Part shown: piece by piece, positions 1 through 64,000 of the stretch | How the letters are laid out: the number at the start of each line of letters is the position of its first letter | Numbering within the stretch: the stretch's first letter is position 1 | DNA from: Halorhodospira halophila | GTDB taxonomy: Bacteria > Pseudomonadota > Gammaproteobacteria > Nitrococcales > Halorhodospiraceae | Direction of reading: 5' to 3' | Length of the DNA stretch: 64,000 nucleotides | NCBI RefSeq assembly: GCF_016653405.1 | Contig: NZ_NHSN01000008.1 | Coordinates: 62,001-126,000, forward strand | The notes under the pieces: generated by a model | Told to the model about the DNA's origin: nothing | The model's database searches: none | What the model saw: the letters and a program-made list of their open reading frames with translations, nothing else | Translations under genes and position numbers: made by a program

Positions 1-110
1 CGCTCGGCCTTGCCGGTCTCCTGGTGGCCGGACTCGCCGGAGCGCCGGGAGTGCTCGGCGCGGCCGGAGCGCTGCTCCATCTGCTGCGCTTCTTTGTCGT
101 AGCGTTCCAT
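1..110 (-). CDS. Partial hydrophilic phage late protein (3' end outside window)
   Basis: An ATG at 110 preceded by GGAGG at 6-nt spacing opens a frame that runs off the left edge. The visible 36 residues are rich in Gln, Glu, Arg, Ser and Gly, without hydrophobic segments. It is the next leftward gene after the zinc-ribbon genes, so it is probably the first late gene beyond the lysis block. No function is recognised. Confidence 0.5.
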   Translation of the reverse strand, partial: MERYDKEAQQMEQRSGRAEHSRRSGESGHQETGKAE

Positions 111-130
111 GGGGTGCCTCCTGGGTTGGT

Positions 131-313
131 TCAGCGTCGATGCTTTTTGGCCGCCTGCTCGATCTGCCGGCGGTCGGTAGCCCGGTGTCCGCACCGATCG
201 CATGCCGCGTACCGGCAGCCGATTGCCTCCGCCCGGCCGGAGAGGGTTGCCCGGATGACGCTCTCGCGCGGCTCCATCGTGCCTTGGCCGCAGATCGGGC
301 AACGCTCATACAT
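131..313 (-). CDS. Small YgiT/MqsA-type zinc-ribbon protein
   Basis: This 60-residue protein has two CxxC knuckles (CPIC near residue 5, CDRC near residue 37) and a basic helical tail, resembling the N-terminal zinc-binding domain of MqsA/YgiT without the HTH domain. The ATG at 313 is chosen over an upstream GTG because AGGAGG lies 6 nt before it. The stop of the preceding zinc-ribbon gene overlaps this start region, so the two are translated together. Such stand-alone ribbons are common next to phage lysis genes; their role is unknown. Confidence 0.65.
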   Translation of the reverse strand: MYERCPICGQGTMEPRESVIRATLSGRAEAIGCRYAACDRCGHRATDRRQIEQAAKKHRR

Positions 314-524
314 CACCGACCTCCTGGTCGACCTGCCGCCTGTAGGCGACGGCGTCCGCCTTGTTCTCTCGCGCCTGCTCGGGCGTGGTCACTTCTGAGC
401 CGCACGCTTGGCACTCCGAGTAAAGCGATGGTCTAAGTGCCGCGCGCCACCGGTGCACGATCAAGCAATTCCCTGTCCGGGCCACGAGCGGGCCGCCATC
501 GCATACCGGGCAGCGCTCGCACAC
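306..524 (-). CDS. Small zinc-ribbon protein, YgiT/MqsA-like, paralogue of the next gene
   Basis: This 72-residue protein has CxxC pairs near residues 5 and 38 and an 'EVTTPEQARENK'-type ending typical of phage YgiT-like ribbons. It starts with GTG at 524, five bases after the upstream membrane gene, with a GGTGGAG ribosome binding site inside that gene's end. It overlaps the downstream ribbon by a few bases. The two adjacent ribbons look like a tandem pair. DNA or protein binding is plausible but not shown. Confidence 0.65.
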   Translation of the reverse strand: MCERCPVCDGGPLVARTGNCLIVHRWRAALRPSLYSECQACGSEVTTPEQARENKADAVAYRRQVDQEVGDV

Positions 525-526
525 AG

Positions 527-817
527 CTACTCCACCCGCTCCTCGATAGCCTCACCGGCCGAATCGAACGGCCCGACCTCAGCTTGCGCCATCGTCCAGA
601 TGCCGCCGCCGACCAGCGATCCGATCAAGCTCGCAATCAGAACCACCGCAGCCCAAAACCCGGCGCCGCGATCAAGCCGGCGCGCGACCTCATGGACCGC
701 GTTTCGGATACCAGAGAGCTCCTGCAGGATCCGGTGCTGACTCTGCTCGACAGCGCTGAGGCGGCCGTCGAGTTGGCCGACGCGCTCCCAAATTTCCTTG
801 TTCGATTCGCCCGTCAT
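527..817 (-). CDS. Phage coiled-coil protein with one transmembrane helix
   Basis: This 96-residue protein has a helical charged region (about 5-50) followed by one hydrophobic segment (about 53-75, rich in Ile, Leu, Gly) and an acidic tail. The ATG at 817 overlaps the Rz1 stop (ATGA), showing translational coupling to the lysis cassette. The layout is like phage haemolysin-XhlA-type or antiholin-like proteins, but no motif proves it. It probably modulates lysis or host envelope function; this rests on position only. Confidence 0.6.
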   Translation of the reverse strand: MTGESNKEIWERVGQLDGRLSAVEQSQHRILQELSGIRNAVHEVARRLDRGAGFWAAVVLIASLIGSLVGGGIWTMAQAEVGPFDSAGEAIEERVE

Positions 818-1086
818 TCGCCGGCCTCGTCGGTTGTCCATTCGCGGATCGCGGCCATCTGAACCCTGCACGTCGCCAGCGCCGTCTCTAGGCGCAGCGT
901 GTAGTCGAGCAGGTCGCGGTTGGTGTCCATGGGTGCCGGCTGTACGGCCGGGCATGTCATCCATTGCGCGGGCGGCGTGACCACCTCAGTCCTCGTCACC
1001 GTCACCGGGTCCGGCGTCCCTGTGCAGGATGCCGCGGACACGCTCAGGCAGCTCACGATCAGCCCATTGCGCAGTCTCGTCGTCAT
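814..1086 (-). CDS. Rz1: Rz1-like outer-membrane spanin lipoprotein, nested in Rz
   Basis: A 90-residue protein with a short signal peptide ending in a lipobox-like 'SVSAASC' (Cys21) and a Pro/Thr-rich mature region. Its start lies inside the end of the Rz gene in another frame (about 100 bp overlap), the classical Rz/Rz1 arrangement. In phages of Gram-negative hosts, the inner and outer spanins bridge the periplasm and fuse the membranes in the last step of lysis. The call rests on the lipobox, the nesting and the neighbourhood. Confidence 0.8.
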   Translation of the reverse strand: MTTRLRNGLIVSCLSVSAASCTGTPDPVTVTRTEVVTPPAQWMTCPAVQPAPMDTNRDLLDYTLRLETALATCRVQMAAIREWTTDEAGE

Positions 1087-1351
1087 CGCTGATCGCCTGC
1101 TCTAGCTCGTCCCGGGATTCGCGCAGCGCCTCCAGCCGCTCCAGCCTTTGCTCGGCCACGTCGCTGATCTGCTCACGGCGCTCGCGCTCGCGCTGCAGTT
1201 CGGCCTCCGACTCGCGCAGCTCCTGGCGCAGCTCCTCGCCGATCACAGCCTGACGGGCGGCCTCCTGAATCGCGTCGCGCCATGCCCAGCCGGCGGCGAT
1301 GATCGCGGCCACGACAGCGACAGCGATGGCCGCCTTGATTCGACGGGTCAC
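986..1351 (-). CDS. Rz: Rz-like inner-membrane spanin
   Basis: A protein of 121 residues with an N-terminal membrane anchor (about 5-25) followed by a long Glu/Arg-rich coiled coil (about 35-95) and an acidic tail. The GTG at 1351 is preferred to an upstream start because GGAGGTGA lies 5 nt before it, and it overlaps the endolysin stop as GTGA. It encodes the inner-membrane half of the spanin complex and contains the start of the outer half in another frame. Confidence 0.82.
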   Translation of the reverse strand: MTRRIKAAIAVAVVAAIIAAGWAWRDAIQEAARQAVIGEELRQELRESEAELQRERERREQISDVAEQRLERLEALRESRDELEQAISDDDETAQWADRELPERVRGILHRDAGPGDGDED

Positions 1352-1959
1352 CGCCTCACCTCCGGCCCGCGCCACCCGGCGCGCAGGTATCGGCCCTGAT
1401 ACCGCAGCATCACCTCGCGCACGTAGTCGCGGTTTTCTTCTTGAGCCGCATCGCCTCGCGTCTGAACGCCCTCAACGCTGCACCACCACCGGGCCGGATC
1501 ATCGGCCTGCGCGCGATCCCTTTGCAGCCAGCCGATGCCGCCGTTGTACGCCGAGAGCGTCATCGCCCACCTGTCGGCGGCGTCGATCTGCCCGTGCAAC
1601 CACGCGGTGTATGCGCTCATTGCGCGGATTGCCTGGCGCGGGTCGAGCGGGTCTACCGGCTCGCCGACCAGCTCGCCGATGTGCTCTGCCGTCTGCGGCA
1701 TGATCTGCGCTAGGCCCTGAGCACCGACCGGGCTCTCGGCATCCGGCCGCCACCGGCTTTCCTGATGAATCAGCGCGCCGTGAAGCGCCACCGGCCCGGA
1801 CAGGCCATGCTCGGCTTGGACCGCCCGGGTCACTTCCCGCTGCCACTGCCCGGCCTGCTCAGGGATCTCAGCCCGCGCCGGCAACGTCAGCAGCGCGAGC
1901 ACGACAGCGCCGACCAGCCACGCCAGTCGGTCGCGGCGGTCGAGTCGCTTGTCGCGCAT
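1348..1959 (-). CDS. Phage endolysin, SLT-type lytic transglycosylase
   Basis: A 203-residue protein with a hydrophobic N-terminal signal or anchor (about 12-30) and a complete soluble-lytic-transglycosylase domain: catalytic Glu67 in HQES, GLAQIMP (82-88) and AYNGG (137-141). It cleaves the beta-1,4 MurNAc-GlcNAc bond of peptidoglycan. It lies between holin and Rz. The N-terminal hydrophobic segment suggests a signal-arrest or Sec-exported endolysin, so the holin may act mainly as a pinholin; that last point is inference. Confidence 0.88.
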   Translation of the reverse strand: MRDKRLDRRDRLAWLVGAVVLALLTLPARAEIPEQAGQWQREVTRAVQAEHGLSGPVALHGALIHQESRWRPDAESPVGAQGLAQIMPQTAEHIGELVGEPVDPLDPRQAIRAMSAYTAWLHGQIDAADRWAMTLSAYNGGIGWLQRDRAQADDPARWWCSVEGVQTRGDAAQEENRDYVREVMLRYQGRYLRAGWRGPEVRR

Positions 1960-1961
1960 GG

Positions 1962-2243
1962 CTACAGGCCGATGGTTGCGCCGAGACAGCCGGCAGCGAT
2001 CAGACCGGCCCGGCGGTAGCGAGCGTGGCGGGCCTCAACGGCGTCGCCATCCACGTCACCGGGCCGCGCATGAGGGAACAGGGCGCGGTCGATCCAATAG
2101 CCAGCCATCGCGCCGACGGCCAGCTGCGTCACGATCCAAGCCAGGACCGACAGCTGATGCGGGGCGATCCACGCGAGCACGCCGACACCGGCCGCCGAGG
2201 CGATCCACCATTGCCAGCCTTCAGCGACGGATTCGACGCGCAT
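1962..2243 (-). CDS. Putative phage holin
   Basis: This 93-residue protein has three hydrophobic segments (about 12-30, 32-52 and 76-92) and the 'AGYWIDRALFPHARP' signature seen in a family of putative holins. The ATG at 2243 has AGAGGA about 7 nt upstream; an adjacent TTG could add one residue. It ends 2 bp before the endolysin start. Holins permeabilise the inner membrane and time lysis. Confidence 0.78.
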   Translation of the reverse strand: MRVESVAEGWQWWIASAAGVGVLAWIAPHQLSVLAWIVTQLAVGAMAGYWIDRALFPHARPGDVDGDAVEARHARYRRAGLIAAGCLGATIGL

Positions 2244-2264
2244 CAAAAAATCCTCTCTACCCTG

Positions 2265-2293
2265 TTGACCTATCCCACATAGTGGGATACTCT
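2265..2293 (+). promoter_or_regulatory. Promoter with palindromic operator for the 2335-2937 operon
   Basis: TTGACC (2265-2270) and TACTCT (2288-2293) are separated by 17 bp. The spacer and the start of the -10 carry the inverted repeat TATCCCACATAGTGGGATA (2271-2289, 8-bp arms, 3-bp centre). A protein bound there would occlude RNA polymerase. The downstream HTH protein is the obvious candidate autorepressor. Confidence 0.65.
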
Positions 2294-2334
2294 ATAGGTG
2301 ACGGTTAAGGAAACACAGCAAAGAGGACGCAGCC

Positions 2335-2502
2335 ATGAACTACACCACGACCGACGACGCCAAAACCGCCCTCGACAACAGCGGTGTTGTCGAACTCTTC
2401 GACGACGAGATCCGAGACGAGGCGATCCGCTGGATGTGGAGCAACAACGCCACACCCGAGCAAGCCGCCAAATTCTTCGGGCTCACTGACGATGACGCCT
2501 GA
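2335..2502 (+). CDS. Small acidic phage protein, first gene of a plus-strand moron operon
   Basis: A 55-residue frame opening at ATG 2335 with AGAGGA upstream. It is acidic (many Asp and Glu) and predicted helical, with no recognised domain. It follows the operator-bearing promoter directly and overlaps the downstream HTH gene by 11 bp, so it is co-translated with a regulator. The arrangement small acidic protein + HTH resembles compact regulatory or toxin-antitoxin-like pairs, but no toxin fold is seen. Confidence 0.6.
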   Translation: MNYTTTDDAKTALDNSGVVELFDDEIRDEAIRWMWSNNATPEQAAKFFGLTDDDA

Positions 2503-2701
2503 CGGCCTCAAGCGGTGGCGCCGCTCGCTGGGCCTGTCCCAGCGTGCCGCCGCCGAAGCGCTGCGGGTGCCCACGCGCACCCTCCAGAGCTGGGAGGCCG
2601 GCGAGCGCAACCCGTCCGGCTGTCTCGCCCTAGCCTGCGCCGCAGTATCCGAAGGCCTAGAGCCCTGGCAACAACACGAGACCGAGGAGATCGACCAATG
2701 A
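2492..2701 (+). CDS. Small XRE-like helix-turn-helix regulator
   Basis: A protein of 69 residues containing a single HTH domain (about 5-55; 'LGLSQRAAAEALRV' then 'TRTLQSWEAGERNP'). It starts within the end of the preceding gene (11-bp overlap) and its TGA overlaps the next ATG. As the only DNA-binding protein of this plus-strand operon, it probably binds the 19-bp palindrome in the operon's promoter. Confidence 0.75.
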   Translation: MTPDGLKRWRRSLGLSQRAAAEALRVPTRTLQSWEAGERNPSGCLALACAAVSEGLEPWQQHETEEIDQ

Positions 2702-2937
2702 CCGACTGTCGCTACCGCGTCGTGCGCCCGAACGCCGGGATCGTCAGCAACCACCGCAAGCTCGACCGCGCTCTGGAATCACTGGAGCGTCAGCGCCGCG
2801 GCGCCCGTCAGCAGGGCGGCTACTGCGACGACTACATCGAGCGCTGGGACGATACCGCTGGACGCTGGGCCACTTGGCACGAGCCGGCCGATGTTGACCC
2901 GCAGCGCGAAGCTCGCTCGCCTGTTTGGGACTGGTAA
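2698..2937 (+). CDS. Small phage protein of unknown function
   Basis: A protein of 79 residues, rich in Arg, Asp and Trp, with no signal peptide or membrane segment. Its ATG overlaps the stop of the HTH gene (ATGA), so it is the third gene of the operon. A weak hairpin follows its stop. It is hydrophilic and probably globular; no family is recognised. Confidence 0.6.
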   Translation: MTDCRYRVVRPNAGIVSNHRKLDRALESLERQRRGARQQGGYCDDYIERWDDTAGRWATWHEPADVDPQREARSPVWDW

Positions 2938-2943
2938 GAAACA

Positions 2944-2970
2944 AAGGCCCGACCGCAATGGCCGGGCCTT
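2944..2970 (+). terminator. Weak hairpin terminator after the plus-strand moron operon
   Basis: AAGGCCCG (2944-2951) pairs with CGGGCCTT (2963-2970) 7 nt after the stop of the 79-residue protein. The following bases are CTATCC, so the U-tract is poor and termination may be partial. Confidence 0.4.
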
Positions 2971-3174
2971 CTATCCTGGATCGCAGCTCCAGTTAGCCGG
3001 CTCCCAAAGGAGTCTCACTAGCCCATGACGGGGAACGCGCCATCTGGCCGGAGCCGACTGCCGCGGTTGCCATCAGCGGGATCGGTGCTGACGGGTTTCA
3101 GCCGACTCCCCGGATGGGCCTGTCATTAAGCGACAGGTTTCTAATTTCCATATTAGGCAATCAGGTCTTGATAG
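2971..3174. other. Non-coding interval with hairpins between the moron operon and the Q-position gene
   Basis: About 200 bp with no supported ORF. It holds a hairpin CCTGTC/GACAGG (3119-3124 and 3132-3137) followed by TTTCTAATTT, which could end plus-strand transcription, and the inverted repeat GTCTTGA-TAG-TCAAGAC (3165-3181) overlapping the stop of the minus-strand gene. In lambda this place, between Q and the lysis genes, holds the late promoter and its 6S leader RNA, so a leader or small RNA is possible. Confidence 0.4.
3119..3145 (+). terminator. Candidate intrinsic terminator
   Basis: A 6-bp stem CCTGTC/GACAGG with a 7-nt loop is followed by TTTCTAATTT. It faces the plus-strand operon and would stop read-through into the convergent minus-strand gene. 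Confidence 0.4.
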
Positions 3175-3735
3175 TCAAGACGCTGACTGCAATACATTTC
3201 TCAGCATCGCAGCCACCGCGCCGCGACCCTCCCGGTCCCAATCGTCGATGATGCCTTTCGCCGCGTCTGCATATTCGCGATAGTGCCGCGACCACGATTC
3301 GCGCGGAATCCCAATCGCCCGGGTATAGTCGCCGGGTTTCAATGCCCGGTCGCCGTCATTCAGCGTGCGCCTTTTGTCATTCAGGGCCGTCCGCAACAGC
3401 TCGGCTTCGCGCTGATCGCTGATGTTCGCGCCGCACCGCTCACGCCACTCCGCACGCAGCGCCAAATGAACGCGCTCCAGCATGGCGTAAGTAATCCACT
3501 CCCACGGCGGCTCGGCATACGCGATATAGAGCCAGCTGCGCACGGGCTCGCGCTGCCGATCCACCTCGGCAAGAATCTCGCCGGCACAAATGCCGTGGGC
3601 AATACTCCCGGCGGTGTTCGCCGCCCGGGTTTTTTGAATCTTGTGGCCGTACCTGATCTGATCGTCCTCGGCCGATTCGTGCCCGAGCATCGTCGCCCGG
3701 ATGATTGCGATTCGCGCGCTGCCCGTGTCGATCAT
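3175..3735 (-). CDS. Phage protein in the position of the late antiterminator Q
   Basis: A soluble protein of 186 residues, rich in Arg, Glu and Ala, without membrane segments. The ATG at 3735 overlaps the stop of the upstream nuclease-like gene (ATGA). It is the last gene of the leftward early operon, before the lysis genes, where lambdoid phages encode Q or another late activator. The C-terminal half ('IGIPRESWSRHYREYADAAKGIIDDW') could contain a DNA-binding helix pair. I recognise no diagnostic Q motif, so the role is inferred from synteny. Confidence 0.55.
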   Translation of the reverse strand: MIDTGSARIAIIRATMLGHESAEDDQIRYGHKIQKTRAANTAGSIAHGICAGEILAEVDRQREPVRSWLYIAYAEPPWEWITYAMLERVHLALRAEWRERCGANISDQREAELLRTALNDKRRTLNDGDRALKPGDYTRAIGIPRESWSRHYREYADAAKGIIDDWDREGRGAVAAMLRNVLQSAS

Positions 3736-4052
3736 TCGCTCATGTCCTCCACTCGCACCTGCCACCTGCCCTTTGAGTCGCGCGCCCAGCCCCAGACCTC
3801 GATCCGCCACCCGGCCTCACGGATCAGCGGCAACGCATCGCTTTCACGGATCTTGCTGATTCGCGCCGCCACATTGCTCCGGCTCGTCGCCTGCACGGCC
3901 AGGGTTTCGCCGCCACGCAGCGCCAAAACATCGACGACGCCAAACAGATCCCTGCGCCGCCGCGCCTGCGGTATCCACCGCTCGACGACCTCAGCCGTCC
4001 AGCCCTCGCGCCGGAGCCGCTGCAGCGTCCGCTCGGTCGGCCCGGCTGCCAT
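3732..4052 (-). CDS. PD-(D/E)XK-like phage nuclease-fold protein
   Basis: This 106-residue protein has an 'RRRDLFGVVDVLAL' strand followed by 'LAVQATS', the D...D...QxT pattern of a conserved phage family related to the restriction-endonuclease fold. The ATG at 4052 overlaps the TGA that would end the intact zinc-finger reading frame upstream (TGATG), fixing the start. The third catalytic position is Gln rather than Glu, so activity may differ from classical nucleases. It is a nin-region gene, possibly linked to recombination junction processing. Confidence 0.65.
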   Translation of the reverse strand: MAAGPTERTLQRLRREGWTAEVVERWIPQARRRRDLFGVVDVLALRGGETLAVQATSRSNVAARISKIRESDALPLIREAGWRIEVWGWARDSKGRWQVRVEDMSE

Positions 4053-4369
4053 CACCAGCGCATCCTCTGGGCCGCCTCTTGACACTCGACGCAGAGCTGC
4101 ACCCCCGGCACCGCCTATCGCCGACCCTCAGGGATCGGCTCATCGCACTGCTGGCAGTGCTCAGCGCTCTCGCCGGTGTACTGGGTTCGCCCGTCCAGAG
4201 CCCGCTGGTTCATGCCTTCCTGGAGCTCTGCCGCATGGTCTGCCTGGTCCACAATCCATCCTCCATTTCGCAAGCCTTCCGCAATCGCTACATCCACGTC
4301 GCACCCCCGCTGCCCGGCCGCCTCCTGGCGCAGCCGTCGCACCTCAATGACCAGCCCCACATGGCCCAT
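4052..4369 (-). pseudogene. TraR/DksA-type C4 zinc-finger gene interrupted by an amber codon
   Basis: Reading leftward, the frame encodes a first knuckle CQQC and 'DEPIPEGRR', then TAG (4117-4115), then 'AVPGVQLCVEC', the second knuckle, to a TGA at 4054-4052 that overlaps the next ATG. Intact TraR-type proteins read straight through this point, usually with Arg or Gln. One C-to-T change (CAG to TAG) explains the stop. The likely original start is GTG 4252 (GGAGG 7 nt upstream), giving about 66 residues; an upstream ATG at 4369 with GGGAGGGG adds 39 residues in frame. TraR proteins bind RNA polymerase. Amber read-through is an alternative to a dead gene. Confidence 0.75.
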
Positions 4370-4372
4370 GGC

Positions 4373-4690
4373 TTACCCCTCCCGGATCACGCCCTCTTCC
4401 CACAGCCGGCGCCAGGTTCGGGCGAGCCCCCGATGGAAGGCCTCGCGCTTCTCGGAATCCGGTGCCGGCCCCTCGTCGAGCCAGCGGTGGCAGGCCGAAC
4501 AGGCCCGGGCGTGGAAGATGTCGTCTGCTTTCTGGCCGGCGGCCTTGCCGTGCTCGCCCCAGTTGCTGTGAGCGGCCACGGTCGTCTCGGTCCCGCCTTG
4601 GCACACCCCGGGCACGCGCAGCTCGCAGGGGCGCCCCCGGGCCGACTCCAGGAGCCGGCGGCTGCGGATGGCCTGGCGCTTAAGGCCCAT
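4373..4690 (-). CDS. DUF1364-type phage nuclease-domain protein
   Basis: A protein of 105 residues with 'SARGRPCELRVPGVC' near the N-terminus, a central 'TVAAHSNWGEHGKAAGQKADD' stretch and 'ACSACHRWLD', the Cys/His pattern of the DUF1364 family, which is treated as HNH-like. It lies in the nin-like block between a small protein and the TraR-like pseudogene, where lambdoid phages carry NinX/NinG-type genes. The ATG at 4690 is chosen because the family begins just before the conserved Arg-rich segment. DNA repair or recombination is likely; the substrate is unknown. Confidence 0.75.
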   Translation of the reverse strand: MGLKRQAIRSRRLLESARGRPCELRVPGVCQGGTETTVAAHSNWGEHGKAAGQKADDIFHARACSACHRWLDEGPAPDSEKREAFHRGLARTWRRLWEEGVIREG

Positions 4691-4692
4691 CG

Positions 4693-4938
4693 CTACAGCT
4701 GCCCGGTGATCCGGATGCCGAACTCGAGGGGCTCGTCCTGGGTGGTGTCCCAGACCAGGCCCCAGAGCCATGAAAGCGGGTCGTCCAGGAGCTCGGTAGG
4801 CGCCCACCGGTGCACCACCAGCGGCGCCTCGGTGCCGAGGTCGCCGACATAGACGGGCAAGAGCCCAAAAAGGAGCCCGGTGTGCGTGAGCTCGTTCTCG
4901 CGTGCCCACTGCTTGGTTCTGTAGCCGATCAGGTTCAT
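4693..4938 (-). CDS. Small phage protein in the nin-like block
   Basis: A protein of 81 residues starting at ATG 4938 with GGAGG upstream; the ATG overlaps the stop of the NinB-like gene. It contains 'LLPVYVGDL' and a Trp-rich 'PLSWLWGLVWDTTQ' segment, probably a small beta-sheet fold. No family is recognised. Confidence 0.6.
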   Translation of the reverse strand: MNLIGYRTKQWARENELTHTGLLFGLLPVYVGDLGTEAPLVVHRWAPTELLDDPLSWLWGLVWDTTQDEPLEFGIRITGQL

Positions 4939-5408
4939 GTCGCCTCCGCTTCTGGTTCCGGCCACCCGTAGGTGGCCGCGTGCTCCCCGGCCGTCGGCAG
5001 GTGCACGCCTTGCTCGGCGGCCATGGCCGAGATCATCTCGAGGTACTGGTTGAACTCTGCTGTGGTAAGGCCCGTGGTCGTCGGCTCGCCCTCGCGCAGG
5101 ATCTCGCCGGTGAACGGGTCGACCACCAGCACGGGCTCCAGGAACTGCCACTTGAGGTAGCGGTGCATCTCCATCGGGGCGACGCCGCAGTGGTCCGCCA
5201 GCGGGCGCACGTAGGCCGCCCAGTAGAGCCGGTTCTGCTCGAGGGAGCGCTGGCGCCGGTACTCCCCGATGACCACCTCCACCGGGGCGCCGCCGTCACG
5301 CTTGAGCCGCTCGCAGGCCTGACGCAGCGCCCGGGCGCAGCGCTCGGCCACCGGCCAGCCGGACTCCGCATCTTCAGGCCGGATGACGTAGCGGCGCTTT
5401 TCTCCCAT
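4935..5408 (-). CDS. NinB-like phage recombination protein
   Basis: A protein of 157 residues with the hallmark 'RRQRSLEQNRLYWAAY' followed by an alpha-helical region with conserved aromatic residues ('HRYLKWQFLEP') and a C-terminal 'TTAEFNQYLEMI' helix, as in the NinB/Orf recombination-mediator family. These proteins bind single-stranded DNA and can replace RecFOR functions in lambda. The gene overlaps the following small gene by 4 bp. The symbol is withheld because similarity is judged by eye only. Confidence 0.72.
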   Translation of the reverse strand: MGEKRRYVIRPEDAESGWPVAERCARALRQACERLKRDGGAPVEVVIGEYRRQRSLEQNRLYWAAYVRPLADHCGVAPMEMHRYLKWQFLEPVLVVDPFTGEILREGEPTTTGLTTAEFNQYLEMISAMAAEQGVHLPTAGEHAATYGWPEPEAEAT

Positions 5409-5410
5409 CG

Positions 5411-5866
5411 CTACCGATTCCAGGGCTTGAAGGACGCCAGGCCGGCCGGATCCGGGAATGAGCCGGTGAAAGTCACCGCGCGGTCATCCAGCTGCACGAT
5501 GGCGGGGACCTTGTGTTTCGGCCAACGGATTTGGCGTACGAGCCAGCGGCCCGCGTAATCCGCTTCAACCTCAAGAGGGTCCATTCCGAAGGGATACCCT
5601 GCTTGGGCCCATCGGTCTAAGCTCTTGGATTCACGCAAAAAGTCCATCGCCGCTACGCGCGCAATCCACCGCTTCATCGCCCGTCGACCACCAAACTGGT
5701 GGCTCCGGGACGAGTGGATCGCAACCTCGAGGCCTTCGGAGAGGCACGCCAGAAGGAAATCGATCGCACCATCAACAGGCCCGTCGGGAATCGTGCGCGG
5801 GCCCTTCCAGCCGCTCTCGTATCTATGCAGCACGCCGTCAAAGTCGATCAGCACTGTCGGTTTCAT
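5411..5866 (-). CDS. HAD-superfamily phosphatase-like phage protein
   Basis: A 151-residue protein beginning 'MKPTVLIDFDGVLH' (motif I, DxDG) with 'VAIHSSRS' as motif II (hydrophobic strand ending in Ser). Later acidic residues ('QLDDRAVTF') could supply motif IV. The ATG at 5866 has AGGAG about 8 nt upstream. Phages use such HADs as polynucleotide 3'-phosphatases or nucleotidases. The protein is short, with a minimal cap; the substrate cannot be predicted. Confidence 0.75.
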   Translation of the reverse strand: MKPTVLIDFDGVLHRYESGWKGPRTIPDGPVDGAIDFLLACLSEGLEVAIHSSRSHQFGGRRAMKRWIARVAAMDFLRESKSLDRWAQAGYPFGMDPLEVEADYAGRWLVRQIRWPKHKVPAIVQLDDRAVTFTGSFPDPAGLASFKPWNR

Positions 5867-5876
5867 CGGGCTACTC

Positions 5877-5999
5877 CTATCCCAGCGGGCACCAGTAGAC
5901 GCCGACGGCCAGGCCGACGCCGATGAGCACCGCGGCCACCGCCACGGCCGACGCGGCAGCAACGACCACTTCCCGGCGCGTGATCACGTCATCCAGCAT
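5877..5999 (-). CDS. Very small single-pass membrane protein
   Basis: A 40-residue frame starting at ATG 5999 with GGAAGG upstream and overlapping the previous gene's end. After a charged N-terminus it is almost wholly hydrophobic (about 12-36). Small membrane proteins are common in nin regions. Function unknown. Confidence 0.5.
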   Translation of the reverse strand: MLDDVITRREVVVAAASAVAVAAVLIGVGLAVGVYWCPLG

Positions 6000-6477
6000 T
6001 GGCCGCCCTTCCTTTTCGCTCGCTCCAGATTTGCTCGACGAGCCGCCGGACCCGGCCGGCCGCCTCCTCTCCGCGGTCACCGTGGATTTTGGCCAGAGCC
6101 CGGCGACGTTCTCTGCGATCCGTCATCCGGCAGATGCGCTCCGCATCGAGGCAGTCCCGACGGTGGTGATCCTGTGTGTACTCTGCCGGCCACCAGGACA
6201 CCCCGAGGCGCCCCGTCTCCGGGTCGCGAACCTGGGTGCCACGGATCACGGCCCCGGCTGTCTCGCACTCCGGGAGGCGCCGGCCTAGGGTGTGGCGGTC
6301 GATGCCGCTGCGCCGGGCCAGCTCCGAAGAGGTCACCCCCGGGTTCTGGCGCACCGCCTCGGCCGCCTGCCGCTGCTGGGCCGCCCGGGCCCCGCTTCCG
6401 GTGATTTCGCGCTCGGCGTGATGGCTGCTCGCCGGATCGTGTTTGCGGGTAGCTGGAGTCTGGACTTCACAGGTCAT
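5989..6477 (-). CDS. Phage winged-helix/HTH protein
   Basis: A 162-residue protein with a basic disordered N-terminus, a helix-turn-helix about 38-75 ('TSSELARRSGIDRHTLGRRLPE') and a short beta wing ('AVIRGTQVRDPETGRLGVSWWPAEY'). The ATG at 6477 lies inside the end of the helicase gene, with GGAGGGG 6 nt upstream. Similar HTH proteins sit next to the helicase in many lambdoid nin regions. It may regulate or assist replication. Confidence 0.65.
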   Translation of the reverse strand: MTCEVQTPATRKHDPASSHHAEREITGSGARAAQQRQAAEAVRQNPGVTSSELARRSGIDRHTLGRRLPECETAGAVIRGTQVRDPETGRLGVSWWPAEYTQDHHRRDCLDAERICRMTDRRERRRALAKIHGDRGEEAAGRVRRLVEQIWSERKGRAANAG

Positions 6478-7837
6478 CGAATGCCCCTCCTGACTGCTGC
6501 TTGCCTGAGCCTTCCTGCTGCGCCGTCCAGAACTGGGCCTTGGCGTCAGGATCCAGCGAGTCGAAGCGAGAGACTTCGCCGCGCCACTTGAGCGGCACTG
6601 TGCCGGTCGCGCCTTGGCGCTGCTTGGCGATGATCAGCTCTGCCACCCCCGGCGTGCGACTGGGCGAGTGGTAGACCTCGTCGCGATACAGGAACCCGAT
6701 CAGGTCTGCGTCCTGCTCCAGGGATCCGCTCTCGCGCAGGTCGGACATCATGGGGCGCTTGTTCTGGCGCTGCTCCAGCGCGCGGTTGAGCTGCGAGAGA
6801 AGCAGCACAGGGACGTCCAGCTCCTTCGCCAGCTGCTTGAGCTGACCCGTGATCAGCGCGAGCTCCCGCGCCCGACTCTCAGCTTTCGGCGGGGTCATCA
6901 GCTGCAGGTAGTCGATGACGACCAACCCCAGGCCCTCACGGCGCTGGAGCCTGCGGCAGCGGGATGCGATCTCCGGAGCAGATAGCGCGGCCTGTTCGTC
7001 GATCCACAGAGGCGCCGGCGCGATCTGCTCCTGAGCGCGACTGATACGCGACCAGTCCCCGTCTTCCAGCGTCCCGCGACGTACGCGATCAAGCGGGACA
7101 CCGCTCAGGCTGGCCGCGGAGCGGTCGAGCAATGACTCGGTGTCCATCTCCAGGCTGAAAGCCGCCGTCGACTTGCCATCGCGCACAGCGGCATACTCGG
7201 CCACGTTGAGCGCGAAGGTCGTCTTGCCCATGGAAGGCCGGGCGGCAAGGATGATCAGGTCACCGCCCTGGAGCCCGGCGGTCATGGCGTCGACGTCCGC
7301 GTAGCCGGTCGGCAACCCGGTGATGGTGGACCCGCGCTGGTATCGGGCATCGAGCCGATCCATCCAGGCGCCGAGCTTATCTCCAGCCCGTGCGGGGCCG
7401 CCCTGCCCTCGGTCACCGATCGCGAGCATCGCGGACTGGGCTTGATCGAGGGCCGCCACCGGGTCCTCCGCCTCCATGACATCCTTCGACGCCTGCGAAG
7501 CGATGGAGGCGGCCTCGCGGCGCAGCCCCTGCCTGCGGACGATCTCGGCATACTGCCGGACGTTGGCCGCTGACGGTACGGACCTGGACAGCGATCCGAT
7601 GTACTGCATGCCCCCGGCCCGGTCCAACTCGCCCCGCTCTCGGAGCCGGGAGCTCAGCGTGACGATGTCCGCGTGCTGCCCGGTGGCCGCGAGGTCCGCC
7701 GCGGCTCTCCACATGGCGCGGTGCGCATCGTTGTTGAAGTCGGTGTCCCGGATCAGCCCGGAGATGTCGTCGAACGCCTCCGGGTCCAGCATTACCGCAC
7801 CCAGGACGGACTGCTCTGCCTCAGCCGTTATCGACAT
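6467..7837 (-). CDS. DnaB-type replicative DNA helicase of the prophage
   Basis: A 456-residue protein with an N-terminal DnaB helical domain (about 1-110), a linker and a RecA-like core: Walker A 'ARPSMGKTTFALN', Walker B-like 'LGLVVIDYLQLM' and the Arg-rich 'DLRESGSLEQDADLI' motif. It is shorter at the ends than chromosomal DnaB but complete. It unwinds the fork 5' to 3' after loading by the upstream O-like protein. The start overlaps that gene by 17 bp. It replaces lambda P: this phage brings its own helicase rather than hijacking the host DnaB. Confidence 0.92.
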   Translation of the reverse strand: MSITAEAEQSVLGAVMLDPEAFDDISGLIRDTDFNNDAHRAMWRAAADLAATGQHADIVTLSSRLRERGELDRAGGMQYIGSLSRSVPSAANVRQYAEIVRRQGLRREAASIASQASKDVMEAEDPVAALDQAQSAMLAIGDRGQGGPARAGDKLGAWMDRLDARYQRGSTITGLPTGYADVDAMTAGLQGGDLIILAARPSMGKTTFALNVAEYAAVRDGKSTAAFSLEMDTESLLDRSAASLSGVPLDRVRRGTLEDGDWSRISRAQEQIAPAPLWIDEQAALSAPEIASRCRRLQRREGLGLVVIDYLQLMTPPKAESRARELALITGQLKQLAKELDVPVLLLSQLNRALEQRQNKRPMMSDLRESGSLEQDADLIGFLYRDEVYHSPSRTPGVAELIIAKQRQGATGTVPLKWRGEVSRFDSLDPDAKAQFWTAQQEGSGKQQSGGAFDDL

Positions 7838-8696
7838 AGCGGCCCTCCAGGATCTTGACGAAGTTCTTGGGGCTGACGATCCACTCGAGGTCGGCCTGGA
7901 AGGGCCGGCGCCCCGGGGGCGGTTCAGACTGGCCGATCAGGAACGGGCACGTCTGACGGATCCGGCGGAAGAGCTTGCGCCACCAGTCCACGTTCTGGCG
8001 CTTCTCGTCTTCTCTCCAGCGAGCGCGGAGCTTGGCCGCCCTCTCCCCCTTCCACAGCTCTGGACGAACCTGGGGGCACATCGGCAGCTCGTCGTGGTAG
8101 GCCTGGATAATCTCTCGATGAGGGCAATCCGGTGCGGTGCTGGAGGGAGTGGACGGCGCCTGCGAAGCGGCGTCGTCGACAAGCACCTCGTCAGAGGTGC
8201 TTATATACCCCGGACCCCCTGACCTCTTGCGGTTGTGCCCTTGCGGCTCATTTGCGGTTCCCCTTGCGGTCCAGTGGTCCTCAAGGCGCACCACGTCTGC
8301 ACTCTCGCCTGCGGTTGTGCTTGCGGTTCGGCCCTTGCGGTTCTCTTGCGGTCCAGATTTTGGGCACACCTCTGCGTAGGGGGCCGCCAGGCACCTGTAT
8401 TGCGGCCTCCCGAAACGATCTTCCTTGGGGATCTTCTCGATCAGCTCGGCCCGCTCCAGCTCCGCAATGCGGGCCCGAATGTAGTGATTGGAAATGCTCT
8501 CGACCCGGCGCTCCTGGATGCGACTCTTCGGATCGGGGATGGTCTCGATCTTCTGCCTGAGCAAGGCCAGGCCGATCTCGGCGATGCCCGTCTCGAAGTC
8601 CATGGAACGGCGAAAACCGCGCATGTATAGCACCTGGGCATCCGCGGTCAGCCCTTGCAGGCGCTGATCCTCTTCATCGGTTATGAGCCAGCGCAT
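7821..8696 (-). CDS. O-like phage replication initiation protein
   Basis: A 291-residue protein. The N-terminal third (about 1-120) has a winged-helix appearance ('FRRSMDFETGIAEIGLALLRQ' to 'ISNHYIRARIAELERAELIEKI'). The middle is low-complexity and DNA here contains repeated TTGCGGTT-like units (8220-8350), possibly the origin iterons inside the gene as in lambda O. The C-terminal region ('AKLRARWREDEKRQNVDWWRKLF') is typical of phage replication proteins that contact the helicase. Start ATG 8696 has GGGGAGGG upstream. Confidence 0.75.
   Translation of the reverse strand: MRWLITDEEDQRLQGLTADAQVLYMRGFRRSMDFETGIAEIGLALLRQKIETIPDPKSRIQERRVESISNHYIRARIAELERAELIEKIPKEDRFGRPQYRCLAAPYAEVCPKSGPQENRKGRTASTTAGESADVVRLEDHWTARGTANEPQGHNRKRSGGPGYISTSDEVLVDDAASQAPSTPSSTAPDCPHREIIQAYHDELPMCPQVRPELWKGERAAKLRARWREDEKRQNVDWWRKLFRRIRQTCPFLIGQSEPPPGRRPFQADLEWIVSPKNFVKILEGRYVDNG
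8220..8350. other. Possible prophage replication origin with TTGCGGTT-type iterons
   Basis: Within the low-complexity middle of the O-like gene, units of the form CTTGCGGTT or TTGCGGTC recur at short intervals (near 8225, 8241, 8253, 8263, 8315, 8323, 8335 and 8346). In lambda the origin lies inside gene O as iterons bound by the O protein. The repeat also codes for the encoded low-complexity segment, so coincidence cannot be excluded. Confidence 0.5.
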
Positions 8697-8842
8697 GGCC
8701 CTCCCCTCAGCGCGGCCTTGCACTTCTGCGCCCACGCCCGAACGGACCGACGCTTGCCGGCGCTGGTCGCACACCGGCTGATCCTTCGGGCCTGCTCCAT
8801 CGCCTTTTGCCATTGAGGGCTTCTTGGTTTGCATGGCATCAT
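8681..8842 (-). CDS. Small basic protein overlapping the O-like gene start
   Basis: A 53-codon frame starting at ATG 8842 (GGAGG directly upstream, a second ATG at 8839) and ending at TAA 8681, overlapping the O-like start by 16 bp. It is Lys/Arg/Ala-rich and helical with four Cys ('QARRISRCATSAGKRRSV'). The good ribosome binding site and its place between the cII-position gene and O support it, but it is short and unrecognised. Confidence 0.45.
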   Translation of the reverse strand: MMPCKPRSPQWQKAMEQARRISRCATSAGKRRSVRAWAQKCKAALRGGPCAGS

Positions 8843-8867
8843 TGCCTCCACGTGGTGAAGCGTGATT

Positions 8868-8903
8868 GCCCCGGTACGGCCTGCCCGCCTGCCGGGGCTT
8901 TTA
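8868..8903 (+). terminator. Plus-oriented intrinsic terminator in the place of lambda oop
   Basis: GCCCCGG (8868-8874) pairs with CCGGGGC (8892-8898) and is followed by TTTTAATT. All genes here lie on the minus strand, so this terminator would end an antisense plus-strand transcript. Lambda makes the OOP antisense RNA from the same interval between cII and O. Confidence 0.5.
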
Positions 8904-8937
8904 ATTGATCTCTGTCCTGCCGGGCTTTGAGCCCCAT

Positions 8938-9336
8938 CTAGGCCCCATCTCCTCCGCTTACCCGGTCGGCCTTCTGTGTCGTGATGGGGCCATGACCGTA
9001 GAGATGCGCCATCACGAGATCGCGGAGGTACGCATCGGGCGTCGACCCCGACACCAGGGCCAGCGCACCCAGCGCATCCCGGGCCCGGCTCGGAAGCTCG
9101 GTGGTCAGCTGGGCGTCGTTGTCACCGCTGGGCACTTCGTGCCGAGCGCCCGTGATGCGCTCGAGCTCACCGGCGTAGCGCTGAGCGAGGATCTGCTCCC
9201 TCAGGAGCTCCGCCTTGTCCACGCCGCGCAAGGCCGCTTCCGCTGCCAGCGCGTCGTAGAAGCGCTCCGGAATTCGCGCTTTCAGCTCCTCGAAGCACTT
9301 GCCCCAGCTGCTCCTCACTCCTTTCGCGTACCGCAT
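8938..9336 (-). CDS. Double ribbon-helix-helix protein in the cII position
   Basis: About 132 residues with two similar units, 'LKARIPERFYDALAAEAALRGVDKAELLREQIL' parsed as strand-helix-helix (about 17-50) and 'LTTELPSRARDALGALALVSGSTPDAYLRDLVM' (about 77-110). Each looks like a ribbon-helix-helix half, so one chain may form its own two-fold DNA-binding unit. The ATG at 9336 has GGAG 7 nt upstream; an ATG at 9354 lacks a binding site. It lies just after the Cro-like gene in the early leftward operon, so a role as a lysis-lysogeny or early regulator is likely but unproven. Confidence 0.6.
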   Translation of the reverse strand: MRYAKGVRSSWGKCFEELKARIPERFYDALAAEAALRGVDKAELLREQILAQRYAGELERITGARHEVPSGDNDAQLTTELPSRARDALGALALVSGSTPDAYLRDLVMAHLYGHGPITTQKADRVSGGDGA

Positions 9337-9426
9337 TGGCTTCTCCAGGTTCATGCGTGGAAAACGCGCCGGGCGGAATCGAACCGATGCCGGCGAAAGA
9401 GGCCGCAGCGGCCCCAGGAGGAGAGT

Positions 9427-9654
9427 TCAGGCGGCGTCTTCGGGCTTGAGCTCGCCGAAGACGTCTGGACGCAGCTCCGCGCGCGTCACGGCGCCCTTCG
9501 TCGCCAGCTCAATGGCCGCGCAGCGCTCGGCCGGGACACGACCGCGCATAAACCAGTTCGATACGGTCGACTGCCTAACGCCGATCGACTGAGCCAGCTC
9601 CGTTACCGACCCGACCGCATCTGCCGCTCTCTTGAGTGAGTTCATTTCGCCCAT
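9427..9654 (-). CDS. YdaS/Cro-type phage repressor
   Basis: A 75-residue HTH protein ('VTELAQSIGVRQSTVSNWFMRGRVPAERC', about 16-45) followed by a short helical tail, as in YdaS-like Cro analogues. It is divergent from the S24 repressor and separated from it by 82 bp holding three operators. It would be the first gene made from the leftward lytic promoter and probably binds the same operators to shut off the repressor. Start ATG at 9654; an in-frame Met at residue 4 is possible. Confidence 0.82.
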   Translation of the reverse strand: MGEMNSLKRAADAVGSVTELAQSIGVRQSTVSNWFMRGRVPAERCAAIELATKGAVTRAELRPDVFGELKPEDAA

Positions 9655-9665
9655 GCGCTTAGAAA

Positions 9666-9725
9666 ATCACGTTACGTGTTTCAGGTCAACACGCTTCGTT
9701 GCCATACCGCATCACGCGGAGTGTT
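9666..9725. promoter_or_regulatory. Three-site operator with divergent promoters (OR-like)
   Basis: Three 15-bp sites of the form ATCACG-N3-CGTGTT (or its complement) lie at 9666-9680, 9688-9702 and 9711-9725, centres 22-23 bp apart. On the minus strand TTGACC (9689-9684) and a weak TTTTCT 17 bp on form the Cro promoter, with site 1 between -35 and -10 and site 2 over the -35. On the plus strand TTGCCA (9699-9704) and TGTTGT (9722-9727) form a repressor promoter with site 3 over its -10. The repressor ATG is only about 10 bases after that -10 and has no clear Shine-Dalgarno, so its mRNA may be leaderless. Confidence 0.75.
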
Positions 9726-9736
9726 GTACTGGGCTC

Positions 9737-10426
9737 ATGTCCATCGGGAAGCGGATCAAGGAAGCGCGTGAGCACCTCTCCGACACGATAGGGAGCAAGG
9801 TGACCCAGCGTGGCCTGGCCAAGATGTGCGGCTGGGAAGAATCGCAGTCCCGGATCGGCAACTACGAGCGTGACGCACGAACGCCGTCATATAAGGACAT
9901 ATTGACGATCGCGACAGTGACCGGCGTTCGCCCCGAGTGGCTCCAGTTCGGCACCGGCGACCGAGAGCCCACGTCTGCCCTGGGTGGCCAGGAGCACGAG
10001 AACGTCTGCCCGGGCCCGGACCCGGTGCGTGCGATCCCCGAGATCAGCTGGGTGCAGGCCGGCCACTGGCACGAGGCTGTCGACCCCCTGCACCCAGGCG
10101 AGGCCGAAGAATGGCACTGGACCCACAAGAACGTAGACCCACGCGCGTTCCTGCTGCGAGTCCAGGGCGACTCCATGACCGCGCCCCACGGCCGGAGCTA
10201 CCCGCCCGGCTGCCTAATCCTGGTGGACCCTGGCGCATCACCTGACCCTGGTAAGCGGGTGGTTGCACGGCACAAGGAAACGTCCGAAGTTACGTTCAAG
10301 GAGTTGGCCTATGACGTCGGAAGGTATTACCTGAAGCCCCTTAATCCTAGATACGACATGATCGAAATCGACGGGGAGTGGGAAGTCATCGGCGTAGTCC
10401 GACAGGCGATCATGGAAGAGGAGTGA
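9737..10426 (+). CDS. CI-like S24-family phage repressor
   Basis: A 229-residue protein with an N-terminal HTH (about 3-70) and a C-terminal LexA/CI peptidase domain: catalytic Ser146 in GDSM, Lys188 in TFKEL, and an Ala108-Gly109 bond in 'WVQAGHW' suited to self-cleavage. RecA-ssDNA would stimulate cleavage and induce the prophage. The ATG at 9737 is chosen because the HTH starts there. It should bind the five operators at 9666-9725 and 12773-12810. The next gene starts 5 bases after its stop. Confidence 0.92.
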   Translation: MSIGKRIKEAREHLSDTIGSKVTQRGLAKMCGWEESQSRIGNYERDARTPSYKDILTIATVTGVRPEWLQFGTGDREPTSALGGQEHENVCPGPDPVRAIPEISWVQAGHWHEAVDPLHPGEAEEWHWTHKNVDPRAFLLRVQGDSMTAPHGRSYPPGCLILVDPGASPDPGKRVVARHKETSEVTFKELAYDVGRYYLKPLNPRYDMIEIDGEWEVIGVVRQAIMEEE

Positions 10427-10430
10427 CTTA

Positions 10431-11483
10431 ATGCGAAAACTAGGAAAGCACGATCGCCTCCGTCACATTCAGCAAAATCGCCGCAAGCTTCAAAAACGCC
10501 TCCGGCGCGAGCGCCGTGATCTTAGCAAGACACGCACCTTAACTCCGAACCGAGACACACAAAAAAACAGCACCGGCGCAATAGCATGCCCCACCCCAAT
10601 AAGCCTTTATAGCAATGGTCACTACAAAAGAACTTTGCGCTTTCTTTCACGACTCGAGCAATCTATTTTAGCTCCACGGCCAACCCGTATTGATTTTTCG
10701 GAGACCGATCGAGTCTCCGCCGACGGGATGCTTTTATTCACCGCTCGGCTAATGAAACTACAGCATTCCGGACACCTGAGAAACGTAAGGTCGTCACCAT
10801 CACGCACACACAAAGTCCGCCAGGTTTTTACGCAACTGGAATTAAATGATCTTCTTGGCCTCCGTAATGGGCGCTCTGAGCCAATTGATGACGATGTCAT
10901 ATACTGGATGCAAGCGTCGGGCAATGAAGTAAGCCTTGAGCATCCGGTATCCATAATCGATAAACTCAAAGAGACCGACCAGCTTGACGAGATTTCGGCG
11001 CGATACCTTTTTGCGGGTGTAAGTGAAGCCATTGACAACAGTATCTACCACGCGTACGACGATCCCTCATCACCGCCCCAAGAATCGAAAAGTCCAAAAT
11101 GGTGGGTATTCTCTCGCGTCGAAAACGGTTGGTTGCATTTTCTCCAATGCGACCTAGGCATTGGGATACCTGTATCACTTCCCAAGAAACACTCGTATAC
11201 CCTTATCGACTCCATAAAAAGGAAGTTTGGTTTGGGTAATGACGATGGGCACGCGATAAAAGCTGCCATGGAAATTGCTACTACGCGAACCGGCCAACCA
11301 GCCCGTGGGCGGGGCATGCCACAAATGAAACAAATCATCGAGTCTGAGCAACAGGGGCGCCTTGTCATCTATAGCAACCGCGGATGGTACATGTACAACG
11401 CTCGCACCGGGCGCGACTCTTTCGGCGGCAGGCGGAAGTCCATCGAAGGCACTATCATTGTTTGGCAGGTGCCGCTATACTGA
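10431..11483 (+). CDS. STAS-like/GHKL-ATPase fusion, first gene of the immunity-region cassette
   Basis: A 350-residue protein. After a very basic helix (1-35), residues about 56-145 resemble a STAS fold ('RIDFSETDRVSADGMLLFTA' then 'VRQVFTQLELNDLL'). Residues about 185-350 form a GHKL ATPase: N box E199/D202/N203/H207, G1 box DLGIGIP (241-247), G2-like GRGMPQM (293-299) and a final 'GTIIVWQVPL' strand. It has no histidine-kinase dimerisation domain, as in RsbW/RsbT-type switch kinases. Its ATG is 5 bases after the repressor stop, with GAGGAG inside the repressor gene, so it is co-expressed in the lysogen. Base composition is clearly AT-richer than the flanks, a sign of separate acquisition. 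Confidence 0.8.
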   Translation: MRKLGKHDRLRHIQQNRRKLQKRLRRERRDLSKTRTLTPNRDTQKNSTGAIACPTPISLYSNGHYKRTLRFLSRLEQSILAPRPTRIDFSETDRVSADGMLLFTARLMKLQHSGHLRNVRSSPSRTHKVRQVFTQLELNDLLGLRNGRSEPIDDDVIYWMQASGNEVSLEHPVSIIDKLKETDQLDEISARYLFAGVSEAIDNSIYHAYDDPSSPPQESKSPKWWVFSRVENGWLHFLQCDLGIGIPVSLPKKHSYTLIDSIKRKFGLGNDDGHAIKAAMEIATTRTGQPARGRGMPQMKQIIESEQQGRLVIYSNRGWYMYNARTGRDSFGGRRKSIEGTIIVWQVPLY

Positions 11484-11522
11484 TCACATGAATGTACAGC
11501 TTGTACTTATGGCGGCATAAAT

Positions 11523-11846
11523 ATGGGTGAAAAAATAATTTCTATTTCCAAGGATTTTAGTCGCTTCCCTGCTGGCCGCTTCAGGAGACACGGGCCTTAC
11601 ACGGGAGAGGCATTCAGAGAGGATATACTCGCCCCTGCGATACGAGAACACGATAAAGTTACTGTCGATCTTGATGGAACCGCTGGCTTCGGGTCCTCGT
11701 TCCTAGAAGAAGCGTTTGGTGGGCTAACTAGGATGCCCGAATTCTCGTCGGTTGACCTAAGAGACCGGGTAGCGATTACCGGCGGGACAAGAGCGGATCG
11801 TGCCGAGGTTAAGAAATACCTTAACACAGGTAACGCAGGTCAGTGA
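11523..11846 (+). CDS. STAS-like DUF4325 protein, second gene of the cassette
   Basis: A 107-residue protein matching the DUF4325 pattern: 'RFPAGRFRRHGPYTGEAFRED', 'KVTVDLDGT' and 'GSSFLEEAFGGLTR'. DUF4325 proteins have a STAS-like fold and often sit next to GHKL-type ATPases. That supports a partner-switch in which the ATPase modifies or binds this protein. It begins 39 bp after the ATPase gene, and that gap contains the inverted repeat GTACA-GCT-TGTAC (11494-11506). The next gene overlaps its stop. Confidence 0.8.
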   Translation: MGEKIISISKDFSRFPAGRFRRHGPYTGEAFREDILAPAIREHDKVTVDLDGTAGFGSSFLEEAFGGLTRMPEFSSVDLRDRVAITGGTRADRAEVKKYLNTGNAGQ

Positions 11847-12316
11847 GCGAAGAAGTCGTCGCCTGGGCGATCAAGGAAGATTACGTAACGTGGGCGCTGA
11901 TAGCCGTGAGCATTGGCGTTGCGGCTTACGGCGTTCGACAGACCAAGGCTTACCAAGAAAAGTCTCTAGAGAAAAACTCTAGAAGCAAAATAATCGACCG
12001 GTGCTTCTCTCTTGTTGAGGACATAGAAACCCTATCGATTGAATACTGGCACCTTGAAAGACAAACACCCCTGGAAGACACACAGATAGCCTCTAAAATA
12101 AAGGCAAAGACTAATAACTTAAACACGGAGGTCGACGCATTAGGCGCCCCCGAAGAGCTGATCGACGCGGTTGTCAAACTGCGCATGACCGCAACCTATC
12201 ATGACGACTTCATGAATCCATCAAGACGGATTTCTTCAAATCAAGCAGAAAAAATATCTTCCGACGTGGTGCAGGCTTCGAGCGAAGTAAGAACAATCCT
12301 CCAGAATCTTTATTAG
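11843..12316 (+). CDS. Membrane-anchored helical protein, third gene of the cassette
   Basis: A 157-residue protein with one N-terminal transmembrane helix (about 14-34) and a long, mostly helical cytoplasmic part (about 40-157) of mixed charge. It starts with GTG overlapping the DUF4325 stop (GTGA), so production is coupled. No catalytic motif is visible. An effector or anchor at the inner membrane, released or blocked by the STAS/ATPase pair, is one reading, comparable in position to lambda RexB. That function is inference. Confidence 0.65.
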   Translation: MSEEVVAWAIKEDYVTWALIAVSIGVAAYGVRQTKAYQEKSLEKNSRSKIIDRCFSLVEDIETLSIEYWHLERQTPLEDTQIASKIKAKTNNLNTEVDALGAPEELIDAVVKLRMTATYHDDFMNPSRRISSNQAEKISSDVVQASSEVRTILQNLY

Positions 12317-12772
12317 GCGCACATCTCACCCACCATAGCGCGACGCCTAGTCGGTCTGTATGCCGGATACTACTGCCCCAGGAAATCAGGCTTCAATCTA
12401 ACTCTTCAATGTTGGGGCGCATAAAAAATAAAGAAGCTCACCACTTTTTGCTAAGCGGTTTTAACAATGGCGCAGCGCAAATTTGAAGACAGAGCCCGAT
12501 GACTCGGGAGAGCACCCCCTGAAGCACCCCTTCTGCTGCCCGTCAACTCCATCCTCACGGCTGCCCACCACCGGGGCGCCGAAGTAGCCGCCGATCCCCT
12601 TAGTTCCAAGGCCACCCTGGCCCCGCGCTCACCGGGCGCCAGTGGTCGGTGCTCGCTCGAGCCCTCCTCTGCGTGCTTCCGGCCCCGGCCAACTCCGGGC
12701 GCGGGCGGGCGGCGGGCTGACCGTCGGGCCCGGAGCTTGGGTAACACGCCCCCTCATGGTCCGCGATTTTTA
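12317..12772. other. Intergenic interval between the cassette and the PL-like promoter
   Basis: This 456-bp stretch has no supported gene. The first part to about 12,480 is AT-rich like the cassette; the rest is GC-rich like the phage. A 98-codon minus frame here (12451-12747) is low-complexity, Arg-rich and lacks a convincing ribosome binding site. The right end runs into the PL-like operators. A small RNA or the end of the cassette transcript may lie here, but I see no strong hairpin-plus-U-tract. Confidence 0.5.
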
Positions 12773-12814
12773 ATCACGTTTCGTGTTGACATTAAAACAC
12801 GTGGCGTGATTAGC
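12773..12814 (+). promoter_or_regulatory. PL-like early promoter with two repressor operators
   Basis: TTGACA lies at 12786-12791. Sites ATCACG-TTT-CGTGTT (12773-12787) and AACACG-TGG-CGTGAT (12796-12810) overlap the -35 and fill the spacer. Their centres are 23 bp apart, the same spacing as in the other operator. The -10 is weak (around 12808-12814). The repressor should silence the recombination/int operon from here. Confidence 0.75.
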
Positions 12815-12861
12815 TGTGCTTGAAGCTTTGCAACCAGGCGAGCACACGGAGGGCACCACCG

Positions 12862-13146
12862 ATGGCCTACCCAAGCATCAACGCCGGCTACAACCCGATC
12901 GCCGACGCCGAAATCCGGCGCGAGCGTGAGGCCGACATGCGCGAGCAGCGCGAGGCCCTGATCGCTCAATGGCTCCGCGAGGGCGAGTTCTCGATCTCTG
13001 ACGACGACGCCGCGGAAACCCTGGGCGACATGGATGGCGAGGAAATCATCTCGGCTATCCGACAAGCCTGCGAGCACGGCAACACCGCCGCCCTGCATCA
13101 GCTCTGGGAGCGGCTGGTGGAGCGCACCTCGGAGCGCCTGGCGTGA
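12862..13146 (+). CDS. First gene of the rightward early operon, unknown acidic helical protein
   Basis: A 94-residue protein, Glu/Arg-rich and helical, with no membrane segment. The ATG at 12862 is chosen because GGAGG lies 9 nt upstream; an upstream in-frame start at 12820 falls before this site. It occupies the position of lambda N, but it is acidic rather than Arg-rich at the N-terminus, so it is not an obvious N-type antiterminator. Confidence 0.6.
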   Translation: MAYPSINAGYNPIADAEIRREREADMREQREALIAQWLREGEFSISDDDAAETLGDMDGEEIISAIRQACEHGNTAALHQLWERLVERTSERLA

Positions 13147-13226
13147 TCCGCGACGCCATGCAAGCCGCCGCGGCAGTCGCGGCACTGGTTCTGATGATGG
13201 GGCTCGAGCGGGCCCTGGGAGGGTGA
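13143..13226 (+). CDS. Tiny membrane peptide
   Basis: A 27-codon frame starting with GTG that overlaps the previous stop (GTGA) and ends 1 bp before the next ATG. Residues about 5-20 are hydrophobic (Ala, Val, Leu, Met). Its tight coupling to neighbours on both sides supports translation; nothing more can be said. Confidence 0.4.
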   Translation: MIRDAMQAAAAVAALVLMMGLERALGG

Positions 13227-13227
13227 G

Positions 13228-13455
13228 ATGGACGAGAAAACAGCAGACGAGGTGATCGACCGGATCTTCGGGGCCCGCATGGCCTTGGCCCGTGCCGATC
13301 TGGACGAGTGGACGCAGGTGCTGGCGTCGGTGATCGGGGGCCTGAAATCGGATCTCGCCACGGTGGCGACAGCGCCCAACCCACAAGGCGCGCTTCTCAG
13401 CATCGCCCACCGCTTGGAAGCACGCGCGGCAGAGATGGAGGCCAACCATGGCTGA
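13228..13455 (+). CDS. Small helical phage protein
   Basis: A 75-residue Ala/Asp/Glu-rich, probably all-helical protein, starting at ATG 13228 with GGGAGGG upstream. Its end overlaps the next gene by 8 bp. No family is recognised; it belongs to the unassigned early genes before recT. Confidence 0.6.
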   Translation: MDEKTADEVIDRIFGARMALARADLDEWTQVLASVIGGLKSDLATVATAPNPQGALLSIAHRLEARAAEMEANHG

Positions 13456-13747
13456 CTTGATCGACTTCGCGGCAGCAGCCGCCCAGCGCGGCCAGGAGCT
13501 CGCCACCGACGGACGAGGAGGAATCACCACGCGACCGATGCGCGGCGACGCTCGCAGCCGGGAGCAGACCGCGGTGATTCACCTGCACCAGCACATGCGC
13601 CGGTCCGGCACACCCGGCTGGCTCCGAGCCCGCGCCGAGGAAGCGGCTCGGCAAGCCGCCCGCGACGGCGCCGACAGCTACGACGCCCTGCACCAGGGCC
13701 TCGCCGTTATCGCAGATCACGACGAACGCGGCCCGGGCGCCGCGTAG
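13448..13747 (+). CDS. Small phage early protein
   Basis: A 99-residue Ala/Arg-rich soluble protein overlapping the previous gene by 8 bp. It contains 'REQTAVIHLHQHMRRSGTPGWLRARAEEAARQAARDG', a helical stretch common in small phage proteins near recT/exo. Function unknown. Confidence 0.6.
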   Translation: MADLIDFAAAAAQRGQELATDGRGGITTRPMRGDARSREQTAVIHLHQHMRRSGTPGWLRARAEEAARQAARDGADSYDALHQGLAVIADHDERGPGAA

Positions 13748-13757
13748 GAGGGAAGAC

Positions 13758-14042
13758 ATGGACAGCCTGACCATCGACGACCACCGGCCGGCGGCCCACG
13801 CCGCCGAACTCGAGGAACACCAGGGCGAGGTCGACCGGCTCCGCGAGGTGCTCGTCGCCTACCACGCGCTGGCCGCGCCGGGAGCGCACCGGGACACCCG
13901 GATGACCACGGCGGCCGCGACTCTGGCCGAGGTCACCGACGAAGCGTTGCGCACGTCGGGGAGCATCCAGGAGGCGCGCACGAAGTTGCGCCGGGCCCGG
14001 CAAAGCGTCGTCACCCAGATTCGACAGATCCGAGAGCACTGA
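13758..14042 (+). CDS. Small helical phage early protein
   Basis: A 94-residue protein with GGAGGGAAG upstream of ATG 13758. It is coiled-coil-like ('AAELEEHQGEVDRLREVLVAYHALA') with a basic C-terminal helix. It lies just upstream of recT; a nucleic-acid-related accessory role is possible but unsupported by motifs. Confidence 0.55.
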   Translation: MDSLTIDDHRPAAHAAELEEHQGEVDRLREVLVAYHALAAPGAHRDTRMTTAAATLAEVTDEALRTSGSIQEARTKLRRARQSVVTQIRQIREH

Positions 14043-14053
14043 GGGCAGCAGCC

Positions 14054-14818
14054 ATGACCGAGAGCAACGTGACACCGATCCGCGGCGGGCAGACCTTCTC
14101 GCTGACGCCGCAGAACCTCGACGAGGCGATGAAATACGCCGACATCATCGCCAAGAGCAAAGTCATCCCGAAGGACTACCAGGGCAACCCGGGCGACGTT
14201 CTGGTGGCCATGCAGTGGGGCCTCGAGCTGGGCCTGCCGCCTCTCCAGGCGCTGCAGAACATCGCCGTTATCAACGGGCGCCCGGCGGTCTGGGGTGACG
14301 CGATGCTGGCCATCGTGCGCTCGCACCCGTCCTGCGAGTACGTCTCTGAGGAGTTCGACGACTCCCGCTGGGTCGCCACTTGTCGAGCCAAGCGACGGGG
14401 CGAGCAGGAGCAGATCCGCCAGTTCAGCCACGACGATGCTCAGCGGGCCGGCCTGGCCGGCAAGCAGGGCCCCTGGCAGTCGTACCCCAAGCGCATGATC
14501 CAGATGCGCGCCAGGGCGTTCGCTCTGCGCGACGTGTTCCCGGACGCCCTGCGCGGCATCGCCGTCGCTGAGGAGGTCCGGGACATCCCCGAAAAGGACG
14601 TCACCCCGGAGCCGGCCCCGGCCGCCAGCGAGCCCGAGCAGCTGCCGCCCTACCCCGATGACCGGTTCGCGGAGAACCTGCCGAAGTGGCGCCAGGCCAT
14701 CCAGGGCGGGCGCATCAGTGCCGAGGAGGTCATCGCCAAGGCCTCCAGTTCCTACCAGATGACGGATGAACAGGCTGAACAGATCCGCCAGTGCCAGCCG
14801 ATTGAAGGGGGTGAGTGA
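14054..14818 (+). CDS. recT: RecT-family single-strand annealing protein
   Basis: A 254-residue protein with the RecT core: 'LDEAMKYADIIAKSKVIPKDYQGNPGDVLVAMQWG', 'GLPPLQALQNIAVINGRPAVWGDAMLAIV', and the C-terminal 'YPKRMIQMRARAFALRDVFPDALRGI'. It anneals complementary single strands exposed by the partner exonuclease. The gene ends in TGATG overlapping the exonuclease start, which fits the usual RecT/exonuclease pair. Confidence 0.9.
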   Translation: MTESNVTPIRGGQTFSLTPQNLDEAMKYADIIAKSKVIPKDYQGNPGDVLVAMQWGLELGLPPLQALQNIAVINGRPAVWGDAMLAIVRSHPSCEYVSEEFDDSRWVATCRAKRRGEQEQIRQFSHDDAQRAGLAGKQGPWQSYPKRMIQMRARAFALRDVFPDALRGIAVAEEVRDIPEKDVTPEPAPAASEPEQLPPYPDDRFAENLPKWRQAIQGGRISAEEVIAKASSSYQMTDEQAEQIRQCQPIEGGE

Positions 14819-16473
14819 TGGAGGTTCTCGATCTTGTGCAGGGCAGCCCGGAATGGAACCGCTTGAGGGCAAGCCACTACAACGCCAGCGAGGCCCCGGC
14901 CGTGATGGGGGTAGGGCCGATCCCCAGGTCGGACCTGCTCAGCCACAAGGCGTCCGGAACCGAGCAGGAGTTCAGCGAATGGGCTCAGAAGAACCTGCTC
15001 GATAAGGGGCACGCCGACGAAGAAGCGGCCCGGCCGATTGCCGAGAAGATCATTGGTGACGAGCTCTTCCGGGCGACGGTTCGGAAGCACATTGAGGGCC
15101 TGCCGCTGCTGGCCAGCTGCGATGGCCTGACGATGCTCAACGACGTGGTCTGGGAGCACAAATCCTGGAACCAGGCCAAGGCAGAGCAGGTGCGGGAAGG
15201 CCAGGTGCCGGATGAGCACGTCTGGCAGCTCGAGCAGCAGCTGATGATCACCAAAGCCGAGCGGGCCCTGTTCATGCTCTCCGACGGGACTGAGGGTAAC
15301 TGCGTCTCGTGCTGGTACGAGCCGAACCCGGAAAAGCAGCGGCGCCTGGTGCGCGCCTGGCAGCAGTTCGACGAGGATCTGCGGTCCTACCAGCCGCGCA
15401 CGGACGCCCCCGAGGTGACCGGCTCCGCGCCCGGCGAACTGCCGGCGCTGCACATCCAGATCACCGGGGGCGTTACCGCGTCGAACCTGGACGAGTTCAA
15501 AGCGAGAGCCCTCGACGTGTTCCAGGGCATCAAGACGGACCTGGCCACGGATCAGGACTTCGCGGATGCCGCCGAGACTGCCAAGTGGTGCAAGGAGATC
15601 GAGAAGCGCCTCGACGCCGCCAAGGAGCACGCGCTGTCCCAGACGCAGAGCATCGACGCGCTGTTCAAGGCCATCGACGAGATCCGGGAGCAGGCGCGCA
15701 AGACCCGCCTGGACCTCGACAAGAAGGTCGAGCACCGCAAGAAGGCCATCCGGCAGGAGGTGATCGCCGAGTGCCAGAACGCCCTGGCCGAGTCCGCCCG
15801 CGGGCACGAGGAAGAGCTCGGGCTGCGCATCGACCCGCAGGCTGACTTCCCTGGGGCGATCAAGGGCAAGAAGACGGTCAAGACCGTGCGCGACGCCGCC
15901 GAGCAGGAGCTGGCCGACGCCCGGCTGCGCTTGGCCGAAGAGGCCGAGCGCCTGCGCGCGAATCTGACCAAGTTCCGCGACCTCACCGAGGACCACCCCA
16001 CCCTGTTCCCGGACTGGGCCGACCTGGTGCGCAAGGACGCGGCCGACATGGAGGCCGCCATCAAGGCCCGGATCGCCGAGCACCAGGAGCAGGAGCGCCG
16101 GCGCCAGGAGGCTGAGCAGGAGCGGGCCCGACAGGCGGAGCAGCAGCAGGCGGAGCAGGAGGTGCAGCGCGAGGCCGCACCGCCCGCCCACCAAGAGCCC
16201 GACGTCAGCGACACCGGTGAAACCACCGAGGCCGGCTGGGACGTGCCGCCGGAGCCCGTCGCTGACGACGGCGCAAGGATGACCCTGGGCAACATCAACG
16301 ACGCCATCGCGCCGCTGTCGATCAGCGCCGCGGGCCTCTCCGAGCTCGGCATCGAGCCGGTCGGCCGCGAGAAAGCCGCGAAGCTCTATCGGGCGGCGGA
16401 CTTCCCCCGGATCTGCGAGGTGCTCGCACAGCACCTTCGGGAGGCAGCCAAGGAAGCGAAGGAGGCGGCGTGA
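14818..16473 (+). CDS. YqaJ-type viral exonuclease with long C-terminal coiled-coil extension
   Basis: A 551-residue protein. Residues about 1-210 are a YqaJ/lambda-exonuclease fold: 'QGSPEWNRLRASHYNASEA', the catalytic E-x-K in 'VWEHKSW' and 'HVWQLEQQLMITKAERALF'. The remaining 340 residues are unusual: a helical, charged region (about 225-420), a Gln/Glu/Arg coiled coil (about 425-455), a Pro/Glu linker and a helical tail. Typical YqaJ proteins end near 200-330. It digests duplex ends to feed RecT. The start ATG 14818 overlaps the recT stop. Confidence 0.87.
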   Translation: MEVLDLVQGSPEWNRLRASHYNASEAPAVMGVGPIPRSDLLSHKASGTEQEFSEWAQKNLLDKGHADEEAARPIAEKIIGDELFRATVRKHIEGLPLLASCDGLTMLNDVVWEHKSWNQAKAEQVREGQVPDEHVWQLEQQLMITKAERALFMLSDGTEGNCVSCWYEPNPEKQRRLVRAWQQFDEDLRSYQPRTDAPEVTGSAPGELPALHIQITGGVTASNLDEFKARALDVFQGIKTDLATDQDFADAAETAKWCKEIEKRLDAAKEHALSQTQSIDALFKAIDEIREQARKTRLDLDKKVEHRKKAIRQEVIAECQNALAESARGHEEELGLRIDPQADFPGAIKGKKTVKTVRDAAEQELADARLRLAEEAERLRANLTKFRDLTEDHPTLFPDWADLVRKDAADMEAAIKARIAEHQEQERRRQEAEQERARQAEQQQAEQEVQREAAPPAHQEPDVSDTGETTEAGWDVPPEPVADDGARMTLGNINDAIAPLSISAAGLSELGIEPVGREKAAKLYRAADFPRICEVLAQHLREAAKEAKEAA

Positions 16474-16829
16474 TGAACATGGACGACCTCAGGGAGATGG
16501 AGAGCGGCATCCGCCTCGCCAAAGACAGGGCGTCGGGCCTAGAGCGAGGCGCACATAGGATCGCGCAGCTACGCCGCGGAGGGGATAGCGGGAAGACAGT
16601 CGCCCAAGCGCTGCTCAGGTATCACCCCACTGAAATCGGCGCCATCGAGGAGGCCTGGAACGAGCTCGGCCCCGACCTGCTCCGGGTTGCCGAGATGCGC
16701 CTCCAGGCTCGGGCCCGCCAAGAGCGGGCCAGGGCGCGCCAGCTGGAAAGCCAGCTCAACTGCGCGCTCGAGGCGGCTGGCGAGGTTGCCGGAGAAGCCC
16801 GGAGAACCGACGAGGAGGCGGCGGCCTGA
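16473..16829 (+). CDS. Helical phage protein of unknown function
   Basis: A 118-residue protein starting at the ATG that overlaps the exonuclease stop (TGATG). It is Arg/Glu/Ala-rich with a C-terminal coiled coil (about 65-115). It lies between the exonuclease and RdgC, so it may assist recombination, but no motif is seen. Confidence 0.55.
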   Translation: MNMDDLREMESGIRLAKDRASGLERGAHRIAQLRRGGDSGKTVAQALLRYHPTEIGAIEEAWNELGPDLLRVAEMRLQARARQERARARQLESQLNCALEAAGEVAGEARRTDEEAAA

Positions 16830-16851
16830 GGCCGCCCAAGGAGAGGACGCC

Positions 16852-17769
16852 ATGTGGTTCCGCAACCTGGTCCCATACCGACTGGCCGAGAAGGTCGACT
16901 ACGACGCCGAGGCGGCCGCGGCCCGACTGGAGGCGCTTGCCTTCACGCCCTGCGGAGCGATGGAGCTGAGCCGCAGCGGGTTCGTCCCGCCGCTCGGCCC
17001 GGGAGCGCCGCTAGTGCACGCCGCCGCCGGCAGCCTGCTCCTGTGCCTGCAGGAGGAGACCAAGCTGTTGCCCGCGTCGGTGCTCCGGGACGCGATCGAC
17101 GACCGCATCAGCGCCCTGGAGGCAGCCGAGCATCGCAAAGTCCGCAAGCGTGAGCGCGACCGAATCCGCGACGAGGTGGTGACGGACCTGCTGCCGCAAG
17201 CGTTCAGCCGCTACAAGAAGACCTGGGCCTGCCTAGACATCGAGTCCGGCTTCTTGGTGGTCGACGCCAGCTCCGACAAGCAGGTCGAGCACTTCGTCGA
17301 TCAGCTGTGCGAGGCATGGGACGGGCTTGCCTTGGTCCCGCCCGAGACCGAGCTGTCGCCAGGGTCCGTGATGACCCAATGGCTGGCTCAACAGCAGCTG
17401 CCCGGCGACCTGGAACTGGGCGAAGAAGCGGTGCTCGAGGATCCCAATGCCGAGGGCTGCGAGGCCCGCGTAAAGCGACAGGATCTGACCTCCGAGGAGA
17501 TCAGTGCCCACATCGACGCCGGCAAGCGAGTCCGCCGCCTGGCCGTGACCTACTCCGAGCGGATCAGCGGCGTGCTGGACGCCAAACTGTCGCTGCGTCG
17601 CGCCAGGTTCCACGACGAGATCCGCGAGCAGGCCGGGGATCTGGAGCCGGAGAGCGAGGCCGAGCGAATCGACGCTGACTTTTCCCTCATGGCCTTGGAG
17701 CTGCGGAGCCTGGTCCCGCGCATGCTTGAGTGGTTCGGCGGGGAACGAACAGGGAGGCAGGCGGCATGA
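16852..17769 (+). CDS. rdgC: Recombination-associated protein RdgC, prophage copy
   Basis: A 305-residue protein opening 'MWFRNLVPYRL', the RdgC signature, followed by 'SGFVPPLG', 'LPASVLRDAIDDRI' and a late 'LSLRRARFHDEIREQA' segment. RdgC forms a ring dimer around DNA and inhibits RecA loading and strand exchange. The start ATG 16852 follows GGAGAGGACGCC. Carrying RdgC next to RecT/YqaJ suggests the phage controls host RecA during its own recombination. Confidence 0.88.
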   Translation: MWFRNLVPYRLAEKVDYDAEAAAARLEALAFTPCGAMELSRSGFVPPLGPGAPLVHAAAGSLLLCLQEETKLLPASVLRDAIDDRISALEAAEHRKVRKRERDRIRDEVVTDLLPQAFSRYKKTWACLDIESGFLVVDASSDKQVEHFVDQLCEAWDGLALVPPETELSPGSVMTQWLAQQQLPGDLELGEEAVLEDPNAEGCEARVKRQDLTSEEISAHIDAGKRVRRLAVTYSERISGVLDAKLSLRRARFHDEIREQAGDLEPESEAERIDADFSLMALELRSLVPRMLEWFGGERTGRQAA

Positions 17770-18029
17770 GCGCGATCCCTCCCTTCCTGTACGCCGACGC
17801 GAACCAGGCCCGCCGTGCGTTCGCCGAGGCCTGGCTCACCGGCGACGGTCTGCGCGACAGCGCTGAGGTGGGCCGGGCTATCGAGAACCTGGAGGACACG
17901 GCGGAAGAGATCGCCACCGCTGCCAGCTGTCTCGGTGACCGGCACCAAGCGGCGACGACTCCGGAACAGTGGCAGCCGATCATCTGTGAGGCCGCCCTGC
18001 AGTACTGGCACGAGTGGAGGAGCGCATGA
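17766..18029 (+). CDS. Small phage protein between rdgC and the dNMP kinase
   Basis: An 87-residue protein whose ATG overlaps the rdgC stop (ATGA) and whose end overlaps the kinase start by 4 bp. It is helical and acidic, with 'TAEEIATAASCLGDRHQAATTPEQW'. No family recognised. Confidence 0.55.
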   Translation: MSAIPPFLYADANQARRAFAEAWLTGDGLRDSAEVGRAIENLEDTAEEIATAASCLGDRHQAATTPEQWQPIICEAALQYWHEWRSA

Positions 18030-18616
18030 ACATCGCATTCGTGGGCCGCAAGCACAGCGGCAAGAGCACAGCGGCCCTGATGGCCGCCAGCGAGTTGTGC
18101 CGGCGTGGAACGCCCGCCGATGTGTACTCGTTCGCCTACCCGATCAAGCAGATGAGAGAGGCGTTGCTGGGGTCCGCCGGTATTCTCACTCCTGAGAGCA
18201 AGGAGGAGCCGATCACCGCCCTCCCCGGCCAGCCGTCGCAGCGCAAGATCGAGCAGGTGCTCGGCACCGAGGCGGCTCGGGATCATTGGCACCCCGACTT
18301 CTGGCTCGGCCACATGGCGCTTCGCCTCGCCCGCCGGCCTGCATCCACAGCGGCACTGATCGACGATGTGCGCTTTCCCAACGAGCTCTACTGGGTGCGC
18401 GATCAGGGATTCCACGTCGTCTGGATCAACCGCCCGGGCAACGACTTCGACACGCACCTCAGCGAGCAGGCCCTGTCCGGCTACCGCCGGGCTACAAACG
18501 AGTGGGCCCTGGCCAGCGACGGCACGTTTGCCGAGCTGGCCGACCGCGTCGAGCACCTTATCGACCAGATGAGCATGCAGCGCGCCATTGACCACAGCAG
18601 GAGGGAAACACCTTGA
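18026..18616 (+). CDS. Phage deoxynucleoside monophosphate kinase-like protein
   Basis: A 196-residue P-loop protein with Walker A 'GRKHSGKST' at 7-15, then '[17 protein letters not shown]' and '[18 protein letters not shown]', the arrangement of T4 gp1-like dNMP kinases. It would convert dNMPs to dNDPs and works with the two downstream enzymes on the thymidine nucleotide pool. Start ATG 18026 overlaps the previous gene. Confidence 0.8.
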
Positions 18617-19128
18617 CCAATCAGCCCAGCCACCTGATCGAGACCCGGATCCTGGACCCGCGACTGGGCACCGAGTGGCCCGAGCCGGATTACCTCACCG
18701 CGGGCGCCGCGGGCATCGACCTGCGGGCCTGCATCGAAAAGCCGCTGATCCTGGAGCCGGGCGAGTGCCAGATGATCGGCACTGGCTTCGCGGTCCACAT
18801 CTCCGACCCCGGTGCCGCCGGCGTGGTCCTGCCCCGCTCCGGCCTGGGCCACAGGCACGGCATTGTGCTGGGTAACGGCACCGGCCTGATCGACTCCGAC
18901 TACCAGGGCGAGATCAAGGTCTCGGCGTGGAACCGCAACCCGCCGGTGGACACCTACGGCGCGAGGTGGAGCGACGAGCCATACATCAGCGAGCCCTACA
19001 TGATCGAGCCCGGAGAACGTATCGCCCAGCTCGTGTTCATGCCTGTGATCCAGGCGCGGCTGGTTCAGGTGTCTGAGTTCACCCCGACGGAGCGCGGGGC
19101 CGGCGGCTTCGGGCACACCGGGAGGTGA
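18613..19128 (+). CDS. dut: dUTP diphosphatase
   Basis: A 171-residue trimeric-type dUTPase with motif 1 'AGIDLRA', motif 2 'PRSGLGH', motif 3 '[12 protein letters not shown]', motif 4 'ERIAQLVF' and the Gly-rich motif 5 'GAGGFGHTG' at the C-terminus. It hydrolyses dUTP to dUMP, feeding the downstream thymidylate synthase. It starts with TTG, 8 nt after AGGAGGG and overlapping the kinase stop. An insertion around residues 110-130 makes it longer than the usual 150 residues. Confidence 0.9.
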
Positions 19129-19130
19129 GC

Positions 19131-19574
19131 ATGGCGAAGAAGACCACGGTCGAGATTATCGAGGAGGCCGCTGGCCGGTCGCTGCAGGAGGTGGTGTTCG
19201 CAGCTGCTGACGAGGGCCTTACCTGCTCTGAGCTCGCGGCGGGGTACGGGGTCAAGGTCGGGCCGCTGCGAAGTGCCATCAACTGGCGCGGCCTGTCCGG
19301 GCTGCTGGCGAACCCGTATGCACCCCGCTTGGACGCCGAGGACGCCGAACTCATTCAGCAGCTGTGGGCCGAGCACCAGAGGCACAAGGCGGAAGCGACC
19401 CGCTTAAAGCGTGAGGCCAGGGAAATGCTGGCCCGCGCCGATGACGAGGAGGAGAAGGCCAGGAGCATTAACGCCACGGCGATCGCCGACAAGATGGGCT
19501 GCGGCCTCAATATGGTCTACCGGGTCATCAACGGCGACCAAGGCTCGGTCGGCGACAGCGAGGCGGCCGCGTGA
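19131..19574 (+). CDS. Phage protein with HTH segments and coiled coil
   Basis: A 147-residue protein. The first half has an HTH-like unit ('LTCSELAAGYGVKVGPLRSAINWRG'), then a charged coiled coil (about 75-110) and a second short HTH-like unit ('ATAIADKMGCGLNMVYRVING'). ATG 19131 follows GGGAGGTGA. It may be a DNA-binding regulator of the operon; no close family is recognised. Confidence 0.55.
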   Translation: MAKKTTVEIIEEAAGRSLQEVVFAAADEGLTCSELAAGYGVKVGPLRSAINWRGLSGLLANPYAPRLDAEDAELIQQLWAEHQRHKAEATRLKREAREMLARADDEEEKARSINATAIADKMGCGLNMVYRVINGDQGSVGDSEAAA

Positions 19575-19780
19575 AGCCCGGCTGCCACAGCGACCGCACG
19601 CCCCGGCGCCGCCTGCCCTACTGGTCGGTGTCGACGGGGTGCGGGGCCTACGCCTCGCCGGAGAACTACCCCGGCCGAGAGCACTGCGAGAGCTGCCGGT
19701 GGCGGGAGCGGATCCCGCGGGAGTCGCGGATCCGGTACTGGTGGCGGGAGAAGCGAACGAAAATGACGAGGTGGTTATGA
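19571..19780 (+). CDS. Small basic Cys-containing phage protein
   Basis: A 69-residue, strongly basic protein beginning with GTG overlapping the previous stop (GTGA). It has Cys residues at 5, 24, 39 and 42, the last two as CESC, possibly a zinc site. Its stop overlaps the next ATG. Function unknown. Confidence 0.5.
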   Translation: MKPGCHSDRTPRRRLPYWSVSTGCGAYASPENYPGREHCESCRWRERIPRESRIRYWWREKRTKMTRWL

Positions 19781-19977
19781 GCGGAAACCCCGGAACAAAC
19801 AAACTCGATCTTTGCAAAAAACTATACCGGGCTCTGCGCGTTGCCCAGCGTCACATGCCGTCTGAGCACTCAGCTGAACACGGCTCCGATGAATGGCTTG
19901 ACCGCAAGATGGCAAACCAGGCTGTGAGCGAAGCATTGCGCGAGGCGGGCATGCTCTTAGGGGAAGGCAAGCGATGA
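19777..19977 (+). CDS. Small helical phage protein upstream of thyA
   Basis: A 66-residue soluble, helical protein whose ATG overlaps the previous stop and whose end overlaps the thymidylate synthase start (ATGA). No motif is seen; it is defined by the coupling on both sides. Confidence 0.55.
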
Positions 19978-20816
19978 CCGTGAACGAGCACGAGTACCTG
20001 TCCCTGTTGCGGCTCGCCATGGACCGCGGCCACCACAAGGCCGACCGCACTGGCACCGGCACGCTGTCGGTGTTCGGCCACCAGATGCGGTTCGACCTGA
20101 CAGCCGGGTTCCCGTTGCTGACCACGAAGCGGGTTTTTTGGCGCGGCGTGGTCGAGGAGCTGCTGTGGATGCTCCGCGGCAGCACCGACGCGACCGAGCT
20201 GCAGGAGCGCGGCGTGCATATCTGGGACGAGTGGGCCGGCCCGCACGGCGAGCTAGGCCCGGTGTACGGCGCGCAGTGGCGGAACTGGCAGCCCAGCTAC
20301 ATCGAATCCGTCGGCACCCACTCACGCGACGCCGTGGACCAGATCGCCGAGGTGCTGGACAGCCTGGCCACCGACCCGGATTCACGCCGGCACATCGTCA
20401 GCGCCTGGAATCCGGGCGAGCTGCACCTTATGCACCTGCCGCCGTGCCACATCCTCGTGCAGTTTTACGTGGCCGACGGGCGGCTCTCCTGCCAGCTCTA
20501 CCAGCGCAGCGCCGACCTGTTCCTGGGCGTGCCGTTCAACATCGCCTCCTACAGCCTACTCACCCACCTGGTGGCCCGCCACGTGGGCCTGGGCGTGGGC
20601 GATTTCATCTGGACCGGAGGCGACTGCCACCTGTACCTGAACCACCTGGAACAGGCCCGCGAGCAGATAAGCCGGGAGCCGCGGGAGGCGCCGAGGCTGC
20701 AGTGGCAGACGAGCGAGACCGACCTGTTCAAGCTCGCGCGGATGCGCCAGGAGGACGTGGTGGGGCTGCACGGATATGACCCGCACCCGGCGATCCCGGC
20801 GCCTGTCGCGGTGTAG
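19974..20816 (+). CDS. thyA: Thymidylate synthase ThyA, prophage copy
   Basis: A 280-residue protein with the catalytic Cys158 in 'HLPPCH', the dUMP-specifying Asn189 in 'VPFNIASY', the Arg pair in '[12 protein letters not shown]' and the Trp in 'HIWDEW'. All are canonical, so it methylates dUMP with 5,10-methylene-tetrahydrofolate rather than making a modified pyrimidine. It completes a dUTPase-ThyA-kinase route to dTDP within the phage operon. Confidence 0.93.
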
Positions 20817-20824
20817 GAGGGGCC

Positions 20825-21028
20825 ATGAGGTTGATCACTGTAGACCAGTTCCGGCAGCGCTACTTCGCTGACGGGTCCCGGCCGGACCGGCGGACCGTCC
20901 GATCCTGGATCGAGTCCGGCGAGATCCCGGGGCGCGCAGTGGGCAAGCGCCATTACGTCGACGAGGAGGCCTGGCTGGCCGACTCCGAACATGAGCTCGT
21001 CGAGCACGTCTTGAGGGATACCGCATGA
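20825..21028 (+). CDS. xis: Excisionase-like small HTH protein
   Basis: A 67-residue protein with a MerR/excisionase-type winged helix ('LITVDQFRQRYF...DRRTVRSWIESGEIPGRAVGKRHYVDEEAW'). It directly precedes and overlaps the integrase by 4 bp (ATGA), the usual xis-int order. It should bend attachment-site DNA and direct integrase toward excision. Confidence 0.85.
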   Translation: MRLITVDQFRQRYFADGSRPDRRTVRSWIESGEIPGRAVGKRHYVDEEAWLADSEHELVEHVLRDTA

Positions 21029-22194
21029 GCCCGAGACCACGGAAGCCCGGGAGCCGAGATCTGCCCGCGCACCTCTACGCGAAGCGCCAGCGCGGGAAGA
21101 CCTACTATCGCTACCGTCACCCGGTCACCGGGAAGTGGTACGGGATGGGCCAGAACAAGGCCAGGGCGGTGAAGGCGGCGCAGATCCTGAACAGTCGCCT
21201 GATGGAGCCCATGGACGCCGAGCGGCTGGCGGCATCGGTGACGGCCGAGCGGGAGACCGCCGGCGAGGTGCTGTCGCAGTACCTTGATGAGGTCCTGCCG
21301 AAGCAGCGCAACCGGCACGGGCGAACGATCAGCCCGAAGACCCTCGAGGAGCAACAGCGCGCGATCCGTGACGCCGTCCGAGACCTTGGCGCAACGCCCG
21401 TCCAGGAGGTCACCCGGCGCCGGATCGGTAAGCACCTCGGCCAGTACCCGGGACGGTCGGCCAATGCGCGGCGCTCGACCCTGCGAAAGGCCTGGGCATG
21501 GATCGTCGCCAGCGGCTACCGCGACGACAACCCCGTCGAGGGGACGCTGCGTGCGGATGAGCACGTCCAGCGCCGGCGGCTGACCCTGGAGGAGTTCCGG
21601 CGCATCCGGTCGGCTGCCGAGCCCTGGCTGCAGAATGCGCTCGACCTCGCGCTGCAGACGCTCCAGCGCCGCGGGGACTTGGTGCGCATGCGCTTCGACG
21701 ACATCGCCGATGGCTGCTTGTACGTCCGGCAGCGCAAGACCGCGGGAGAGGAGTCAGCGAACCTCCGGATCCGGATCTCGCCGGAGCTCCAGGAAGTGAT
21801 CGCCCGGTGCCGGGACGACGTGGTGAGCCCATTCCTGATCCACCGGCCTCCGGCCAAGCGCCGGCGCGAGTACATGGAGAGCCGAGACCATTGGACCCAG
21901 GTCGATGAGCGATATCTCACCCGGGCGTTCGCCGCGGTTCGGGACGAACTCGGCATCGCCTCGGATCTGCCCACCGGACAGCGCCCGTCATTGCACGAGG
22001 TGCGCGCCCTGGGCGGCCGGCTGTACCGGGAGGCTGGCTGGTCAGAGGAAGCGGTGCAGCGGCTGATGGGCCACTCGTCCGCGGCGATGACGCGGCACTA
22101 CCTCAGCCGCCATGGCGAGACCTGGGTGGACTGCGAAAGCGGCCTGGATGCGGGTCAAAACCCCGGTTCAGCGCGGGACAAAACTGGTGTGTAA
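21025..22194 (+). CDS. int: Tyrosine-recombinase integrase
   Basis: A 389-residue lambda-type integrase. N-terminal arm-binding domain (about 15-60, 'AHLYAKRQRGKTYYRYRHPVTGKW'), core-binding SAM-like domain (about 75-170) and catalytic domain with Arg216, Lys238, His324-x-x-Arg327, His350 and the nucleophile Tyr359. All catalytic residues are present, so it should be active. It stops about 100 bp before a tRNA-Pro 3' end, the probable attachment site. Confidence 0.93.
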   Translation: MSPRPRKPGSRDLPAHLYAKRQRGKTYYRYRHPVTGKWYGMGQNKARAVKAAQILNSRLMEPMDAERLAASVTAERETAGEVLSQYLDEVLPKQRNRHGRTISPKTLEEQQRAIRDAVRDLGATPVQEVTRRRIGKHLGQYPGRSANARRSTLRKAWAWIVASGYRDDNPVEGTLRADEHVQRRRLTLEEFRRIRSAAEPWLQNALDLALQTLQRRGDLVRMRFDDIADGCLYVRQRKTAGEESANLRIRISPELQEVIARCRDDVVSPFLIHRPPAKRRREYMESRDHWTQVDERYLTRAFAAVRDELGIASDLPTGQRPSLHEVRALGGRLYREAGWSEEAVQRLMGHSSAAMTRHYLSRHGETWVDCESGLDAGQNPGSARDKTGV

Positions 22195-22292
22195 GTGATT
22201 GATCCGTATTGCACCGAAACGGCCTCACATGACCTCGCCCACAGACCCCGATTTCCCTTTTGGATCAGCCTCTTACACGGTATCGAAGACCT

Positions 22293-22339
22293 ATATGGGG
22301 TGCAGGGGGTCGCAGGTTCAAATCCTGCCGCCCCGACCA
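22293..22339 (+). other. tRNA-Pro 3' fragment: likely prophage attachment site
   Basis: The sequence from the anticodon loop (ATGGGGT, anticodon GGG) through the T arm (GCAGG-TTCAAAT-CCTGC) to the acceptor strand and CCA matches the 3' half of a bacterial tRNA-Pro. The bases before it do not form a D arm or a 5' acceptor strand, so only the 3' part is here. Phages of this type integrate in a tRNA gene, leaving such a repeat at one end and the intact tRNA at the other, which must lie left of the window. Confidence 0.82.
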
Positions 22340-22348
22340 AACACCGAA

Positions 22349-22386
22349 AGGGCCGCGGAACGGGGACGTTCCGCGGCCCTTTTTTG
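22349..22386 (+). terminator. Strong intrinsic terminator after the tRNA fragment
   Basis: A perfect 13-bp stem (22349-22361 with 22368-22380) with a 6-nt loop is followed by TTTTTT. It lies 10 bp after the CCA end and is probably the native terminator of the tRNA-Pro gene. Confidence 0.85.
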
Positions 22387-22435
22387 TGGGGAGGCCCCGA
22401 TTGTTCCAGCACCCCCTCACCGGGCTCCGGCCTGC

Positions 22436-23002
22436 CTAGTTCGCCGGTGTACCCTCCGGCCGATTGCCTTCCCGGGCTTCTTCGGCCCGCTCCCGGCCCT
22501 CACGGGCGTCGTCTTGGACCGAACGGCCCTGCTCCCGGGCCTCTTCAGCCTGCTGGCGTGCCTGCTCAGCCTGTTCCCTAGCGGCTTCACGGGCCTCCTC
22601 GCCTCGCTCCTGGCCGGCTGCACGGGCTTGCTCCCCGCGCTCCTGTCCCTGACTGCGGGCCTCCTCGGCGCGTTCCTGGCCGAACTCCCGGCCGCCTTCG
22701 CGCGCCTCATTGGCCGTCTCCAGGCCTTCGGCCGCACGCTCCCGGGCCCGGTCGGCCGCCTGCTCCGGCAACTCGATCTCCTGCGCCACCTCCTCCTCGG
22801 TCGCGTCGTCGTCGAGCCGGCGCATGGTGGCATCCCGTAGCGTCTCGCCCTCGGACACGGTCTCCCCGGCGTCAGCGGCGACCTCATCCTGGGCCTCGAC
22901 CTCCTCGGCGGCCACCGGCACGCTCAGCGAGGCGATCAACAGCCCCACCGGCACAAGCAAGTAGCCTAACCGGCGACTCGCGTTTCTCGGCTTGGTCCTC
23001 AT
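22436..23002 (-). CDS. Secreted, highly charged coiled-coil protein
   Basis: A 188-residue protein with a signal peptide (about 1-32, cleavage after VAA) and an extremely Glu/Arg/Ala/Gln-rich body, with recurring 'EEAR' and 'GQERGE' units from about residue 80 to the end. It is predicted to be a long periplasmic coiled coil or disordered region. It lies 48 bp downstream of the anti-sigma gene, possibly the same transcript. No family assigned; the low complexity makes homology unreliable. Confidence 0.65.
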   Translation of the reverse strand: MRTKPRNASRRLGYLLVPVGLLIASLSVPVAAEEVEAQDEVAADAGETVSEGETLRDATMRRLDDDATEEEVAQEIELPEQAADRARERAAEGLETANEAREGGREFGQERAEEARSQGQERGEQARAAGQERGEEAREAAREQAEQARQQAEEAREQGRSVQDDAREGRERAEEAREGNRPEGTPAN

Positions 23003-23050
23003 CGTTGCCTCCTCCTTCAGCTCAACTCGTCCAGTCTTGGGTGACGCATT

Positions 23051-23713
23051 TCAGGACTCGCGCTCATGTGGTTGGACGAGGGTGACCGGCAGGCGCAGCT
23101 CCTGGGACCGACCCTCGTGCTCGATGCGGGTCACCAACTCTCCCTGCTCGACCTCGGCCCCCGGTATACCGCGCACCGGCAGCGTCAGACGGTTGGCGCC
23201 CGGTTCCAGATCACCTTCCCAGCTGACCCGTCGCTGCGACGGATGGCCTTCCAGCTCGAATCCCTCAGGAACCTCGACCTGGAACCGTACCCCCTCCAGT
23301 CTTCGTTCGGCGTCGATCGCCAACCGGAACTCCTGAACCTCGCCGTTTTCCGGGCCGGTCACCGGCGGATCCGTTTGTGCGGGCCGCCAGTCGTAGAGCG
23401 CCAACCCGCCGCCAACGAGGATCCCCACCGCCGCGACACCGGCGACCAGGCGTTGACGCACCGTGGGCACCCCAGAACCGCTCCGCGCCCGCCGCAGTTG
23501 CGTCGCCACCCAGCCGGGCGAGACCGCCTCCTGGCCACCGATTTCTGCCAGTTGCCGACGCAGCCGTAGACCGTCCTGGTACCAGGCCCGACAGGCCGGA
23601 CAGACGGCCAGGTGCGCATAGCACGCCTCGGCCTGTGCACTATCCAGTTCGTCCGCCTCCAGTTCCAGGAGCGCTTCGCGGCAGCCCAGGCAGTCCATCG
23701 TTCGCTCCGTCAT
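23051..23713 (-). CDS. Membrane anti-sigma factor with zinc motif
   Basis: A 220-residue protein with the zinc anti-sigma motif His34-x3-Cys38-x2-Cys41, one transmembrane helix (about 88-108) and a periplasmic domain of about 110 residues rich in beta strands. It overlaps the ECF sigma gene by 4 bp, so sensor and sigma are made together. The periplasmic part would sense an envelope signal and release the sigma factor. Confidence 0.85.
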   Translation of the reverse strand: MTERTMDCLGCREALLELEADELDSAQAEACYAHLAVCPACRAWYQDGLRLRRQLAEIGGQEAVSPGWVATQLRRARSGSGVPTVRQRLVAGVAAVGILVGGGLALYDWRPAQTDPPVTGPENGEVQEFRLAIDAERRLEGVRFQVEVPEGFELEGHPSQRRVSWEGDLEPGANRLTLPVRGIPGAEVEQGELVTRIEHEGRSQELRLPVTLVQPHERES

Positions 23714-24306
23714 CGATCGGTCCCCTTGTCCGCCTCACACGCACCGGCCCCGACATCGGTTCCATCCATCAGGACCTGGCGAAGCCGGTCACGGGCCCGC
23801 GCCAACCGCGACTTCAGGGTCCCCTTGCCCACCCCGGTGAGCTCGGCCACCTCGTCCAGCGACAACCCCTCGATGTAATGCAGAAGCACGACCTGGCGCT
23901 GCGCCTCGGGCAAGGCGCCCAGGGCACGCTGCAACCGCTCGCGCGTCAGCGCCTGCTCGACCAGCTCGGCGGGGCCGTCGCCCGGCTCGGCAAGGGTGTA
24001 CGGGACGTCCGGATCGTCCTGAGACTGGTCGTCCCAGGGTGGGCGGGCCTGAGTGCGGCGATGGCGATCGATCCATAGGTTGTAAAGCGAACGCGCTAGC
24101 CAGGGATAGGGCCGGTCGAGGGCGGCAATCTCGTCACCACGGGGGTAGAGCCTACTCAGCAGTTCCTGGATGAGGTCTTCGGCCTCGGCATCGTCGCCGC
24201 AGAGCCGGCGCGCGAAACCGTAGAGGCTACCCAAGTGGTGGCCGATGACGGTCTCGAACGCGCCCCGCCGGCCACGGCGGCTCCAGAGGTTCAATAGCGT
24301 ACCCAT
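23710..24306 (-). CDS. ECF-family RNA polymerase sigma factor
   Basis: A 198-residue sigma-70-like protein: region 2 about 20-90 ('DAEAEDLIQELLSRLYPR', 'PYPWLARSLYNLWIDRHRR') and region 4 about 125-180 ('LPEAQRQVVLLHYIEGLSLDEVAELTGVGKGTLKSRLARAR'). The ATG at 24306 is preferred to GTG 24318 because GGAGAGGG lies just before it. It is paired with the membrane anti-sigma and lies 37 bp after an outer-membrane protein gene, suggesting an envelope-stress regulon. Confidence 0.92.
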   Translation of the reverse strand: MGTLLNLWSRRGRRGAFETVIGHHLGSLYGFARRLCGDDAEAEDLIQELLSRLYPRGDEIAALDRPYPWLARSLYNLWIDRHRRTQARPPWDDQSQDDPDVPYTLAEPGDGPAELVEQALTRERLQRALGALPEAQRQVVLLHYIEGLSLDEVAELTGVGKGTLKSRLARARDRLRQVLMDGTDVGAGACEADKGTDR

Positions 24307-24343
24307 GCCCTCTCCCACGCACGGAACGCCCCAGTGGTTCCGC

Positions 24344-25627
24344 CTAAAAGCTGCGATCGACCAACAGACTCACCTCGGTGCGCCGCGCGGTGTAGGTCTC
24401 CAGCTCACGCTCTTGCCAGTCGATCCGCAGATCGTCGATAGACTCGAACCGCAGCTGCACCCCAAGCCGCCAAGCCCGCCCGGCAGGCTGATGAATAGCC
24501 GTCAGATCGAGGCGATAGCGGGTGTCGTCTCGGCGCTGACGATCGTCATCGACCACGTGGCGATCCCGGTACTCGGCATAGACCCACTCCGGACGCACGG
24601 TCAGTGACCAGGACGGCACACCCTGCCAGGTCACCCGGGCACCGAGACGCTGACGCAGCGGCGAGTAGCTGATGAAGGCGTTCTCGTCCGACCAGTCGTC
24701 GCGGTCGTGATGCTCGATCTGGTAATACGCCATCCAGCGCAGTGCACCGGCCCGATCCTGGAAGCCCAGCCTCAACCGATGCTCCACCCCATCGAGATAG
24801 TCCCGGCCATTACCACCTCGGTGGGCGCGCAGGCGGTAGCGCGCCAGGAGCCAGCCCCGACCCGGGCTGTGCCAGCGCCCCTGGAGCTGCCCCTCCGCGC
24901 GTCCATCGACGCCGCCGATACCCCGGCTCAGAGCTCCGACACCGAGACCGTAGCCGAGCTGGGAGCGCCGGACGGTCCGTTCCGCCAGCACGTCCAGGGC
25001 AACGTCGGTGAAGTCGAAATCCCCCTCGCTGGCGTAGCCACGGTGATAGAGACTGCCCTGGGCCGACACCCCGTCGCCCCGGCTCCCGCGGGCCTGCCAC
25101 GCGGCGTGACCAAACAGATCGAGGAACGAATCACCGTCGCCGCTGAAGGCCCTGGCGTTATCCAGTGTCAGGTTGGAGTCGTACCCGATCCCGGCCTGCA
25201 GATAGCCGGTCAGGGCCGGCCGGCCCTGCTGGAGCTCGTCCAGACGCGTGGCGATCAGCCGCTGGAGGCGCTCGGCGCGCGCCTGCCGCTGCGCCAAGCG
25301 CCACCAGTGCTCCGCCGCGGCCCAATCCCCGCGCTGGCGCGCGGCGCGCCCGAGATTGAACGCGGCCAGTGCGCCGAGTTCCGGATCGCCGATGACCGTC
25401 GCGAACGCGCGCTCGGCGGCGCGGTAATCACCGGCCTCGTAGAGGGCCACCCCCTGATTGAAGGCCTCGGTCGGGCGCTCCTCCGCCCCAGCCGGCACGC
25501 CGACCGCCGCCGCCACGACCAACAGCAGGATCGCGAACACTCGGTCGAAGAACACGCCGCGCCGAAGGCTCAAGTTATCCGCCGCGAAGCCGATAACTCG
25601 GTTAGGCCGCAGTGAATCGCGTTTCAC
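24344..25627 (-). CDS. Outer-membrane protein with periplasmic TPR and beta-barrel
   Basis: A 427-residue protein with an N-terminal signal peptide (about 28-48, 'VFAILLLVVAAAVGVPAGA'), TPR-like helices (about 55-135) and a long beta-barrel region with alternating aromatic and polar residues ending in Phe ('LLVDRSF'), the outer-membrane C-terminal signature. The layout matches the surface-lipoprotein-assembly-modifier type (DUF560/Slam). It precedes the ECF sigma gene. Whether it acts on a surface lipoprotein or transports something cannot be told; an internal start near the signal peptide is possible. Confidence 0.7.
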   Translation of the reverse strand: MKRDSLRPNRVIGFAADNLSLRRGVFFDRVFAILLLVVAAAVGVPAGAEERPTEAFNQGVALYEAGDYRAAERAFATVIGDPELGALAAFNLGRAARQRGDWAAAEHWWRLAQRQARAERLQRLIATRLDELQQGRPALTGYLQAGIGYDSNLTLDNARAFSGDGDSFLDLFGHAAWQARGSRGDGVSAQGSLYHRGYASEGDFDFTDVALDVLAERTVRRSQLGYGLGVGALSRGIGGVDGRAEGQLQGRWHSPGRGWLLARYRLRAHRGGNGRDYLDGVEHRLRLGFQDRAGALRWMAYYQIEHHDRDDWSDENAFISYSPLRQRLGARVTWQGVPSWSLTVRPEWVYAEYRDRHVVDDDRQRRDDTRYRLDLTAIHQPAGRAWRLGVQLRFESIDDLRIDWQERELETYTARRTEVSLLVDRSF

Positions 25628-25653
25628 GTCCGCTCTCCAGTCAGGACCGATCG

Positions 25654-25926
25654 ATGAGCATTGTCAGTGGTGTCGGCACGGTAGCCGGTCTGTTCGGTGC
25701 CTACCAGGGGTACCAGGCACAGCAGCGTGCTCAGGAGACGCGTGAGGATCAGACCAACCTCCTGCGCGAGCAGCTGGAGGTTGCCCACGAGAAAAAGCAT
25801 GAATATGCCGATGCCCTGCGCGCCGTCGAGAAGGCGCTCGAGCAGGTCAGCGACAACGGCGTCATCGAGCCGGAGCAGCTCGATGCCCTCGAGCGCAAGG
25901 GCATCAACATCGACGAGCAGGCCTGA
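25654..25926 (+). CDS. Small helical protein with Gly-rich N-terminal segment
   Basis: A 90-residue protein starting at ATG 25654. Residues 3-17 are Gly/Val/Ala-rich ('VSGVGTVAGLFGAYQGYQ'), possibly membrane-associating, followed by a Glu/Gln-rich coiled coil (about 20-75). It is divergent from the outer-membrane protein gene. No family recognised. Confidence 0.55.
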   Translation: MSIVSGVGTVAGLFGAYQGYQAQQRAQETREDQTNLLREQLEVAHEKKHEYADALRAVEKALEQVSDNGVIEPEQLDALERKGINIDEQA

Positions 25927-26069
25927 GCGTGATTACCCGCCACAGCTCCCGCCCTGGCACCCCGGTTTTCCGATCGTTTACAGTCGGGTTGCAGTCTTTA
26001 CTGCACTGTTCTCCGGTGACCCGCCCGGTCGCCGGGTGAGAGTTGGATCGACAGAGGAAGCGATCAACC

Positions 26070-26549
26070 ATGATGAAAAAGTACGTCGCAACTGCCATGT
26101 TCGCTGGTGCGCTCGGCATGGCGGGCACTGCTCAGGCTGACAACACCGGCTGCGGGCTCGGTACCGTCCTGTTCGACGGCCAGTCCGGCATGGGACAGGA
26201 CATCCTGGCGGTGACCACCAACGGCATCTCCTGGAACCAGCACTTCGGCATCACCTCCGGCACCCTGGGCTGCGAGGAAGGCGCCGTCATCACCGCCGAG
26301 GCCTCCCAGTTCATGTCCGAGAACATGGACCAAGTGGCCCAGGACGCCTCCAATGGCGGTGGCGAGGCGCTCTCCACGCTCGCCTCCCTGCTGGAGATCG
26401 ACGAGGCAGATCACGATGCCTTCTTCTCCCACACCCAGAAGAACTTCGGGGAGATCTTCCCGTCCGCCGACGTTACCGCCGGCGAGGCCCTGGAAAACCT
26501 CGAAGCCACCATGGCCGGACACGACACCCTGAGCCGTTACACGGCGTAA
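26070..26549 (+). CDS. DUF3015-family periplasmic protein
   Basis: A 159-residue secreted protein with a signal peptide (1-23, 'TAQA' cleavage), an early 'NTGCGLGTVLFDG' and 'ISWNQHFGITSGTLGC', typical of DUF3015. The two Cys could form a disulphide. It lies upstream of a DUF4105 gene, a pairing seen in other gammaproteobacteria. Function is unknown. Confidence 0.82.
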   Translation: MMKKYVATAMFAGALGMAGTAQADNTGCGLGTVLFDGQSGMGQDILAVTTNGISWNQHFGITSGTLGCEEGAVITAEASQFMSENMDQVAQDASNGGGEALSTLASLLEIDEADHDAFFSHTQKNFGEIFPSADVTAGEALENLEATMAGHDTLSRYTA

Positions 26550-26561
26550 GGACGTCCGTCC

Positions 26562-26599
26562 GCTAACCGGCCCCCGGCCCCGGCCGGGGACCGGTTAGC
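26562..26599 (+). other. Large GC-rich hairpin between the DUF3015 and DUF4105 genes
   Basis: GCTAACCGG (26562-26570) pairs with CCGGTTAGC (26591-26599), with further C:G pairs inside. It has no U-tract, so it may be an attenuator or an mRNA-stabilising hairpin that sets different levels of the two proteins rather than a full terminator. Confidence 0.5.
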
Positions 26600-26624
26600 C
26601 GGCGCGCCTTCCCGACCCCTGCCC

Positions 26625-28565
26625 ATGACTGAACGCCCGATGCGTCTAGCTCTGGCGCTGTGCTGCGCCGTACTGCTCAGCGGTGTGCTCTGCCTGCCCC
26701 GAGCCGTCGCCGCCCCGATCCACGCCGGCGCGCTGGCTGAGATCCTGGAGCTGGCCGACGATCCCCGCTGGTTGCGACTGCTCGGCTATGAGCATCGAGC
26801 CTTTCGGACCGGACGCGAGGGGATGGTGCGCACGCCCGGGTTCTATTTCCACGAGCACGGTCACGAAGATCCGCGCGCCGAGCTGCGCGCCACACTGAAG
26901 GCGCTGTACGCCCCGGTGGTACCCGGCGCCGAGGACAGCCACGCCGCCTGCCGCTTTCCGGCGCGCCGCCAGCTGCTGGTCGAAGCCCTCGGGCTGGAAG
27001 CCCGCGGTTACCCACTGCCCGATCCGGATTGCGCGGCTTACGAGGCCTGGCGCGAACGGATCGCCACTGAGCGCGTCATGCTCATCTTTGCCGACGCTTA
27101 CATGGGCAATCCCGCCTCCATGTTCGGACATACTCTGCTCCGCCTCGACGGCGAAGAGGACCTGCAGCGGCCGTTGACCGCCTTCGCCGTCAACCACGCA
27201 GCACAGACCGGTGAGGATCAGGGCGTCGTCTTTGCCATGCGCGGGGTGCTGGGGAGCTATCCCGGCAGCTACACGGTCATGCCCTATTACTACAAGGTCA
27301 ACGAGTACACCCAGCTCGAGCAGCGGGACCTCTGGGAGTACGAACTAGACCTGGACGAGGACGCCATAGACCGGCTCCTGAGCCATCTCTGGGAGCTGGA
27401 TGGGGTGGGTATGCCGTATTATTTCTTCCTGCAGAACTGCTCCTACCGCCTGCTGTCGCTGCTCGAGATCGCCGACCCCACCCTGAGCCTGCGCGATGAC
27501 TTTCGCTTCTGGGCCATCCCCAGCGATACCATCCGCGCCGTGACCGAAGAACCGGGGCTGTTACGCGATGTTCACTACCGGCCATCCCGGCGACGTACCC
27601 TCGATCATATGCTCGCCGGACTGGAGGACGAGCACACCGATTGGGTCCGCGAGCTTGCCCACGGTGACCGTGAGACCAGCGATGAGGCCATCCAGGCCCT
27701 CCCGGAAGCGGACCGAGCACGGGTCCTGGAAGCCGCATCGGCCTATCTCGACCAGCTCGCTCACGTTGAGCCCATCGGTGACGAGGGACGCGAACGACGC
27801 CACCGGTTGCTCAGCGAACGAGCGCGCACCGACGGCCCCCGTGCCGAACCACCCCCCCGACCCGACCAGCGACCCGACGAGGGCCACCGCACCGGACGGC
27901 TCGGTGTGGGAATCGGTTCCCATTCCCGGGTCGGCTACGGTGAGCTGCAGTGGCGCGCCGCTTACCACGATTTACTCGACCCGGCGGCCGGCTACCTCCG
28001 CGGCGCCCAGGTCACCTTCCTGGAGGTGATTGCGCGCATGTACGAGAATCGCTCGCCACGCCAGGGACGCAAACCGGACGGTGGGCTTGAGGTTGAACGC
28101 CTGACACTGATGGAGCTGCGCTCCATGGAGCCACGCAACCGCACCTTCCCCGGCTGGGCGTGGGGCGGCAAACTCGGCATCGAGCGAATCCGCGCCGATG
28201 ACGGCCGCCGACCACTGGCCGCCGTGATCGACGCCGATTTCGGTTCGGCGTGGGCCTGGCTGGACGACCGGTTACGCCTCTACGGCGGCGGAGCCGTTAC
28301 CCTGCGCGCCTCCCGCGGGCTCGGTGATTCGGCAAGACTGGGCGGCGGTCTGCGCGGCGACGCCGTCTACCAGGGAGGTGACTGGCGCGCCCACCTGACC
28401 GGCTCCGGCCTCCGCTTCACCGACAACGAGAACGCCTGGACCCTCTCTGCGGAGATCGGCCGCGACCTGGGCGAGCAAACCGCGCTGCGGCTCGGACTGC
28501 ATCGCGAGGAGGACTTTGGCATACGCAGCGATCGGGTCCAGCTGACCCTTCACCACTACCTGTAG
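26625..28565 (+). CDS. DUF4105 (Lnb N-terminal-like) periplasmic protein with C-terminal barrel region
   Basis: A 646-residue protein: signal peptide (1-29), an N-terminal domain (about 35-130), the DUF4105 core with 'MLIFADAYMGNPASMFGHTLLRLDG', 'VMPYYYKVNEYTQLEQRDLWEYELDL' and 'YFFLQNCSYRLLSLL' (conserved His and Cys resembling a papain-like/NlpC-type site), and a beta-rich C-terminus (about 420-646) ending 'LTLHHYL'. Probably an envelope hydrolase or acyltransferase-like enzyme anchored to the outer membrane; the reaction is unknown. Confidence 0.85.
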   Translation: MTERPMRLALALCCAVLLSGVLCLPRAVAAPIHAGALAEILELADDPRWLRLLGYEHRAFRTGREGMVRTPGFYFHEHGHEDPRAELRATLKALYAPVVPGAEDSHAACRFPARRQLLVEALGLEARGYPLPDPDCAAYEAWRERIATERVMLIFADAYMGNPASMFGHTLLRLDGEEDLQRPLTAFAVNHAAQTGEDQGVVFAMRGVLGSYPGSYTVMPYYYKVNEYTQLEQRDLWEYELDLDEDAIDRLLSHLWELDGVGMPYYFFLQNCSYRLLSLLEIADPTLSLRDDFRFWAIPSDTIRAVTEEPGLLRDVHYRPSRRRTLDHMLAGLEDEHTDWVRELAHGDRETSDEAIQALPEADRARVLEAASAYLDQLAHVEPIGDEGRERRHRLLSERARTDGPRAEPPPRPDQRPDEGHRTGRLGVGIGSHSRVGYGELQWRAAYHDLLDPAAGYLRGAQVTFLEVIARMYENRSPRQGRKPDGGLEVERLTLMELRSMEPRNRTFPGWAWGGKLGIERIRADDGRRPLAAVIDADFGSAWAWLDDRLRLYGGGAVTLRASRGLGDSARLGGGLRGDAVYQGGDWRAHLTGSGLRFTDNENAWTLSAEIGRDLGEQTALRLGLHREEDFGIRSDRVQLTLHHYL

Positions 28566-28577
28566 ACCGGAGCCACC

Positions 28578-29483
28578 ATGCTGTCGCGAAGCCTGGCCCC
28601 GTGTGTCCTGCTGCTGGTAACCCTGGGCCTGGTCGCTGGCTGCCAGCGGGCATTCTTCTTCCCGAGCGAGACCCACTACTGGGACCCCGCTGAAGCCGGT
28701 CTGCAGTACGAAGACGTGACCTTCACAGCCGCTGACGGCACCGAGCTGCACGGCTGGTTTCTGCCTGCCCGGACCGACGAGGTCGAGGGCACGGTCATCC
28801 ACTTCCACGGGAACGCACAGAATGTCAGCACCCACGTGGCCGCGGTCTGGTGGCTGCCCCGCCACGGCTTTCAGGTCTTTACCTTCGACTACCGCGGTTA
28901 CGGTCACTCGGAGGGATCGCCCAGCTTCTCGGGCGTTCACCAGGACGCCGAGGCCGCGCTGAGCACGCTCATCCAACGCGACGATGTCGACCCCGAGCGT
29001 GTGTTGGTGCTCGGCCAAAGCCTTGGGGCGAGCATCGCGATCACCGCCGTCGCGCGGTGGGACGGCGAACCGCCGGCCGGCGTGGTCGCCGAGAGCCCAT
29101 TCGACAGCTACCGCGGCATCACCCGCGAGAAACTGGGCAACTTCTGGCTGACCTGGCCCCTCCAGCACCCCCTATCCTGGCTGGTCAGTGATGCCTACGC
29201 GCCGGTCGATCACATCGCCGAACTGTCTCCCACACCGCTGCTGCTCGTCGTCGCCGGGGACGACCGGACCATCCCGCCGATCCACGGCGAAAGGCTCTAC
29301 CAGGCGGCCGGATCCCCGCGCCACCTTTGGACCATTGAAGGAGCCACCCACAACGCCCCTCTGGCCGACGACAGGGTCCGCCACCGCCTGCTACAGACCT
29401 TCCGGGGCTGGCTGCAGGGGAAGGCAGAGGCTGCCTCCGAAGAACCACAGGGCCCCTGGCGCCGCGATCCGCCACGCCCTTAA
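28578..29483 (+). CDS. Lipoprotein alpha/beta hydrolase
   Basis: A 301-residue protein with lipobox LVAGC (Cys22) and an alpha/beta-hydrolase fold of the BEM46/YfhR type. Catalytic triad: Ser148 in GQSLG, Asp229 in GDDRTIP and His258 in GATHN; oxyanion strand 'VIHFHGNAQN'. It follows the DUF4105 gene by 12 bp and is probably co-transcribed. A periplasmic esterase or peptidase role is likely. Confidence 0.87.
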   Translation: MLSRSLAPCVLLLVTLGLVAGCQRAFFFPSETHYWDPAEAGLQYEDVTFTAADGTELHGWFLPARTDEVEGTVIHFHGNAQNVSTHVAAVWWLPRHGFQVFTFDYRGYGHSEGSPSFSGVHQDAEAALSTLIQRDDVDPERVLVLGQSLGASIAITAVARWDGEPPAGVVAESPFDSYRGITREKLGNFWLTWPLQHPLSWLVSDAYAPVDHIAELSPTPLLLVVAGDDRTIPPIHGERLYQAAGSPRHLWTIEGATHNAPLADDRVRHRLLQTFRGWLQGKAEAASEEPQGPWRRDPPRP

Positions 29484-29517
29484 AAGCGCGCGCAGGCCGT
29501 CGCGAATCCGCCCTGCG

Positions 29518-30243
29518 CTAACCGGTCGCCAGCGCCTGCACCACCGCCGCCAGGCCGGCCACGGCCGACACGCCGAGCACGGCGCCACGCAGCCAGCGCC
29601 GGTCCAGGGCACGAGCCGTGTACCCGGACAGCCAGAAACCAATGGCGATACCGGGTAACAAGCTCAGGCCGAGGAGCAACTCCGTGGCCCCGAAGCGACC
29701 GATCCACGCCAGCGCCCCCAGCGAGCCGAACGCTCCGACTACGAACACCGCCGAGAGCGAAGCGCGCAACCGCGCTCCGCTCACCCCCTGATAGGCCAGG
29801 GCCAGCGGCGGCCCGCCGATCGAGGTGGCGGTAGCCATAAAACCGGAGAGGGTGCCGCCGGCGAGCAGGCGTCTCCCGGTGGGCCGGGGCGCCCCCGCCA
29901 CCAGACTCAGCCCTACGGCGAGCAGAACCAGGGTGCCGAAGATTAAAGAAAGGTGGGATTCGTCGACCCGCGCGAGCACCACGCCGGCAAGCCCGGCACC
30001 GGAAAGCTGCCCGGGAATGGCCCAGCGGATGCCGGCGACGTCCAGATCGCGACGTTCCCGAATCAAGATCATCAGCGGTGTCACCATGCCGACGACCAGC
30101 ATCGGCCCGGGCACCAGAACAGGGTCAATCCAGTAGAGAACGGGCGCGCCCAAAAGGGCCACGCCGAAACCGATGGAACCCTGAACGACCGTGCCCACGA
30201 TCAGCACAAGGGTTGCGAGAACCCACTCACCGAGCTCGATCAC
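29518..30243 (-). CDS. TauE/SafE (TSUP) family membrane permease
   Basis: A 241-residue protein with about eight hydrophobic segments and the TSUP motif near the start ('VQGSIGFGVALLGAPVLYWIDP') repeated in the second half ('GGTLSGFMATATSIGGPPLALAYQ'). The family exports sulphite, sulphoacetate or related anions. It starts with GTG and is convergent with the hydrolase gene. The substrate cannot be assigned from context. Confidence 0.88.
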   Translation of the reverse strand: MIELGEWVLATLVLIVGTVVQGSIGFGVALLGAPVLYWIDPVLVPGPMLVVGMVTPLMILIRERRDLDVAGIRWAIPGQLSGAGLAGVVLARVDESHLSLIFGTLVLLAVGLSLVAGAPRPTGRRLLAGGTLSGFMATATSIGGPPLALAYQGVSGARLRASLSAVFVVGAFGSLGALAWIGRFGATELLLGLSLLPGIAIGFWLSGYTARALDRRWLRGAVLGVSAVAGLAAVVQALATG

Positions 30244-30309
30244 GGGCAGCCCTGTCGTCCAGGGTATTCATCCGTGTAATGGTTCTGAAAACCCGCGAAA
30301 CCGGAGCCT

Positions 30310-30687
30310 TCAGGCGTCTGGAATACGCAGCTCTTCGATATCCCGGCCCAGCTCTTCTTCCCAGTGGACGACCCACTTCGGCTTGCGGCCGCGGCCGGTC
30401 CAGGTGCGATCCGGATCCTCGGGGTGACGGAACTTCGGCGGGACCTTGCCGCCCTTGGAGGCCTTGCTGCCGCCGGTGCCCTTGCTGACGCCCGAGACAA
30501 TCTCGTCGAGATCCAGCCCGTATTTCTGGGCGACCTGTTTCATTTCCTGCTGGGCCTGCTTGCGGGCCTCTTTCTCGCGGCGCTTCTGCTCTTTCTCGAT
30601 CATCCGCGAGGCTTTCTCCAGATCCACGAGATCGAGCTCTTCCGCTGCCTGGCGGATCGTTTCGAGGGCTTCATCGCTCGTCGTCAT
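30310..30687 (-). CDS. H-NS-family nucleoid-associated protein
   Basis: A 125-residue protein with an N-terminal coiled-coil oligomerisation region (about 1-60), a Gly/Lys/Ser linker and a C-terminal DNA-binding domain 'PKFRHPEDPDRTWTGRGRKPKWV' (about 83-106), matching the H-NS 'TWTGQGR.P' core. It silences AT-rich, often foreign, DNA; the AT-rich cassette in the prophage would be a natural target. Confidence 0.9.
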   Translation of the reverse strand: MTTSDEALETIRQAAEELDLVDLEKASRMIEKEQKRREKEARKQAQQEMKQVAQKYGLDLDEIVSGVSKGTGGSKASKGGKVPPKFRHPEDPDRTWTGRGRKPKWVVHWEEELGRDIEELRIPDA

Positions 30688-30778
30688 TTTCCGCTTCCTC
30701 CACTTGGAATACCGCTGTACAGCGAGAAATTATCGAAAAAGAGAGGAATTGTAAACGGAGAAGGTTCCGCCGGAGGGA

Positions 30779-30816
30779 CAAAAGGATTCCCCCACCGGGT
30801 TTTGCCCTGGGAATCC
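30779..30816 (-). terminator. Intrinsic terminator after the SLC13 transporter gene
   Basis: Read on the minus strand, GGATTCCC (30816-30809) pairs with GGGAATCC (30791-30784) and is followed by TTTTG. It lies 24 bp after the transporter stop. Confidence 0.75.
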
Positions 30817-30839
30817 CCCCCTCAAGAATACCCGGCCTG

Positions 30840-32300
30840 CTAGAAACCGAGGACGCGCGGGGCGAGTAGGAAGGCGGCGAGCGTGGCGACCCCGGCACCG
30901 GCGAAGGTCAGCAGTACACCGGCGCGAACCATGTCGGGCACGGTAATGCGGTCGCTGCCGAAGACAATGGCGTTGGGCGGCGTCGCCACCGGCAGCATAA
31001 AGGCCGCCGAGGCGGCCAGTGCGACCGGTACGCCGAGCAGCAGCGGATGGATCCCGATGGTCAGCGCCAGCGAGGTCACCAGCGGCAGCAGGGTCGCTGC
31101 CGTGGCCGTGTTGCTGGTCACGTGGCTCATCAGCGCCGCCAGCACGGCCACCGAGAGCACAAGCAGCGGCGCCGGCCAGTCGCCCATGCCGCTGAGCAGG
31201 GTGGCAATCGCCCCGGCCAGGCCGCTCTCATCGATGGCCACGCCCAGCGCCAGGCCGCCGCCAACCAGCACCAGAACCCCCCACGGCAGCCCCCGGGTAT
31301 CCTCCCAGTCGAGCAGGAACTTCAGGCGGCGAACATCGGCGGGGACCAGGAACAGGGCCAGGGCGCCGACGAGGGCGATGCCGGCGTCGCTGATCGCCAC
31401 TGCCCCGGGCAGAATGCTTTCCAGCCATGGACGCATCACCCAGGCCAGGGCGGTGAGCACGAAGACCACGGCCACCCGTCGCTCGGTCCGCTGCATGGGG
31501 CCGATCTGCCGACGCTCCTGCTCGATCAGTTCGCCGACGCCGGCGATCGCCTGCCCCGGCAGCGGGAAGGCCCAGCGGGTCAGGACCCACCACGCCAGGA
31601 CCAGCATGGTGGCGGAGACCGGCACCCCGACCGCCATCCACTGCGCGAAGCCGATCTGCATCTCGAAACGGTCGCCGATGTAGCCGGCCAGAAAGGCATT
31701 CGGCGGGGTGCCGATCAGGGTGCCGAGGCCGCCAATATTCGCCCCGAAGGCGATCCCCAGCAGCAGCGCCAGGGTGAAGTGGCGGTCCGTCTTGCCGCTG
31801 CTGCTCTCCACTAGGCCGATGACCGACAGGCCGATGGGCAGCATCATCGCGGCGGTGGCGGTGTTGCTAACCCACATGGAGAGCAGCGCCGTGGCCCCCA
31901 TGAACCCGGCCACCAGGAGGTCGTCCCGCCCCCCTGTGGCCGACAGGATGAGCAGCGCGATGCGTCGGTGCAGCCCCCAACGCTGGATCGCCATGGCGAT
32001 CAGAAAGCCGCCGAGGAAGAGGAAGATCATCGGGTTGGCGTAGGCGGCCATGGTCTGCTCGGGGCTGGACACCCCGAGCAGCGGCAGCGCCGCGGCCGGC
32101 AGCAGGGCGGTCGCGGCAATGGGCAGGGCCTCGCTCACCCACCAGGTGGCCATGAGCACGGTGAGCGCCGCCACGAACCAAGCGTCCTGCCCCAGGCCGG
32201 CAGGCGGCCCGGCCAGCAGCATGCCACCGGCGGCCAGCGGGCCGCCGATCAGACCGATCCAGCGTCTGCGCGTTGCGCCCGGGTTCGTGCTCTTGCTCAA
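30840..32300 (-). CDS. SLC13/DASS-family sodium:carboxylate symporter
   Basis: A 486-residue protein with about eleven hydrophobic helices and the two clamshell signatures '[16 protein letters not shown]' and '[15 protein letters not shown]' ... '[14 protein letters not shown]', which bind Na+ and carboxylate. It begins with TTG overlapping the chemoreceptor stop (TTGA), so translation is coupled. It probably imports C4-dicarboxylates; sulphate is possible in this family. Confidence 0.9.
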
Positions 32301-33922
32301 ACCTTGAATTGCTCGACGAGTTTGCGCAGGTCGCGGGCGAGCACCTCGAGCTCGTCACCGGCCTGCTTGGTCTCCTGGCTCTCCTGGGCGGTGGTCTCCG
32401 CCGCGTCGTTGATGGAGGTGACGTTGCGGTTGATCTCCTCGACCACCTGGCTCTGCTCCTCGGCGGCGCTGGCGATCTGGGTATTCACCTCGCTGATGGT
32501 GGAGACCGACTCCTGGATGTCGCCAAGCACGGTATCCGCCTCGGAGGCCTGACTGACCGTCTCCTGGGTCTGGGAGTGGCCCTGCTCCATCGCCGCCTGG
32601 GCGCTCTTGGTCTCCTCCTGCAGGGCGCTGATCATGTCCTGGATCTGCTGCGTGGACTCGTGGGTGCGCGTGGCCAGCTTGCCCACCTCATCAGCGACCA
32701 CGGCGAAGCCCCGGCCCTGCTCGCCGGCGCGCGCCGCCTCGATGGCGGCGTTGAGGGCGAGCAGGTTGGTCTGCTCGGCGATCTCGCGGATCAGATCGAT
32801 CACCGTGCCGATCTGCTCGCTGTCGTCGGCCAGCTTCTGGATCGCCCCGGCGGCGCGGGAGACGTCATCGGCGAGCTGGTTGATACCGCTGACCGTCTGC
32901 TGGACCACCTGCTTGCCCCGCTGGGCGGCCTCCTCGCCGCTCTGCGTGGCCTCGGCAGCGTGCTGGGCGTTGCGGGCGACCTCCTGGGCGGTGGAGGTCA
33001 TCTCGTTCATCGCCGTGGCCACCTGCTCGATCTCCGAGCGCTGACGATCGATCCGATCGTTGCTCCGGTCCGTGACCTCGGAGACCTGCTGCGCCGAGCG
33101 ATCGAGCCGCTCGGCCATGTCCACCACCCGGGCGATCAGGTCGTGGAAGACGGCCATGGAACGGTTGAAGGCGTTGGCCGCCTGGCCGATCTCGTCGCCG
33201 CTGTGGACATCGAGCCGGCGGGTCAGGTCGCCTCCGCCGCTGGCGATGGCGTTCAGGTTCTCGGTCATATCGTTGATCGGCCGCGTGACCGAGCGCTGGA
33301 TGAACAGGTAGACCACCAGCAGGAACGGCAGGCTGAGCAGCACGGCGATCCCGAAGATGGTCGTGCCGAAACCGATCACTGCCTGGTTCACATCCTCCAG
33401 GGAGATCTCCATGGTCACGGCGCCGAGGACCTCGCCCTCGTTGTCCGGGCCGTGGCACTGGACGCAGGACTTCCCCAGAAAGTCTGTCTCGTTGAAGTTG
33501 GGGATGACCGCGCGCAGGGCCTGCCCGCCGTCGATCTGGGCGATGTAGGGCTCGCCGGTCTCCAGCACCCGCTCCTCGATCTCGTCCCGCGGCTGCTCGC
33601 CCTCCTCGCCGGGGCCGTACCACGCCTCGGTGAGTTCTGCGCGCAGCACCCGCAGTCCGGAGACATTGGGCAGCTCCTCGATCTGGTCCAGGAACTCGTG
33701 GCGCTGGTCCATGGTGTTGGTCCACATCATGGCAGTGAGACCGGCCATGGTCATCTGGTTCATCGTGTCCGTGAACTCGATGGCCTGGTCCACCGCCACA
33801 TTGCGCTGTTCCCACGCCGCGTACACGATCATGCTCGTCCAGGCCAGGACCAGCATCAGCCAGATACCGACGAGCAGGCGGATCCAGATGCGGACGTCGT
33901 GGATGCGGCGCAGCAGCTTCAT
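32297..33922 (-). CDS. Methyl-accepting chemotaxis protein with periplasmic haem-type CxxCH sensor domain
   Basis: A 541-residue chemoreceptor. TM1 (about 13-35), a periplasmic Tll0287-like/DUF3365 domain (36-186) containing CVQCH at 153-157, TM2 (about 187-208), HAMP (about 209-262) and a full signalling domain with hairpin tip ('[31 protein letters not shown]'). CxxCH is the covalent haem c attachment motif, so it probably senses redox state, oxygen or NO. ATG 33922 has AGGAG upstream. Translationally coupled to the SLC13 gene. Confidence 0.9.
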
Positions 33923-34020
33923 GGTGATCTCCTGTTGCAACCGGCCGGATGGCGCGGCCCTGCCCGGGTTATCGGCGCGAATCTAACAGACCTTATGGGG
34001 GTTCACGCCGCGCGTGCGCC

Positions 34021-35424
34021 CTAGCGCCCCATCCCCGGCGGCAGTCCACCGGGACCGGCCGGGCCGCCCGGCCCGCCGGAGCCACCACCCATGAGCTGCT
34101 GGAACATCCGCTGCGCACCACCCTTTTTCTTCACCTGCTTCATCATCTTCTGCATCTGCTTGAACTGCTTGAGCAGGCGATTGAGGTCCTGGACCTGGAC
34201 TCCAGAGCCGGTGGCGATCCGCTTCTTGCGCGAGCCGTTGATGATATCCGGCTTGGCGCGCTCGGCCGGGGTCATGGAGTTGATCATGGCCAGCTGACGG
34301 CGGACGATGCGGTCATCGAGCTGGTCCTTGACCTTGTCGAACTGCTTGCCCATGCCCGGCATCTTGTCCATCACCCCGCCGAGGCCGCCGAGCTTATCGA
34401 TCTGCTGCATCTGCTCCTTGAAGTCGTTGAGATCGAACCCCTTGCCGCCCTTCTTGAGCTTCTTCTCAAGCTTCTTGGCCTTCTCCTGGTCAACGCTGCG
34501 CTCGACCTCCTCGACCAGGCTGACCACGTCGCCCTTGCCGAGGATCCGCGAGGCGACCCGCTCGGGATGGAAAGGCTCAAGGGCGTCGGTCTTCTCGCCG
34601 ATGCCGAGGAACTTGATCGGCGCGCCCGTGACGTGGCGGACCGACAGCGCGGCACCACCGCGGGCGTCACCGTCGGTCTTGGTCAGCACCACGCCGGTCA
34701 GGGGCAGGGCCTCGCCGAAGGCCTGGGCCGTCTTGGCCGCATCCTGACCGGTCATGGCGTCGACCACGAAGAGGGTCTCGGCCGGGGTCACCGCCTTATG
34801 CAGGCGCTTGACCTCGTCCATCATCGCCTCGTCGACGGTCAGCCGGCCGGCGGTATCGACGAGGAGCACGTCGTAGTAGTGGCGCTTGGCGTGGTCGATC
34901 GCGTCCCTGGCGATCCGCTCGGGCTTGTCGCCAGAGCTTGACGGGAAGAAGTCCACTTCGACCTGGCCGGCGAGGGTCTCGAGCTGGTCGATGGCCGCCG
35001 GCCGGTAGACGTCGCAGCTGACCACCAGGACCTTCTTCTTCTCACGCTCGCGCAGGTAACGGGCCAGCTTGCCGATGGAGGTGGTCTTGCCCGAACCCTG
35101 CAGGCCGGCGACCAGTACCACCGCCGGCGGCTGAACATTGAGGTTGAGCGGCACCGCCTCCTCGCCCATGACGCGGACCAGCTCGTCCTGGACGATCTTG
35201 ATGAAGGCCTGCCCCGGGGTCAGGCTCTTGGCCACCTCGGCACCCTCGGCGCGCTTCTTGACCTCTTCGGTAAAGCTGCGCACCACTGGCAGGGCCACGT
35301 CGGCCTCGAGCAGCGCCTTGCGCACCTCACGGACGGTCTCCTGGATGTTTTCATCGGTGATCCGGCCCCGCCCGCTCATGCGCTGCGTGACGGAGTCGAA
35401 GCGTCCGGTGAGATTCTCAAACAT
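34021..35424 (-). CDS. ffh: Signal recognition particle protein Ffh
   Basis: A 467-residue SRP GTPase: N domain (1-90), G domain with 'GLQGSGKTT', 'DTAGR' and 'TKTDGDARGG', and a Met-rich M domain (about 300-430) that binds 4.5S RNA and signal sequences, with a Gly/Pro tail. Start at ATG 35424 ('MFENLTGRFD'), the family start. Divergent from a YpjD-type gene, its usual neighbour. Confidence 0.97.
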   Translation of the reverse strand: MFENLTGRFDSVTQRMSGRGRITDENIQETVREVRKALLEADVALPVVRSFTEEVKKRAEGAEVAKSLTPGQAFIKIVQDELVRVMGEEAVPLNLNVQPPAVVLVAGLQGSGKTTSIGKLARYLREREKKKVLVVSCDVYRPAAIDQLETLAGQVEVDFFPSSSGDKPERIARDAIDHAKRHYYDVLLVDTAGRLTVDEAMMDEVKRLHKAVTPAETLFVVDAMTGQDAAKTAQAFGEALPLTGVVLTKTDGDARGGAALSVRHVTGAPIKFLGIGEKTDALEPFHPERVASRILGKGDVVSLVEEVERSVDQEKAKKLEKKLKKGGKGFDLNDFKEQMQQIDKLGGLGGVMDKMPGMGKQFDKVKDQLDDRIVRRQLAMINSMTPAERAKPDIINGSRKKRIATGSGVQVQDLNRLLKQFKQMQKMMKQVKKKGGAQRMFQQLMGGGSGGPGGPAGPGGLPPGMGR

Positions 35425-35566
35425 GGTCCGGCCTATTCGTTCGGCAACCTGAAAACGGGCCGTATTATACGGGTCCGCCGCGCCCGCGTGCGAATCCAAT
35501 GTACCGTCGCGGCTTGTCGCAGGGTGGTTCCCGGGTGGCACGGTTTATGCCATCATCCCGTGCATT

Positions 35567-36370
35567 ATGGTTATCACTGCCCTGACCCTCGTCACCGTCC
35601 TGCTCTATCTGGCCGCCACGGTCGCCCTCGGCGCACGGCTGCTGCTGCACGAGGAACGCAGCCCGGCGCGCTCGACCGCGCTGGCGTTGGCCGCCGCGGC
35701 GGTCGGCACGCACGTGGTCGTGGTCGGTGACACCACCTGGGTGGACGACGGGCTGAACCTGAGCATCTTCAGCGCCCTGTCGCTGGTCTCCTGGATCACC
35801 AGCACCGGGCTGGTCATCGTCAGCCTGCGCCAGCGGGTCGAGCATCTGGGCATCCTGCTCTGGCCGCTTTCGGCCATGGCGGTCATGCTGACCCTGTTCG
35901 CGGCCCCGGAGGCCACCCTGGATCGCGAGCTGGCGGTACAGATCCACATCGTGATCTCCATGACCGCTTACGCCACCCTACTGGCGGCGGTGCTGCAGGC
36001 GCTGATCCTCGGCGCCCTCGACTATCGGCTGCGCCACCGGCGGGCCACCGGATTCGTGCGGCAGCTGCCGGCGCTGCGCACCATGGAGAAGCAGCTGTTC
36101 TGGCTGATTACCGTGGGCTTTGTCGCGCTGACCGTGGCCCTCGGTTCCGGTTTTCTGTTCTTCCTGGATCGGCTCCTTGAGGGGATAATGATCCACAAGA
36201 CCTCGCTGTCCATGGCCTCGTGGTTGGCCTTCGCCACACTGCTGATCGGCCATGCCGTGTGGGGGTGGCGAGGACAGACGGCGATCCGCTGGACCCTCGT
36301 CGGTTTCCTCGCCCTGATGTTCGGCTACTTCGGCAGTAAGTTCGTACTGGAGCTCATCCTCCAGCAGTGA
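35567..36370 (+). CDS. CcsA/YpjD-type cytochrome c assembly-family membrane protein
   Basis: A 267-residue protein with eight hydrophobic helices ('HIVISMTAYATLLAAVLQA', 'HKTSLSMASWLAFATLLIGHAVWGWRG'), with conserved His residues as in CcsA-like haem-handling proteins. The YpjD family next to ffh is widely conserved, but its function is not firmly known. Its 3' end overlaps the convergent redoxin gene by 17 bp. Confidence 0.88.
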   Translation: MVITALTLVTVLLYLAATVALGARLLLHEERSPARSTALALAAAAVGTHVVVVGDTTWVDDGLNLSIFSALSLVSWITSTGLVIVSLRQRVEHLGILLWPLSAMAVMLTLFAAPEATLDRELAVQIHIVISMTAYATLLAAVLQALILGALDYRLRHRRATGFVRQLPALRTMEKQLFWLITVGFVALTVALGSGFLFFLDRLLEGIMIHKTSLSMASWLAFATLLIGHAVWGWRGQTAIRWTLVGFLALMFGYFGSKFVLELILQQ

Positions 36371-36944
36371 AGTAGTCGGGCTCATTGCCCTCGCGCCACT
36401 TGATGTTGCAGCCGATGCTCGGGTACTGCGGGTCGGGCGGCGCCTCGCCCTGCAACAGCGCATCCACCGCCCCGCGCAGGTCGGCCCCGGTGATCGGACG
36501 GTCGTTGCGCGGCGTGCTGTCGTCAAACCGCCCCCGGTAGAAGAGCTTCAGTTCAGCATCGAAGAGGTAGAAATCCGGCGTGCAGGCAGCCCGGTAGGCC
36601 TTGGCCACGGACTGATCCGGATCGAACAGATAAGGGAACGTGTACCCGGCAGCCGCCTTCTCCTCGGCCATGCGCTCAGGGCCGTCGTCGGGATGGGTCT
36701 CGGGGCTGTTGGCGCTGATCGCCGCCACCGCGATCCCGCGCTCCTGGCACTCCCGGCCGAAATGGGCCAGGTGGTCGCGCAGGTGCTTGACGAACGGGCA
36801 GTGGTTGCAGATGAAGGCGATCAGCACCCCTTCGCCGCCGGCCAGATCCCCGTGCAGGGAGACGCTGCGGCCGTCGGTATCGGCAAGGGTGAAGTCCGGA
36901 GCCGGGGTGCCGATGGGCAGCATGGTGGATTCGGTGCGTACCAT
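36354..36944 (-). CDS. Thioredoxin-fold redoxin (AhpC/TSA-like)
   Basis: A 196-residue protein with 'GTPAPDFTLADTDGRSVSL', the active-site-like 'ICNHCPFVKHL' (NHCPFV), and 'CTPDFYLFDAELKLFYRGRFDD', typical of the thioredoxin-family proteins related to peroxiredoxins. A single Cys in NHCP plus a later Cys (CTPDF) may form the redox pair. Cytoplasmic thiol peroxidase or reductase activity is likely. ATG 36944 follows GAGGAG. Confidence 0.85.
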   Translation of the reverse strand: MVRTESTMLPIGTPAPDFTLADTDGRSVSLHGDLAGGEGVLIAFICNHCPFVKHLRDHLAHFGRECQERGIAVAAISANSPETHPDDGPERMAEEKAAAGYTFPYLFDPDQSVAKAYRAACTPDFYLFDAELKLFYRGRFDDSTPRNDRPITGADLRGAVDALLQGEAPPDPQYPSIGCNIKWREGNEPDYFTAGG

Positions 36945-37006
36945 CCTGGTTCTCCTCCTGGCGTACTGCTTGAGGGGGTGGGTCTTCGGTGCGCCGCGAC
37001 GGGGGC

Positions 37007-38032
37007 TCAGTCTCCGCCGTGCTCCGCCTCGGCGCGCTCGAGGGCATCGAGCAACCGGGCGAGGATCCGCTCGGCGTCCGGCCCGCCTCGCGCCGTATAG
37101 AGCGCCCGCAAGGGGCGGGCCGGATCGGCGAGGGCCTCGCGCTCGGCTGCGTCGAGTTCCTCCACGGCAATATCCTCCGCCTGCCGGATCTGTGCAAGCC
37201 GTTGTTCGTTGAGCGCCTGCTGCATCTCATGGGCCCAGTCCACCAGCTCCTCGCCGATCTCGCGCAGCATTCGGCGCTGGCCGCGCGACAGGCGCTGGTA
37301 GAAGATATCGCTGGCGACGAAGGCGGATACGTGGGGCGCAGCCCGGGGCGCCGTCCAGTGACGGGTGTGCTCGTAGAGCCCGAGGGCGTCGAGGATATAG
37401 ATCGGCTGCGCGGTGGCGTCTACCCGGCCATCGGCCAGGGCCGCATGGAGTTCGCCGTATTCGACGTGCTCGGCCTGCGCCCCGTAGGCACGGTAGCTCT
37501 CGCGCAGCAGCGGGCTGTCGGCCACCCCCAGGCGCACGTCGCGGAAATCAGCCGGGGCACGCAGCGGCCGGTCCGCGGCCCACACCCGCCAGCCGGTGGG
37601 CACCAGCGCCAGCGGGCGCAGCCGCGCGTCTCGGTAAGCGCCCTGCAGCGCGTCGCTATGCAGCAGTTCAGGATCGTTGAGCGCCCGGGCGTTGACGTAG
37701 GCGTCGTCGCTGTAAATGAAGTGCAGGCCGAAGACCTGACTCTCGGGGACCGCCCCGGCCAGATCGCCGGAACCGAAGGCGAAGTGCACCGCGTTGCGGC
37801 GCACCTGCTGATGGACCGTTTCGGTATCGCCGATGGCGCCGTACGGGTAGATCCGCACCTCCACGGCGCCGTCGGTGCGCTCCTCAACCTCCTCGGCGAA
37901 GCGGGCGGCGTACTCGTACTGCACGCCGCCCGCCTTCTCCTCCAGGGCGATTCGCCACTGCTCCGGGGGCTCGTCGCCACAGCCCGCCGCCAGGGCGGCG
38001 GCGACAACGATGGCGCTCAGGCGGTGGCGCAT
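37007..38032 (-). CDS. dctP: TRAP transporter substrate-binding lipoprotein DctP (copy 1)
   Basis: A 341-residue solute-binding protein with lipobox LAAGC (Cys18), 'QWRIALEEKAGGVQYEYAARFAEEVEERTDGAVEV' and the DctP signature region 'AADRPLRAPADFRDVRLGV'. It is a close relative of the next gene but lipid-anchored. The two lie in tandem upstream of, and divergent from, DctQM, so they may serve one membrane complex with different affinities or ligands, probably carboxylates. Confidence 0.87.
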   Translation of the reverse strand: MRHRLSAIVVAAALAAGCGDEPPEQWRIALEEKAGGVQYEYAARFAEEVEERTDGAVEVRIYPYGAIGDTETVHQQVRRNAVHFAFGSGDLAGAVPESQVFGLHFIYSDDAYVNARALNDPELLHSDALQGAYRDARLRPLALVPTGWRVWAADRPLRAPADFRDVRLGVADSPLLRESYRAYGAQAEHVEYGELHAALADGRVDATAQPIYILDALGLYEHTRHWTAPRAAPHVSAFVASDIFYQRLSRGQRRMLREIGEELVDWAHEMQQALNEQRLAQIRQAEDIAVEELDAAEREALADPARPLRALYTARGGPDAERILARLLDALERAEAEHGGD

Positions 38033-38051
38033 GCCCCGGCTCCTGCCGCCG

Positions 38052-39074
38052 TCAGGAGTCGCCGTAGGCGCCCTCGGCCTGCTCGACCGCCTCGAGCAGC
38101 CGCTCCAGTGCCTGCTCGCCGCGGGCGCCGACCTCGTCGATATACGTCTCTCGGGTGGGTAGGGCGCGCTCGCGGAAGGCGGCACGCTCATCCTCGTCCA
38201 GGGCAATGACCTGGATGTCCGAGCCAGCCTTCATGTCGGCCAGGCGCTCGTCATTGACCGCCTGCTGCATGTCGTGGGCCCAGTCCACCATGTCGGCGGT
38301 GATCTCGCGGATCATCTCCTGTCGCTCGGCCGGTAACCCGTCAAAGAACCGGGAACTGGCCATGAAGCCGGCGATAAACTGCGCCTGACGCGCCTCGATG
38401 AAGTAGTCCTGGACCTCGTAGAAGCCCATCTCCTGGTGTGCGAAGTACGGCTGGATGTTGCCGTCGATCACGCCCTGCTCCAGCCCGCCGTAAACCTCGC
38501 CGTAGGCCATGGGCGTTGGGTCGGCGCCGTACTGGCGGTAGGTCTCGCGCAGCAGGCGATTGTCCATGGTGCGGATCTGCACCCCGTCGAAATCCTCGGG
38601 GGTGCGGATCGGCTCATTGGCGCTCCACACCTGCCAGCCCTCGGGCAGGACCGAGACCAACTCCATGCCCCGCTCGCCGAAGGCCTGCTGGACCGGATCG
38701 CTGCGTAGGAAGTGGGGATCGTTCAGCGCGCGGGTATTCACGTACTCGTCATCGCTGAGGATGAAGTTGACGCTAAACAACTGACTCTCCGGTACGGTCC
38801 CGCCCAACGCCCCGGAGCCGAAAGCGAACTGCACAACGTTGGCCTGCAGCTGCTCGTAGATATCCTCCATCTCGCCGATGGTGCCGTAGGGGAACAGATC
38901 GACCTGTACCTCACCGTCAGTGCGCGCCTCCACCTCCTCGGCGAAGCGCTCGGCGTACTGGTACTGGATGCTGCCCTCCACCTCCTCTAGGGCGATCCGC
39001 CACTGATCGGCGTGGGCGGCTCCGGCGAAGGCGACGCTGCCAAGCAGCACGGTGGCGATGGCGTAACGGTGCAT
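38052..39074 (-). CDS. dctP: TRAP transporter soluble substrate-binding protein DctP (copy 2)
   Basis: A 340-residue periplasmic protein with a cleavable signal peptide (1-22) and the DctP fold ('IRTPEDFDGVQIRTMDNRLLRETYRQYGADPTPM', conserved Arg for the carboxylate). It is the soluble counterpart of the lipoprotein 19 bp downstream. It is divergent from the DctQ and DctM genes, 118 bp away. Confidence 0.9.
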   Translation of the reverse strand: MHRYAIATVLLGSVAFAGAAHADQWRIALEEVEGSIQYQYAERFAEEVEARTDGEVQVDLFPYGTIGEMEDIYEQLQANVVQFAFGSGALGGTVPESQLFSVNFILSDDEYVNTRALNDPHFLRSDPVQQAFGERGMELVSVLPEGWQVWSANEPIRTPEDFDGVQIRTMDNRLLRETYRQYGADPTPMAYGEVYGGLEQGVIDGNIQPYFAHQEMGFYEVQDYFIEARQAQFIAGFMASSRFFDGLPAERQEMIREITADMVDWAHDMQQAVNDERLADMKAGSDIQVIALDEDERAAFRERALPTRETYIDEVGARGEQALERLLEAVEQAEGAYGDS

Positions 39075-39191
39075 GGGGATGATCTCCCGTCAGCATGGTG
39101 ATCGCCCCGAACCCTAGCACAAGCCGCTGCACTGTACGCATCCCCCCGAGGTTCGATATGTTCACCTCAACGATTCGGTTGGGATCCCCGC

Positions 39192-39758
39192 ATGGGCACA
39201 CGGAAGCGGACCTGGCTCGAGCGGCTCGACGGCGGTATCGCCCGTGTCGAGGCGTTCCTGCTCGCCGGCGGCGTCCTGCTGCTGGCGGGCCTCTCCATAG
39301 CTAATACCCTCTCGCGCAACCTCACCGGCAACACCGTGCCGGGCACCTTCGAACTCACCGAGATCCTCATGATCTGGATCACCTTCGGCGGGCTCGCCTA
39401 CGGCGTGCGCCGAGCGCGGCACATCTGCATGAATGCCGTCTACGACCAGCTGCGCGGCCTGGCGCGCAAGGGGCTGCTGGTCTTCACCCATGTGGGCACC
39501 GCCGGGCTGCTGTTCTACATGGCGTGGCACGCCGGCCACTACGTCTGGGAGGTCCACCAGGGCGGGCGCACCAGCACGGCGCTGGGCATCCCCATGGGGC
39601 TGGCCTATTCGATCGTACCCGTGGGCCTGTTCGCCGGCGGCGTGCAGTACGCCCTCAGCGCCTGGAAAAACCTCACCCGCCGGGCGATCTACCGCTCCTA
39701 CAGCGAGCGCGAGGCCTACGAGTCCGGCGAGGATCCGGCCGGGGATGCGCGACTATGA
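39192..39758 (+). CDS. dctQ: TRAP transporter small membrane subunit DctQ
   Basis: A 188-residue protein with four transmembrane helices and the DctQ pattern ('FELTEILMIWITFGGLAYGVRRARHICMNAVYDQL', then 'MGLAYSIVPVGLFAGGVQYAL'). It scaffolds the large subunit. The stop overlaps the DctM start (ATGA). Confidence 0.92.
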   Translation: MGTRKRTWLERLDGGIARVEAFLLAGGVLLLAGLSIANTLSRNLTGNTVPGTFELTEILMIWITFGGLAYGVRRARHICMNAVYDQLRGLARKGLLVFTHVGTAGLLFYMAWHAGHYVWEVHQGGRTSTALGIPMGLAYSIVPVGLFAGGVQYALSAWKNLTRRAIYRSYSEREAYESGEDPAGDARL

Positions 39759-41038
39759 CAGCGCTGGTGATCACGGCGATGCTGCTCCTGCTGCTGCTCG
39801 GCTTCCCGCTGATGGTGCCACTGCTCGCCGGCGCACTGCTGATCATCCTCATCGAGCTGCCGTTTATCGGCGCCGACGCCCTGATCCGGCAGATGATTAC
39901 CGGGATCCAGCCCGTGGTGCTCTCGGCGGTGCCGCTATTTATCCTCGCCGCCGACATCATGACCCGGGGGCGCACCGCCAACACCCTGCTCGACCTAGTG
40001 GCGACGACCATCGGCCACATCCGCGGCGGCCTGCCCATCACCACGGCGCTCAGCTGCGCGCTCTTTGGCGCCGTCTCGGGCTCGACCCAGGCCACCGTGG
40101 TGGCCATGGGCACGCCGCTGCGCCCGCGCCTGCAGCAGGCGGGGTACAAGGACAGCTTCAACCTGGCGCTGATCGTCAACGCCAGCGACGTGGCGCTACT
40201 GATCCCGCCGAGCATCGGCATGATCATCTACGGCGTGGTGGCCCAGACCTCGCCGGCGCAGCTGTTCATCGCCGGTATCGGCCCTGGGCTGCTGATCCTG
40301 TTGCTGATCAGCCTGTGGTGCTACATCTACACTCGCTGGCAGGGGATCGGGGGCGCCGAACGGGCCGGCTGGGGAGCGCGCGGCCGCGCCCTGCTGCGCG
40401 CGCTGCCGGCGCTGGGCTTCCCGGTGATCATCGTCGGCGGCATCTACAGCGGCGTCTTTACGCCCACCGAGGCGGCGGCCATCTCGGTGCTCTACGCCGC
40501 CATCCTCGAGTTCGGGGTCTACCGCAGCCTGGGCGGGCGGGATCTACTGGAAGTGGCCCGCTCCACGGGGCTGATCACGGCAGTGGTCTTCATCCTGGTC
40601 GGCGCCGGGCAGGCCTTCGCCTACAGCATTTCGTTCGCGCAGATCCCCCAAGAACTCGTGGGACCGCTGATCGATGCCGTGGCCCACGACCCGACCCTTG
40701 CGCTGCTAGCCATTGCGCTGATCTATTTCATCGGCTGCATGTTCGTCGACCCGATCGTGGTGATCCTAGTCTTCACACCGATCCTGGCACCGCTGGTCGA
40801 AGCCGCTCAGCTCGACCCGGTCCTGGTGGGTACGCTGGTGGTCCTGCAGGCAGCCATCGGTTCGGCAACCCCGCCCTTCGGGGTCGACCTGTTCACCGCC
40901 ATCGCCGTCTTCCGACGGCCGTACCTGGAGGTGATCCGCGGCACGCCGCCGTTCATCGCCATCATGATCCTGGCCACGCTGCTGGTGATCTTCTTCCCTG
41001 AGATCGCCCTGTTCCTGCGCGACCTCGCTTTCGATTAA
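39755..41038 (+). CDS. dctM: TRAP transporter large permease subunit DctM
   Basis: A 427-residue protein with about twelve hydrophobic helices and DctM signatures ('VPLFILAADIMTRGRTANTLLD', 'AVSGSTQATVVAMG', 'PPSIGMIIYGV', 'VFTPTEAAAISVLYA', 'IGSATPPFGVDLF'). It is the Na+-coupled translocation subunit. Start ATG 39755 overlaps the DctQ stop. Confidence 0.94.
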   Translation: MTALVITAMLLLLLLGFPLMVPLLAGALLIILIELPFIGADALIRQMITGIQPVVLSAVPLFILAADIMTRGRTANTLLDLVATTIGHIRGGLPITTALSCALFGAVSGSTQATVVAMGTPLRPRLQQAGYKDSFNLALIVNASDVALLIPPSIGMIIYGVVAQTSPAQLFIAGIGPGLLILLLISLWCYIYTRWQGIGGAERAGWGARGRALLRALPALGFPVIIVGGIYSGVFTPTEAAAISVLYAAILEFGVYRSLGGRDLLEVARSTGLITAVVFILVGAGQAFAYSISFAQIPQELVGPLIDAVAHDPTLALLAIALIYFIGCMFVDPIVVILVFTPILAPLVEAAQLDPVLVGTLVVLQAAIGSATPPFGVDLFTAIAVFRRPYLEVIRGTPPFIAIMILATLLVIFFPEIALFLRDLAFD

Positions 41039-41053
41039 GGCGTCGCAAGGGCT

Positions 41054-41773
41054 TCAGCGCAGCCGGAAGTCGATGGTCACATTCAGCTCCAGGCGCTCGA
41101 AGGACTCGTCTTCGGGGATCTCGGGCATCCGCACCGACTGGATCATGCGCTCGACCTCTTCATCGAAGAGTTCGTGCTCTGACGGCTCGGCGATCTCCCA
41201 CTCGAGGACGTTGCCGTCGGCATCGAGAACGAAGGTCAACCCCACCGTGCCTTCCAGGCGCCGGCGCTCGGCCGAACGGGGATAGCGCTGCTCCGACTGC
41301 AGGGCGCGGTGGACATCGGCCAGGAAAGAGTCCGAAACGTCCGATTCGGTGCCGACCTCCGCCTCCTGCGGCGGCCCCTCGTCGGGGTCATCGTCCTCTT
41401 CCTCCACCTCGTCCTCTTCCGGCTTGGGCTCCGGTTCGGGGTCCGGTTCGGGTTCGGGTTCGGGTTCCGGCTCGGGTTCCGGTTCCGGCTCGGGCTCCGG
41501 CTCGGGTTCCGGTTCCGGTTCCGGTTCCGGCTCCGGCTCGGGTTCCGGCTCGGGCTCCGGCTCCTCAGGCTCCGGTTCGTCCTCTTCCGGCTCTTCGACC
41601 ACCTCCTCCTCCGGCTGCGGCGGGGCGGCGGAGAGCTGCACCTCCACCCCTTCCGGGGCATGGCGCTCCTCGATCTGCTCTTCGGCGTCCCGGGGCACCC
41701 AGGCCAGGATGGCGGCGTGCGCGCCGAAGGCCACAGTGCCCGCAACCACCCAGTGGATCCAGCGCGGCTCCAT
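41054..41773 (-). CDS. tonB: TonB-like energy transducer with long Glu-Pro repeat
   Basis: A 239-residue protein: N-terminal membrane anchor (about 7-25), a long 'EPEP' repeat (about 64-115) spanning the periplasm, and a C-terminal TonB domain ('[35 protein letters not shown]'). Unlike Enterobacteria the linker is Glu-Pro rather than Lys-Pro, fitting a halophile's acidic proteome. It couples the ExbBD proton-motive force to outer-membrane receptors. It ends the ExbB-ExbD-ExbD-TonB operon. Confidence 0.9.
41421..41590. repeat. Low-complexity Glu-Pro coding repeat in tonB
   Basis: Six-base units (TCCGGT or TCGGGT on the plus strand) repeat through about 170 bp. They encode the Glu-Pro linker of TonB; copy number may vary by slippage. 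It is in frame, so length changes in units of six alter only the linker. Confidence 0.85.
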
Positions 41774-41774
41774 C

Positions 41775-42179
41775 TCAGTGCTCCCGCCGGGTCATCAGCT
41801 GCATCCGCTCGGCCCCGACCTCGCGCAGGTCGTCCATGACGTCGAGAAGCCGTGCCGAATCGGCATCGGCGTCGGCCTTGACCTCCACCGGGCGCTCGGG
41901 CGCCTCTGCCAGCGCAACCTTCAGCCGCTCGCGGAGCTGCTCGCGATCATCGACGACGTCCTGATCCACGGCCATCTGCCCCTCGGCGTCAATCAACACC
42001 CGCAGGGGATCTCCCGCCAGCTCCGCCCCCCGCTCGCTCTCCGCCGGATCCACGGAAAGCGGCGAGTGCGGCTCAAGCGTTCCGGCCACCATGAAGAAGA
42101 TCAACAACAGGAAGACGATGTTGATCATCGGGATGACGTTCTCTTCCGGCTCTCGGCGCGGCGGCTCGGGCAGCTTCAT
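41775..42179 (-). CDS. exbD: ExbD-type biopolymer transport protein (second copy)
   Basis: A 134-residue protein with one N-terminal transmembrane helix ('[21 protein letters not shown]', with the conserved proton-path region) and a periplasmic beta-alpha domain. It lacks the classical Asp in 'L.DV.F.LL' (has 'MINIVFLLL'), whereas the upstream copy keeps it ('LIDVVFILL'). The two may form a heteromer with ExbB. Confidence 0.88.
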
Positions 42180-42580
42180 TCCGGTGCCTCCTCACGCAGT
42201 ACGCCGACATCCTCCAGCCCGGCGGCCGCAGCACTGTCCAGGGCAAGGATCACGGCCCGCACCGGTGCCCCTGCGGCCGGAATGACCAAAAGCCGGCGTT
42301 CGGCGTCATCCCTACCGACCTCCTCAAGGCGGCTGCGCAGGGCATCCGGGCCCACCGACTCGTCCCCCAGGCGGTATCCGTCGTTGGTGACGTAGAGCCG
42401 CAGCGGCTCCTCGTCCTGCGCTTCCTCGGCGGCCCCGTCGGCCGGCGCATCGACCCCGAAGGCCTGCCACTCGACGAAGGTCGAGGCGAGCATGAAGAAG
42501 ATCAGCAGGATAAAGACGACGTCGATCAGCGGCGTCAGGCTCACCAGCCGCCGGCGGCGCGGCGCCTCCTCAATCCGCAT
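42176..42580 (-). CDS. exbD: ExbD-type biopolymer transport protein (first copy)
   Basis: A 134-residue protein with the canonical 'SLTPLIDVVFILLIFFMLASTF' transmembrane segment, including the proton-carrying Asp, and a periplasmic domain. ATG 42580 is chosen as the family start; it overlaps the ExbB end. It overlaps the second ExbD by 4 bp. Confidence 0.9.
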   Translation of the reverse strand: MRIEEAPRRRRLVSLTPLIDVVFILLIFFMLASTFVEWQAFGVDAPADGAAEEAQDEEPLRLYVTNDGYRLGDESVGPDALRSRLEEVGRDDAERRLLVIPAAGAPVRAVILALDSAAAAGLEDVGVLREEAPE

Positions 42581-43253
42581 GGCGCAGCGGCGGCGGCGCC
42601 GTGGTAAAGACCTGGGTGACCGAATCCTCGACACGGTGACGGAAGCGCTCGACGATGCGCTCGAGCCAGGTGAGCGCGGCCACCGCGGGGATCGCCAGCG
42701 CCAGCCCGGCTGCCGTGGTCAGCAGGGCCTCCCAGATGCCGCCGGAAAGCATGGAGGGATCCACCTGACTACCGGCTGCCTCCAGTTGGCGGAACGCCTC
42801 GATCATGCCGAGCACGGTGCCGAGCAGCCCCAGCAGCGGGCTGAGCACCCCGATGGCCTCCAACCCGCGCAGGTAGGCGCGCAGCTGTTCCAGCCGACCG
42901 CTGGCCAGCCGTGTCACCTCTTCGCGGATCCGTTCCTGGTCATCGGGCGACTCCAGCCGTCCGCGCATGGCCACGGCCAACGGCTCGGCACCCAGGTGCT
43001 TGCTCGCCTCCAGCCGCTGCAGGGCCTCCTGGGTCTGTCCGGCCCGCCAGGCGGCCAGTGCCTCGTTGAGCGTGCGCCGGTCGTAGAGCCGCGCCGCCGT
43101 GAACTGCCAGAGCTTGATCAGGATCAGGGCCAGGGTGAACACCGACAGGATGGCCAACAGGGTCAGCACGGGCCCGCCGTCGTCGAGGAGGGCCATCAGC
43201 CGCTCGATCAGGCTCCCGTCGGCGAAGGGGCCGGCCGTGTCGCTCTCACTCAT
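42570..43253 (-). CDS. exbB: ExbB/TolQ-type proton channel subunit
   Basis: A 227-residue protein with three transmembrane helices ('VLTLLAILSVFTLALILIKLW', 'GLEAIGVLSPLLGLLGTVLGMIEAF', 'ALLTTAAGLALAIPAVAALTWLE') and the MotA/TolQ/ExbB core. First gene of the TonB operon, 45 bp behind a Fur-like box. Confidence 0.92.
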   Translation of the reverse strand: MSESDTAGPFADGSLIERLMALLDDGGPVLTLLAILSVFTLALILIKLWQFTAARLYDRRTLNEALAAWRAGQTQEALQRLEASKHLGAEPLAVAMRGRLESPDDQERIREEVTRLASGRLEQLRAYLRGLEAIGVLSPLLGLLGTVLGMIEAFRQLEAAGSQVDPSMLSGGIWEALLTTAAGLALAIPAVAALTWLERIVERFRHRVEDSVTQVFTTAPPPLRHAD

Positions 43254-43296
43254 GGGGCATTACTCGTGGGGGTTGTCGATAACCGGGATAGGTTAA

Positions 43297-43319
43297 TGCT
43301 ATTGCGAATCGTTTTCAAT
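43297..43319 (-). promoter_or_regulatory. Fur-box-like element upstream of exbB
   Basis: The stretch ATTGCGAATCGTTTTCAAT (43301-43319) closely resembles the Fur boxes of Gammaproteobacteria. It lies 48-66 bp upstream of the exbB start, fitting iron repression of the TonB system. Confidence 0.7.
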
Positions 43320-43359
43320 GTCGCGGCGGGGCGGCCGGGCCGCCTTGCCGGGACGCCCC

Positions 43360-43857
43360 CTACTCGCCGTCGGCGGCGTAGGCGAGCAGCTCCCAGCTCA
43401 GCTCACCGGCGTCGCTGAGTTCGTAGGCGAGCAGCGCCGAGCCGCCGCCGGTCTCGGTCTCGACGGTGGCGAAGACCCAGTGGTCCGAGAGCACGGCGCT
43501 GCGCTCCGTATCGATCACCAGTGGTCCCTTCAGGCGCGCGGCCTGATCGGCCAACCACTCGTCCCGCTCCTGCAGATCCTCAAGCAGGTACTGCTCCGGC
43601 GGGGCTTCGATGCCGGCCACCTCGAAGCGACGTACCGCCTCGGTGCTCAGGCCGAACCGGGTCAGCAGCCCCTCGCGGTCCTCGTGGGCGGCCAACTCGG
43701 CCTCCAGCTCGTCGGCCCGCTCCTGGGCATCGAAGGCCACGAAGCTCAGCCAGCCGGTGATCGCCAGCAGCATCACCACCGCGGCGCGCCAGACCAGGCG
43801 CTCGCGAATCTGCTGCGGATCCCTGGGGTTGTTCGCCGAGCTGCGCTTGTCGTTCAC
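43360..43857 (-). CDS. Single-pass membrane protein of unknown function
   Basis: A 165-residue protein with one transmembrane helix (about 26-45) and a periplasmic coiled coil, then a small domain. It overlaps the upstream lipoprotein gene by 4 bp, suggesting a shared envelope task. No family recognised. Confidence 0.6.
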   Translation of the reverse strand: MNDKRSSANNPRDPQQIRERLVWRAAVVMLLAITGWLSFVAFDAQERADELEAELAAHEDREGLLTRFGLSTEAVRRFEVAGIEAPPEQYLLEDLQERDEWLADQAARLKGPLVIDTERSAVLSDHWVFATVETETGGGSALLAYELSDAGELSWELLAYAADGE

Positions 43858-44441
43858 GTCTCACCCTCCAGCAGTCGAAGCAGGTCCTTCTGGGTGGCCA
43901 CTTGGCGTACCCCCCGGGAAAGCACCCGGTTGACCAGCTCCTCATTCTTCGCCTCACCCGGCCCGAACAGCGCCCGGGTCTCGGTGCTCACCCGGGCCTC
44001 TGAACTGTAGCGTTCGCCGTCGACCATGCCGCTGACCATCCACGCGCTCTTCAGGCTGGCCCGGCGGTTGAGGAAGCCACCCGAGCGCTCGTAATCGAAG
44101 GTGTAGATCTCCACCTCCAGGCGCCGCTCGGCCTCGCCGTCCCACTCGGTTACCGCAATGCCCTGCCGCTCGAAGGCCGTGGCCAGGCCGTCGCGGACGG
44201 CTTCGGCCAGCGCGGGCTCGCCGGCCAGCGTCACGCCGCCGGCCTCGTCCCGGTAACCAAAGATCTCGCGGGGCCGCCGGTCGATCACGCGCAGCGCCAG
44301 CCCGGCCGGCTCGGCCCGCTCGCGTTCCTCGATCTGCTCCGTCTCCGGAGCCAGCTTCACGGTCTGCGCGCCGGGGGCGCACCCGCTCAGGGCCAGGGCC
44401 GCGGCGCACCCCAGCATCAGCATGACTGCCACTGCTCTCAT
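43854..44441 (-). CDS. YajG-family-like lipoprotein
   Basis: A 195-residue protein with a lipobox in 'LALSGCAPGA' and a mature part resembling YajG ('VIDRRPREIFGYRD', 'LATAFERQGIAVTEW', 'LEVEIYTFDYE'). ATG 44441 is chosen for the signal peptide. It is followed by an overlapping membrane protein gene. Role in the outer membrane unknown. Confidence 0.78.
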   Translation of the reverse strand: MRAVAVMLMLGCAAALALSGCAPGAQTVKLAPETEQIEERERAEPAGLALRVIDRRPREIFGYRDEAGGVTLAGEPALAEAVRDGLATAFERQGIAVTEWDGEAERRLEVEIYTFDYERSGGFLNRRASLKSAWMVSGMVDGERYSSEARVSTETRALFGPGEAKNEELVNRVLSRGVRQVATQKDLLRLLEGET

Positions 44442-44485
44442 CGCTCTCGCCTCGCTCGCTGCCGCCGGCGGACGCCGGTGCGGCG

Positions 44486-45454
44486 TCATCCTACCTGATT
44501 GCCGGAGCCTTTTTGGAACAGATCCTGAATGGAGGGGAGCATCCGCTCGACCATGGCCTCGCCGATGCTGATCGCCTCCTCGGCGCGGTGGAACTCGAGC
44601 AGGCCGATGTGGGCCAGGCGGGGGGCAAGCATCAGCTCGGGCGGATCGCCGGCCATACGGCTGCGGGTGATGCGGTCCTGCATGATGTTCAGCGACCCGG
44701 CGAGAACCTCGAAGACCCCCGGTGCCTCGCTGCGCTCGGCATCCCGCGCCCCGGTCCAGTCGCCCCACAGCCCCACCAGGGTCTTGGCGCGGCTGCGCAC
44801 GCCGGCGGGCAATTGCTGCAGCCAGCGTTCCGGATCCACACCCGCACCGGCGTGGTGGGCGCTCTCGCGCAGGTGCCGTCCGACCAGATCGCCGTTGAGG
44901 TTGACGGCGATGACCACATCGGCGTCGAGGGCCCGACAGACGCTGACCGGGACGGGGTTGACCAGCCCGCCGTCAACGAGCCAGTCGCCGCCTCGACGCA
45001 CCGGGCTGAACACCCCCGGCAACGCACTCGAGGCGCGCACGGCGTCGGCCAGATCCCCCTCGCGCAGCCAAACCTCGGTACCGCGGCCGAGGGTCGTGGC
45101 CACAGCAGCATAGGGCATAGCCAGCCCCTCGATGGCCGCGCCCGAGAGGTGTTCCTGGTAAAAATCGTAGAGCCGGCGCCCCTCGATCAGTCCGCCGGTG
45201 GTACGCAGGGTCGGGTCGAGCATGCCCAGCACATCGCGCCGGGTCAGCTTGCGCACCCACGGCTCGAGCTCGTCGAGCTTGCCGGCGGCGTAGAAGGCCC
45301 CGACCAGCGCCCCGATGGATGTACCAACCACCACCTGCGGGCGCACGCCGGCCCTTTCCAGGGCGCGGATGATGCCGATGTGCGCCCAGCCCCGCGCCGA
45401 GCCACTGCCCAGCGCCAGGGCCACCCGCGGAGTCTCCCGGTTCTGGTTCACCAT
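44486..45454 (-). CDS. Patatin-like phospholipase (RssA-type)
   Basis: A 322-residue protein with oxyanion motif 'GSGSARG' (16-22), nucleophile Ser46 in GTSIG and the Asp of 'DGGLVNPVPV'. It matches cytoplasmic RssA-type patatins. Probable lipid acyl hydrolase, Ser-Asp dyad complete. Confidence 0.9.
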   Translation of the reverse strand: MVNQNRETPRVALALGSGSARGWAHIGIIRALERAGVRPQVVVGTSIGALVGAFYAAGKLDELEPWVRKLTRRDVLGMLDPTLRTTGGLIEGRRLYDFYQEHLSGAAIEGLAMPYAAVATTLGRGTEVWLREGDLADAVRASSALPGVFSPVRRGGDWLVDGGLVNPVPVSVCRALDADVVIAVNLNGDLVGRHLRESAHHAGAGVDPERWLQQLPAGVRSRAKTLVGLWGDWTGARDAERSEAPGVFEVLAGSLNIMQDRITRSRMAGDPPELMLAPRLAHIGLLEFHRAEEAISIGEAMVERMLPSIQDLFQKGSGNQVG

Positions 45455-45629
45455 GCCTGTCTCTGCTGATGTTCCCTCTCCAGTTCACGCAGCATGGCGG
45501 GACTTGGCGGCGCATTCCAGAGCTGCAGGGGCGGAAAGCACAACCCGGGCCAACCGGCCACCGCTCGGCGGGGCGTGCTGCCGCCACGCAGCCGGCGGGC
45601 CGCCCGCAGCCACACCCCCGGCGAACTCC

Positions 45630-46337
45630 TCAGCCGCACTTCGACTCCCCGCAGTTGAGGCAGGTCAGACACCCTTCCATCTGCACCATCGCCTTGGTAT
45701 GACACTTTTCGCACAGCTGCGCCCCCTCCGGGAAGGCACCGGACTCGCCATCACCGTTGTTCGCGGCCGGACCGCCGCCCTCAACCTCAGCCCGTTTCTG
45801 CTCGATGAAGCGCCGCTGGTGCTCGTCGAGACCCTCCGGCTCCATCATGCCGATCTCACGCAGGTGGGTCTCGATGACGTCGCCGATCTCGGCCACCAGC
45901 GAGGGCATGAACCGCCCGCCACGCTTGAAGTATCCGCCCCGCGGGTCGAAGACCGAGCGCAGCTCTTCGGCGAGGAAGGTGCAATCGCCGCCCTTGCGGA
46001 AGACCGCCGAGATGATCCGCGTCAGGGCTACGATCCACTGGAAGTGGTCCATGTTCTTCGAGTTGATGAAGATCTCGAAGGGGCGGCGGATCTCGTGCTC
46101 GGTCCCCGGATTAAGGATGACGTCGTTGATGGTGACGTACAGGGCGTGCTCCGAGAGCGGCGTCTTGATCTTGTAGGTCGAGCCGTGGAGCGCTTCAGGG
46201 CGCTCGATGTGCTCGTGCATGTGCTGGATATCGGCCTCCGGCTGCCCACCGGCGGCCTCCTGACCCTGCTCCGGCGCATCCGGCTCGTTGCGGACCACCT
46301 CGTAGTCGACGATGCTCGTCTCGATTTTCTTGGCCAT
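45630..46337 (-). CDS. nrdJ: Class II ribonucleotide reductase small component NrdJb (TSCPD protein)
   Basis: A 235-residue protein with the TSCPD-type domain ('LYVTINDVILNPGTEHEIRRPFEIFINSKNMDHFQWIVALTRIISAVFRKGGDCTFLAEEL' region) and a C-terminal Cys cluster 'CEKCHTKAMVQMEGCLTCLNCG' and 'SKCG', the mobile thiol tail that re-reduces the active site. In pseudomonads NrdJ is likewise split in two genes. Start ATG 46337 follows the NrdJa gene. Confidence 0.88.
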   Translation of the reverse strand: MAKKIETSIVDYEVVRNEPDAPEQGQEAAGGQPEADIQHMHEHIERPEALHGSTYKIKTPLSEHALYVTINDVILNPGTEHEIRRPFEIFINSKNMDHFQWIVALTRIISAVFRKGGDCTFLAEELRSVFDPRGGYFKRGGRFMPSLVAEIGDVIETHLREIGMMEPEGLDEHQRRFIEQKRAEVEGGGPAANNGDGESGAFPEGAQLCEKCHTKAMVQMEGCLTCLNCGESKCG

Positions 46338-46462
46338 TGCGTTGCTCCCCCCGCTTCGGGGCTGCGGTTCGGTTTCCGGGCTTAGGCAGTCTGCGGGTAC
46401 CCGGCGTTGCGCACCGGACGGAGACAACCCCGTCCGGGCGTAGCGCGCCAGGGTACGGCGAC

Positions 46463-49400
46463 TCAGAACTTGCCGTAGTACCCCTCCTTCAGCGCCTCGT
46501 AGAGGTTGGCGGCACTGTGGGTTTCGCCGTCGTACTCGATCTCCTCGTCACCCTGCGCCTCGATCACGGTGCCGTCCTCCAGATGGAAGCGATAGGTGGT
46601 CTCGGAGAGGTCCTTCTCCTTGACCAGCACGCCCTGAAAGACTTCCGGGTTGAAGCGGAAGGTCGTGCACCCCTTCAGTCCCTGCTGGTAGGCGTAGCGG
46701 TAGATGTCCTTGAAATCCTCGTAGGGGTAGTCCGTGGGCACGTTGGCCGTCTTGGAGATGGACGAATCCACCCAGCGCTGCGCGGCCGCCTGGATGTCCA
46801 CGTGCTGCTTCGGCGTCACCTGGTCGGCGCTGATGAAGTAATCCGGCAGCTTGCCCGCTCCCTCTTCACCGCCCTCGGGTAGCGCGTCGCCGTCGACGAA
46901 GTGGCGGTAGGCAAGCAGTTCAAAGGAGAAGACGTCTACCGGCTCCTTGGTCTTGCGCCCCTCGCGGATGACGTTGCGCACGTAGTGGTGGGCGAAGGAC
47001 GGCTCGATGCCGTTGCTGGCGTTGTTGGCCAACGACAGGGAGATGGTGCCCGTGGGCGCGATGGAGCTGTGGTGGGTGAAGCGCGCCCCCACTTGGGCGA
47101 GCTCATCGACCAGTTGCGGATCTTCCGCGGAAATCCGCTGCATGTAGCGCGAGTAGCGGCCCCACAGGACACGGCCCGGGACCTGCTCCCCGACTTCGTA
47201 GCCGTCCTCGCGCAGTTCGGGGCGCTTGCGCATCAGCTCCGGGGTCAGCTCGAAGAGCTCCTCCATGATCGGCGCCGGCCCCTTCTCCTGCGCCAGTTCG
47301 AGACCGGTGCGCCACCCCGTCAGCGCCATCTGCTTGGCCACTTCCTCGGTGAACGCCACCGAATCGGCGTCGCCGTATTTCATGCGCAGCATCGTCACCG
47401 TCGACCCGAGCCCCAAAAAGCCCATGCCGTGGCGGCGCTTGCGCTCGATCTCGGCACGCTGCTGCTCCAGCGGCAGGCCGTTGATCTCGACCGTGTTATC
47501 GAGCATCCGCGTGAACACCGCCACCGCCTCACGGAACTCGTCCCAGTCGAAGCGGGCCTGCGGCGTGAAGGGGTCACGCACGAACATGGTCAGGTTGATC
47601 GAGCCGAGCAGGCAGGCGCCGTAGGGCGGCAGCCCCTGCTCACCGCAGTTATGGACCATCACGCCCTGGGCGTCGAAGGCGTTCACGCCGGGCACCTGCA
47701 CATCGTAGACGTCCGCCTCACCATCGGCTTCCACCGAGGCGACCTCGGCGACGAAACGCTCGCGGTTGAGCCGGCGCTGATAGCCGCCGAGGGCCGCATC
47801 CAGCCGGCAGCGTTTGTCGGTATCCGCGAAGCCCACCTCGTCGCGGAAGGTACGCAGATTCTCGCCGGTGATGATCAGCTCGTGCTGGGCCCGGATCGGA
47901 TACGCCCGGCGACCGCCCTGGCCGTCAGGCAATTCCGATTCACCGGCGGCCCTCCGGCTGGCGTAGATGCGCCCGACGACACCCAGGCGCAGCAGCATCC
48001 GCTGCACCGCCTCCAGGCTCGACTGGTCGGACTGCGCGAGACGAATGGAGACGCCCTTGTGCTGCCCACCCTGCACGGATCCGTCGGCATCGAACAGGCC
48101 GCGCAGGAAACCGCGATGGAATGCGCTGGAGGTGCGCTCGATGGCCTCGGTGGGGCGCTTGTCCTCGGCAGAGAGCCCCAGCTCGGCGGCCAGCGCACTG
48201 ATCGCCGCCGTCGACAGGCGGAACTCGTTGCGTCCCGCCACCTCTCGCCAGCCGTTGAAATCCGCGCGGTGCTGGTGCGCACGCACCGCCGCTTCTGCAG
48301 CGGCCATGACGCCGTCCACGCCGCTGGCCTGCGGCGCGTTGGCGACCGCTGCAGGCCGCCACGCCGACAGGATGGCCTGACCGTCGCGCTCGACCGTCCC
48401 GTCGCCGACGAGCAGTCCCATCAGATAGCCGTCATCCTCGCTATAGGGGCCCGCCCATTCGGTGCCGGCACGATGGTCGTGGAGCACGACCTGGTCCCCT
48501 GCTGCCAACTCGCCGGCCGGGCACCACGCCTCCTCTCGCTGCCAGCGCGTGAGCCGGGTGACCCGGCGAACCTGGTGATCAGCGGTCAGGCGCAGGCTCA
48601 TGCCATCCCGGGTGCGCAGGCGAACCACCGGCTTGCGGCCGGTGTGGAAGAAGCCGTCGGCACCGGTATCGTGATCCTCGCCGTGAACACGGGCCCGGAA
48701 CGGTGTCCCGATCAGATCCGCCACCTGGCGCGGCCCCTGGTCCGTCTGGACCCAGGTCTCGGCCGTAACGCACGGGTTCGTGGCCCGGATCTCCTCGCAG
48801 AACCAGTTGTTGTTCAACTCGTTGTACTGATCGATGAGGATAAACCCGGGCTCCGCGTAGTCGTACGTGGAGGTCATGATCAGGTTCCACAAATGGCGCG
48901 CCTTGACCCGCCGGTAGATTCGGCAGGCCACGCGGCCCTCCCCATCGGTGACGTACCCCGCACGGGTGGGCCACTCGCGCCAGAGGACCTGCTCCGGATC
49001 CTGAAGATCGATCGCCTCGGCAGCGACCTCGTCCTCGGTCAGCGGGAAGGCCAGCGGCCACTCCGCATCGGCCTCCATGGCCTGCATGAAGGCGTCGGTG
49101 ATCAGCAGCGACAGATTGAACTGGCGCAGGCGACCGTCCTCGCGCTTGGCGCGGATGAAGTCGGTCACGTCCGGATGGCCCACGTCGAAGGTGGCCATCT
49201 GCGCACCGCGCCGCCCGCCAGCGGAGGAGACGGTGAAGCACATCTTGTCGTAGATGTCCATGAACGACAGGGGCCCGGAGGTGTAGGCGCCGGCGCCGGA
49301 GACGTAGGCGCCGCGCGGGCGCAGGGTGCTGAACTCGTAGCCGATGCCGGCACCGCTTTTGAGGGTCAGCCCCGCCTCGTGGACCCGCTTGAGGATGCCG

Positions 49401-49753
49401 TCCATGGAGTCGTGGATGGTGCCGGAGACGGTGCAGTTGATCGTGGACGTGGCCGGCTTGTGGTCCCAAGCCCCGGCGTTGGAGATGATCCGGCCCGCCG
49501 GTACCGCGCCGTGGCGCAGCGCCCAGAGAAAGCGCTCATACCAATGCTCCTGCTTGGCCTCGGTCTCCTCCACCTCGGCCAGCGCCCGGGCGACGCGCTG
49601 ATAGGTCTCGTCGATGCTGCCGTCGACCGGCTCCTCGGCCTTGGTCTTGAGCCGGTACTTCTTATCCCAAATGTCGAGGGAGGCGCTCTGGATCGGCACA
49701 TCGCCGGCCGACTGGCGCATCGCCTGGACCTTGCTCTCGGCGCGCTTGGTCAT
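46463..49753 (-). CDS. nrdJ: Adenosylcobalamin-dependent ribonucleotide reductase NrdJa, containing an intein
   Basis: An open frame of 1096 residues; removing a 375-residue intein leaves about 721. Extein features: 'TINCTVSGTIHDSM' (catalytic Cys region), and the rejoined 'NPCGEQGLPPYGACLLGSINL' (radical Cys and Glu of class II). It reduces ribonucleoside diphosphates using coenzyme B12 and so works with or without oxygen. Start ATG 49753 is the family start; the upstream extension is not conserved. An NrdR-like box lies about 110 bp upstream. Confidence 0.93.
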   Translation of the reverse strand: MTKRAESKVQAMRQSAGDVPIQSASLDIWDKKYRLKTKAEEPVDGSIDETYQRVARALAEVEETEAKQEHWYERFLWALRHGAVPAGRIISNAGAWDHKPATSTINCTVSGTIHDSMDGILKRVHEAGLTLKSGAGIGYEFSTLRPRGAYVSGAGAYTSGPLSFMDIYDKMCFTVSSAGGRRGAQMATFDVGHPDVTDFIRAKREDGRLRQFNLSLLITDAFMQAMEADAEWPLAFPLTEDEVAAEAIDLQDPEQVLWREWPTRAGYVTDGEGRVACRIYRRVKARHLWNLIMTSTYDYAEPGFILIDQYNELNNNWFCEEIRATNPCVTAETWVQTDQGPRQVADLIGTPFRARVHGEDHDTGADGFFHTGRKPVVRLRTRDGMSLRLTADHQVRRVTRLTRWQREEAWCPAGELAAGDQVVLHDHRAGTEWAGPYSEDDGYLMGLLVGDGTVERDGQAILSAWRPAAVANAPQASGVDGVMAAAEAAVRAHQHRADFNGWREVAGRNEFRLSTAAISALAAELGLSAEDKRPTEAIERTSSAFHRGFLRGLFDADGSVQGGQHKGVSIRLAQSDQSSLEAVQRMLLRLGVVGRIYASRRAAGESELPDGQGGRRAYPIRAQHELIITGENLRTFRDEVGFADTDKRCRLDAALGGYQRRLNRERFVAEVASVEADGEADVYDVQVPGVNAFDAQGVMVHNCGEQGLPPYGACLLGSINLTMFVRDPFTPQARFDWDEFREAVAVFTRMLDNTVEINGLPLEQQRAEIERKRRHGMGFLGLGSTVTMLRMKYGDADSVAFTEEVAKQMALTGWRTGLELAQEKGPAPIMEELFELTPELMRKRPELREDGYEVGEQVPGRVLWGRYSRYMQRISAEDPQLVDELAQVGARFTHHSSIAPTGTISLSLANNASNGIEPSFAHHYVRNVIREGRKTKEPVDVFSFELLAYRHFVDGDALPEGGEEGAGKLPDYFISADQVTPKQHVDIQAAAQRWVDSSISKTANVPTDYPYEDFKDIYRYAYQQGLKGCTTFRFNPEVFQGVLVKEKDLSETTYRFHLEDGTVIEAQGDEEIEYDGETHSAANLYEALKEGYYGKF
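47648..48772 (-). mobile_element. Intein with LAGLIDADG homing endonuclease in nrdJ
   Basis: 375 residues in frame, starting at Cys1 and ending 'VMVHN' before the extein Cys. Block A begins 'CVTAETWV', block B has TADH (63-66), block F 'ADVYDVQVPGVNAFDAQG' and the terminal His-Asn. Two LAGLIDADG motifs (LMGLLVGDG 117-125 and LRGLFDADG 223-231) keep their acidic residues, so both splicing and homing could be active. It interrupts NPC/GEQ, the radical site, a classic insertion point in ribonucleotide reductases. Confidence 0.95.
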
Positions 49754-49858
49754 GGATCGTCCCCCTTGCCTGAACCGCTCGATCTGAACCGCGAGCAAAA
49801 AAACCCCTGTGGGCCGGCGCGACGGGCGCTGGCCCCGATCTGGCGACGCTCGCGGGAA

Positions 49859-49874
49859 ACACCATATGTAGTAG
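49859..49874. promoter_or_regulatory. NrdR-box-like element upstream of nrdJ
   Basis: ACACCATATGTAGTAG matches the NrdR consensus ACACWATATNTWGTGT at 13 of 16 positions. It lies about 105 bp upstream of the start. A second, weaker copy expected at one helical repeat distance is not clear. Confidence 0.45.
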
Positions 49875-50017
49875 TTACCGGGAGAGGTTACCCCAACCAG
49901 TAGTGATTTCAAGTCTTGACAGGCGAGACGAGGATCGCTAGCGGAACCGCGGGCGCCGCCCCGGGAGGAGCCGCCCGGCCGGGCCGCGGCGCCGCAGCGG
50001 ACCCACGACCGACGGGG

Positions 50018-52735
50018 TCAGTCCTCCGGCGAGATCCGCCGCCGCAGCACAGCCTTCTCCAGCTCCACGATGCCGAACAGGAGCACTCCGAAGATCAGCA
50101 CCCGCAGCCACTCCTCCGGCCCGAGCGCGGCGGTGCCAAAGAGCGCCTGCACCGGCGGGGCGTAGGTGAACAGCCCCTGCAGGACGATGAGCACGCCGAT
50201 GGCGATCAGCACCGCCCGGCTGCCGAACAGGCCGGCGACGCTGGTCACCGGCTCGAGGATGTAGCGGGCGTTGAACAGGTAGAAGACCTGCCCCATGACC
50301 AGGGTGTTGATAGCCACCGAGCGAGCCAGCTCATCGCTGACCCCCTGCGCCTCCATGTAGACGTAGTGACCGAAGGTGCCGATCACCAGCAACACCGACA
50401 CGAACAGGACCCGCCAGATCAGGAACCCGGAGAGGATCGGCTTGGCCGGATCCCGCGGTCGGCGCTCCATCAACCCCGGCTCCGGGGGCTCGAAGGCGAG
50501 CGCCAGGGCCAGGGTGACGGCGGTGACCATGTTGATCCACAGCGCCTGCACCGGGGTGACCGGCAGGGTCAGCCCGAACATGATGGCGATGACGATGGTG
50601 AACGCCTGACCGCCGTTGGTGGGCAGCAGGTAAAGGATCGCCTTCTTGAGGTTGTCGTAGACGGTGCGCCCTTCCTCCACCGCGTGGGCGATGGAGGCGA
50701 AGTTGTCGTCGGCGAGCACCATCTCCGAGGCCTCCTTGGCCGCCTCGGTGCCCTTGTTGCCCATGGAGATGCCGACGTCGGCGCGCTTGAGCGCGGGGGC
50801 ATCGTTGACCCCATCCCCGGTCATCGCCACGATCTGGCCGTGCCCTTGCAGGGCCTGGACCAGGCGCAGCTTGTGGATGGGCGTGGTGCGGGCGAAGACA
50901 TCGGTCTCCAGGCAACGACGACCCAGCTCGTCGTCGTCCATGGCCTCGATCTCGTGGCCGACCAGCGGCCGGCCGCGGATACCCAACTGCTCGCCGATGG
51001 CTCCGGCGGTCAGGGCGTGATCGCCGGTGATCATCTTCACCCCGATCCCGGCCCGGTGGCACTCGGTCACCGCCTCGATGGCCTCCTCGCGGGGCGGGTC
51101 GATGATGCCCATGACCCCGAGCAGTACCATGCCCTCCTCGACGTCGGAGAAGAGCAGCTCGCGGTGGTCGGGGTCGGTCTCCTTGACCGCCACCGCCAGC
51201 AGCCGCTGACCCCGCGAGGCGATGCCGTCGAGCACCTCCTGCCAGCCGTCCCGGTCCAGCGGGCGATCGCCGTCGGCGGTCCGCTCCTGGGTGCAGGCGG
51301 CCAGCACACGCTCCGGGGCGCCCTTCATGATCAGCAGCCCGCCGTCCTCGCGCTCGCGGTGGAGGGTCACCATGAACTTGTAGGACGACTCGAAGGGGAT
51401 CACGTCCACCCGCGGGAAGGCGCGATCGAGCTCGCGGCGTTCGAAGCCGCCCTTGACCGCCGCCACCATCAGCGCCCCCTCGGTGGGATCGCCCTCCAGG
51501 CGCCAGTCGCCGTCCCGGTGGTAGAGGGCCGACTCGTTGCACAGGGCCACGCCGCGCAGCATCTGTGCCAGGACCGGCTCGTCAGCAGCGCTCACCGCCT
51601 CGTCGCCGTCGCGGTGGAAGGCCCCGTCGGGGACGTAGCCCACGCCACTGACTTCGTACGCCTGCCCGGCGGTGACCACGCTACGCACGGTCATCTCGTT
51701 GCGGGTCAGCGTGCCGGTCTTGTCCGAGCAGATGGTGGTGACCGACCCCAGGGTCTCCACCGCCGGCAGACGCCGAATGATGGCGTTGCGCCCGGCCATG
51801 CGCTGCACGCCGATGGCCAGCGTAATGGTCATGATCGCCGGCAGCCCCTCGGGGATGGCGGCGACGGCCAGGGCCACCGCGGCGAGGAACGTCTCGATGG
51901 CGGTGTAGGCCTGCAGGTAGTAGCCGATGAGGAAGGTCGCCCCGGCGAGCAGGACGATCGCCACCGACAGCCAGCGTCCGAACTCGGCAACCTGGCGCAG
52001 CAGCGGCGTGGTGATCGACTCCACCCCGGCGATCAGGCTGCTGACCTTGCCGATCTCGGTGGCTTCGCCGGTGGCCACGACCACGCCCTGGCCGCGGCCG
52101 TAGGCGACCAGGGTGCCGGAGAAGGCCAACGATTTGCGATCACCGAGTTCGGCGTCGGCAGCCACCGGCTCGTCCGCTTTCTCCACCGGCACCGACTCGC
52201 CGGTGAGCACCGCCTCGTCCAGGCGCAGGTTGCGTGCCTCGAGGATGCGCACGTCGGCAGGCACGCGGTCGCCGGCCTCGAGCAGGACGATGTCGCCGGG
52301 GACCAGGTCCTCGGCGTCGACGGTCATGCGCTCGCCGTCGCGCAGCACCACGGCCCGGGGCGAGAGCATGCCGCGGATGGCGTCCAGGGCCTTTTCGGCC
52401 TTGCCCTCCTGCACGTGGCCGATGACGGCGTTGATCACCACCACGCCGAAGATCACCGCACTGTCCAGGTAATGGCCGAGCAGTGCGGTGACCACGCCGG
52501 CAACGATCAGGATGTAGATCAGGACATTGTGGAACTGCTTGAGAAAGCGCCTGATCGGGCCCTCGCGCTCGGGCGGGCGCAGGCGGTTGGGGCCGTACTG
52601 CTCAAGTCGCTGCCCGGCCTCCTCGCCGGTCAGTCCGTTGCCCGGTTGCGCCCCGAGCCGGCGGACCACCTCGGCGCTCTCGCGTGCGTGCCAGTCCGCC
52701 CGCTCCTGGCCGGAGCCCTCTGCTTCCTCGCGCAT
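50018..52735 (-). CDS. P-type cation-transporting ATPase (P2A, calcium-type)
   Basis: A 905-residue P2-type ATPase: N-terminal domain, 'TGES' in the actuator, 'AAIPEGLPA' in M4 (P2-type), phosphorylation motif DKTGTLT, 'KGAPE' nucleotide-binding region, 'TGDHALTAGAIG' and 'GDGVNDAPALKRADVG'. Ten membrane helices. It exports Ca2+ or other divalent cations. It lies on the minus strand in the same direction as nrdJ. Confidence 0.93.
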   Translation of the reverse strand: MREEAEGSGQERADWHARESAEVVRRLGAQPGNGLTGEEAGQRLEQYGPNRLRPPEREGPIRRFLKQFHNVLIYILIVAGVVTALLGHYLDSAVIFGVVVINAVIGHVQEGKAEKALDAIRGMLSPRAVVLRDGERMTVDAEDLVPGDIVLLEAGDRVPADVRILEARNLRLDEAVLTGESVPVEKADEPVAADAELGDRKSLAFSGTLVAYGRGQGVVVATGEATEIGKVSSLIAGVESITTPLLRQVAEFGRWLSVAIVLLAGATFLIGYYLQAYTAIETFLAAVALAVAAIPEGLPAIMTITLAIGVQRMAGRNAIIRRLPAVETLGSVTTICSDKTGTLTRNEMTVRSVVTAGQAYEVSGVGYVPDGAFHRDGDEAVSAADEPVLAQMLRGVALCNESALYHRDGDWRLEGDPTEGALMVAAVKGGFERRELDRAFPRVDVIPFESSYKFMVTLHREREDGGLLIMKGAPERVLAACTQERTADGDRPLDRDGWQEVLDGIASRGQRLLAVAVKETDPDHRELLFSDVEEGMVLLGVMGIIDPPREEAIEAVTECHRAGIGVKMITGDHALTAGAIGEQLGIRGRPLVGHEIEAMDDDELGRRCLETDVFARTTPIHKLRLVQALQGHGQIVAMTGDGVNDAPALKRADVGISMGNKGTEAAKEASEMVLADDNFASIAHAVEEGRTVYDNLKKAILYLLPTNGGQAFTIVIAIMFGLTLPVTPVQALWINMVTAVTLALALAFEPPEPGLMERRPRDPAKPILSGFLIWRVLFVSVLLVIGTFGHYVYMEAQGVSDELARSVAINTLVMGQVFYLFNARYILEPVTSVAGLFGSRAVLIAIGVLIVLQGLFTYAPPVQALFGTAALGPEEWLRVLIFGVLLFGIVELEKAVLRRRISPED

Positions 52736-52781
52736 ACCACCTCCCGCCTTGCGGTTACCCGCCGATGCTGCAGTGTAGCAT

Positions 52782-54431
52782 TCACCCCTCGCCGGGCTCC
52801 CCGGGGTCCGCCAGCTCCCGCTCGGCGTGCTGGAACTTGCGCAGGTAGCGGGCCGACTTGGCGGCCTGATCCAGCGCCCGGCGGACCGCCGAGAGGCGGT
52901 CGAGCACCGCCACCATGCGCCGCACCGGTAGCTGCCCGGCGGCGCCGGCGCGCAGCAACCGCTCCTTGACCGGCTGGTATTCGCGATCGAAGCCCTTCAG
53001 GGTCGTCTTCACCGCCTGCCGGTCCCAGGCATCGATCTCCGCGCCGGTGGCCTCGATGCCGCGGACCGCTTCGGCCAGCAGCCGGTCCACCGCAGTGGCC
53101 AGTTCCGGGTCATCGATACGGGTCTCGCCGTCGGCATCGAGCCGGGCCAAGGCCACGGCGCGCTCGGCCATGTTCTGCTGGTACTGCGTCACCCGCAGCA
53201 GGTGGGCCAGGCTGGAGCCGATGGCCGGATCGCCGTGGCTGCGCTCGATCCGGTTGGCGAACTCGTTGATGGTCAGCGCCAGCTGCTGCAGCTTCTGGTG
53301 CTCGGCCTCGAGCCATCTGCGCTGCCCCGCCCCGCCACCACTGATCGCCGCCGTGACCATGGCGCGGGCCATGGCGCCGGTGCGCTCGGCCTCCAGGCGG
53401 GCGGCGTCGAGGGCCAGCGCGGGGGTGGTCAGCACGTTGTCGTCCAGATAGCGCGGCCGGGTGTGGTCGTCCCGGCGGAAGCGCCGCCCCAGCCAAGCCA
53501 CCAGGCGAGGCGTGGCCGGCCACATCAGGGCCAGCCCGAGGAGCATCATCAGGGTATGGAAGACGGCCAGCACCACCGCCTTGTGCGCTTCCAGGCCCAG
53601 CCAGGCGACGATGTGGTGGGCCAGCTCAAGCAGCGGCACCAGGGCAACCAGCGCCGCAAGACCGGCCACCGCGTTGAAAATCACCTGAGCCGAGGCAGTG
53701 CGCTGGGCGTTGGCGGTGGCGCCCAGCGTGGCGAACACCGCCGTGGAGGTGGTCCCCACCGCCGCGCCGATCACCGTGGCGGCCGCAGCCTGCTCGGGCA
53801 CCAGCCCGCCGGCAGCGGCGGTCAGGGTGATGGCCAGCGCCGCCGAGGACGACTGCGTGAGCGTGGTCAGCACCATGCCGATCCCGACGAACAGCACCAG
53901 GCTCAACACCCCGTGGCCGGCCAGGGCGGCGAGCATGCCCGGATCGCCCACATCCGCGAAGGTCCCGCGCAGGATATCCAGCCCCAGGAAGAATAATCCG
54001 AACCCGGCGATGGCATCGCCGAGCGCCTGACGGCGCCCGGAGCCGGCGACCACCCGCAACCCCACGCCGAGACCGATGGCCGGCAGCGCCAGCGCCTGGA
54101 GGTCGACGTTGAAGCCGACCACCGCGACGATCCAACTGGTCAGCGTGGTCCCAAGGCTGGCGCCATAGATCACCCCGATGGCCTGCGTCAGGGTCAGCAG
54201 CCCGGCGTTCACGAAGCCCACCGTGGCGAAGATCACTGCGCTCGAGGACTGTACCGCGGCGGTGATCAGCACCCCCGAGAGCAGCCCGCGCAGCCGCGAC
54301 CGCGTGGAGGCGGCCAGGATATCGCGCAGCGCACCGCCGGCCGCCGCGCGCAGGCCGTCGCTCATCAGCCGCATGCCCAGCAGGAACAGGCCGATGCCAC
54401 CCAGGAACGTGAAGACCTGCATGCCCTGCAT
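52782..54431 (-). CDS. Na/Pi cotransporter family protein with PhoU-like C-terminus
   Basis: A 549-residue protein with two repeated Na/Pi units ('AVQSSSAVIFATVGFVNAGLL', 'LTQSSSAALAITLTAAAGG'; QSSSA motifs), about eight helices, and a helical PhoU-like C-terminal region (about 340-540). It takes up phosphate or acts as an exporter in some species. ATG 54431; a Met at residue 4 is an equal candidate. Confidence 0.9.
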   Translation of the reverse strand: MQGMQVFTFLGGIGLFLLGMRLMSDGLRAAAGGALRDILAASTRSRLRGLLSGVLITAAVQSSSAVIFATVGFVNAGLLTLTQAIGVIYGASLGTTLTSWIVAVVGFNVDLQALALPAIGLGVGLRVVAGSGRRQALGDAIAGFGLFFLGLDILRGTFADVGDPGMLAALAGHGVLSLVLFVGIGMVLTTLTQSSSAALAITLTAAAGGLVPEQAAAATVIGAAVGTTSTAVFATLGATANAQRTASAQVIFNAVAGLAALVALVPLLELAHHIVAWLGLEAHKAVVLAVFHTLMMLLGLALMWPATPRLVAWLGRRFRRDDHTRPRYLDDNVLTTPALALDAARLEAERTGAMARAMVTAAISGGGAGQRRWLEAEHQKLQQLALTINEFANRIERSHGDPAIGSSLAHLLRVTQYQQNMAERAVALARLDADGETRIDDPELATAVDRLLAEAVRGIEATGAEIDAWDRQAVKTTLKGFDREYQPVKERLLRAGAAGQLPVRRMVAVLDRLSAVRRALDQAAKSARYLRKFQHAERELADPGEPGEG

Positions 54432-54507
54432 TCAGCACTCCTGTCGCCGAAACTGTGGCGCCGCAGCGGGATGTTAGACTAAAGCGTCCACGGAAGTCGG
54501 TACCCCG

Positions 54508-55275
54508 ATGATTAATCTGATCCTCGCCACGCTGCGCGACGCCACCCTCCTGCTGCTGCGCGGCCTGCTCGTCGTCACCCTGCCCCTGATCGCCGCGACC
54601 CTGCTTGCCCTCCAGGGAACGGGCTACGCCTACGCCGAGCTCCGCGAACTCGACTTCCCGCTGCGCCTGGCGCTGACCGCCTGGCTGACCGGGGTCGCCG
54701 TCGCCGGGGTCATTGCCCTGGGCACGCTGCTTGCCGCGGCCCAAAACGGTCTGCCCAGGACCCACTACCTGTCCGGGTTGTGGCGCCTGATGCGGCTGTG
54801 GGCGGTGCAGGCGCTGTGGCTGATCCCCGGGGCGCTGCTCGTCGCCGCCGTCGTCGCCCTGCTCGGTGACGCCGTGCGCGACCCGGTGGCCGAGTACGCC
54901 GGCCTGCGCGCCGCCGCCCCGTGGACCACGGCGCCGGCGCTGGAGATCGCCTCGGGGCTGGTGCTGCACACGGCCATGCTCACCATCTCGGCCACCTGGC
55001 TGTGGCCGCCGGTGGTCCTGCTGCGCAGCGACGGACGGATCCGCGAGGGCCGCCCCATCGCCCGGCGGATGCTCCAGCGCATCGCCAGCCTGGAGTGGTT
55101 CCTGGTGATCATGCTGATCCCGGTACTGGCGATCTCCCTGCTCTACCCGCCGGCGGGACTGCTCGGCCTGATGCTGATCGTCCTCTGCCCGGCGGTCACC
55201 GTTGTGGCCATCCAGCGCAGCAGCGACGCCTTCCGCCACGCCACCAGCGGCCGTTTCCCCATCGTCTGGCGCTGA
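54508..55275 (+). CDS. Polytopic membrane protein of unknown function
   Basis: A 255-residue protein with about six hydrophobic helices, Leu/Ala-rich, and no known signature; 'LVLHTAMLTISATWLWPPVVLLRSDGRIREGRPIARRM' is its most polar loop. It lies before dnaE2 on the same strand, separated by a hairpin. It is not an ImuA or ImuB homologue. Confidence 0.6.
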   Translation: MINLILATLRDATLLLLRGLLVVTLPLIAATLLALQGTGYAYAELRELDFPLRLALTAWLTGVAVAGVIALGTLLAAAQNGLPRTHYLSGLWRLMRLWAVQALWLIPGALLVAAVVALLGDAVRDPVAEYAGLRAAAPWTTAPALEIASGLVLHTAMLTISATWLWPPVVLLRSDGRIREGRPIARRMLQRIASLEWFLVIMLIPVLAISLLYPPAGLLGLMLIVLCPAVTVVAIQRSSDAFRHATSGRFPIVWR

Positions 55276-55285
55276 GCTGACCCCC

Positions 55286-55307
55286 CTTGCCTTTCGGCGG
55301 GCAAGGA
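55286..55307 (+). other. Hairpin upstream of dnaE2 overlapping its ribosome-binding region
   Basis: CCTTGCC (55286-55292) can pair with GGCAAGG (55300-55306), and the second arm contains the start of the AAGGAGG ribosome-binding sequence (55303-55309). The spacing from that sequence to ATG 55325 is 15 nt, unusually long, so starts are probably inefficient or depend on structure. Confidence 0.45.
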
Positions 55308-55324
55308 GGCAGCCTACTGTTTCC

Positions 55325-58300
55325 ATGACCAGTGTATACAAAGACACCAGCCCAGCGTATGCGGAACTCCACTGCCTGAGCGCCTTCACCTTCCGGCGCG
55401 GCGCCTCGCAACCCGAGGAACTCATCACCCGGGCCGCGCAGCTGGGATACCGCGCCCTGGCCCTCACCGACGAATGCTCGGTGGCCGGGGCGGTACGCGC
55501 TTGGCAGGCCGCCCGGCAACGCGGCCTGCACCTGATCGTCGGAACCGAGCTGCACCTGGCCGACGGGCCGCGCGTCGTCCTTCTCGCCCCCACCCGCCGG
55601 GCGTACGGACAGCTCTGCGCCCTGATCAGCCTGGCCCGCAGCCGCGCCGCCAAAGGGCGTTACCACGCCACGCGTGAGGATCTGGATACCGCCGCACCGG
55701 AGTGCATCGGGTTGCTCGTGCCGGATCCGCCCCTGCAGGAGACCGCCGACGCCGAGGCCCAGGCGCACTGGTTCGCACGACGCTTTGCCGGGCGCGGCTA
55801 CCTGGCGGTGGAGCTGCTCGGCGGCCCCGACGACGACGCCCGCTGCCGGCAGCTGGAGGCCCGCGCCGCCGCCGTCGGCCTGCCGGCGGTGGCCGCCACC
55901 GGTGCCGAGATGCACACCCGGGGCCGTCGCGCCCTGCACGACACCCTGACCGCCATCCGCCACGGCCGCCCGGTGGCCGAGGTCACCCCCCATCTGGCCA
56001 GCAACGGCGAGCACCACCTGCGCCCGCGCGCCGCCCTGGCCCGGCGCTACCCGCACCACCTGCTGGCACAAAGCACGGCGGTGGCAGCGCGCTGCTCCTT
56101 CTCGCTGGACGAGCTGCGCTACGAGTACCCCGAGGAGGTCGTCCCCGAAGGCACGAGCCCGGCAGCGCATCTGCACCACCTGGTCGAGGCCGGGGCCCAC
56201 CGGCGCTACCCCGACGGGGTGCCGCCGCGGGTACGGGCCAGCTACGAGCGCGAGCTGGCGATCATCGCCGAACTCGGCTACGAGCACTACTTCCTGACCG
56301 TCCACGATCTCGTCGCCTTCGCCCGCGGGCGCGGCATCCTCTGCCAGGGCCGCGGCTCGGCGGCCAACTCCGTCGTCTGCTTCTGCCTCGGCATCACCGA
56401 GGTGGACCCGGCCCACCAGTCGGTGCTCTTCGAGCGCTTCGTCTCACGCGAACGCGGCGAACCACCGGATATCGACGTCGACTTCGAGCACCACCGGCGC
56501 GAAGAGGTCATCCAGTACATCTACCAGCGCTACGGCCGGCACCGCGCCGCCCTGGCGGCCACGGTGATCGCCTACCGGCCCCGCTCAGCGGTGCGCGACG
56601 TGGCCAAGGCCCTGGGGCTGGCGCGGGAGACCGCCGAACGCCTGGCCAAGGGGCTGCAGCCGTGGGACCGCTCGGCGGCCGGCGACGAGCAGCTGCGCCG
56701 TGCCGGTCTAGACCCGGAGGGGCCCACCGCGCACCGACTGCATGTGCTCGCCAGCGAACTCCTCGGCTTTCCGCGGCACCTGTCGCAGCACGTCGGCGGC
56801 TTCGTGATCGCCCGCGGCCCGGTCACCGAGCTGGTGCCGATCGAGCCGGCCGCCATGGACGGGCGCACGGTGATCCAGTGGGACAAGGACGACCTGGAGG
56901 CGCTCGGCCTGCTCAAGGTGGACGTCCTCGCTCTGGGGATGCTCAGCGTGATCCGCCGCGCCTTCGAACTCATCCGCCATTGGCGCGGCCACGCCTGGAC
57001 CCTGGCCACCCTGCCCCCGGCGGACCCGGCCACCTACGCCATGATCCGCCGCGCCGACACCCTGGGGGTGTTCCAGATCGAGTCGCGGGCGCAGATGGCG
57101 ATGCTGCCGCGGATGCGCCCGCGCTGCTTCTACGACCTGGTCATCGAGATCTCCATCGTCCGCCCCGGCCCCATCCAGGGCGACATGGTCCACCCCTACC
57201 TGCGCCGGCGCGAGGGCAGCGAGCCGGTGGACTACCCCTCGGAGGAGGTGCGCGGGGTCCTGGAACGCACCCTCGGGGTGCCGATCTTCCAGGAGCAGGC
57301 CATGGAGCTGGCGGTGGTGGCCGCGGGATTCACCCCGGACGAGGCCGACCGGCTGCGTCGCTCCATGGCCGCCTGGCGCAAGAAGGGCGGGCTGGCACCG
57401 CTGCGCGAGCGGCTCATCGAGGGGATGCGCGAGCGCGGCTACGCCGACGCTTACACCGAGCGGCTCTATCAGCAGATCGAGGGTTTCGGCGAGTACGGCT
57501 TCCCGGAGTCCCACGCCGCGAGCTTCGCGCTGCTGGTCTACGCCTCGGCGTGGCTCAAGTGCCATGAGCCAGCGGCCTTTGCCGCCGCCCTGCTCAACAG
57601 CCAGCCCATGGGTTTCTACGCCCCGGCGCAGATCATCCGCGATGCCCGGGAGCACGACGTGACGATCCACCCGGTGGACGTACGCTTCAGCGAGCCGACC
57701 TGTACCCTCGAGCCCACCCGGTCAACCGGCGATACGCAGCCGGCGCTGCGACTCGGGCTGAACCAGGTCCGCGGGCTGTCCACCGCCGGCGCCGAGCGGC
57801 TGGCCGCCGCGCGCCGCCAGGCGCCCTTCACCGGGGTCAACGACCTCAAGCGCCGCGCCCGCCTGTCGCGGGCCGATATCCGCGCCCTGGCCCGCGCCGA
57901 TGCCCTGCGCGGCATCGCCGGGCACCGCCGGGCGGCCAGCTGGGCGGCCCTGGGCGCCGACGCGGGCACCGCCTTGCTGCCCTCCCCGCCGGCCGAGACC
58001 GACCGGCCAAGCTTCGCACCGGCCCGGGAGTCCCAGGCGGTCCTCGCCGACTACGCCAGCACCGGCTTCAGCCTGCGCCGCCACCCGGTCGCCTTCCTCC
58101 GCCGACAGCTGCGCGATCGGCGCTACCGCAGCGCCGCCGAGTTGGCCGATGCGAAGGACGGCCGCCCGGTGCGGGCCGCGGGTCTGGTCATCAACCGCCA
58201 GCGCCCCGGATCGGCCGGAGGGATCACCTTCGTCACGCTGGAGGACGAGACCGGCCGGATCAACTTGGTGGTGCGCCGCGCCACCGCCGAGGCGCAGCAC

Positions 58301-58440
58301 CGCCCCCTGCTCGAGGCTCGGCTGCTGGGGGTGGCCGGTACGTGGCAGTACCGGCACGGCGTCGGCCACCTGATCGCCGGCCGCCTGGAGGATCTCTCGG
58401 CCCTGATCGGCGAGCTGGACGTCCGTTCGCGGGACTTCAG

Positions 58441-58444
<4 letters not shown>
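55325..58444 (+). CDS. dnaE2: Error-prone DNA polymerase DnaE2 (ImuC)
   Basis: A 1039-residue C-family polymerase: PHP domain ('AELHCLSAFTFRRGASQPEELITRAAQLGYRALALTDEC'), catalytic 'PDIDVDFEHHRREEVIQYIY', 'GVFQIESRAQMAMLPRMRPRCFYDLVIEISIVRPGPIQGDMVHPYL' and a C-terminal OB-fold ('ITFVTLEDETGRINLVV'). It synthesises past lesions, normally with ImuA/ImuB, which are absent from the window. A weak CTGT-N8-CCAG site overlaps the start. Confidence 0.94.
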
Positions 58445-58833
<389 letters not shown>

Positions 58834-58880
58834 GCCCGCTGCCCCCTTGCCGAATCACTCGCTGCCCGGCTACCGGGCCC

Positions 58881-59375
58881 CTACAGGGTCAACTCGCGCG
58901 TCGCCACGATGACCCCGTCCTCGTCGGCGTAGAGCCAGTCGCCCGACTGGATCGTGGCCCCGGCGAAGGTCACCGAGACATCCCGCTCGCCCAGGCCCTT
59001 CTTCTGGCTCTTGAGCGGGTGGGTATTGAGCGCCTGGACGCCGAAGTCGATCTGCGCCAGCTCGGCGCTGTCGCGCACACAGCCGTAGATGACCGCCCCG
59101 GACCAGCCGTTATCCCGCCCCAGCGCCGCCAGCCGGTCGCCAAGCAGGGCGCACCGCATGGAGCCGCCGCCGTCGACCACCAGCACGCCGCCGTCGCCGG
59201 GCTCGCTGAGCAGCTCACGGACGCGGACGTTGTCCTCGAAGAGCTTGAGCGTGGTCACCCGGCCGCCGAAGCGGGTGCGCCCGCCGTAGCCGATGAGCAT
59301 CGGGTTCATCACGCGCAGCTGCACGCCCGGATCATCGGCGTGGGCATCACAGAGATCGGTGGTCAGCAGCGCCAT
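58881..59375 (-). CDS. rraA: RraA-family protein
   Basis: A 164-residue protein matching RraA ('MALLTTDLCDAHADDP', 'VVDGGGSMRCALLGDRLAALGRDNGWSGAVIYGCVRDSAELAQIDFGVQALNTHPLKSQKKGLGERDVSVTFAGATI' outline). RraA binds RNase E and inhibits it; related proteins are aldolases with Gly-Gly-Asp sites. Start ATG 59375 is chosen as the family start. Confidence 0.9.
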   Translation of the reverse strand: MALLTTDLCDAHADDPGVQLRVMNPMLIGYGGRTRFGGRVTTLKLFEDNVRVRELLSEPGDGGVLVVDGGGSMRCALLGDRLAALGRDNGWSGAVIYGCVRDSAELAQIDFGVQALNTHPLKSQKKGLGERDVSVTFAGATIQSGDWLYADEDGVIVATRELTL

Positions 59376-59462
59376 GGCGCCTCCTGTCGTGACTCCAACT
59401 GGCTGGTATGCGGGGTGTTGGTTTAAGGTAACCGTCTGAACGCCGACTGGGTACCGAGGGCC

Positions 59463-60425
59463 ATGAGCGCACAGCACGCAGCACACGCGCAAGCCGACAC
59501 CGTCGCCGCCCTGGGAGGGTATCTCACCGCCCTAGCCGAGAGCCACGGGCAGGAGGAGGTCGTGCAGACCCTCTGCGAGACCGCGGCCCGGCTGCTGCCG
59601 CGCAGTTCCGGCAAGCTCTGGCAGCTCGCCCTCGACCGCGAGGGCTGGTACCAAAGCGGCGGCTGGCAGGCCGGCGTCGTGCTTCCGCCCCAGGAGCGCT
59701 CCCTGCGCACGACGCTGCCGCGCGGCCCCACCGATGAGCTGCGCCTGCCCCTGCAGGCCCACGGCCTGACCGTCGCCGAGCTGCGCATCCCGTGCCCGGA
59801 GATCGAATCCGAGGCCGAGCAGGAGCTGCTGCGGAGCCTGGCCACCGCCGCAGCGATCAGCCTCTCCGGGCACGTCCTCAAGCGCCGGGTGCGCCACCGC
59901 AACGTCCGCGACCCACTCACCGGGCTGTTCAACCGGCGCTACCTGGAGGACACCCTGGAGCGTGAGCTCCACCGCGCCCGCCGCGTGAACGCCGGGCTGG
60001 TGCTGATCCGCCTGGAGGTGGACACCCTCGAGGCCTTCGCCGCCGAGCACGGCAGCGAGACCGCCGACCGGCTGCTGCAGGTGATGGCCGATGCCGTACA
60101 CCACGCCTTCCGCGGCTCGGACGTCTGCTGCCGGGCTGGTGACAACGGCTTCGGGATCCTGCTGCCCGACGCCAGCCTGGACAACGGCGCCATGCGCGCC
60201 GAGGCGGTCCGGGAGGAGCTGGCCGAGCTGCGCATCCACCAGCGCGGTCGCCCCCTCGGCCCGGTGACTGTCTCCGCCGGAGTCGCCGCCTACCCGGACC
60301 ACGGCAGCAACCGCGATCTGCTGCTCGAGGCGGCCGAGAGCGCGGTCACCTGCGCCCTCGACGAGGGCGGCGACCTGCTCCGCGTGGCCGAACTCATCGC
60401 GCCCCCGAACGCCAACCAGAACTGA
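59463..60425 (+). CDS. GAF-like/degenerate GGDEF protein
   Basis: A 320-residue protein. N-terminal GAF-like region (about 15-135), a short coiled linker and a GGDEF domain (about 148-312) with intact 'RDPLTGLFNRRYLEDTL' but the active-site loop reads GDNGF (226-230) instead of GGDEF. Loss of the catalytic Glu position argues against diguanylate cyclase activity; it may bind GTP or partners. It is upstream of the RuBisCO-like gene. Confidence 0.88.
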   Translation: MSAQHAAHAQADTVAALGGYLTALAESHGQEEVVQTLCETAARLLPRSSGKLWQLALDREGWYQSGGWQAGVVLPPQERSLRTTLPRGPTDELRLPLQAHGLTVAELRIPCPEIESEAEQELLRSLATAAAISLSGHVLKRRVRHRNVRDPLTGLFNRRYLEDTLERELHRARRVNAGLVLIRLEVDTLEAFAAEHGSETADRLLQVMADAVHHAFRGSDVCCRAGDNGFGILLPDASLDNGAMRAEAVREELAELRIHQRGRPLGPVTVSAGVAAYPDHGSNRDLLLEAAESAVTCALDEGGDLLRVAELIAPPNANQN

Positions 60426-60446
60426 CCGAACCGGAGAGGAACCACC

Positions 60447-61556
60447 TTGTCTGCCGAAACCCTGCGCGTCACCTACCACCTGACCTGCCGCCCCGGCGAA
60501 GACCCCCACGACAAGGCCAAGGGCATCGCCCTGGAGCAGAGCGCCGAGCTGCCCTCGCGCTGCATCCCGGCGCACGTCTACGACGACGTGGTGCCAACGA
60601 TCCAGGAGCTGACGGCCCTCGACGACGGTCGCCACCGCCTGGTCCTGGACTTCCCGGAGGCGATCACCGGTCTCGAGCCGACGCAGCTGATCAACAACCT
60701 GTTCGGCAACATCTCGCTCAAGAGCGGAATCCGCCTGGCCGACGTCGAGTGGACGCCCAACCTGCTGCAGGCCCTGGGCGGCCCGCGCTACGGCACCACC
60801 GGCGTGCGCGAGATGCTCGGCATCGCCGAGCGGCCGATGAGCTCTACGGCGCTCAAGCCCCTGGGGCTGGATACCGCCACGCTGGCCGGCTTCTGCGCCG
60901 ACTTCGCCCGCGGCGGCATCGACCTGATCAAGGACGACCACGGCCTTTGCGATCAGGACACCTCGCGCTTCGTCGACCGGGTGCAGGCGTGCCAGCAGGC
61001 CGTCAATGAGGTCAACGCCGAGACCGGCGGCCGCTCGCTCTACCTGCCCAACGTCACCGGGCCGCGCTGGGAGCTGGACAAGCGCCTGGACGCCGCCCAG
61101 GAGGCCGGCTGCAAGGCGGTGCTCATCTGCCCCTTCCTGACCGGCCTCGACGCACTGATCTGGGCCCGGGAGCGCTACGACATGGCGCTGATGGCCCACC
61201 CGGCCTTCGCCGGGGCCGTGGCCGGCGCCGAGCACGGCATCGACCCCGCCCTGCTGCTCGGCGAGATCACCCGGCTCTTTGGCGCCGATATGGTCGTCTA
61301 CACCAACGCCGAAGGGCGCTTCCCGACCTACGATCAGGCCCTGTGTGACCGCATCAACGACCGCCTGCGCCGGCCACTGGGCGACATCCGCCCCGCCCTG
61401 CCCACCCCGGGCGGCGGGGTCGACGCCGAGCGGGCGCCTTACTGGGCCGAGCGCTACGGCCCGGACGTCGTGCTGCTGATCGGCGGCAGCCTCTACGCCC
61501 AGGGCGACCGGGTCGCCGCGGCGCGCCGGCTGCAGGACGTGGTGGAGGGCCGTTAG
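60447..61556 (+). CDS. RuBisCO-like protein (form IV)
   Basis: A 369-residue protein of the RuBisCO large-subunit superfamily: N-terminal alpha/beta domain (1-110), then a TIM barrel with 'STALKPLGL' (Lys137) and 'GGIDLIKDDHGL' (162-165, KDDH instead of KDDE), and 'TPGGGV' and 'LIGGSLY' phosphate loops. Loss of the Glu and other carboxylase residues rules out CO2 fixation. With the adjacent cupin this fits the Rhodospirillum rubrum methylthio-xylulose pathway. It starts with TTG after GGAGAGG. Confidence 0.93.
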   Translation: MSAETLRVTYHLTCRPGEDPHDKAKGIALEQSAELPSRCIPAHVYDDVVPTIQELTALDDGRHRLVLDFPEAITGLEPTQLINNLFGNISLKSGIRLADVEWTPNLLQALGGPRYGTTGVREMLGIAERPMSSTALKPLGLDTATLAGFCADFARGGIDLIKDDHGLCDQDTSRFVDRVQACQQAVNEVNAETGGRSLYLPNVTGPRWELDKRLDAAQEAGCKAVLICPFLTGLDALIWARERYDMALMAHPAFAGAVAGAEHGIDPALLLGEITRLFGADMVVYTNAEGRFPTYDQALCDRINDRLRRPLGDIRPALPTPGGGVDAERAPYWAERYGPDVVLLIGGSLYAQGDRVAAARRLQDVVEGR

Positions 61557-61560
61557 CGGC

Positions 61561-62034
61561 ATGACCGGCGAGGAGCACGACGCCTCCCGCGTCCTGCGCG
61601 AGCAGGGCTACCGCTGGGAGGGCATCGAGGAAGAGGCCTACAAGGCGGAGGGCACCCACTTCAGTGGTGCCCGCCGCCAGACCCTGGTCGGCCGTCCGTC
61701 CGGGCAGGAGGCTCCGGCCTTCGAGACCCGCTACTTCGAGGTGGAGCCCGGCGGCTACACGACGCTCGAGCGCCACGAGCACACCCATGTGGTCATCGTG
61801 GTGCGCGGCCGCGCCGAGGTGGTCCTCGACAACCGGGTCGAGGTCGTCACCCCGCTGGATTGCGTCTACATCGCCCCGCGGGCCTGGCACCAGATCCACG
61901 CCACCGGCGGCGACGAGCCGCTGGGCTTTCTCTGCATCGTCGACCGCGACCGCGACCGCCCGCAGCGCCCGGATGGCGACGATCTGGCCGGACTCTGCGC
62001 CGAACCGGCGGTCGCCCGACGCATTCGCACCTGA
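61561..62034 (+). CDS. Cupin protein downstream of the RuBisCO-like gene
   Basis: A 157-residue single-domain cupin with metal-ligand His residues in 'ERHEHTHVVIVVRGRAEVVL' (His72, His74) and 'APRAWHQIH' (His110). In R. rubrum a cupin encoded beside the RuBisCO-like protein releases methanethiol from 1-methylthio-xylulose 5-phosphate, giving 1-deoxyxylulose 5-phosphate. Start 4 bp after the previous stop supports one operon; function inferred by analogy. Confidence 0.85.
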   Translation: MTGEEHDASRVLREQGYRWEGIEEEAYKAEGTHFSGARRQTLVGRPSGQEAPAFETRYFEVEPGGYTTLERHEHTHVVIVVRGRAEVVLDNRVEVVTPLDCVYIAPRAWHQIHATGGDEPLGFLCIVDRDRDRPQRPDGDDLAGLCAEPAVARRIRT

Positions 62035-62058
62035 AGCCACCGAGGCCCCGGACCCCCG

Positions 62059-63339
62059 TTGGAAGCGATTCCCGTCAGCCTGCTCTTCGCCGCCCTCGGC
62101 GGCCTGATCGTCCTCTCCGGCTGCTTTTCGGGCTCGGAGACGGCGCTCATGTCGCTCAACCGCTACCGCATGCGTCACCTGGCCAAGCAGGGCCATCGCG
62201 GTGCACGCATCGCCGAGCGGCTCCTGCAGCGACCGGACCGGGTCCTCGGGGTGATCCTGCTCGGCAACAACTTCGTCAACATCGCCGCCTCCTCCCTGGC
62301 GACGCTGATCGCCCTGCGCCTGCACGGCGAGAGCGCCATCGCCGTGGCCGCCGGCCTGCTGACGCTGGTGATCCTGATCTTCGCCGAGGTGGCACCCAAG
62401 ACGCTCGCCGCCGTCCATCCAGAGCGCGTGGCCTTCCCGGCCAGCTACGTGCTGTGGCTGCTCCTGCGCCTGCTCTACCCCCTGGTCTGGCTAGTCAATG
62501 CGGCGGCGAACGCCCTACTGAGCATCGTCCGGGTGCGGGTCGAGGACGTCAGCGCCGCCGAGCTCAGCCAGGAGGAGCTGCGCACCGTCGTCAACGAGGC
62601 CGGCAACATGATCCCCCGCCGCCACCGGCACATGCTGGTGAGCATCCTCGACCTGGAGGAAGCGACGGTGGAGGACATCATGATCCCGCGCACGGAGATC
62701 GTCGGCATCGACCTCGACGATCCGTGGCCGGAGACCCTGGAACGGCTGACCAACAGCCAGTACACCCGCATGCCCGTCTACCGCGGCACGGTGGACCACG
62801 TCCTGGGGTTCGTGCATGTGCGCCGGATCGTCGGCGACCTGGTCCGCGGCAGCTTCACGCCGGAGGACCTCCAGGCCCGGCTGCACGAGCCGTTCTTCAT
62901 CCCGGAGGGCACCGGGCTGCACACCCAGCTGTTGAAGTTCCAGCGCCAGCGCGAGCGCGTCGGGCTGGTGGTGGACGAGTACGGCGAGATCCTGGGCCTG
63001 GCGGCCCTGGACGATATCCTCGAGGAGATCGTCGGCGAATTCACGACGGATCCGGGCACGCTGACCCGCTCGATCACCCGGCAGGAGGATGGAACCTATC
63101 TGGTCGAGGGCAGCGCGACGATCCGGGAGCTGAATCGGGTGCTGGGCTGGGAGCTGTCGACCAGCGGGCCGAAGACCCTGAACGGGTTGATCCTCGAGCG
63201 GCTGGAGACCATCCCCGAGGCGGGCACGAGCCTGCTGATCGACGGTTATCCGGTGACCATCGTGCAGACCCAGGGCAATCGGGTGAAGACGGCGGAGATC
63301 CAGCCGGAGCGCCCGCCCTCGGTCCGGCGCGAGTCGTAG
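62059..63339 (+). CDS. HlyC/CorC (CNNM)-family membrane protein with CBS domains
   Basis: A 426-residue protein: DUF21/CNNM membrane domain with four helices (about 5-190, 'SGSETALMSLNRYRMRHLAKQG'), two CBS motifs (about 205-330, 'MIPRTEIVGIDLD' and 'VVDEYGEILGLAALDDILEEIVGE') and a CorC-HlyC domain (about 345-420). Starts with TTG. Related to CorB/YfjD, linked to Mg2+/Co2+ transport. It follows the cupin gene by 24 bp. Confidence 0.9.
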   Translation: MEAIPVSLLFAALGGLIVLSGCFSGSETALMSLNRYRMRHLAKQGHRGARIAERLLQRPDRVLGVILLGNNFVNIAASSLATLIALRLHGESAIAVAAGLLTLVILIFAEVAPKTLAAVHPERVAFPASYVLWLLLRLLYPLVWLVNAAANALLSIVRVRVEDVSAAELSQEELRTVVNEAGNMIPRRHRHMLVSILDLEEATVEDIMIPRTEIVGIDLDDPWPETLERLTNSQYTRMPVYRGTVDHVLGFVHVRRIVGDLVRGSFTPEDLQARLHEPFFIPEGTGLHTQLLKFQRQRERVGLVVDEYGEILGLAALDDILEEIVGEFTTDPGTLTRSITRQEDGTYLVEGSATIRELNRVLGWELSTSGPKTLNGLILERLETIPEAGTSLLIDGYPVTIVQTQGNRVKTAEIQPERPPSVRRES

Positions 63340-63342
63340 CGC

Positions 63343-63672
63343 GCCCGCGGCCACCCCGCCCGCCGGCGGGCCTCGGGCGATGTGCAGGGCTGCCGCTTTG
63401 TGGGGCCTGCCGCCGCGCATTTGGGCGCGCCGAGCCGCGCAGCCCCGACGGGGGGTGAGCGCGAACCTTTACCGGTTCGCGCTCATCAGCGAGGTCTTGT
63501 CCGAGCGGCGCGTTAGCGCCGCGAGTTGAGCGAGCGGCCCCGGCGGGGCGAGCAGCGCAGGGGACCCCGCCGCAGGCGGGGCGCGCACATCCGCGCGGCG
63601 GCAGGCCCCACAACGCGGCAGCTTCCGTCTCCAACCTCACCAAACCCGCCGGCGGGCGGGGTGACCGCGGCC
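63343..63672. repeat. Large imperfect palindrome (panhandle) with internal hairpins
   Basis: The 351-bp gap 63340-63690 has no gene but forms one large inverted structure. The outer arms, 63343-63370 and 63645-63672, are near-perfect complements, as are the inner arms, 63390-63418 and 63593-63621 (29 bp, one mismatch). The centre holds a 12-bp hairpin (TGAGCGCGAACC with its complement, 63456-63485) and the small GGCGC-GTTA-GCGCC hairpin near 63507-63520. This could be a MITE-like element, a long structured RNA or a repeat family member. Confidence 0.75.
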
Positions 63673-63690
63673 CGGCGGACTGCTCGCGGA

Positions 63691-64000
63691 TCAGAGGGCG
63701 GCGACTTCCTGCCACTCGTCCTCGGTCAGGAGCTTGTTGGCGTCGACCAGGATCAGCAGCCCATCCTCGCGGCTGACCACCCCGTAGATGTAGCGCGACG
63801 ACTCCTCGTTGCCCACGTTTGGCGCCGTATCGATCTGCGCCTCGCGGACGCTGGCCACCTCATCGACGCTATCCACCAGGATCCCGGCGACGTTCTCCGC
63901 CACCTCCATGACGATGATCCGGCTCTGCTTGTCGGGTTCCCGCGACTGCATCCCGAAGCGCAGCCGGGTGTCGATCACCGTCACCACCTTGCCGCGCAGG
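63691..64000 (-). CDS. cheW: CheW-like chemotaxis coupling protein, C-terminal part (5' end outside window)
   Basis: The visible C-terminal 102 residues read 'LRGKVVTVIDTRLRFGM', 'IIVMEVAENVAGILVDSVDEVASV' and 'YIYGVVSREDGLLILVDANKLL', the CheW beta-barrel. It would couple receptors to CheA. The start lies beyond 64000; CheW alone or a CheV-like fusion cannot be told apart. Confidence 0.88.
   Translation of the reverse strand, partial: LRGKVVTVIDTRLRFGMQSREPDKQSRIIVMEVAENVAGILVDSVDEVASVREAQIDTAPNVGNEESSRYIYGVVSREDGLLILVDANKLLTEDEWQEVAAL

Follow-up and report, generated by a model that had tools for sequence, protein, structure and literature searches.

The isomerase and cupin steps of a shunt that links methylthioadenosine (MTA) to isoprenoid synthesis have been demonstrated for R. 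rubrum and R. palustris, where they are carried out by a RuBisCO-like protein (RLP) and a cupin, respectively (PMC4958253, PMC5893883). In R. rubrum, the cupin Rru_A2000 is described as the methylsulfurylase; the accessible text names an MTA phosphorylase as the first enzyme and adenine as the sole purine identified (PMC4958253). The R. palustris protein RLP1, for which the term DeepYkr is used, is reported to be the shunt isomerase in vivo and in vitro, and at least 25 species are listed as carrying the shunt set, including putative MtnP and MtnA (PMC5893883). Loss of the RLP or the cupin is reported to leave R. palustris mutants able to grow on MTA (PMC5893883), which means that the pair may be dispensable. 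A different start to MTA degradation, described as unusual, is found in Pseudomonas aeruginosa, which uses an MTA deaminase and a methylthioinosine phosphorylase (PMC6302742). Five candidate species that lack Dxs and have both proteins have also been put forward, with the proposal, said by its authors to need further testing, that the shunt may take the place of Dxs (PMC10663253). The RLP and cupin of H. halophila were named in 2016 as a possible anaerobic salvage pathway (PMC4958253). The route is thus known from related bacteria and was already predicted for Halorhodospira; the present analysis adds a probable correction of its entry.

An RLP gene and a cupin gene four bases apart

The window analysed here, a stretch of 64,000 nucleotides (G000:C8:62001-126000), comes from a genome of 2.86 Mb that is 99.86% complete. 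It contains a gene for a form IV RLP of 369 residues with a TTG start (60447..61556, forward strand), predicted to be a 5-methylthioribulose-1-phosphate 1,3-isomerase. A likely ribosome-binding site, ggagagg (60433..60439, forward strand), was read from the sequence seven bases ahead of the start codon. Four bases separate the RLP stop from the ATG of a cupin of 157 residues (61561..62034, forward strand), which homology to Rru_A2000 (3jzv) and 3ibm predicts to be a 1-methylthioxylulose-5-phosphate methylsulfurylase. Pfam recognised RuBisCO_large in the first protein (78.2 bits, cut-off 30.1) and Cupin_2 in the second (49.4 bits, cut-off 27.2).

The pair has conserved neighbours on both sides. 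A GGDEF (diguanylate-cyclase-type) gene (59463..60425, forward strand) lies upstream of the RLP gene and recurs at the RLP locus in six of the eight other genomes of the genus, and a CNNM/CorC-type membrane protein gene (62059..63339, forward strand) lies downstream of the cupin gene and is found there in all eight. At lower identity, the GGDEF gene also occurs in the RLP locus of several other genera. The gaps between the four genes, 21, 4 and 24 bases in order, suggest that they form one transcript. A scan of positions 59300-63600 found no sigma-70 promoter by consensus and three terminator-like matches (0.7 expected), two of them overlapping within the cupin gene and one within the CNNM gene; for RNA switches, no Rfam match in the window reached the gathering score. 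In a complete genome of the same genus (G006), the RLP is 97% and the cupin 88% identical. The nearest RLP overall in a quick tree of 95 rows is from an Ectothiorhodospiraceae bacterium, and, among named species, H. abdelmalekii and H. neutriphila have the nearest.

The RLP groups with 3qfw, presumably R. palustris RLP1

Aligned against its own genome's form I RuBisCO, the RLP shows four altered motifs: KDDE has become KDDH (K162-D-D-H165, codons at 60930..60941, forward strand), KPKLGL has become KPLGL, HIHRA has become MAHPA and GKLEG has become EGRF. The RLP retains the carbamate-site lysine and the aspartate that follows it, with histidine in place of glutamate, and it lacks the second lysine of KPK and has proline for arginine in HIHR and arginine for lysine in loop 6. 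KDDH at residues 162-165 was invariant in all 11 aligned RLPs. Judged by these residues, the RLP should be no carboxylase.

The best match among solved structures was 3qfw (249.5 bits), with lower scores for an MtnW enolase (142.4 bits) and the photosynthetic-type 2qyg (99.5 bits). We assume that 3qfw is R. palustris RLP1 and that 1tel is the RLP of Chlorobium tepidum. In an IQ-TREE tree of 61 rows, which is rooted on 1tel alone, a long row, a branch with support of 100/98 parts the window RLP and its kin from MtnW and 1tel; within this clade, the window RLP falls in the cupin-partnered part together with 3qfw (97/90). The 95-row tree recovered the same wider RLP clade. Seven near-duplicate or partial rows had been dropped before the 95-row tree was made and a further 34 of the 95 before the 61-row tree, and the R. 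rubrum RLP is absent from both. Its grouping with 3qfw places the RLP in the DeepYkr clade.

Two other memberships were considered and rejected. The best NCBIfam family for the RLP is the MtnW-type enolase, with a score of 177.8 bits against a cut-off of 409, and TIGR03332 gave 140.8 against 513.6; with model scores so far under the cut-offs and a position outside the MtnW branch, the RLP was not assigned to MtnW. It was not assigned to the photosynthetic IV-Photo clade either, as 1tel lies outside the RLP clade in both the 95-row and the 61-row trees. The first-pass annotation had described an RLP with a cupin following at 4 bp and the carboxylase residues lost, and had named clustering with IV-Photo as one outcome that would refute a shunt. 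The two open reading frames and both Pfam matches confirm the arrangement, the alignment bears out the loss, and the form IV tree groups the RLP with 3qfw and with RLPs that have a cupin partner, away from the photosynthetic-type 1tel.

A phmmer search of the PDB with the cupin returned 3ibm (309.8 bits), then Rru_A2000 (3jzv; 113.9 bits, E 5.5e-32) and 3kgz (105.1 bits). 3ibm presumably comes from H. halophila; the window cupin equals it at 135 of 155 residues, and the cupin of G006 equals it at 153 of 155. Histidines 72, 74, 76 and 110 and Cys125 were invariant in 12 of 12 sequences. The four conserved histidines are compatible with a metal site, and Cys125 is perhaps a reactive thiol.

Entry probably runs through methylthioinosine

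The early genes are unlinked to the RLP–cupin pair, which is on contig C8. The sole mtnA-family match of the genome (441 bits, cut-off 279) is on contig C9 and the sole PNP_UDP_1 match on contig C1. The latter passed the model for S-methyl-5'-thioinosine phosphorylase (372.5, cut-off 223) and fell just under the cut-off of the MTAP model (272 against 274.85). Among solved structures, the closest to it is 3ozb (262 bits; the next scored 162.7), which is filed as a methylthioadenosine phosphorylase and which we take to be the P. aeruginosa methylthioinosine enzyme. Both proteins have Asn-x-Ala at the site occupied by Asp-Tyr-Asp in the MTA phosphorylase 9vs8. A motif scan of the 30 phosphorylase loci fetched, of 39 matches, found Asn-x-Ala or Asn-x-Gly in 25, Asp-x-Asp in one and no pattern match in four (L044, L070-L072).

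Divergent from mtnA is a gene for a hydrolase of 441 residues. It passed the PRK09045 model (699.9 bits, cut-off 540), which is titled only TRZ/ATZ family hydrolase, and its fourth-best solved relative, 4f0r (446.5 bits), is titled 5-methylthioadenosine/S-adenosylhomocysteine deaminase. It scored below the NCBIfam cut-offs for both MTA/SAH deaminase (237.8 against 779) and 5'-deoxyadenosine deaminase (318.4 against 522). A homologue adjoins mtnA in 12 of the 12 mtnA loci fetched (24 genomes have mtnA). The hydrolase is therefore a putative MTA deaminase, on the basis of its family and one solved relative. Given this family and the match to 4f0r, the adjacency to mtnA, and the model score and motif of the phosphorylase, the pathway is probably entered by an MTA deaminase and then a methylthioinosine phosphorylase, not by MtnP. 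Because the RLP and the cupin are the defining steps, the phosphorylase falling under the MTAP cut-off points to a different entry, not to loss of the shunt. The early enzymes thus lie outside the window, as the first-pass annotation had stated; of the two genes it named for a search, mtnA was found, and in place of mtnP there is a phosphorylase of the methylthioinosine type. The genome also has an O-acetylhomoserine sulfhydrylase (660.1 bits, cut-off 495.1). Its presence carries little weight, because 26 of 30 relatives also pass the cut-off and all 30 have some match, with or without the pair.

The RLP and the cupin very probably carry out the isomerase and methylsulfurylase reactions of an MTA–isoprenoid shunt of the R. 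rubrum type. That arrangement, also proposed at first pass, is supported by the tree, the homology to Rru_A2000, mtnA, the sulfhydrylase and the lack of a detected rival exit. From the genes, homology, tree position, linkage and absence of a rival gene that we observed, we infer the reactions, metal, thiol and flux as follows. MTA, a by-product of SAM use, would be deaminated to methylthioinosine, which would be phosphorolysed to 5-methylthioribose-1-phosphate and converted by MtnA to 5-methylthioribulose-1-phosphate. The RLP would isomerise this (1,3-isomerisation) to 1-methylthioxylulose-5-phosphate, from which the cupin, assisted by a thiol, for example glutathione, would remove the methylthio group, finally giving methanethiol and 1-deoxyxylulose-5-phosphate (DXP). 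Methanethiol could return to methionine via O-acetylhomoserine sulfhydrylase, and the DXP of the shunt would add to that made by Dxs.

The pair and mtnA occur together

Two other known exits were searched for. Aldolase_II, the family of MtnB, Ald2 and others, had no match in the window's genome or in the other eight of the genus, and ARD (mtnD) had no match in the window's genome and none over the cut-off in 30 relatives, where a single weak match fell short of it. Because no gene of the mtnB/ald2 type and no mtnD is detectable in the genome, the pair would be its only known exit after MtnA. Aldolase_II matches are present in 15 of the 30 relatives overall, so the missing alternative exit applies to the genus, not to the order.

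The RLP, the cupin and mtnA are found together in 24 of 30 relatives, the same 24 for all three, and all three are missing from five genomes, all of genus g10. One further genome, G009 (81% complete), brings the number with an RLP match to 25, but its match is just a fragment at the end of a contig. As the cupin was found in 24 of 30 relatives and the RLP was present in each of these, the pairing of the two is beyond chance. In G020, the RLP is split over two frames near residue 280 (L036:1501-2585), reflecting either a pseudogene or a sequencing error.

In a class-wide sample of 321 genomes, 19 matched the RLP profile with an E value no higher than 1e-50. Two of these matches (about 1e-51) adjoin ARD and fall with MtnW in the 95-row tree, one of them also in the 61-row tree; the remaining 17 have E values not exceeding 1.8e-100. 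The 17 genomes that carry these RLPs all have mtnA, compared with 198 of 321 overall (Fisher P 0.0004, kinship ignored), and none has ARD over the cut-off (one weak match below), compared with 70 of 321 (Fisher P 0.03, kinship ignored). Eight of the 17 RLPs have an adjacent cupin, five are fused to one, two are accompanied by a split transketolase and two have neither. Because these last two kinds are included, mtnA accompanies the wider RLP family and not the cupin type alone.

RLP partners at other loci

Partners were counted at 94 loci, comprising the best 80 of 208 confirmed relatives in named genomes and 14 class loci, with the MtnW-like L212 and L213 excluded (94 of 96). In this set of the best 80 of 208 plus 14, a cupin lies within 400 bases downstream of the RLP at 46 loci and shares one open frame with it at ten, making 56 with a cupin beside or fused. 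The C-terminal half of a transketolase lies upstream of the RLP at 27 loci, together with the N-terminal half at 24 of them; one locus has a cupin 1.8 kb upstream, and ten, some of them at contig ends, have neither partner. Cupin and transketolase were found together at none of these 94 loci.

The fusions (L166, L180, L187, L199, L203, L215, L223, L224, L226 and L227) are chains of about 500-565 residues from Planctomycetota, Fibrobacterota, KSB1 and some gammaproteobacterial genomes; Pfam confirmed both domains in all three tested of the ten. Such fusions speak for consecutive action of the RLP and the cupin, and they would allow both steps to be studied in a single chain. We found no description of them in the accessible parts of the literature searched, where the fusions discussed concern other proteins. 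At two of 16 class loci, the RLP gene follows ispD, ispF and truD and precedes surE (L214:3111-6709; L215:1473-7493). The RLP of L215 is a cupin fusion, and its isp neighbours belong to the pathway that DXP feeds.

An example of the second kind of partner is found in Thiorhodococcus mannitoliphagus, where a split transketolase (TktN, TktC) precedes the RLP with no cupin nearby (L177:3947-7152); Pfam confirmed the two transketolase halves. The transketolase-partnered RLPs form a sister clade, and the distribution of cupin (fused included) versus transketolase requires a single change on both trees. Among the 27 transketolase loci (from the best 80 of 208 plus 14 class loci), eight, rhizobial and Brucellaceae, have an mtnA homologue upstream; the one tested passed the mtnA model with 436.7 bits. 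The presence of a transketolase in the cupin's place suggests a second use for the same kind of isomerase product. Our guess is a thiamine-dependent cleavage of that product to glyceraldehyde-3-phosphate, perhaps with loss of methanethiol. No cluster of RLP and split transketolase is named in the available text of the literature searched, including PMC7895386, PMC8307300 and PMC6302742. This clade and the RLP–cupin fusions are testable leads supplied by relatives of the window genome.

Some relatives with the pair lack a recognisable dxs

The window's genome has dxs (836.8 bits) and is not a dxs-less case. In nine of 30 relatives, no dxs match exceeds the cut-off (G001, G011, G013, G014, G016, G017, G023, G025 and G029). 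G001 has a broken copy (441.5 bits); the other eight all have the RLP, cupin and mtnA, and completeness is 90% or higher for six of them. The dxs-less call was made for G013, G014, G016, G017 and G029 and is less sure for G011, G023 and G025. Because G025 has a divergent dxs-like match (173 bits), its dxs may be odd and not absent. Among the 24 relatives that are at least 90% complete, dxs over the cut-off is missing in 6 of 19 with the RLP and cupin and in none of five without, numbers too few for an association of dxs loss with the pair to be more than suggestive.

We sampled G016, a single contig of 3.97 Mb, in 60 stretches totalling 1.2 Mb (30%). The sample contained ispH, 63% identical to that of E. 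coli; dxr, ispD, ispE, ispF and ispG were not found in this 30%, and hisS occurred without ispG in the same stretch. With ispH present and no dxs over the cut-off, G016 would seem to run a MEP pathway that lacks dxs. Should dxs-less carriers of the pair truly depend on DXP from the shunt, all of their isoprenoids would be fed by a by-product of SAM metabolism. A broader proposal is that the route is a true source of DXP in the order, fed by MTA and, through the RLP without the cupin, by 5'-deoxyadenosine, and that it is auxiliary in Halorhodospira, where dxs is retained, and the sole entry to the MEP pathway in relatives that have the pair and mtnA without dxs. We regard this as speculative and somewhat unlikely in its entirety.

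Alternative explanations

One possible explanation is that the DXP is of no weight, the pair serving as detoxification that discards MTA as methanethiol while dxs supplies the isoprenoids. The dxs gene of this genome (836.8 bits) is consistent with this explanation, as is the release of methanethiol by R. palustris (PMC5893883). An O-acetylhomoserine sulfhydrylase is there for re-use, though it is matched in 30 of 30 relatives regardless of the pair, and pair-bearing relatives without dxs over the cut-off exist, one of them with ispH; we consider detoxification a substantial possibility that falls short of the favoured one. It is also possible, but rather doubtful, that the main or a second substrate is 5-deoxyribulose-1-phosphate derived from 5'-deoxyadenosine, a waste product of radical SAM enzymes. 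By its structure, this compound would yield DXP itself through the same 1,3-isomerisation, so that the RLP alone would suffice and the cupin would serve the MTA branch only. MtnA is also listed as a 5-deoxyribose-1-phosphate isomerase (PMC10986504), in M. jannaschii 5'-deoxyadenosine is described as being handled by the phosphorylase and isomerase (PMC6302742), and an Aldolase_II gene, the known outlet for 5-deoxyribulose-1-phosphate, was not found in the window's genome. However, the cupin beside or fused to the RLP at 56 of 94 loci (the best 80 of 208 plus 14 class loci) speaks for a methylthio substrate, and the accessible portions of the literature searched contain no report of an RLP converting 5-deoxyribulose-1-phosphate.

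The remaining two explanations are already contradicted. That the RLP acts like photosynthetic-type RLPs, in a stress response or sulfur oxidation, with the cupin an unrelated sensor beside it by chance, might be expected of a host that is probably a phototrophic sulfur bacterium, given its kinship with Halorhodospira, a genus with that lifestyle. The tree contradicts it, with 1tel outside the clade; the score of 3qfw (249.5 bits) exceeds that of 2qyg (99.5 bits), and the RLP retains its cupin in 24 of 30 relatives and forms one chain with it at other loci, which makes this explanation highly improbable. Even less credible is an MtnW-type enolase of oxygen-dependent methionine salvage: this is the best NCBIfam family at 177.8 bits, but the scores are far under the cut-offs (409, and 513.6 for the 140.8 of TIGR03332), the RLP lies outside the MtnW branch and the genome has no ARD or Aldolase_II match. 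The R. rubrum-type shunt is thus the reading that we prefer.

Comparison with known systems

The favoured reading would place an oxygen-independent salvage route that releases methanethiol in a halophilic genus, with an alternative, deaminating entry. We did not find a methylthioinosine entry combined with the isoprenoid shunt in the literature searched; the available text of PMC6302742 treats the two apart. For H. halophila, the accessible text of PMC4958253 covers the RLP–cupin pair only, without the early enzymes of the genus. MtnW (YkrW) resembles the window RLP in having a RuBisCO fold and acting downstream of MtnA, but differs in having KDDE (2oek) where the RLP has KDDH, in its tree branch and in its reaction. 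Similar to the P. aeruginosa route, the phosphorylase passes the methylthioinosine model and has the Asn-x-Ala of 3ozb, and the hydrolase belongs to the family of 4f0r; unlike in that route, the deaminating entry would feed an RLP and a cupin. The closest likeness is to the shunt of R. rubrum (RLP Rru_A1998, cupin Rru_A2000) and R. palustris (RLP1 RPA2169, cupin RPA2170), in which, as in the window, the cupin adjoins the RLP. Shared features are an RLP of the 3qfw clade, mtnA, an O-acetylhomoserine sulfhydrylase and the absence of a detected mtnB or mtnD. The window's genome differs from R. palustris in having no Aldolase_II gene and thus no Ald2 shunt of the kind described there (PMC5893883), and it differs from both species in its entry, which is probably deamination followed by phosphorolysis of methylthioinosine instead of MtnP.
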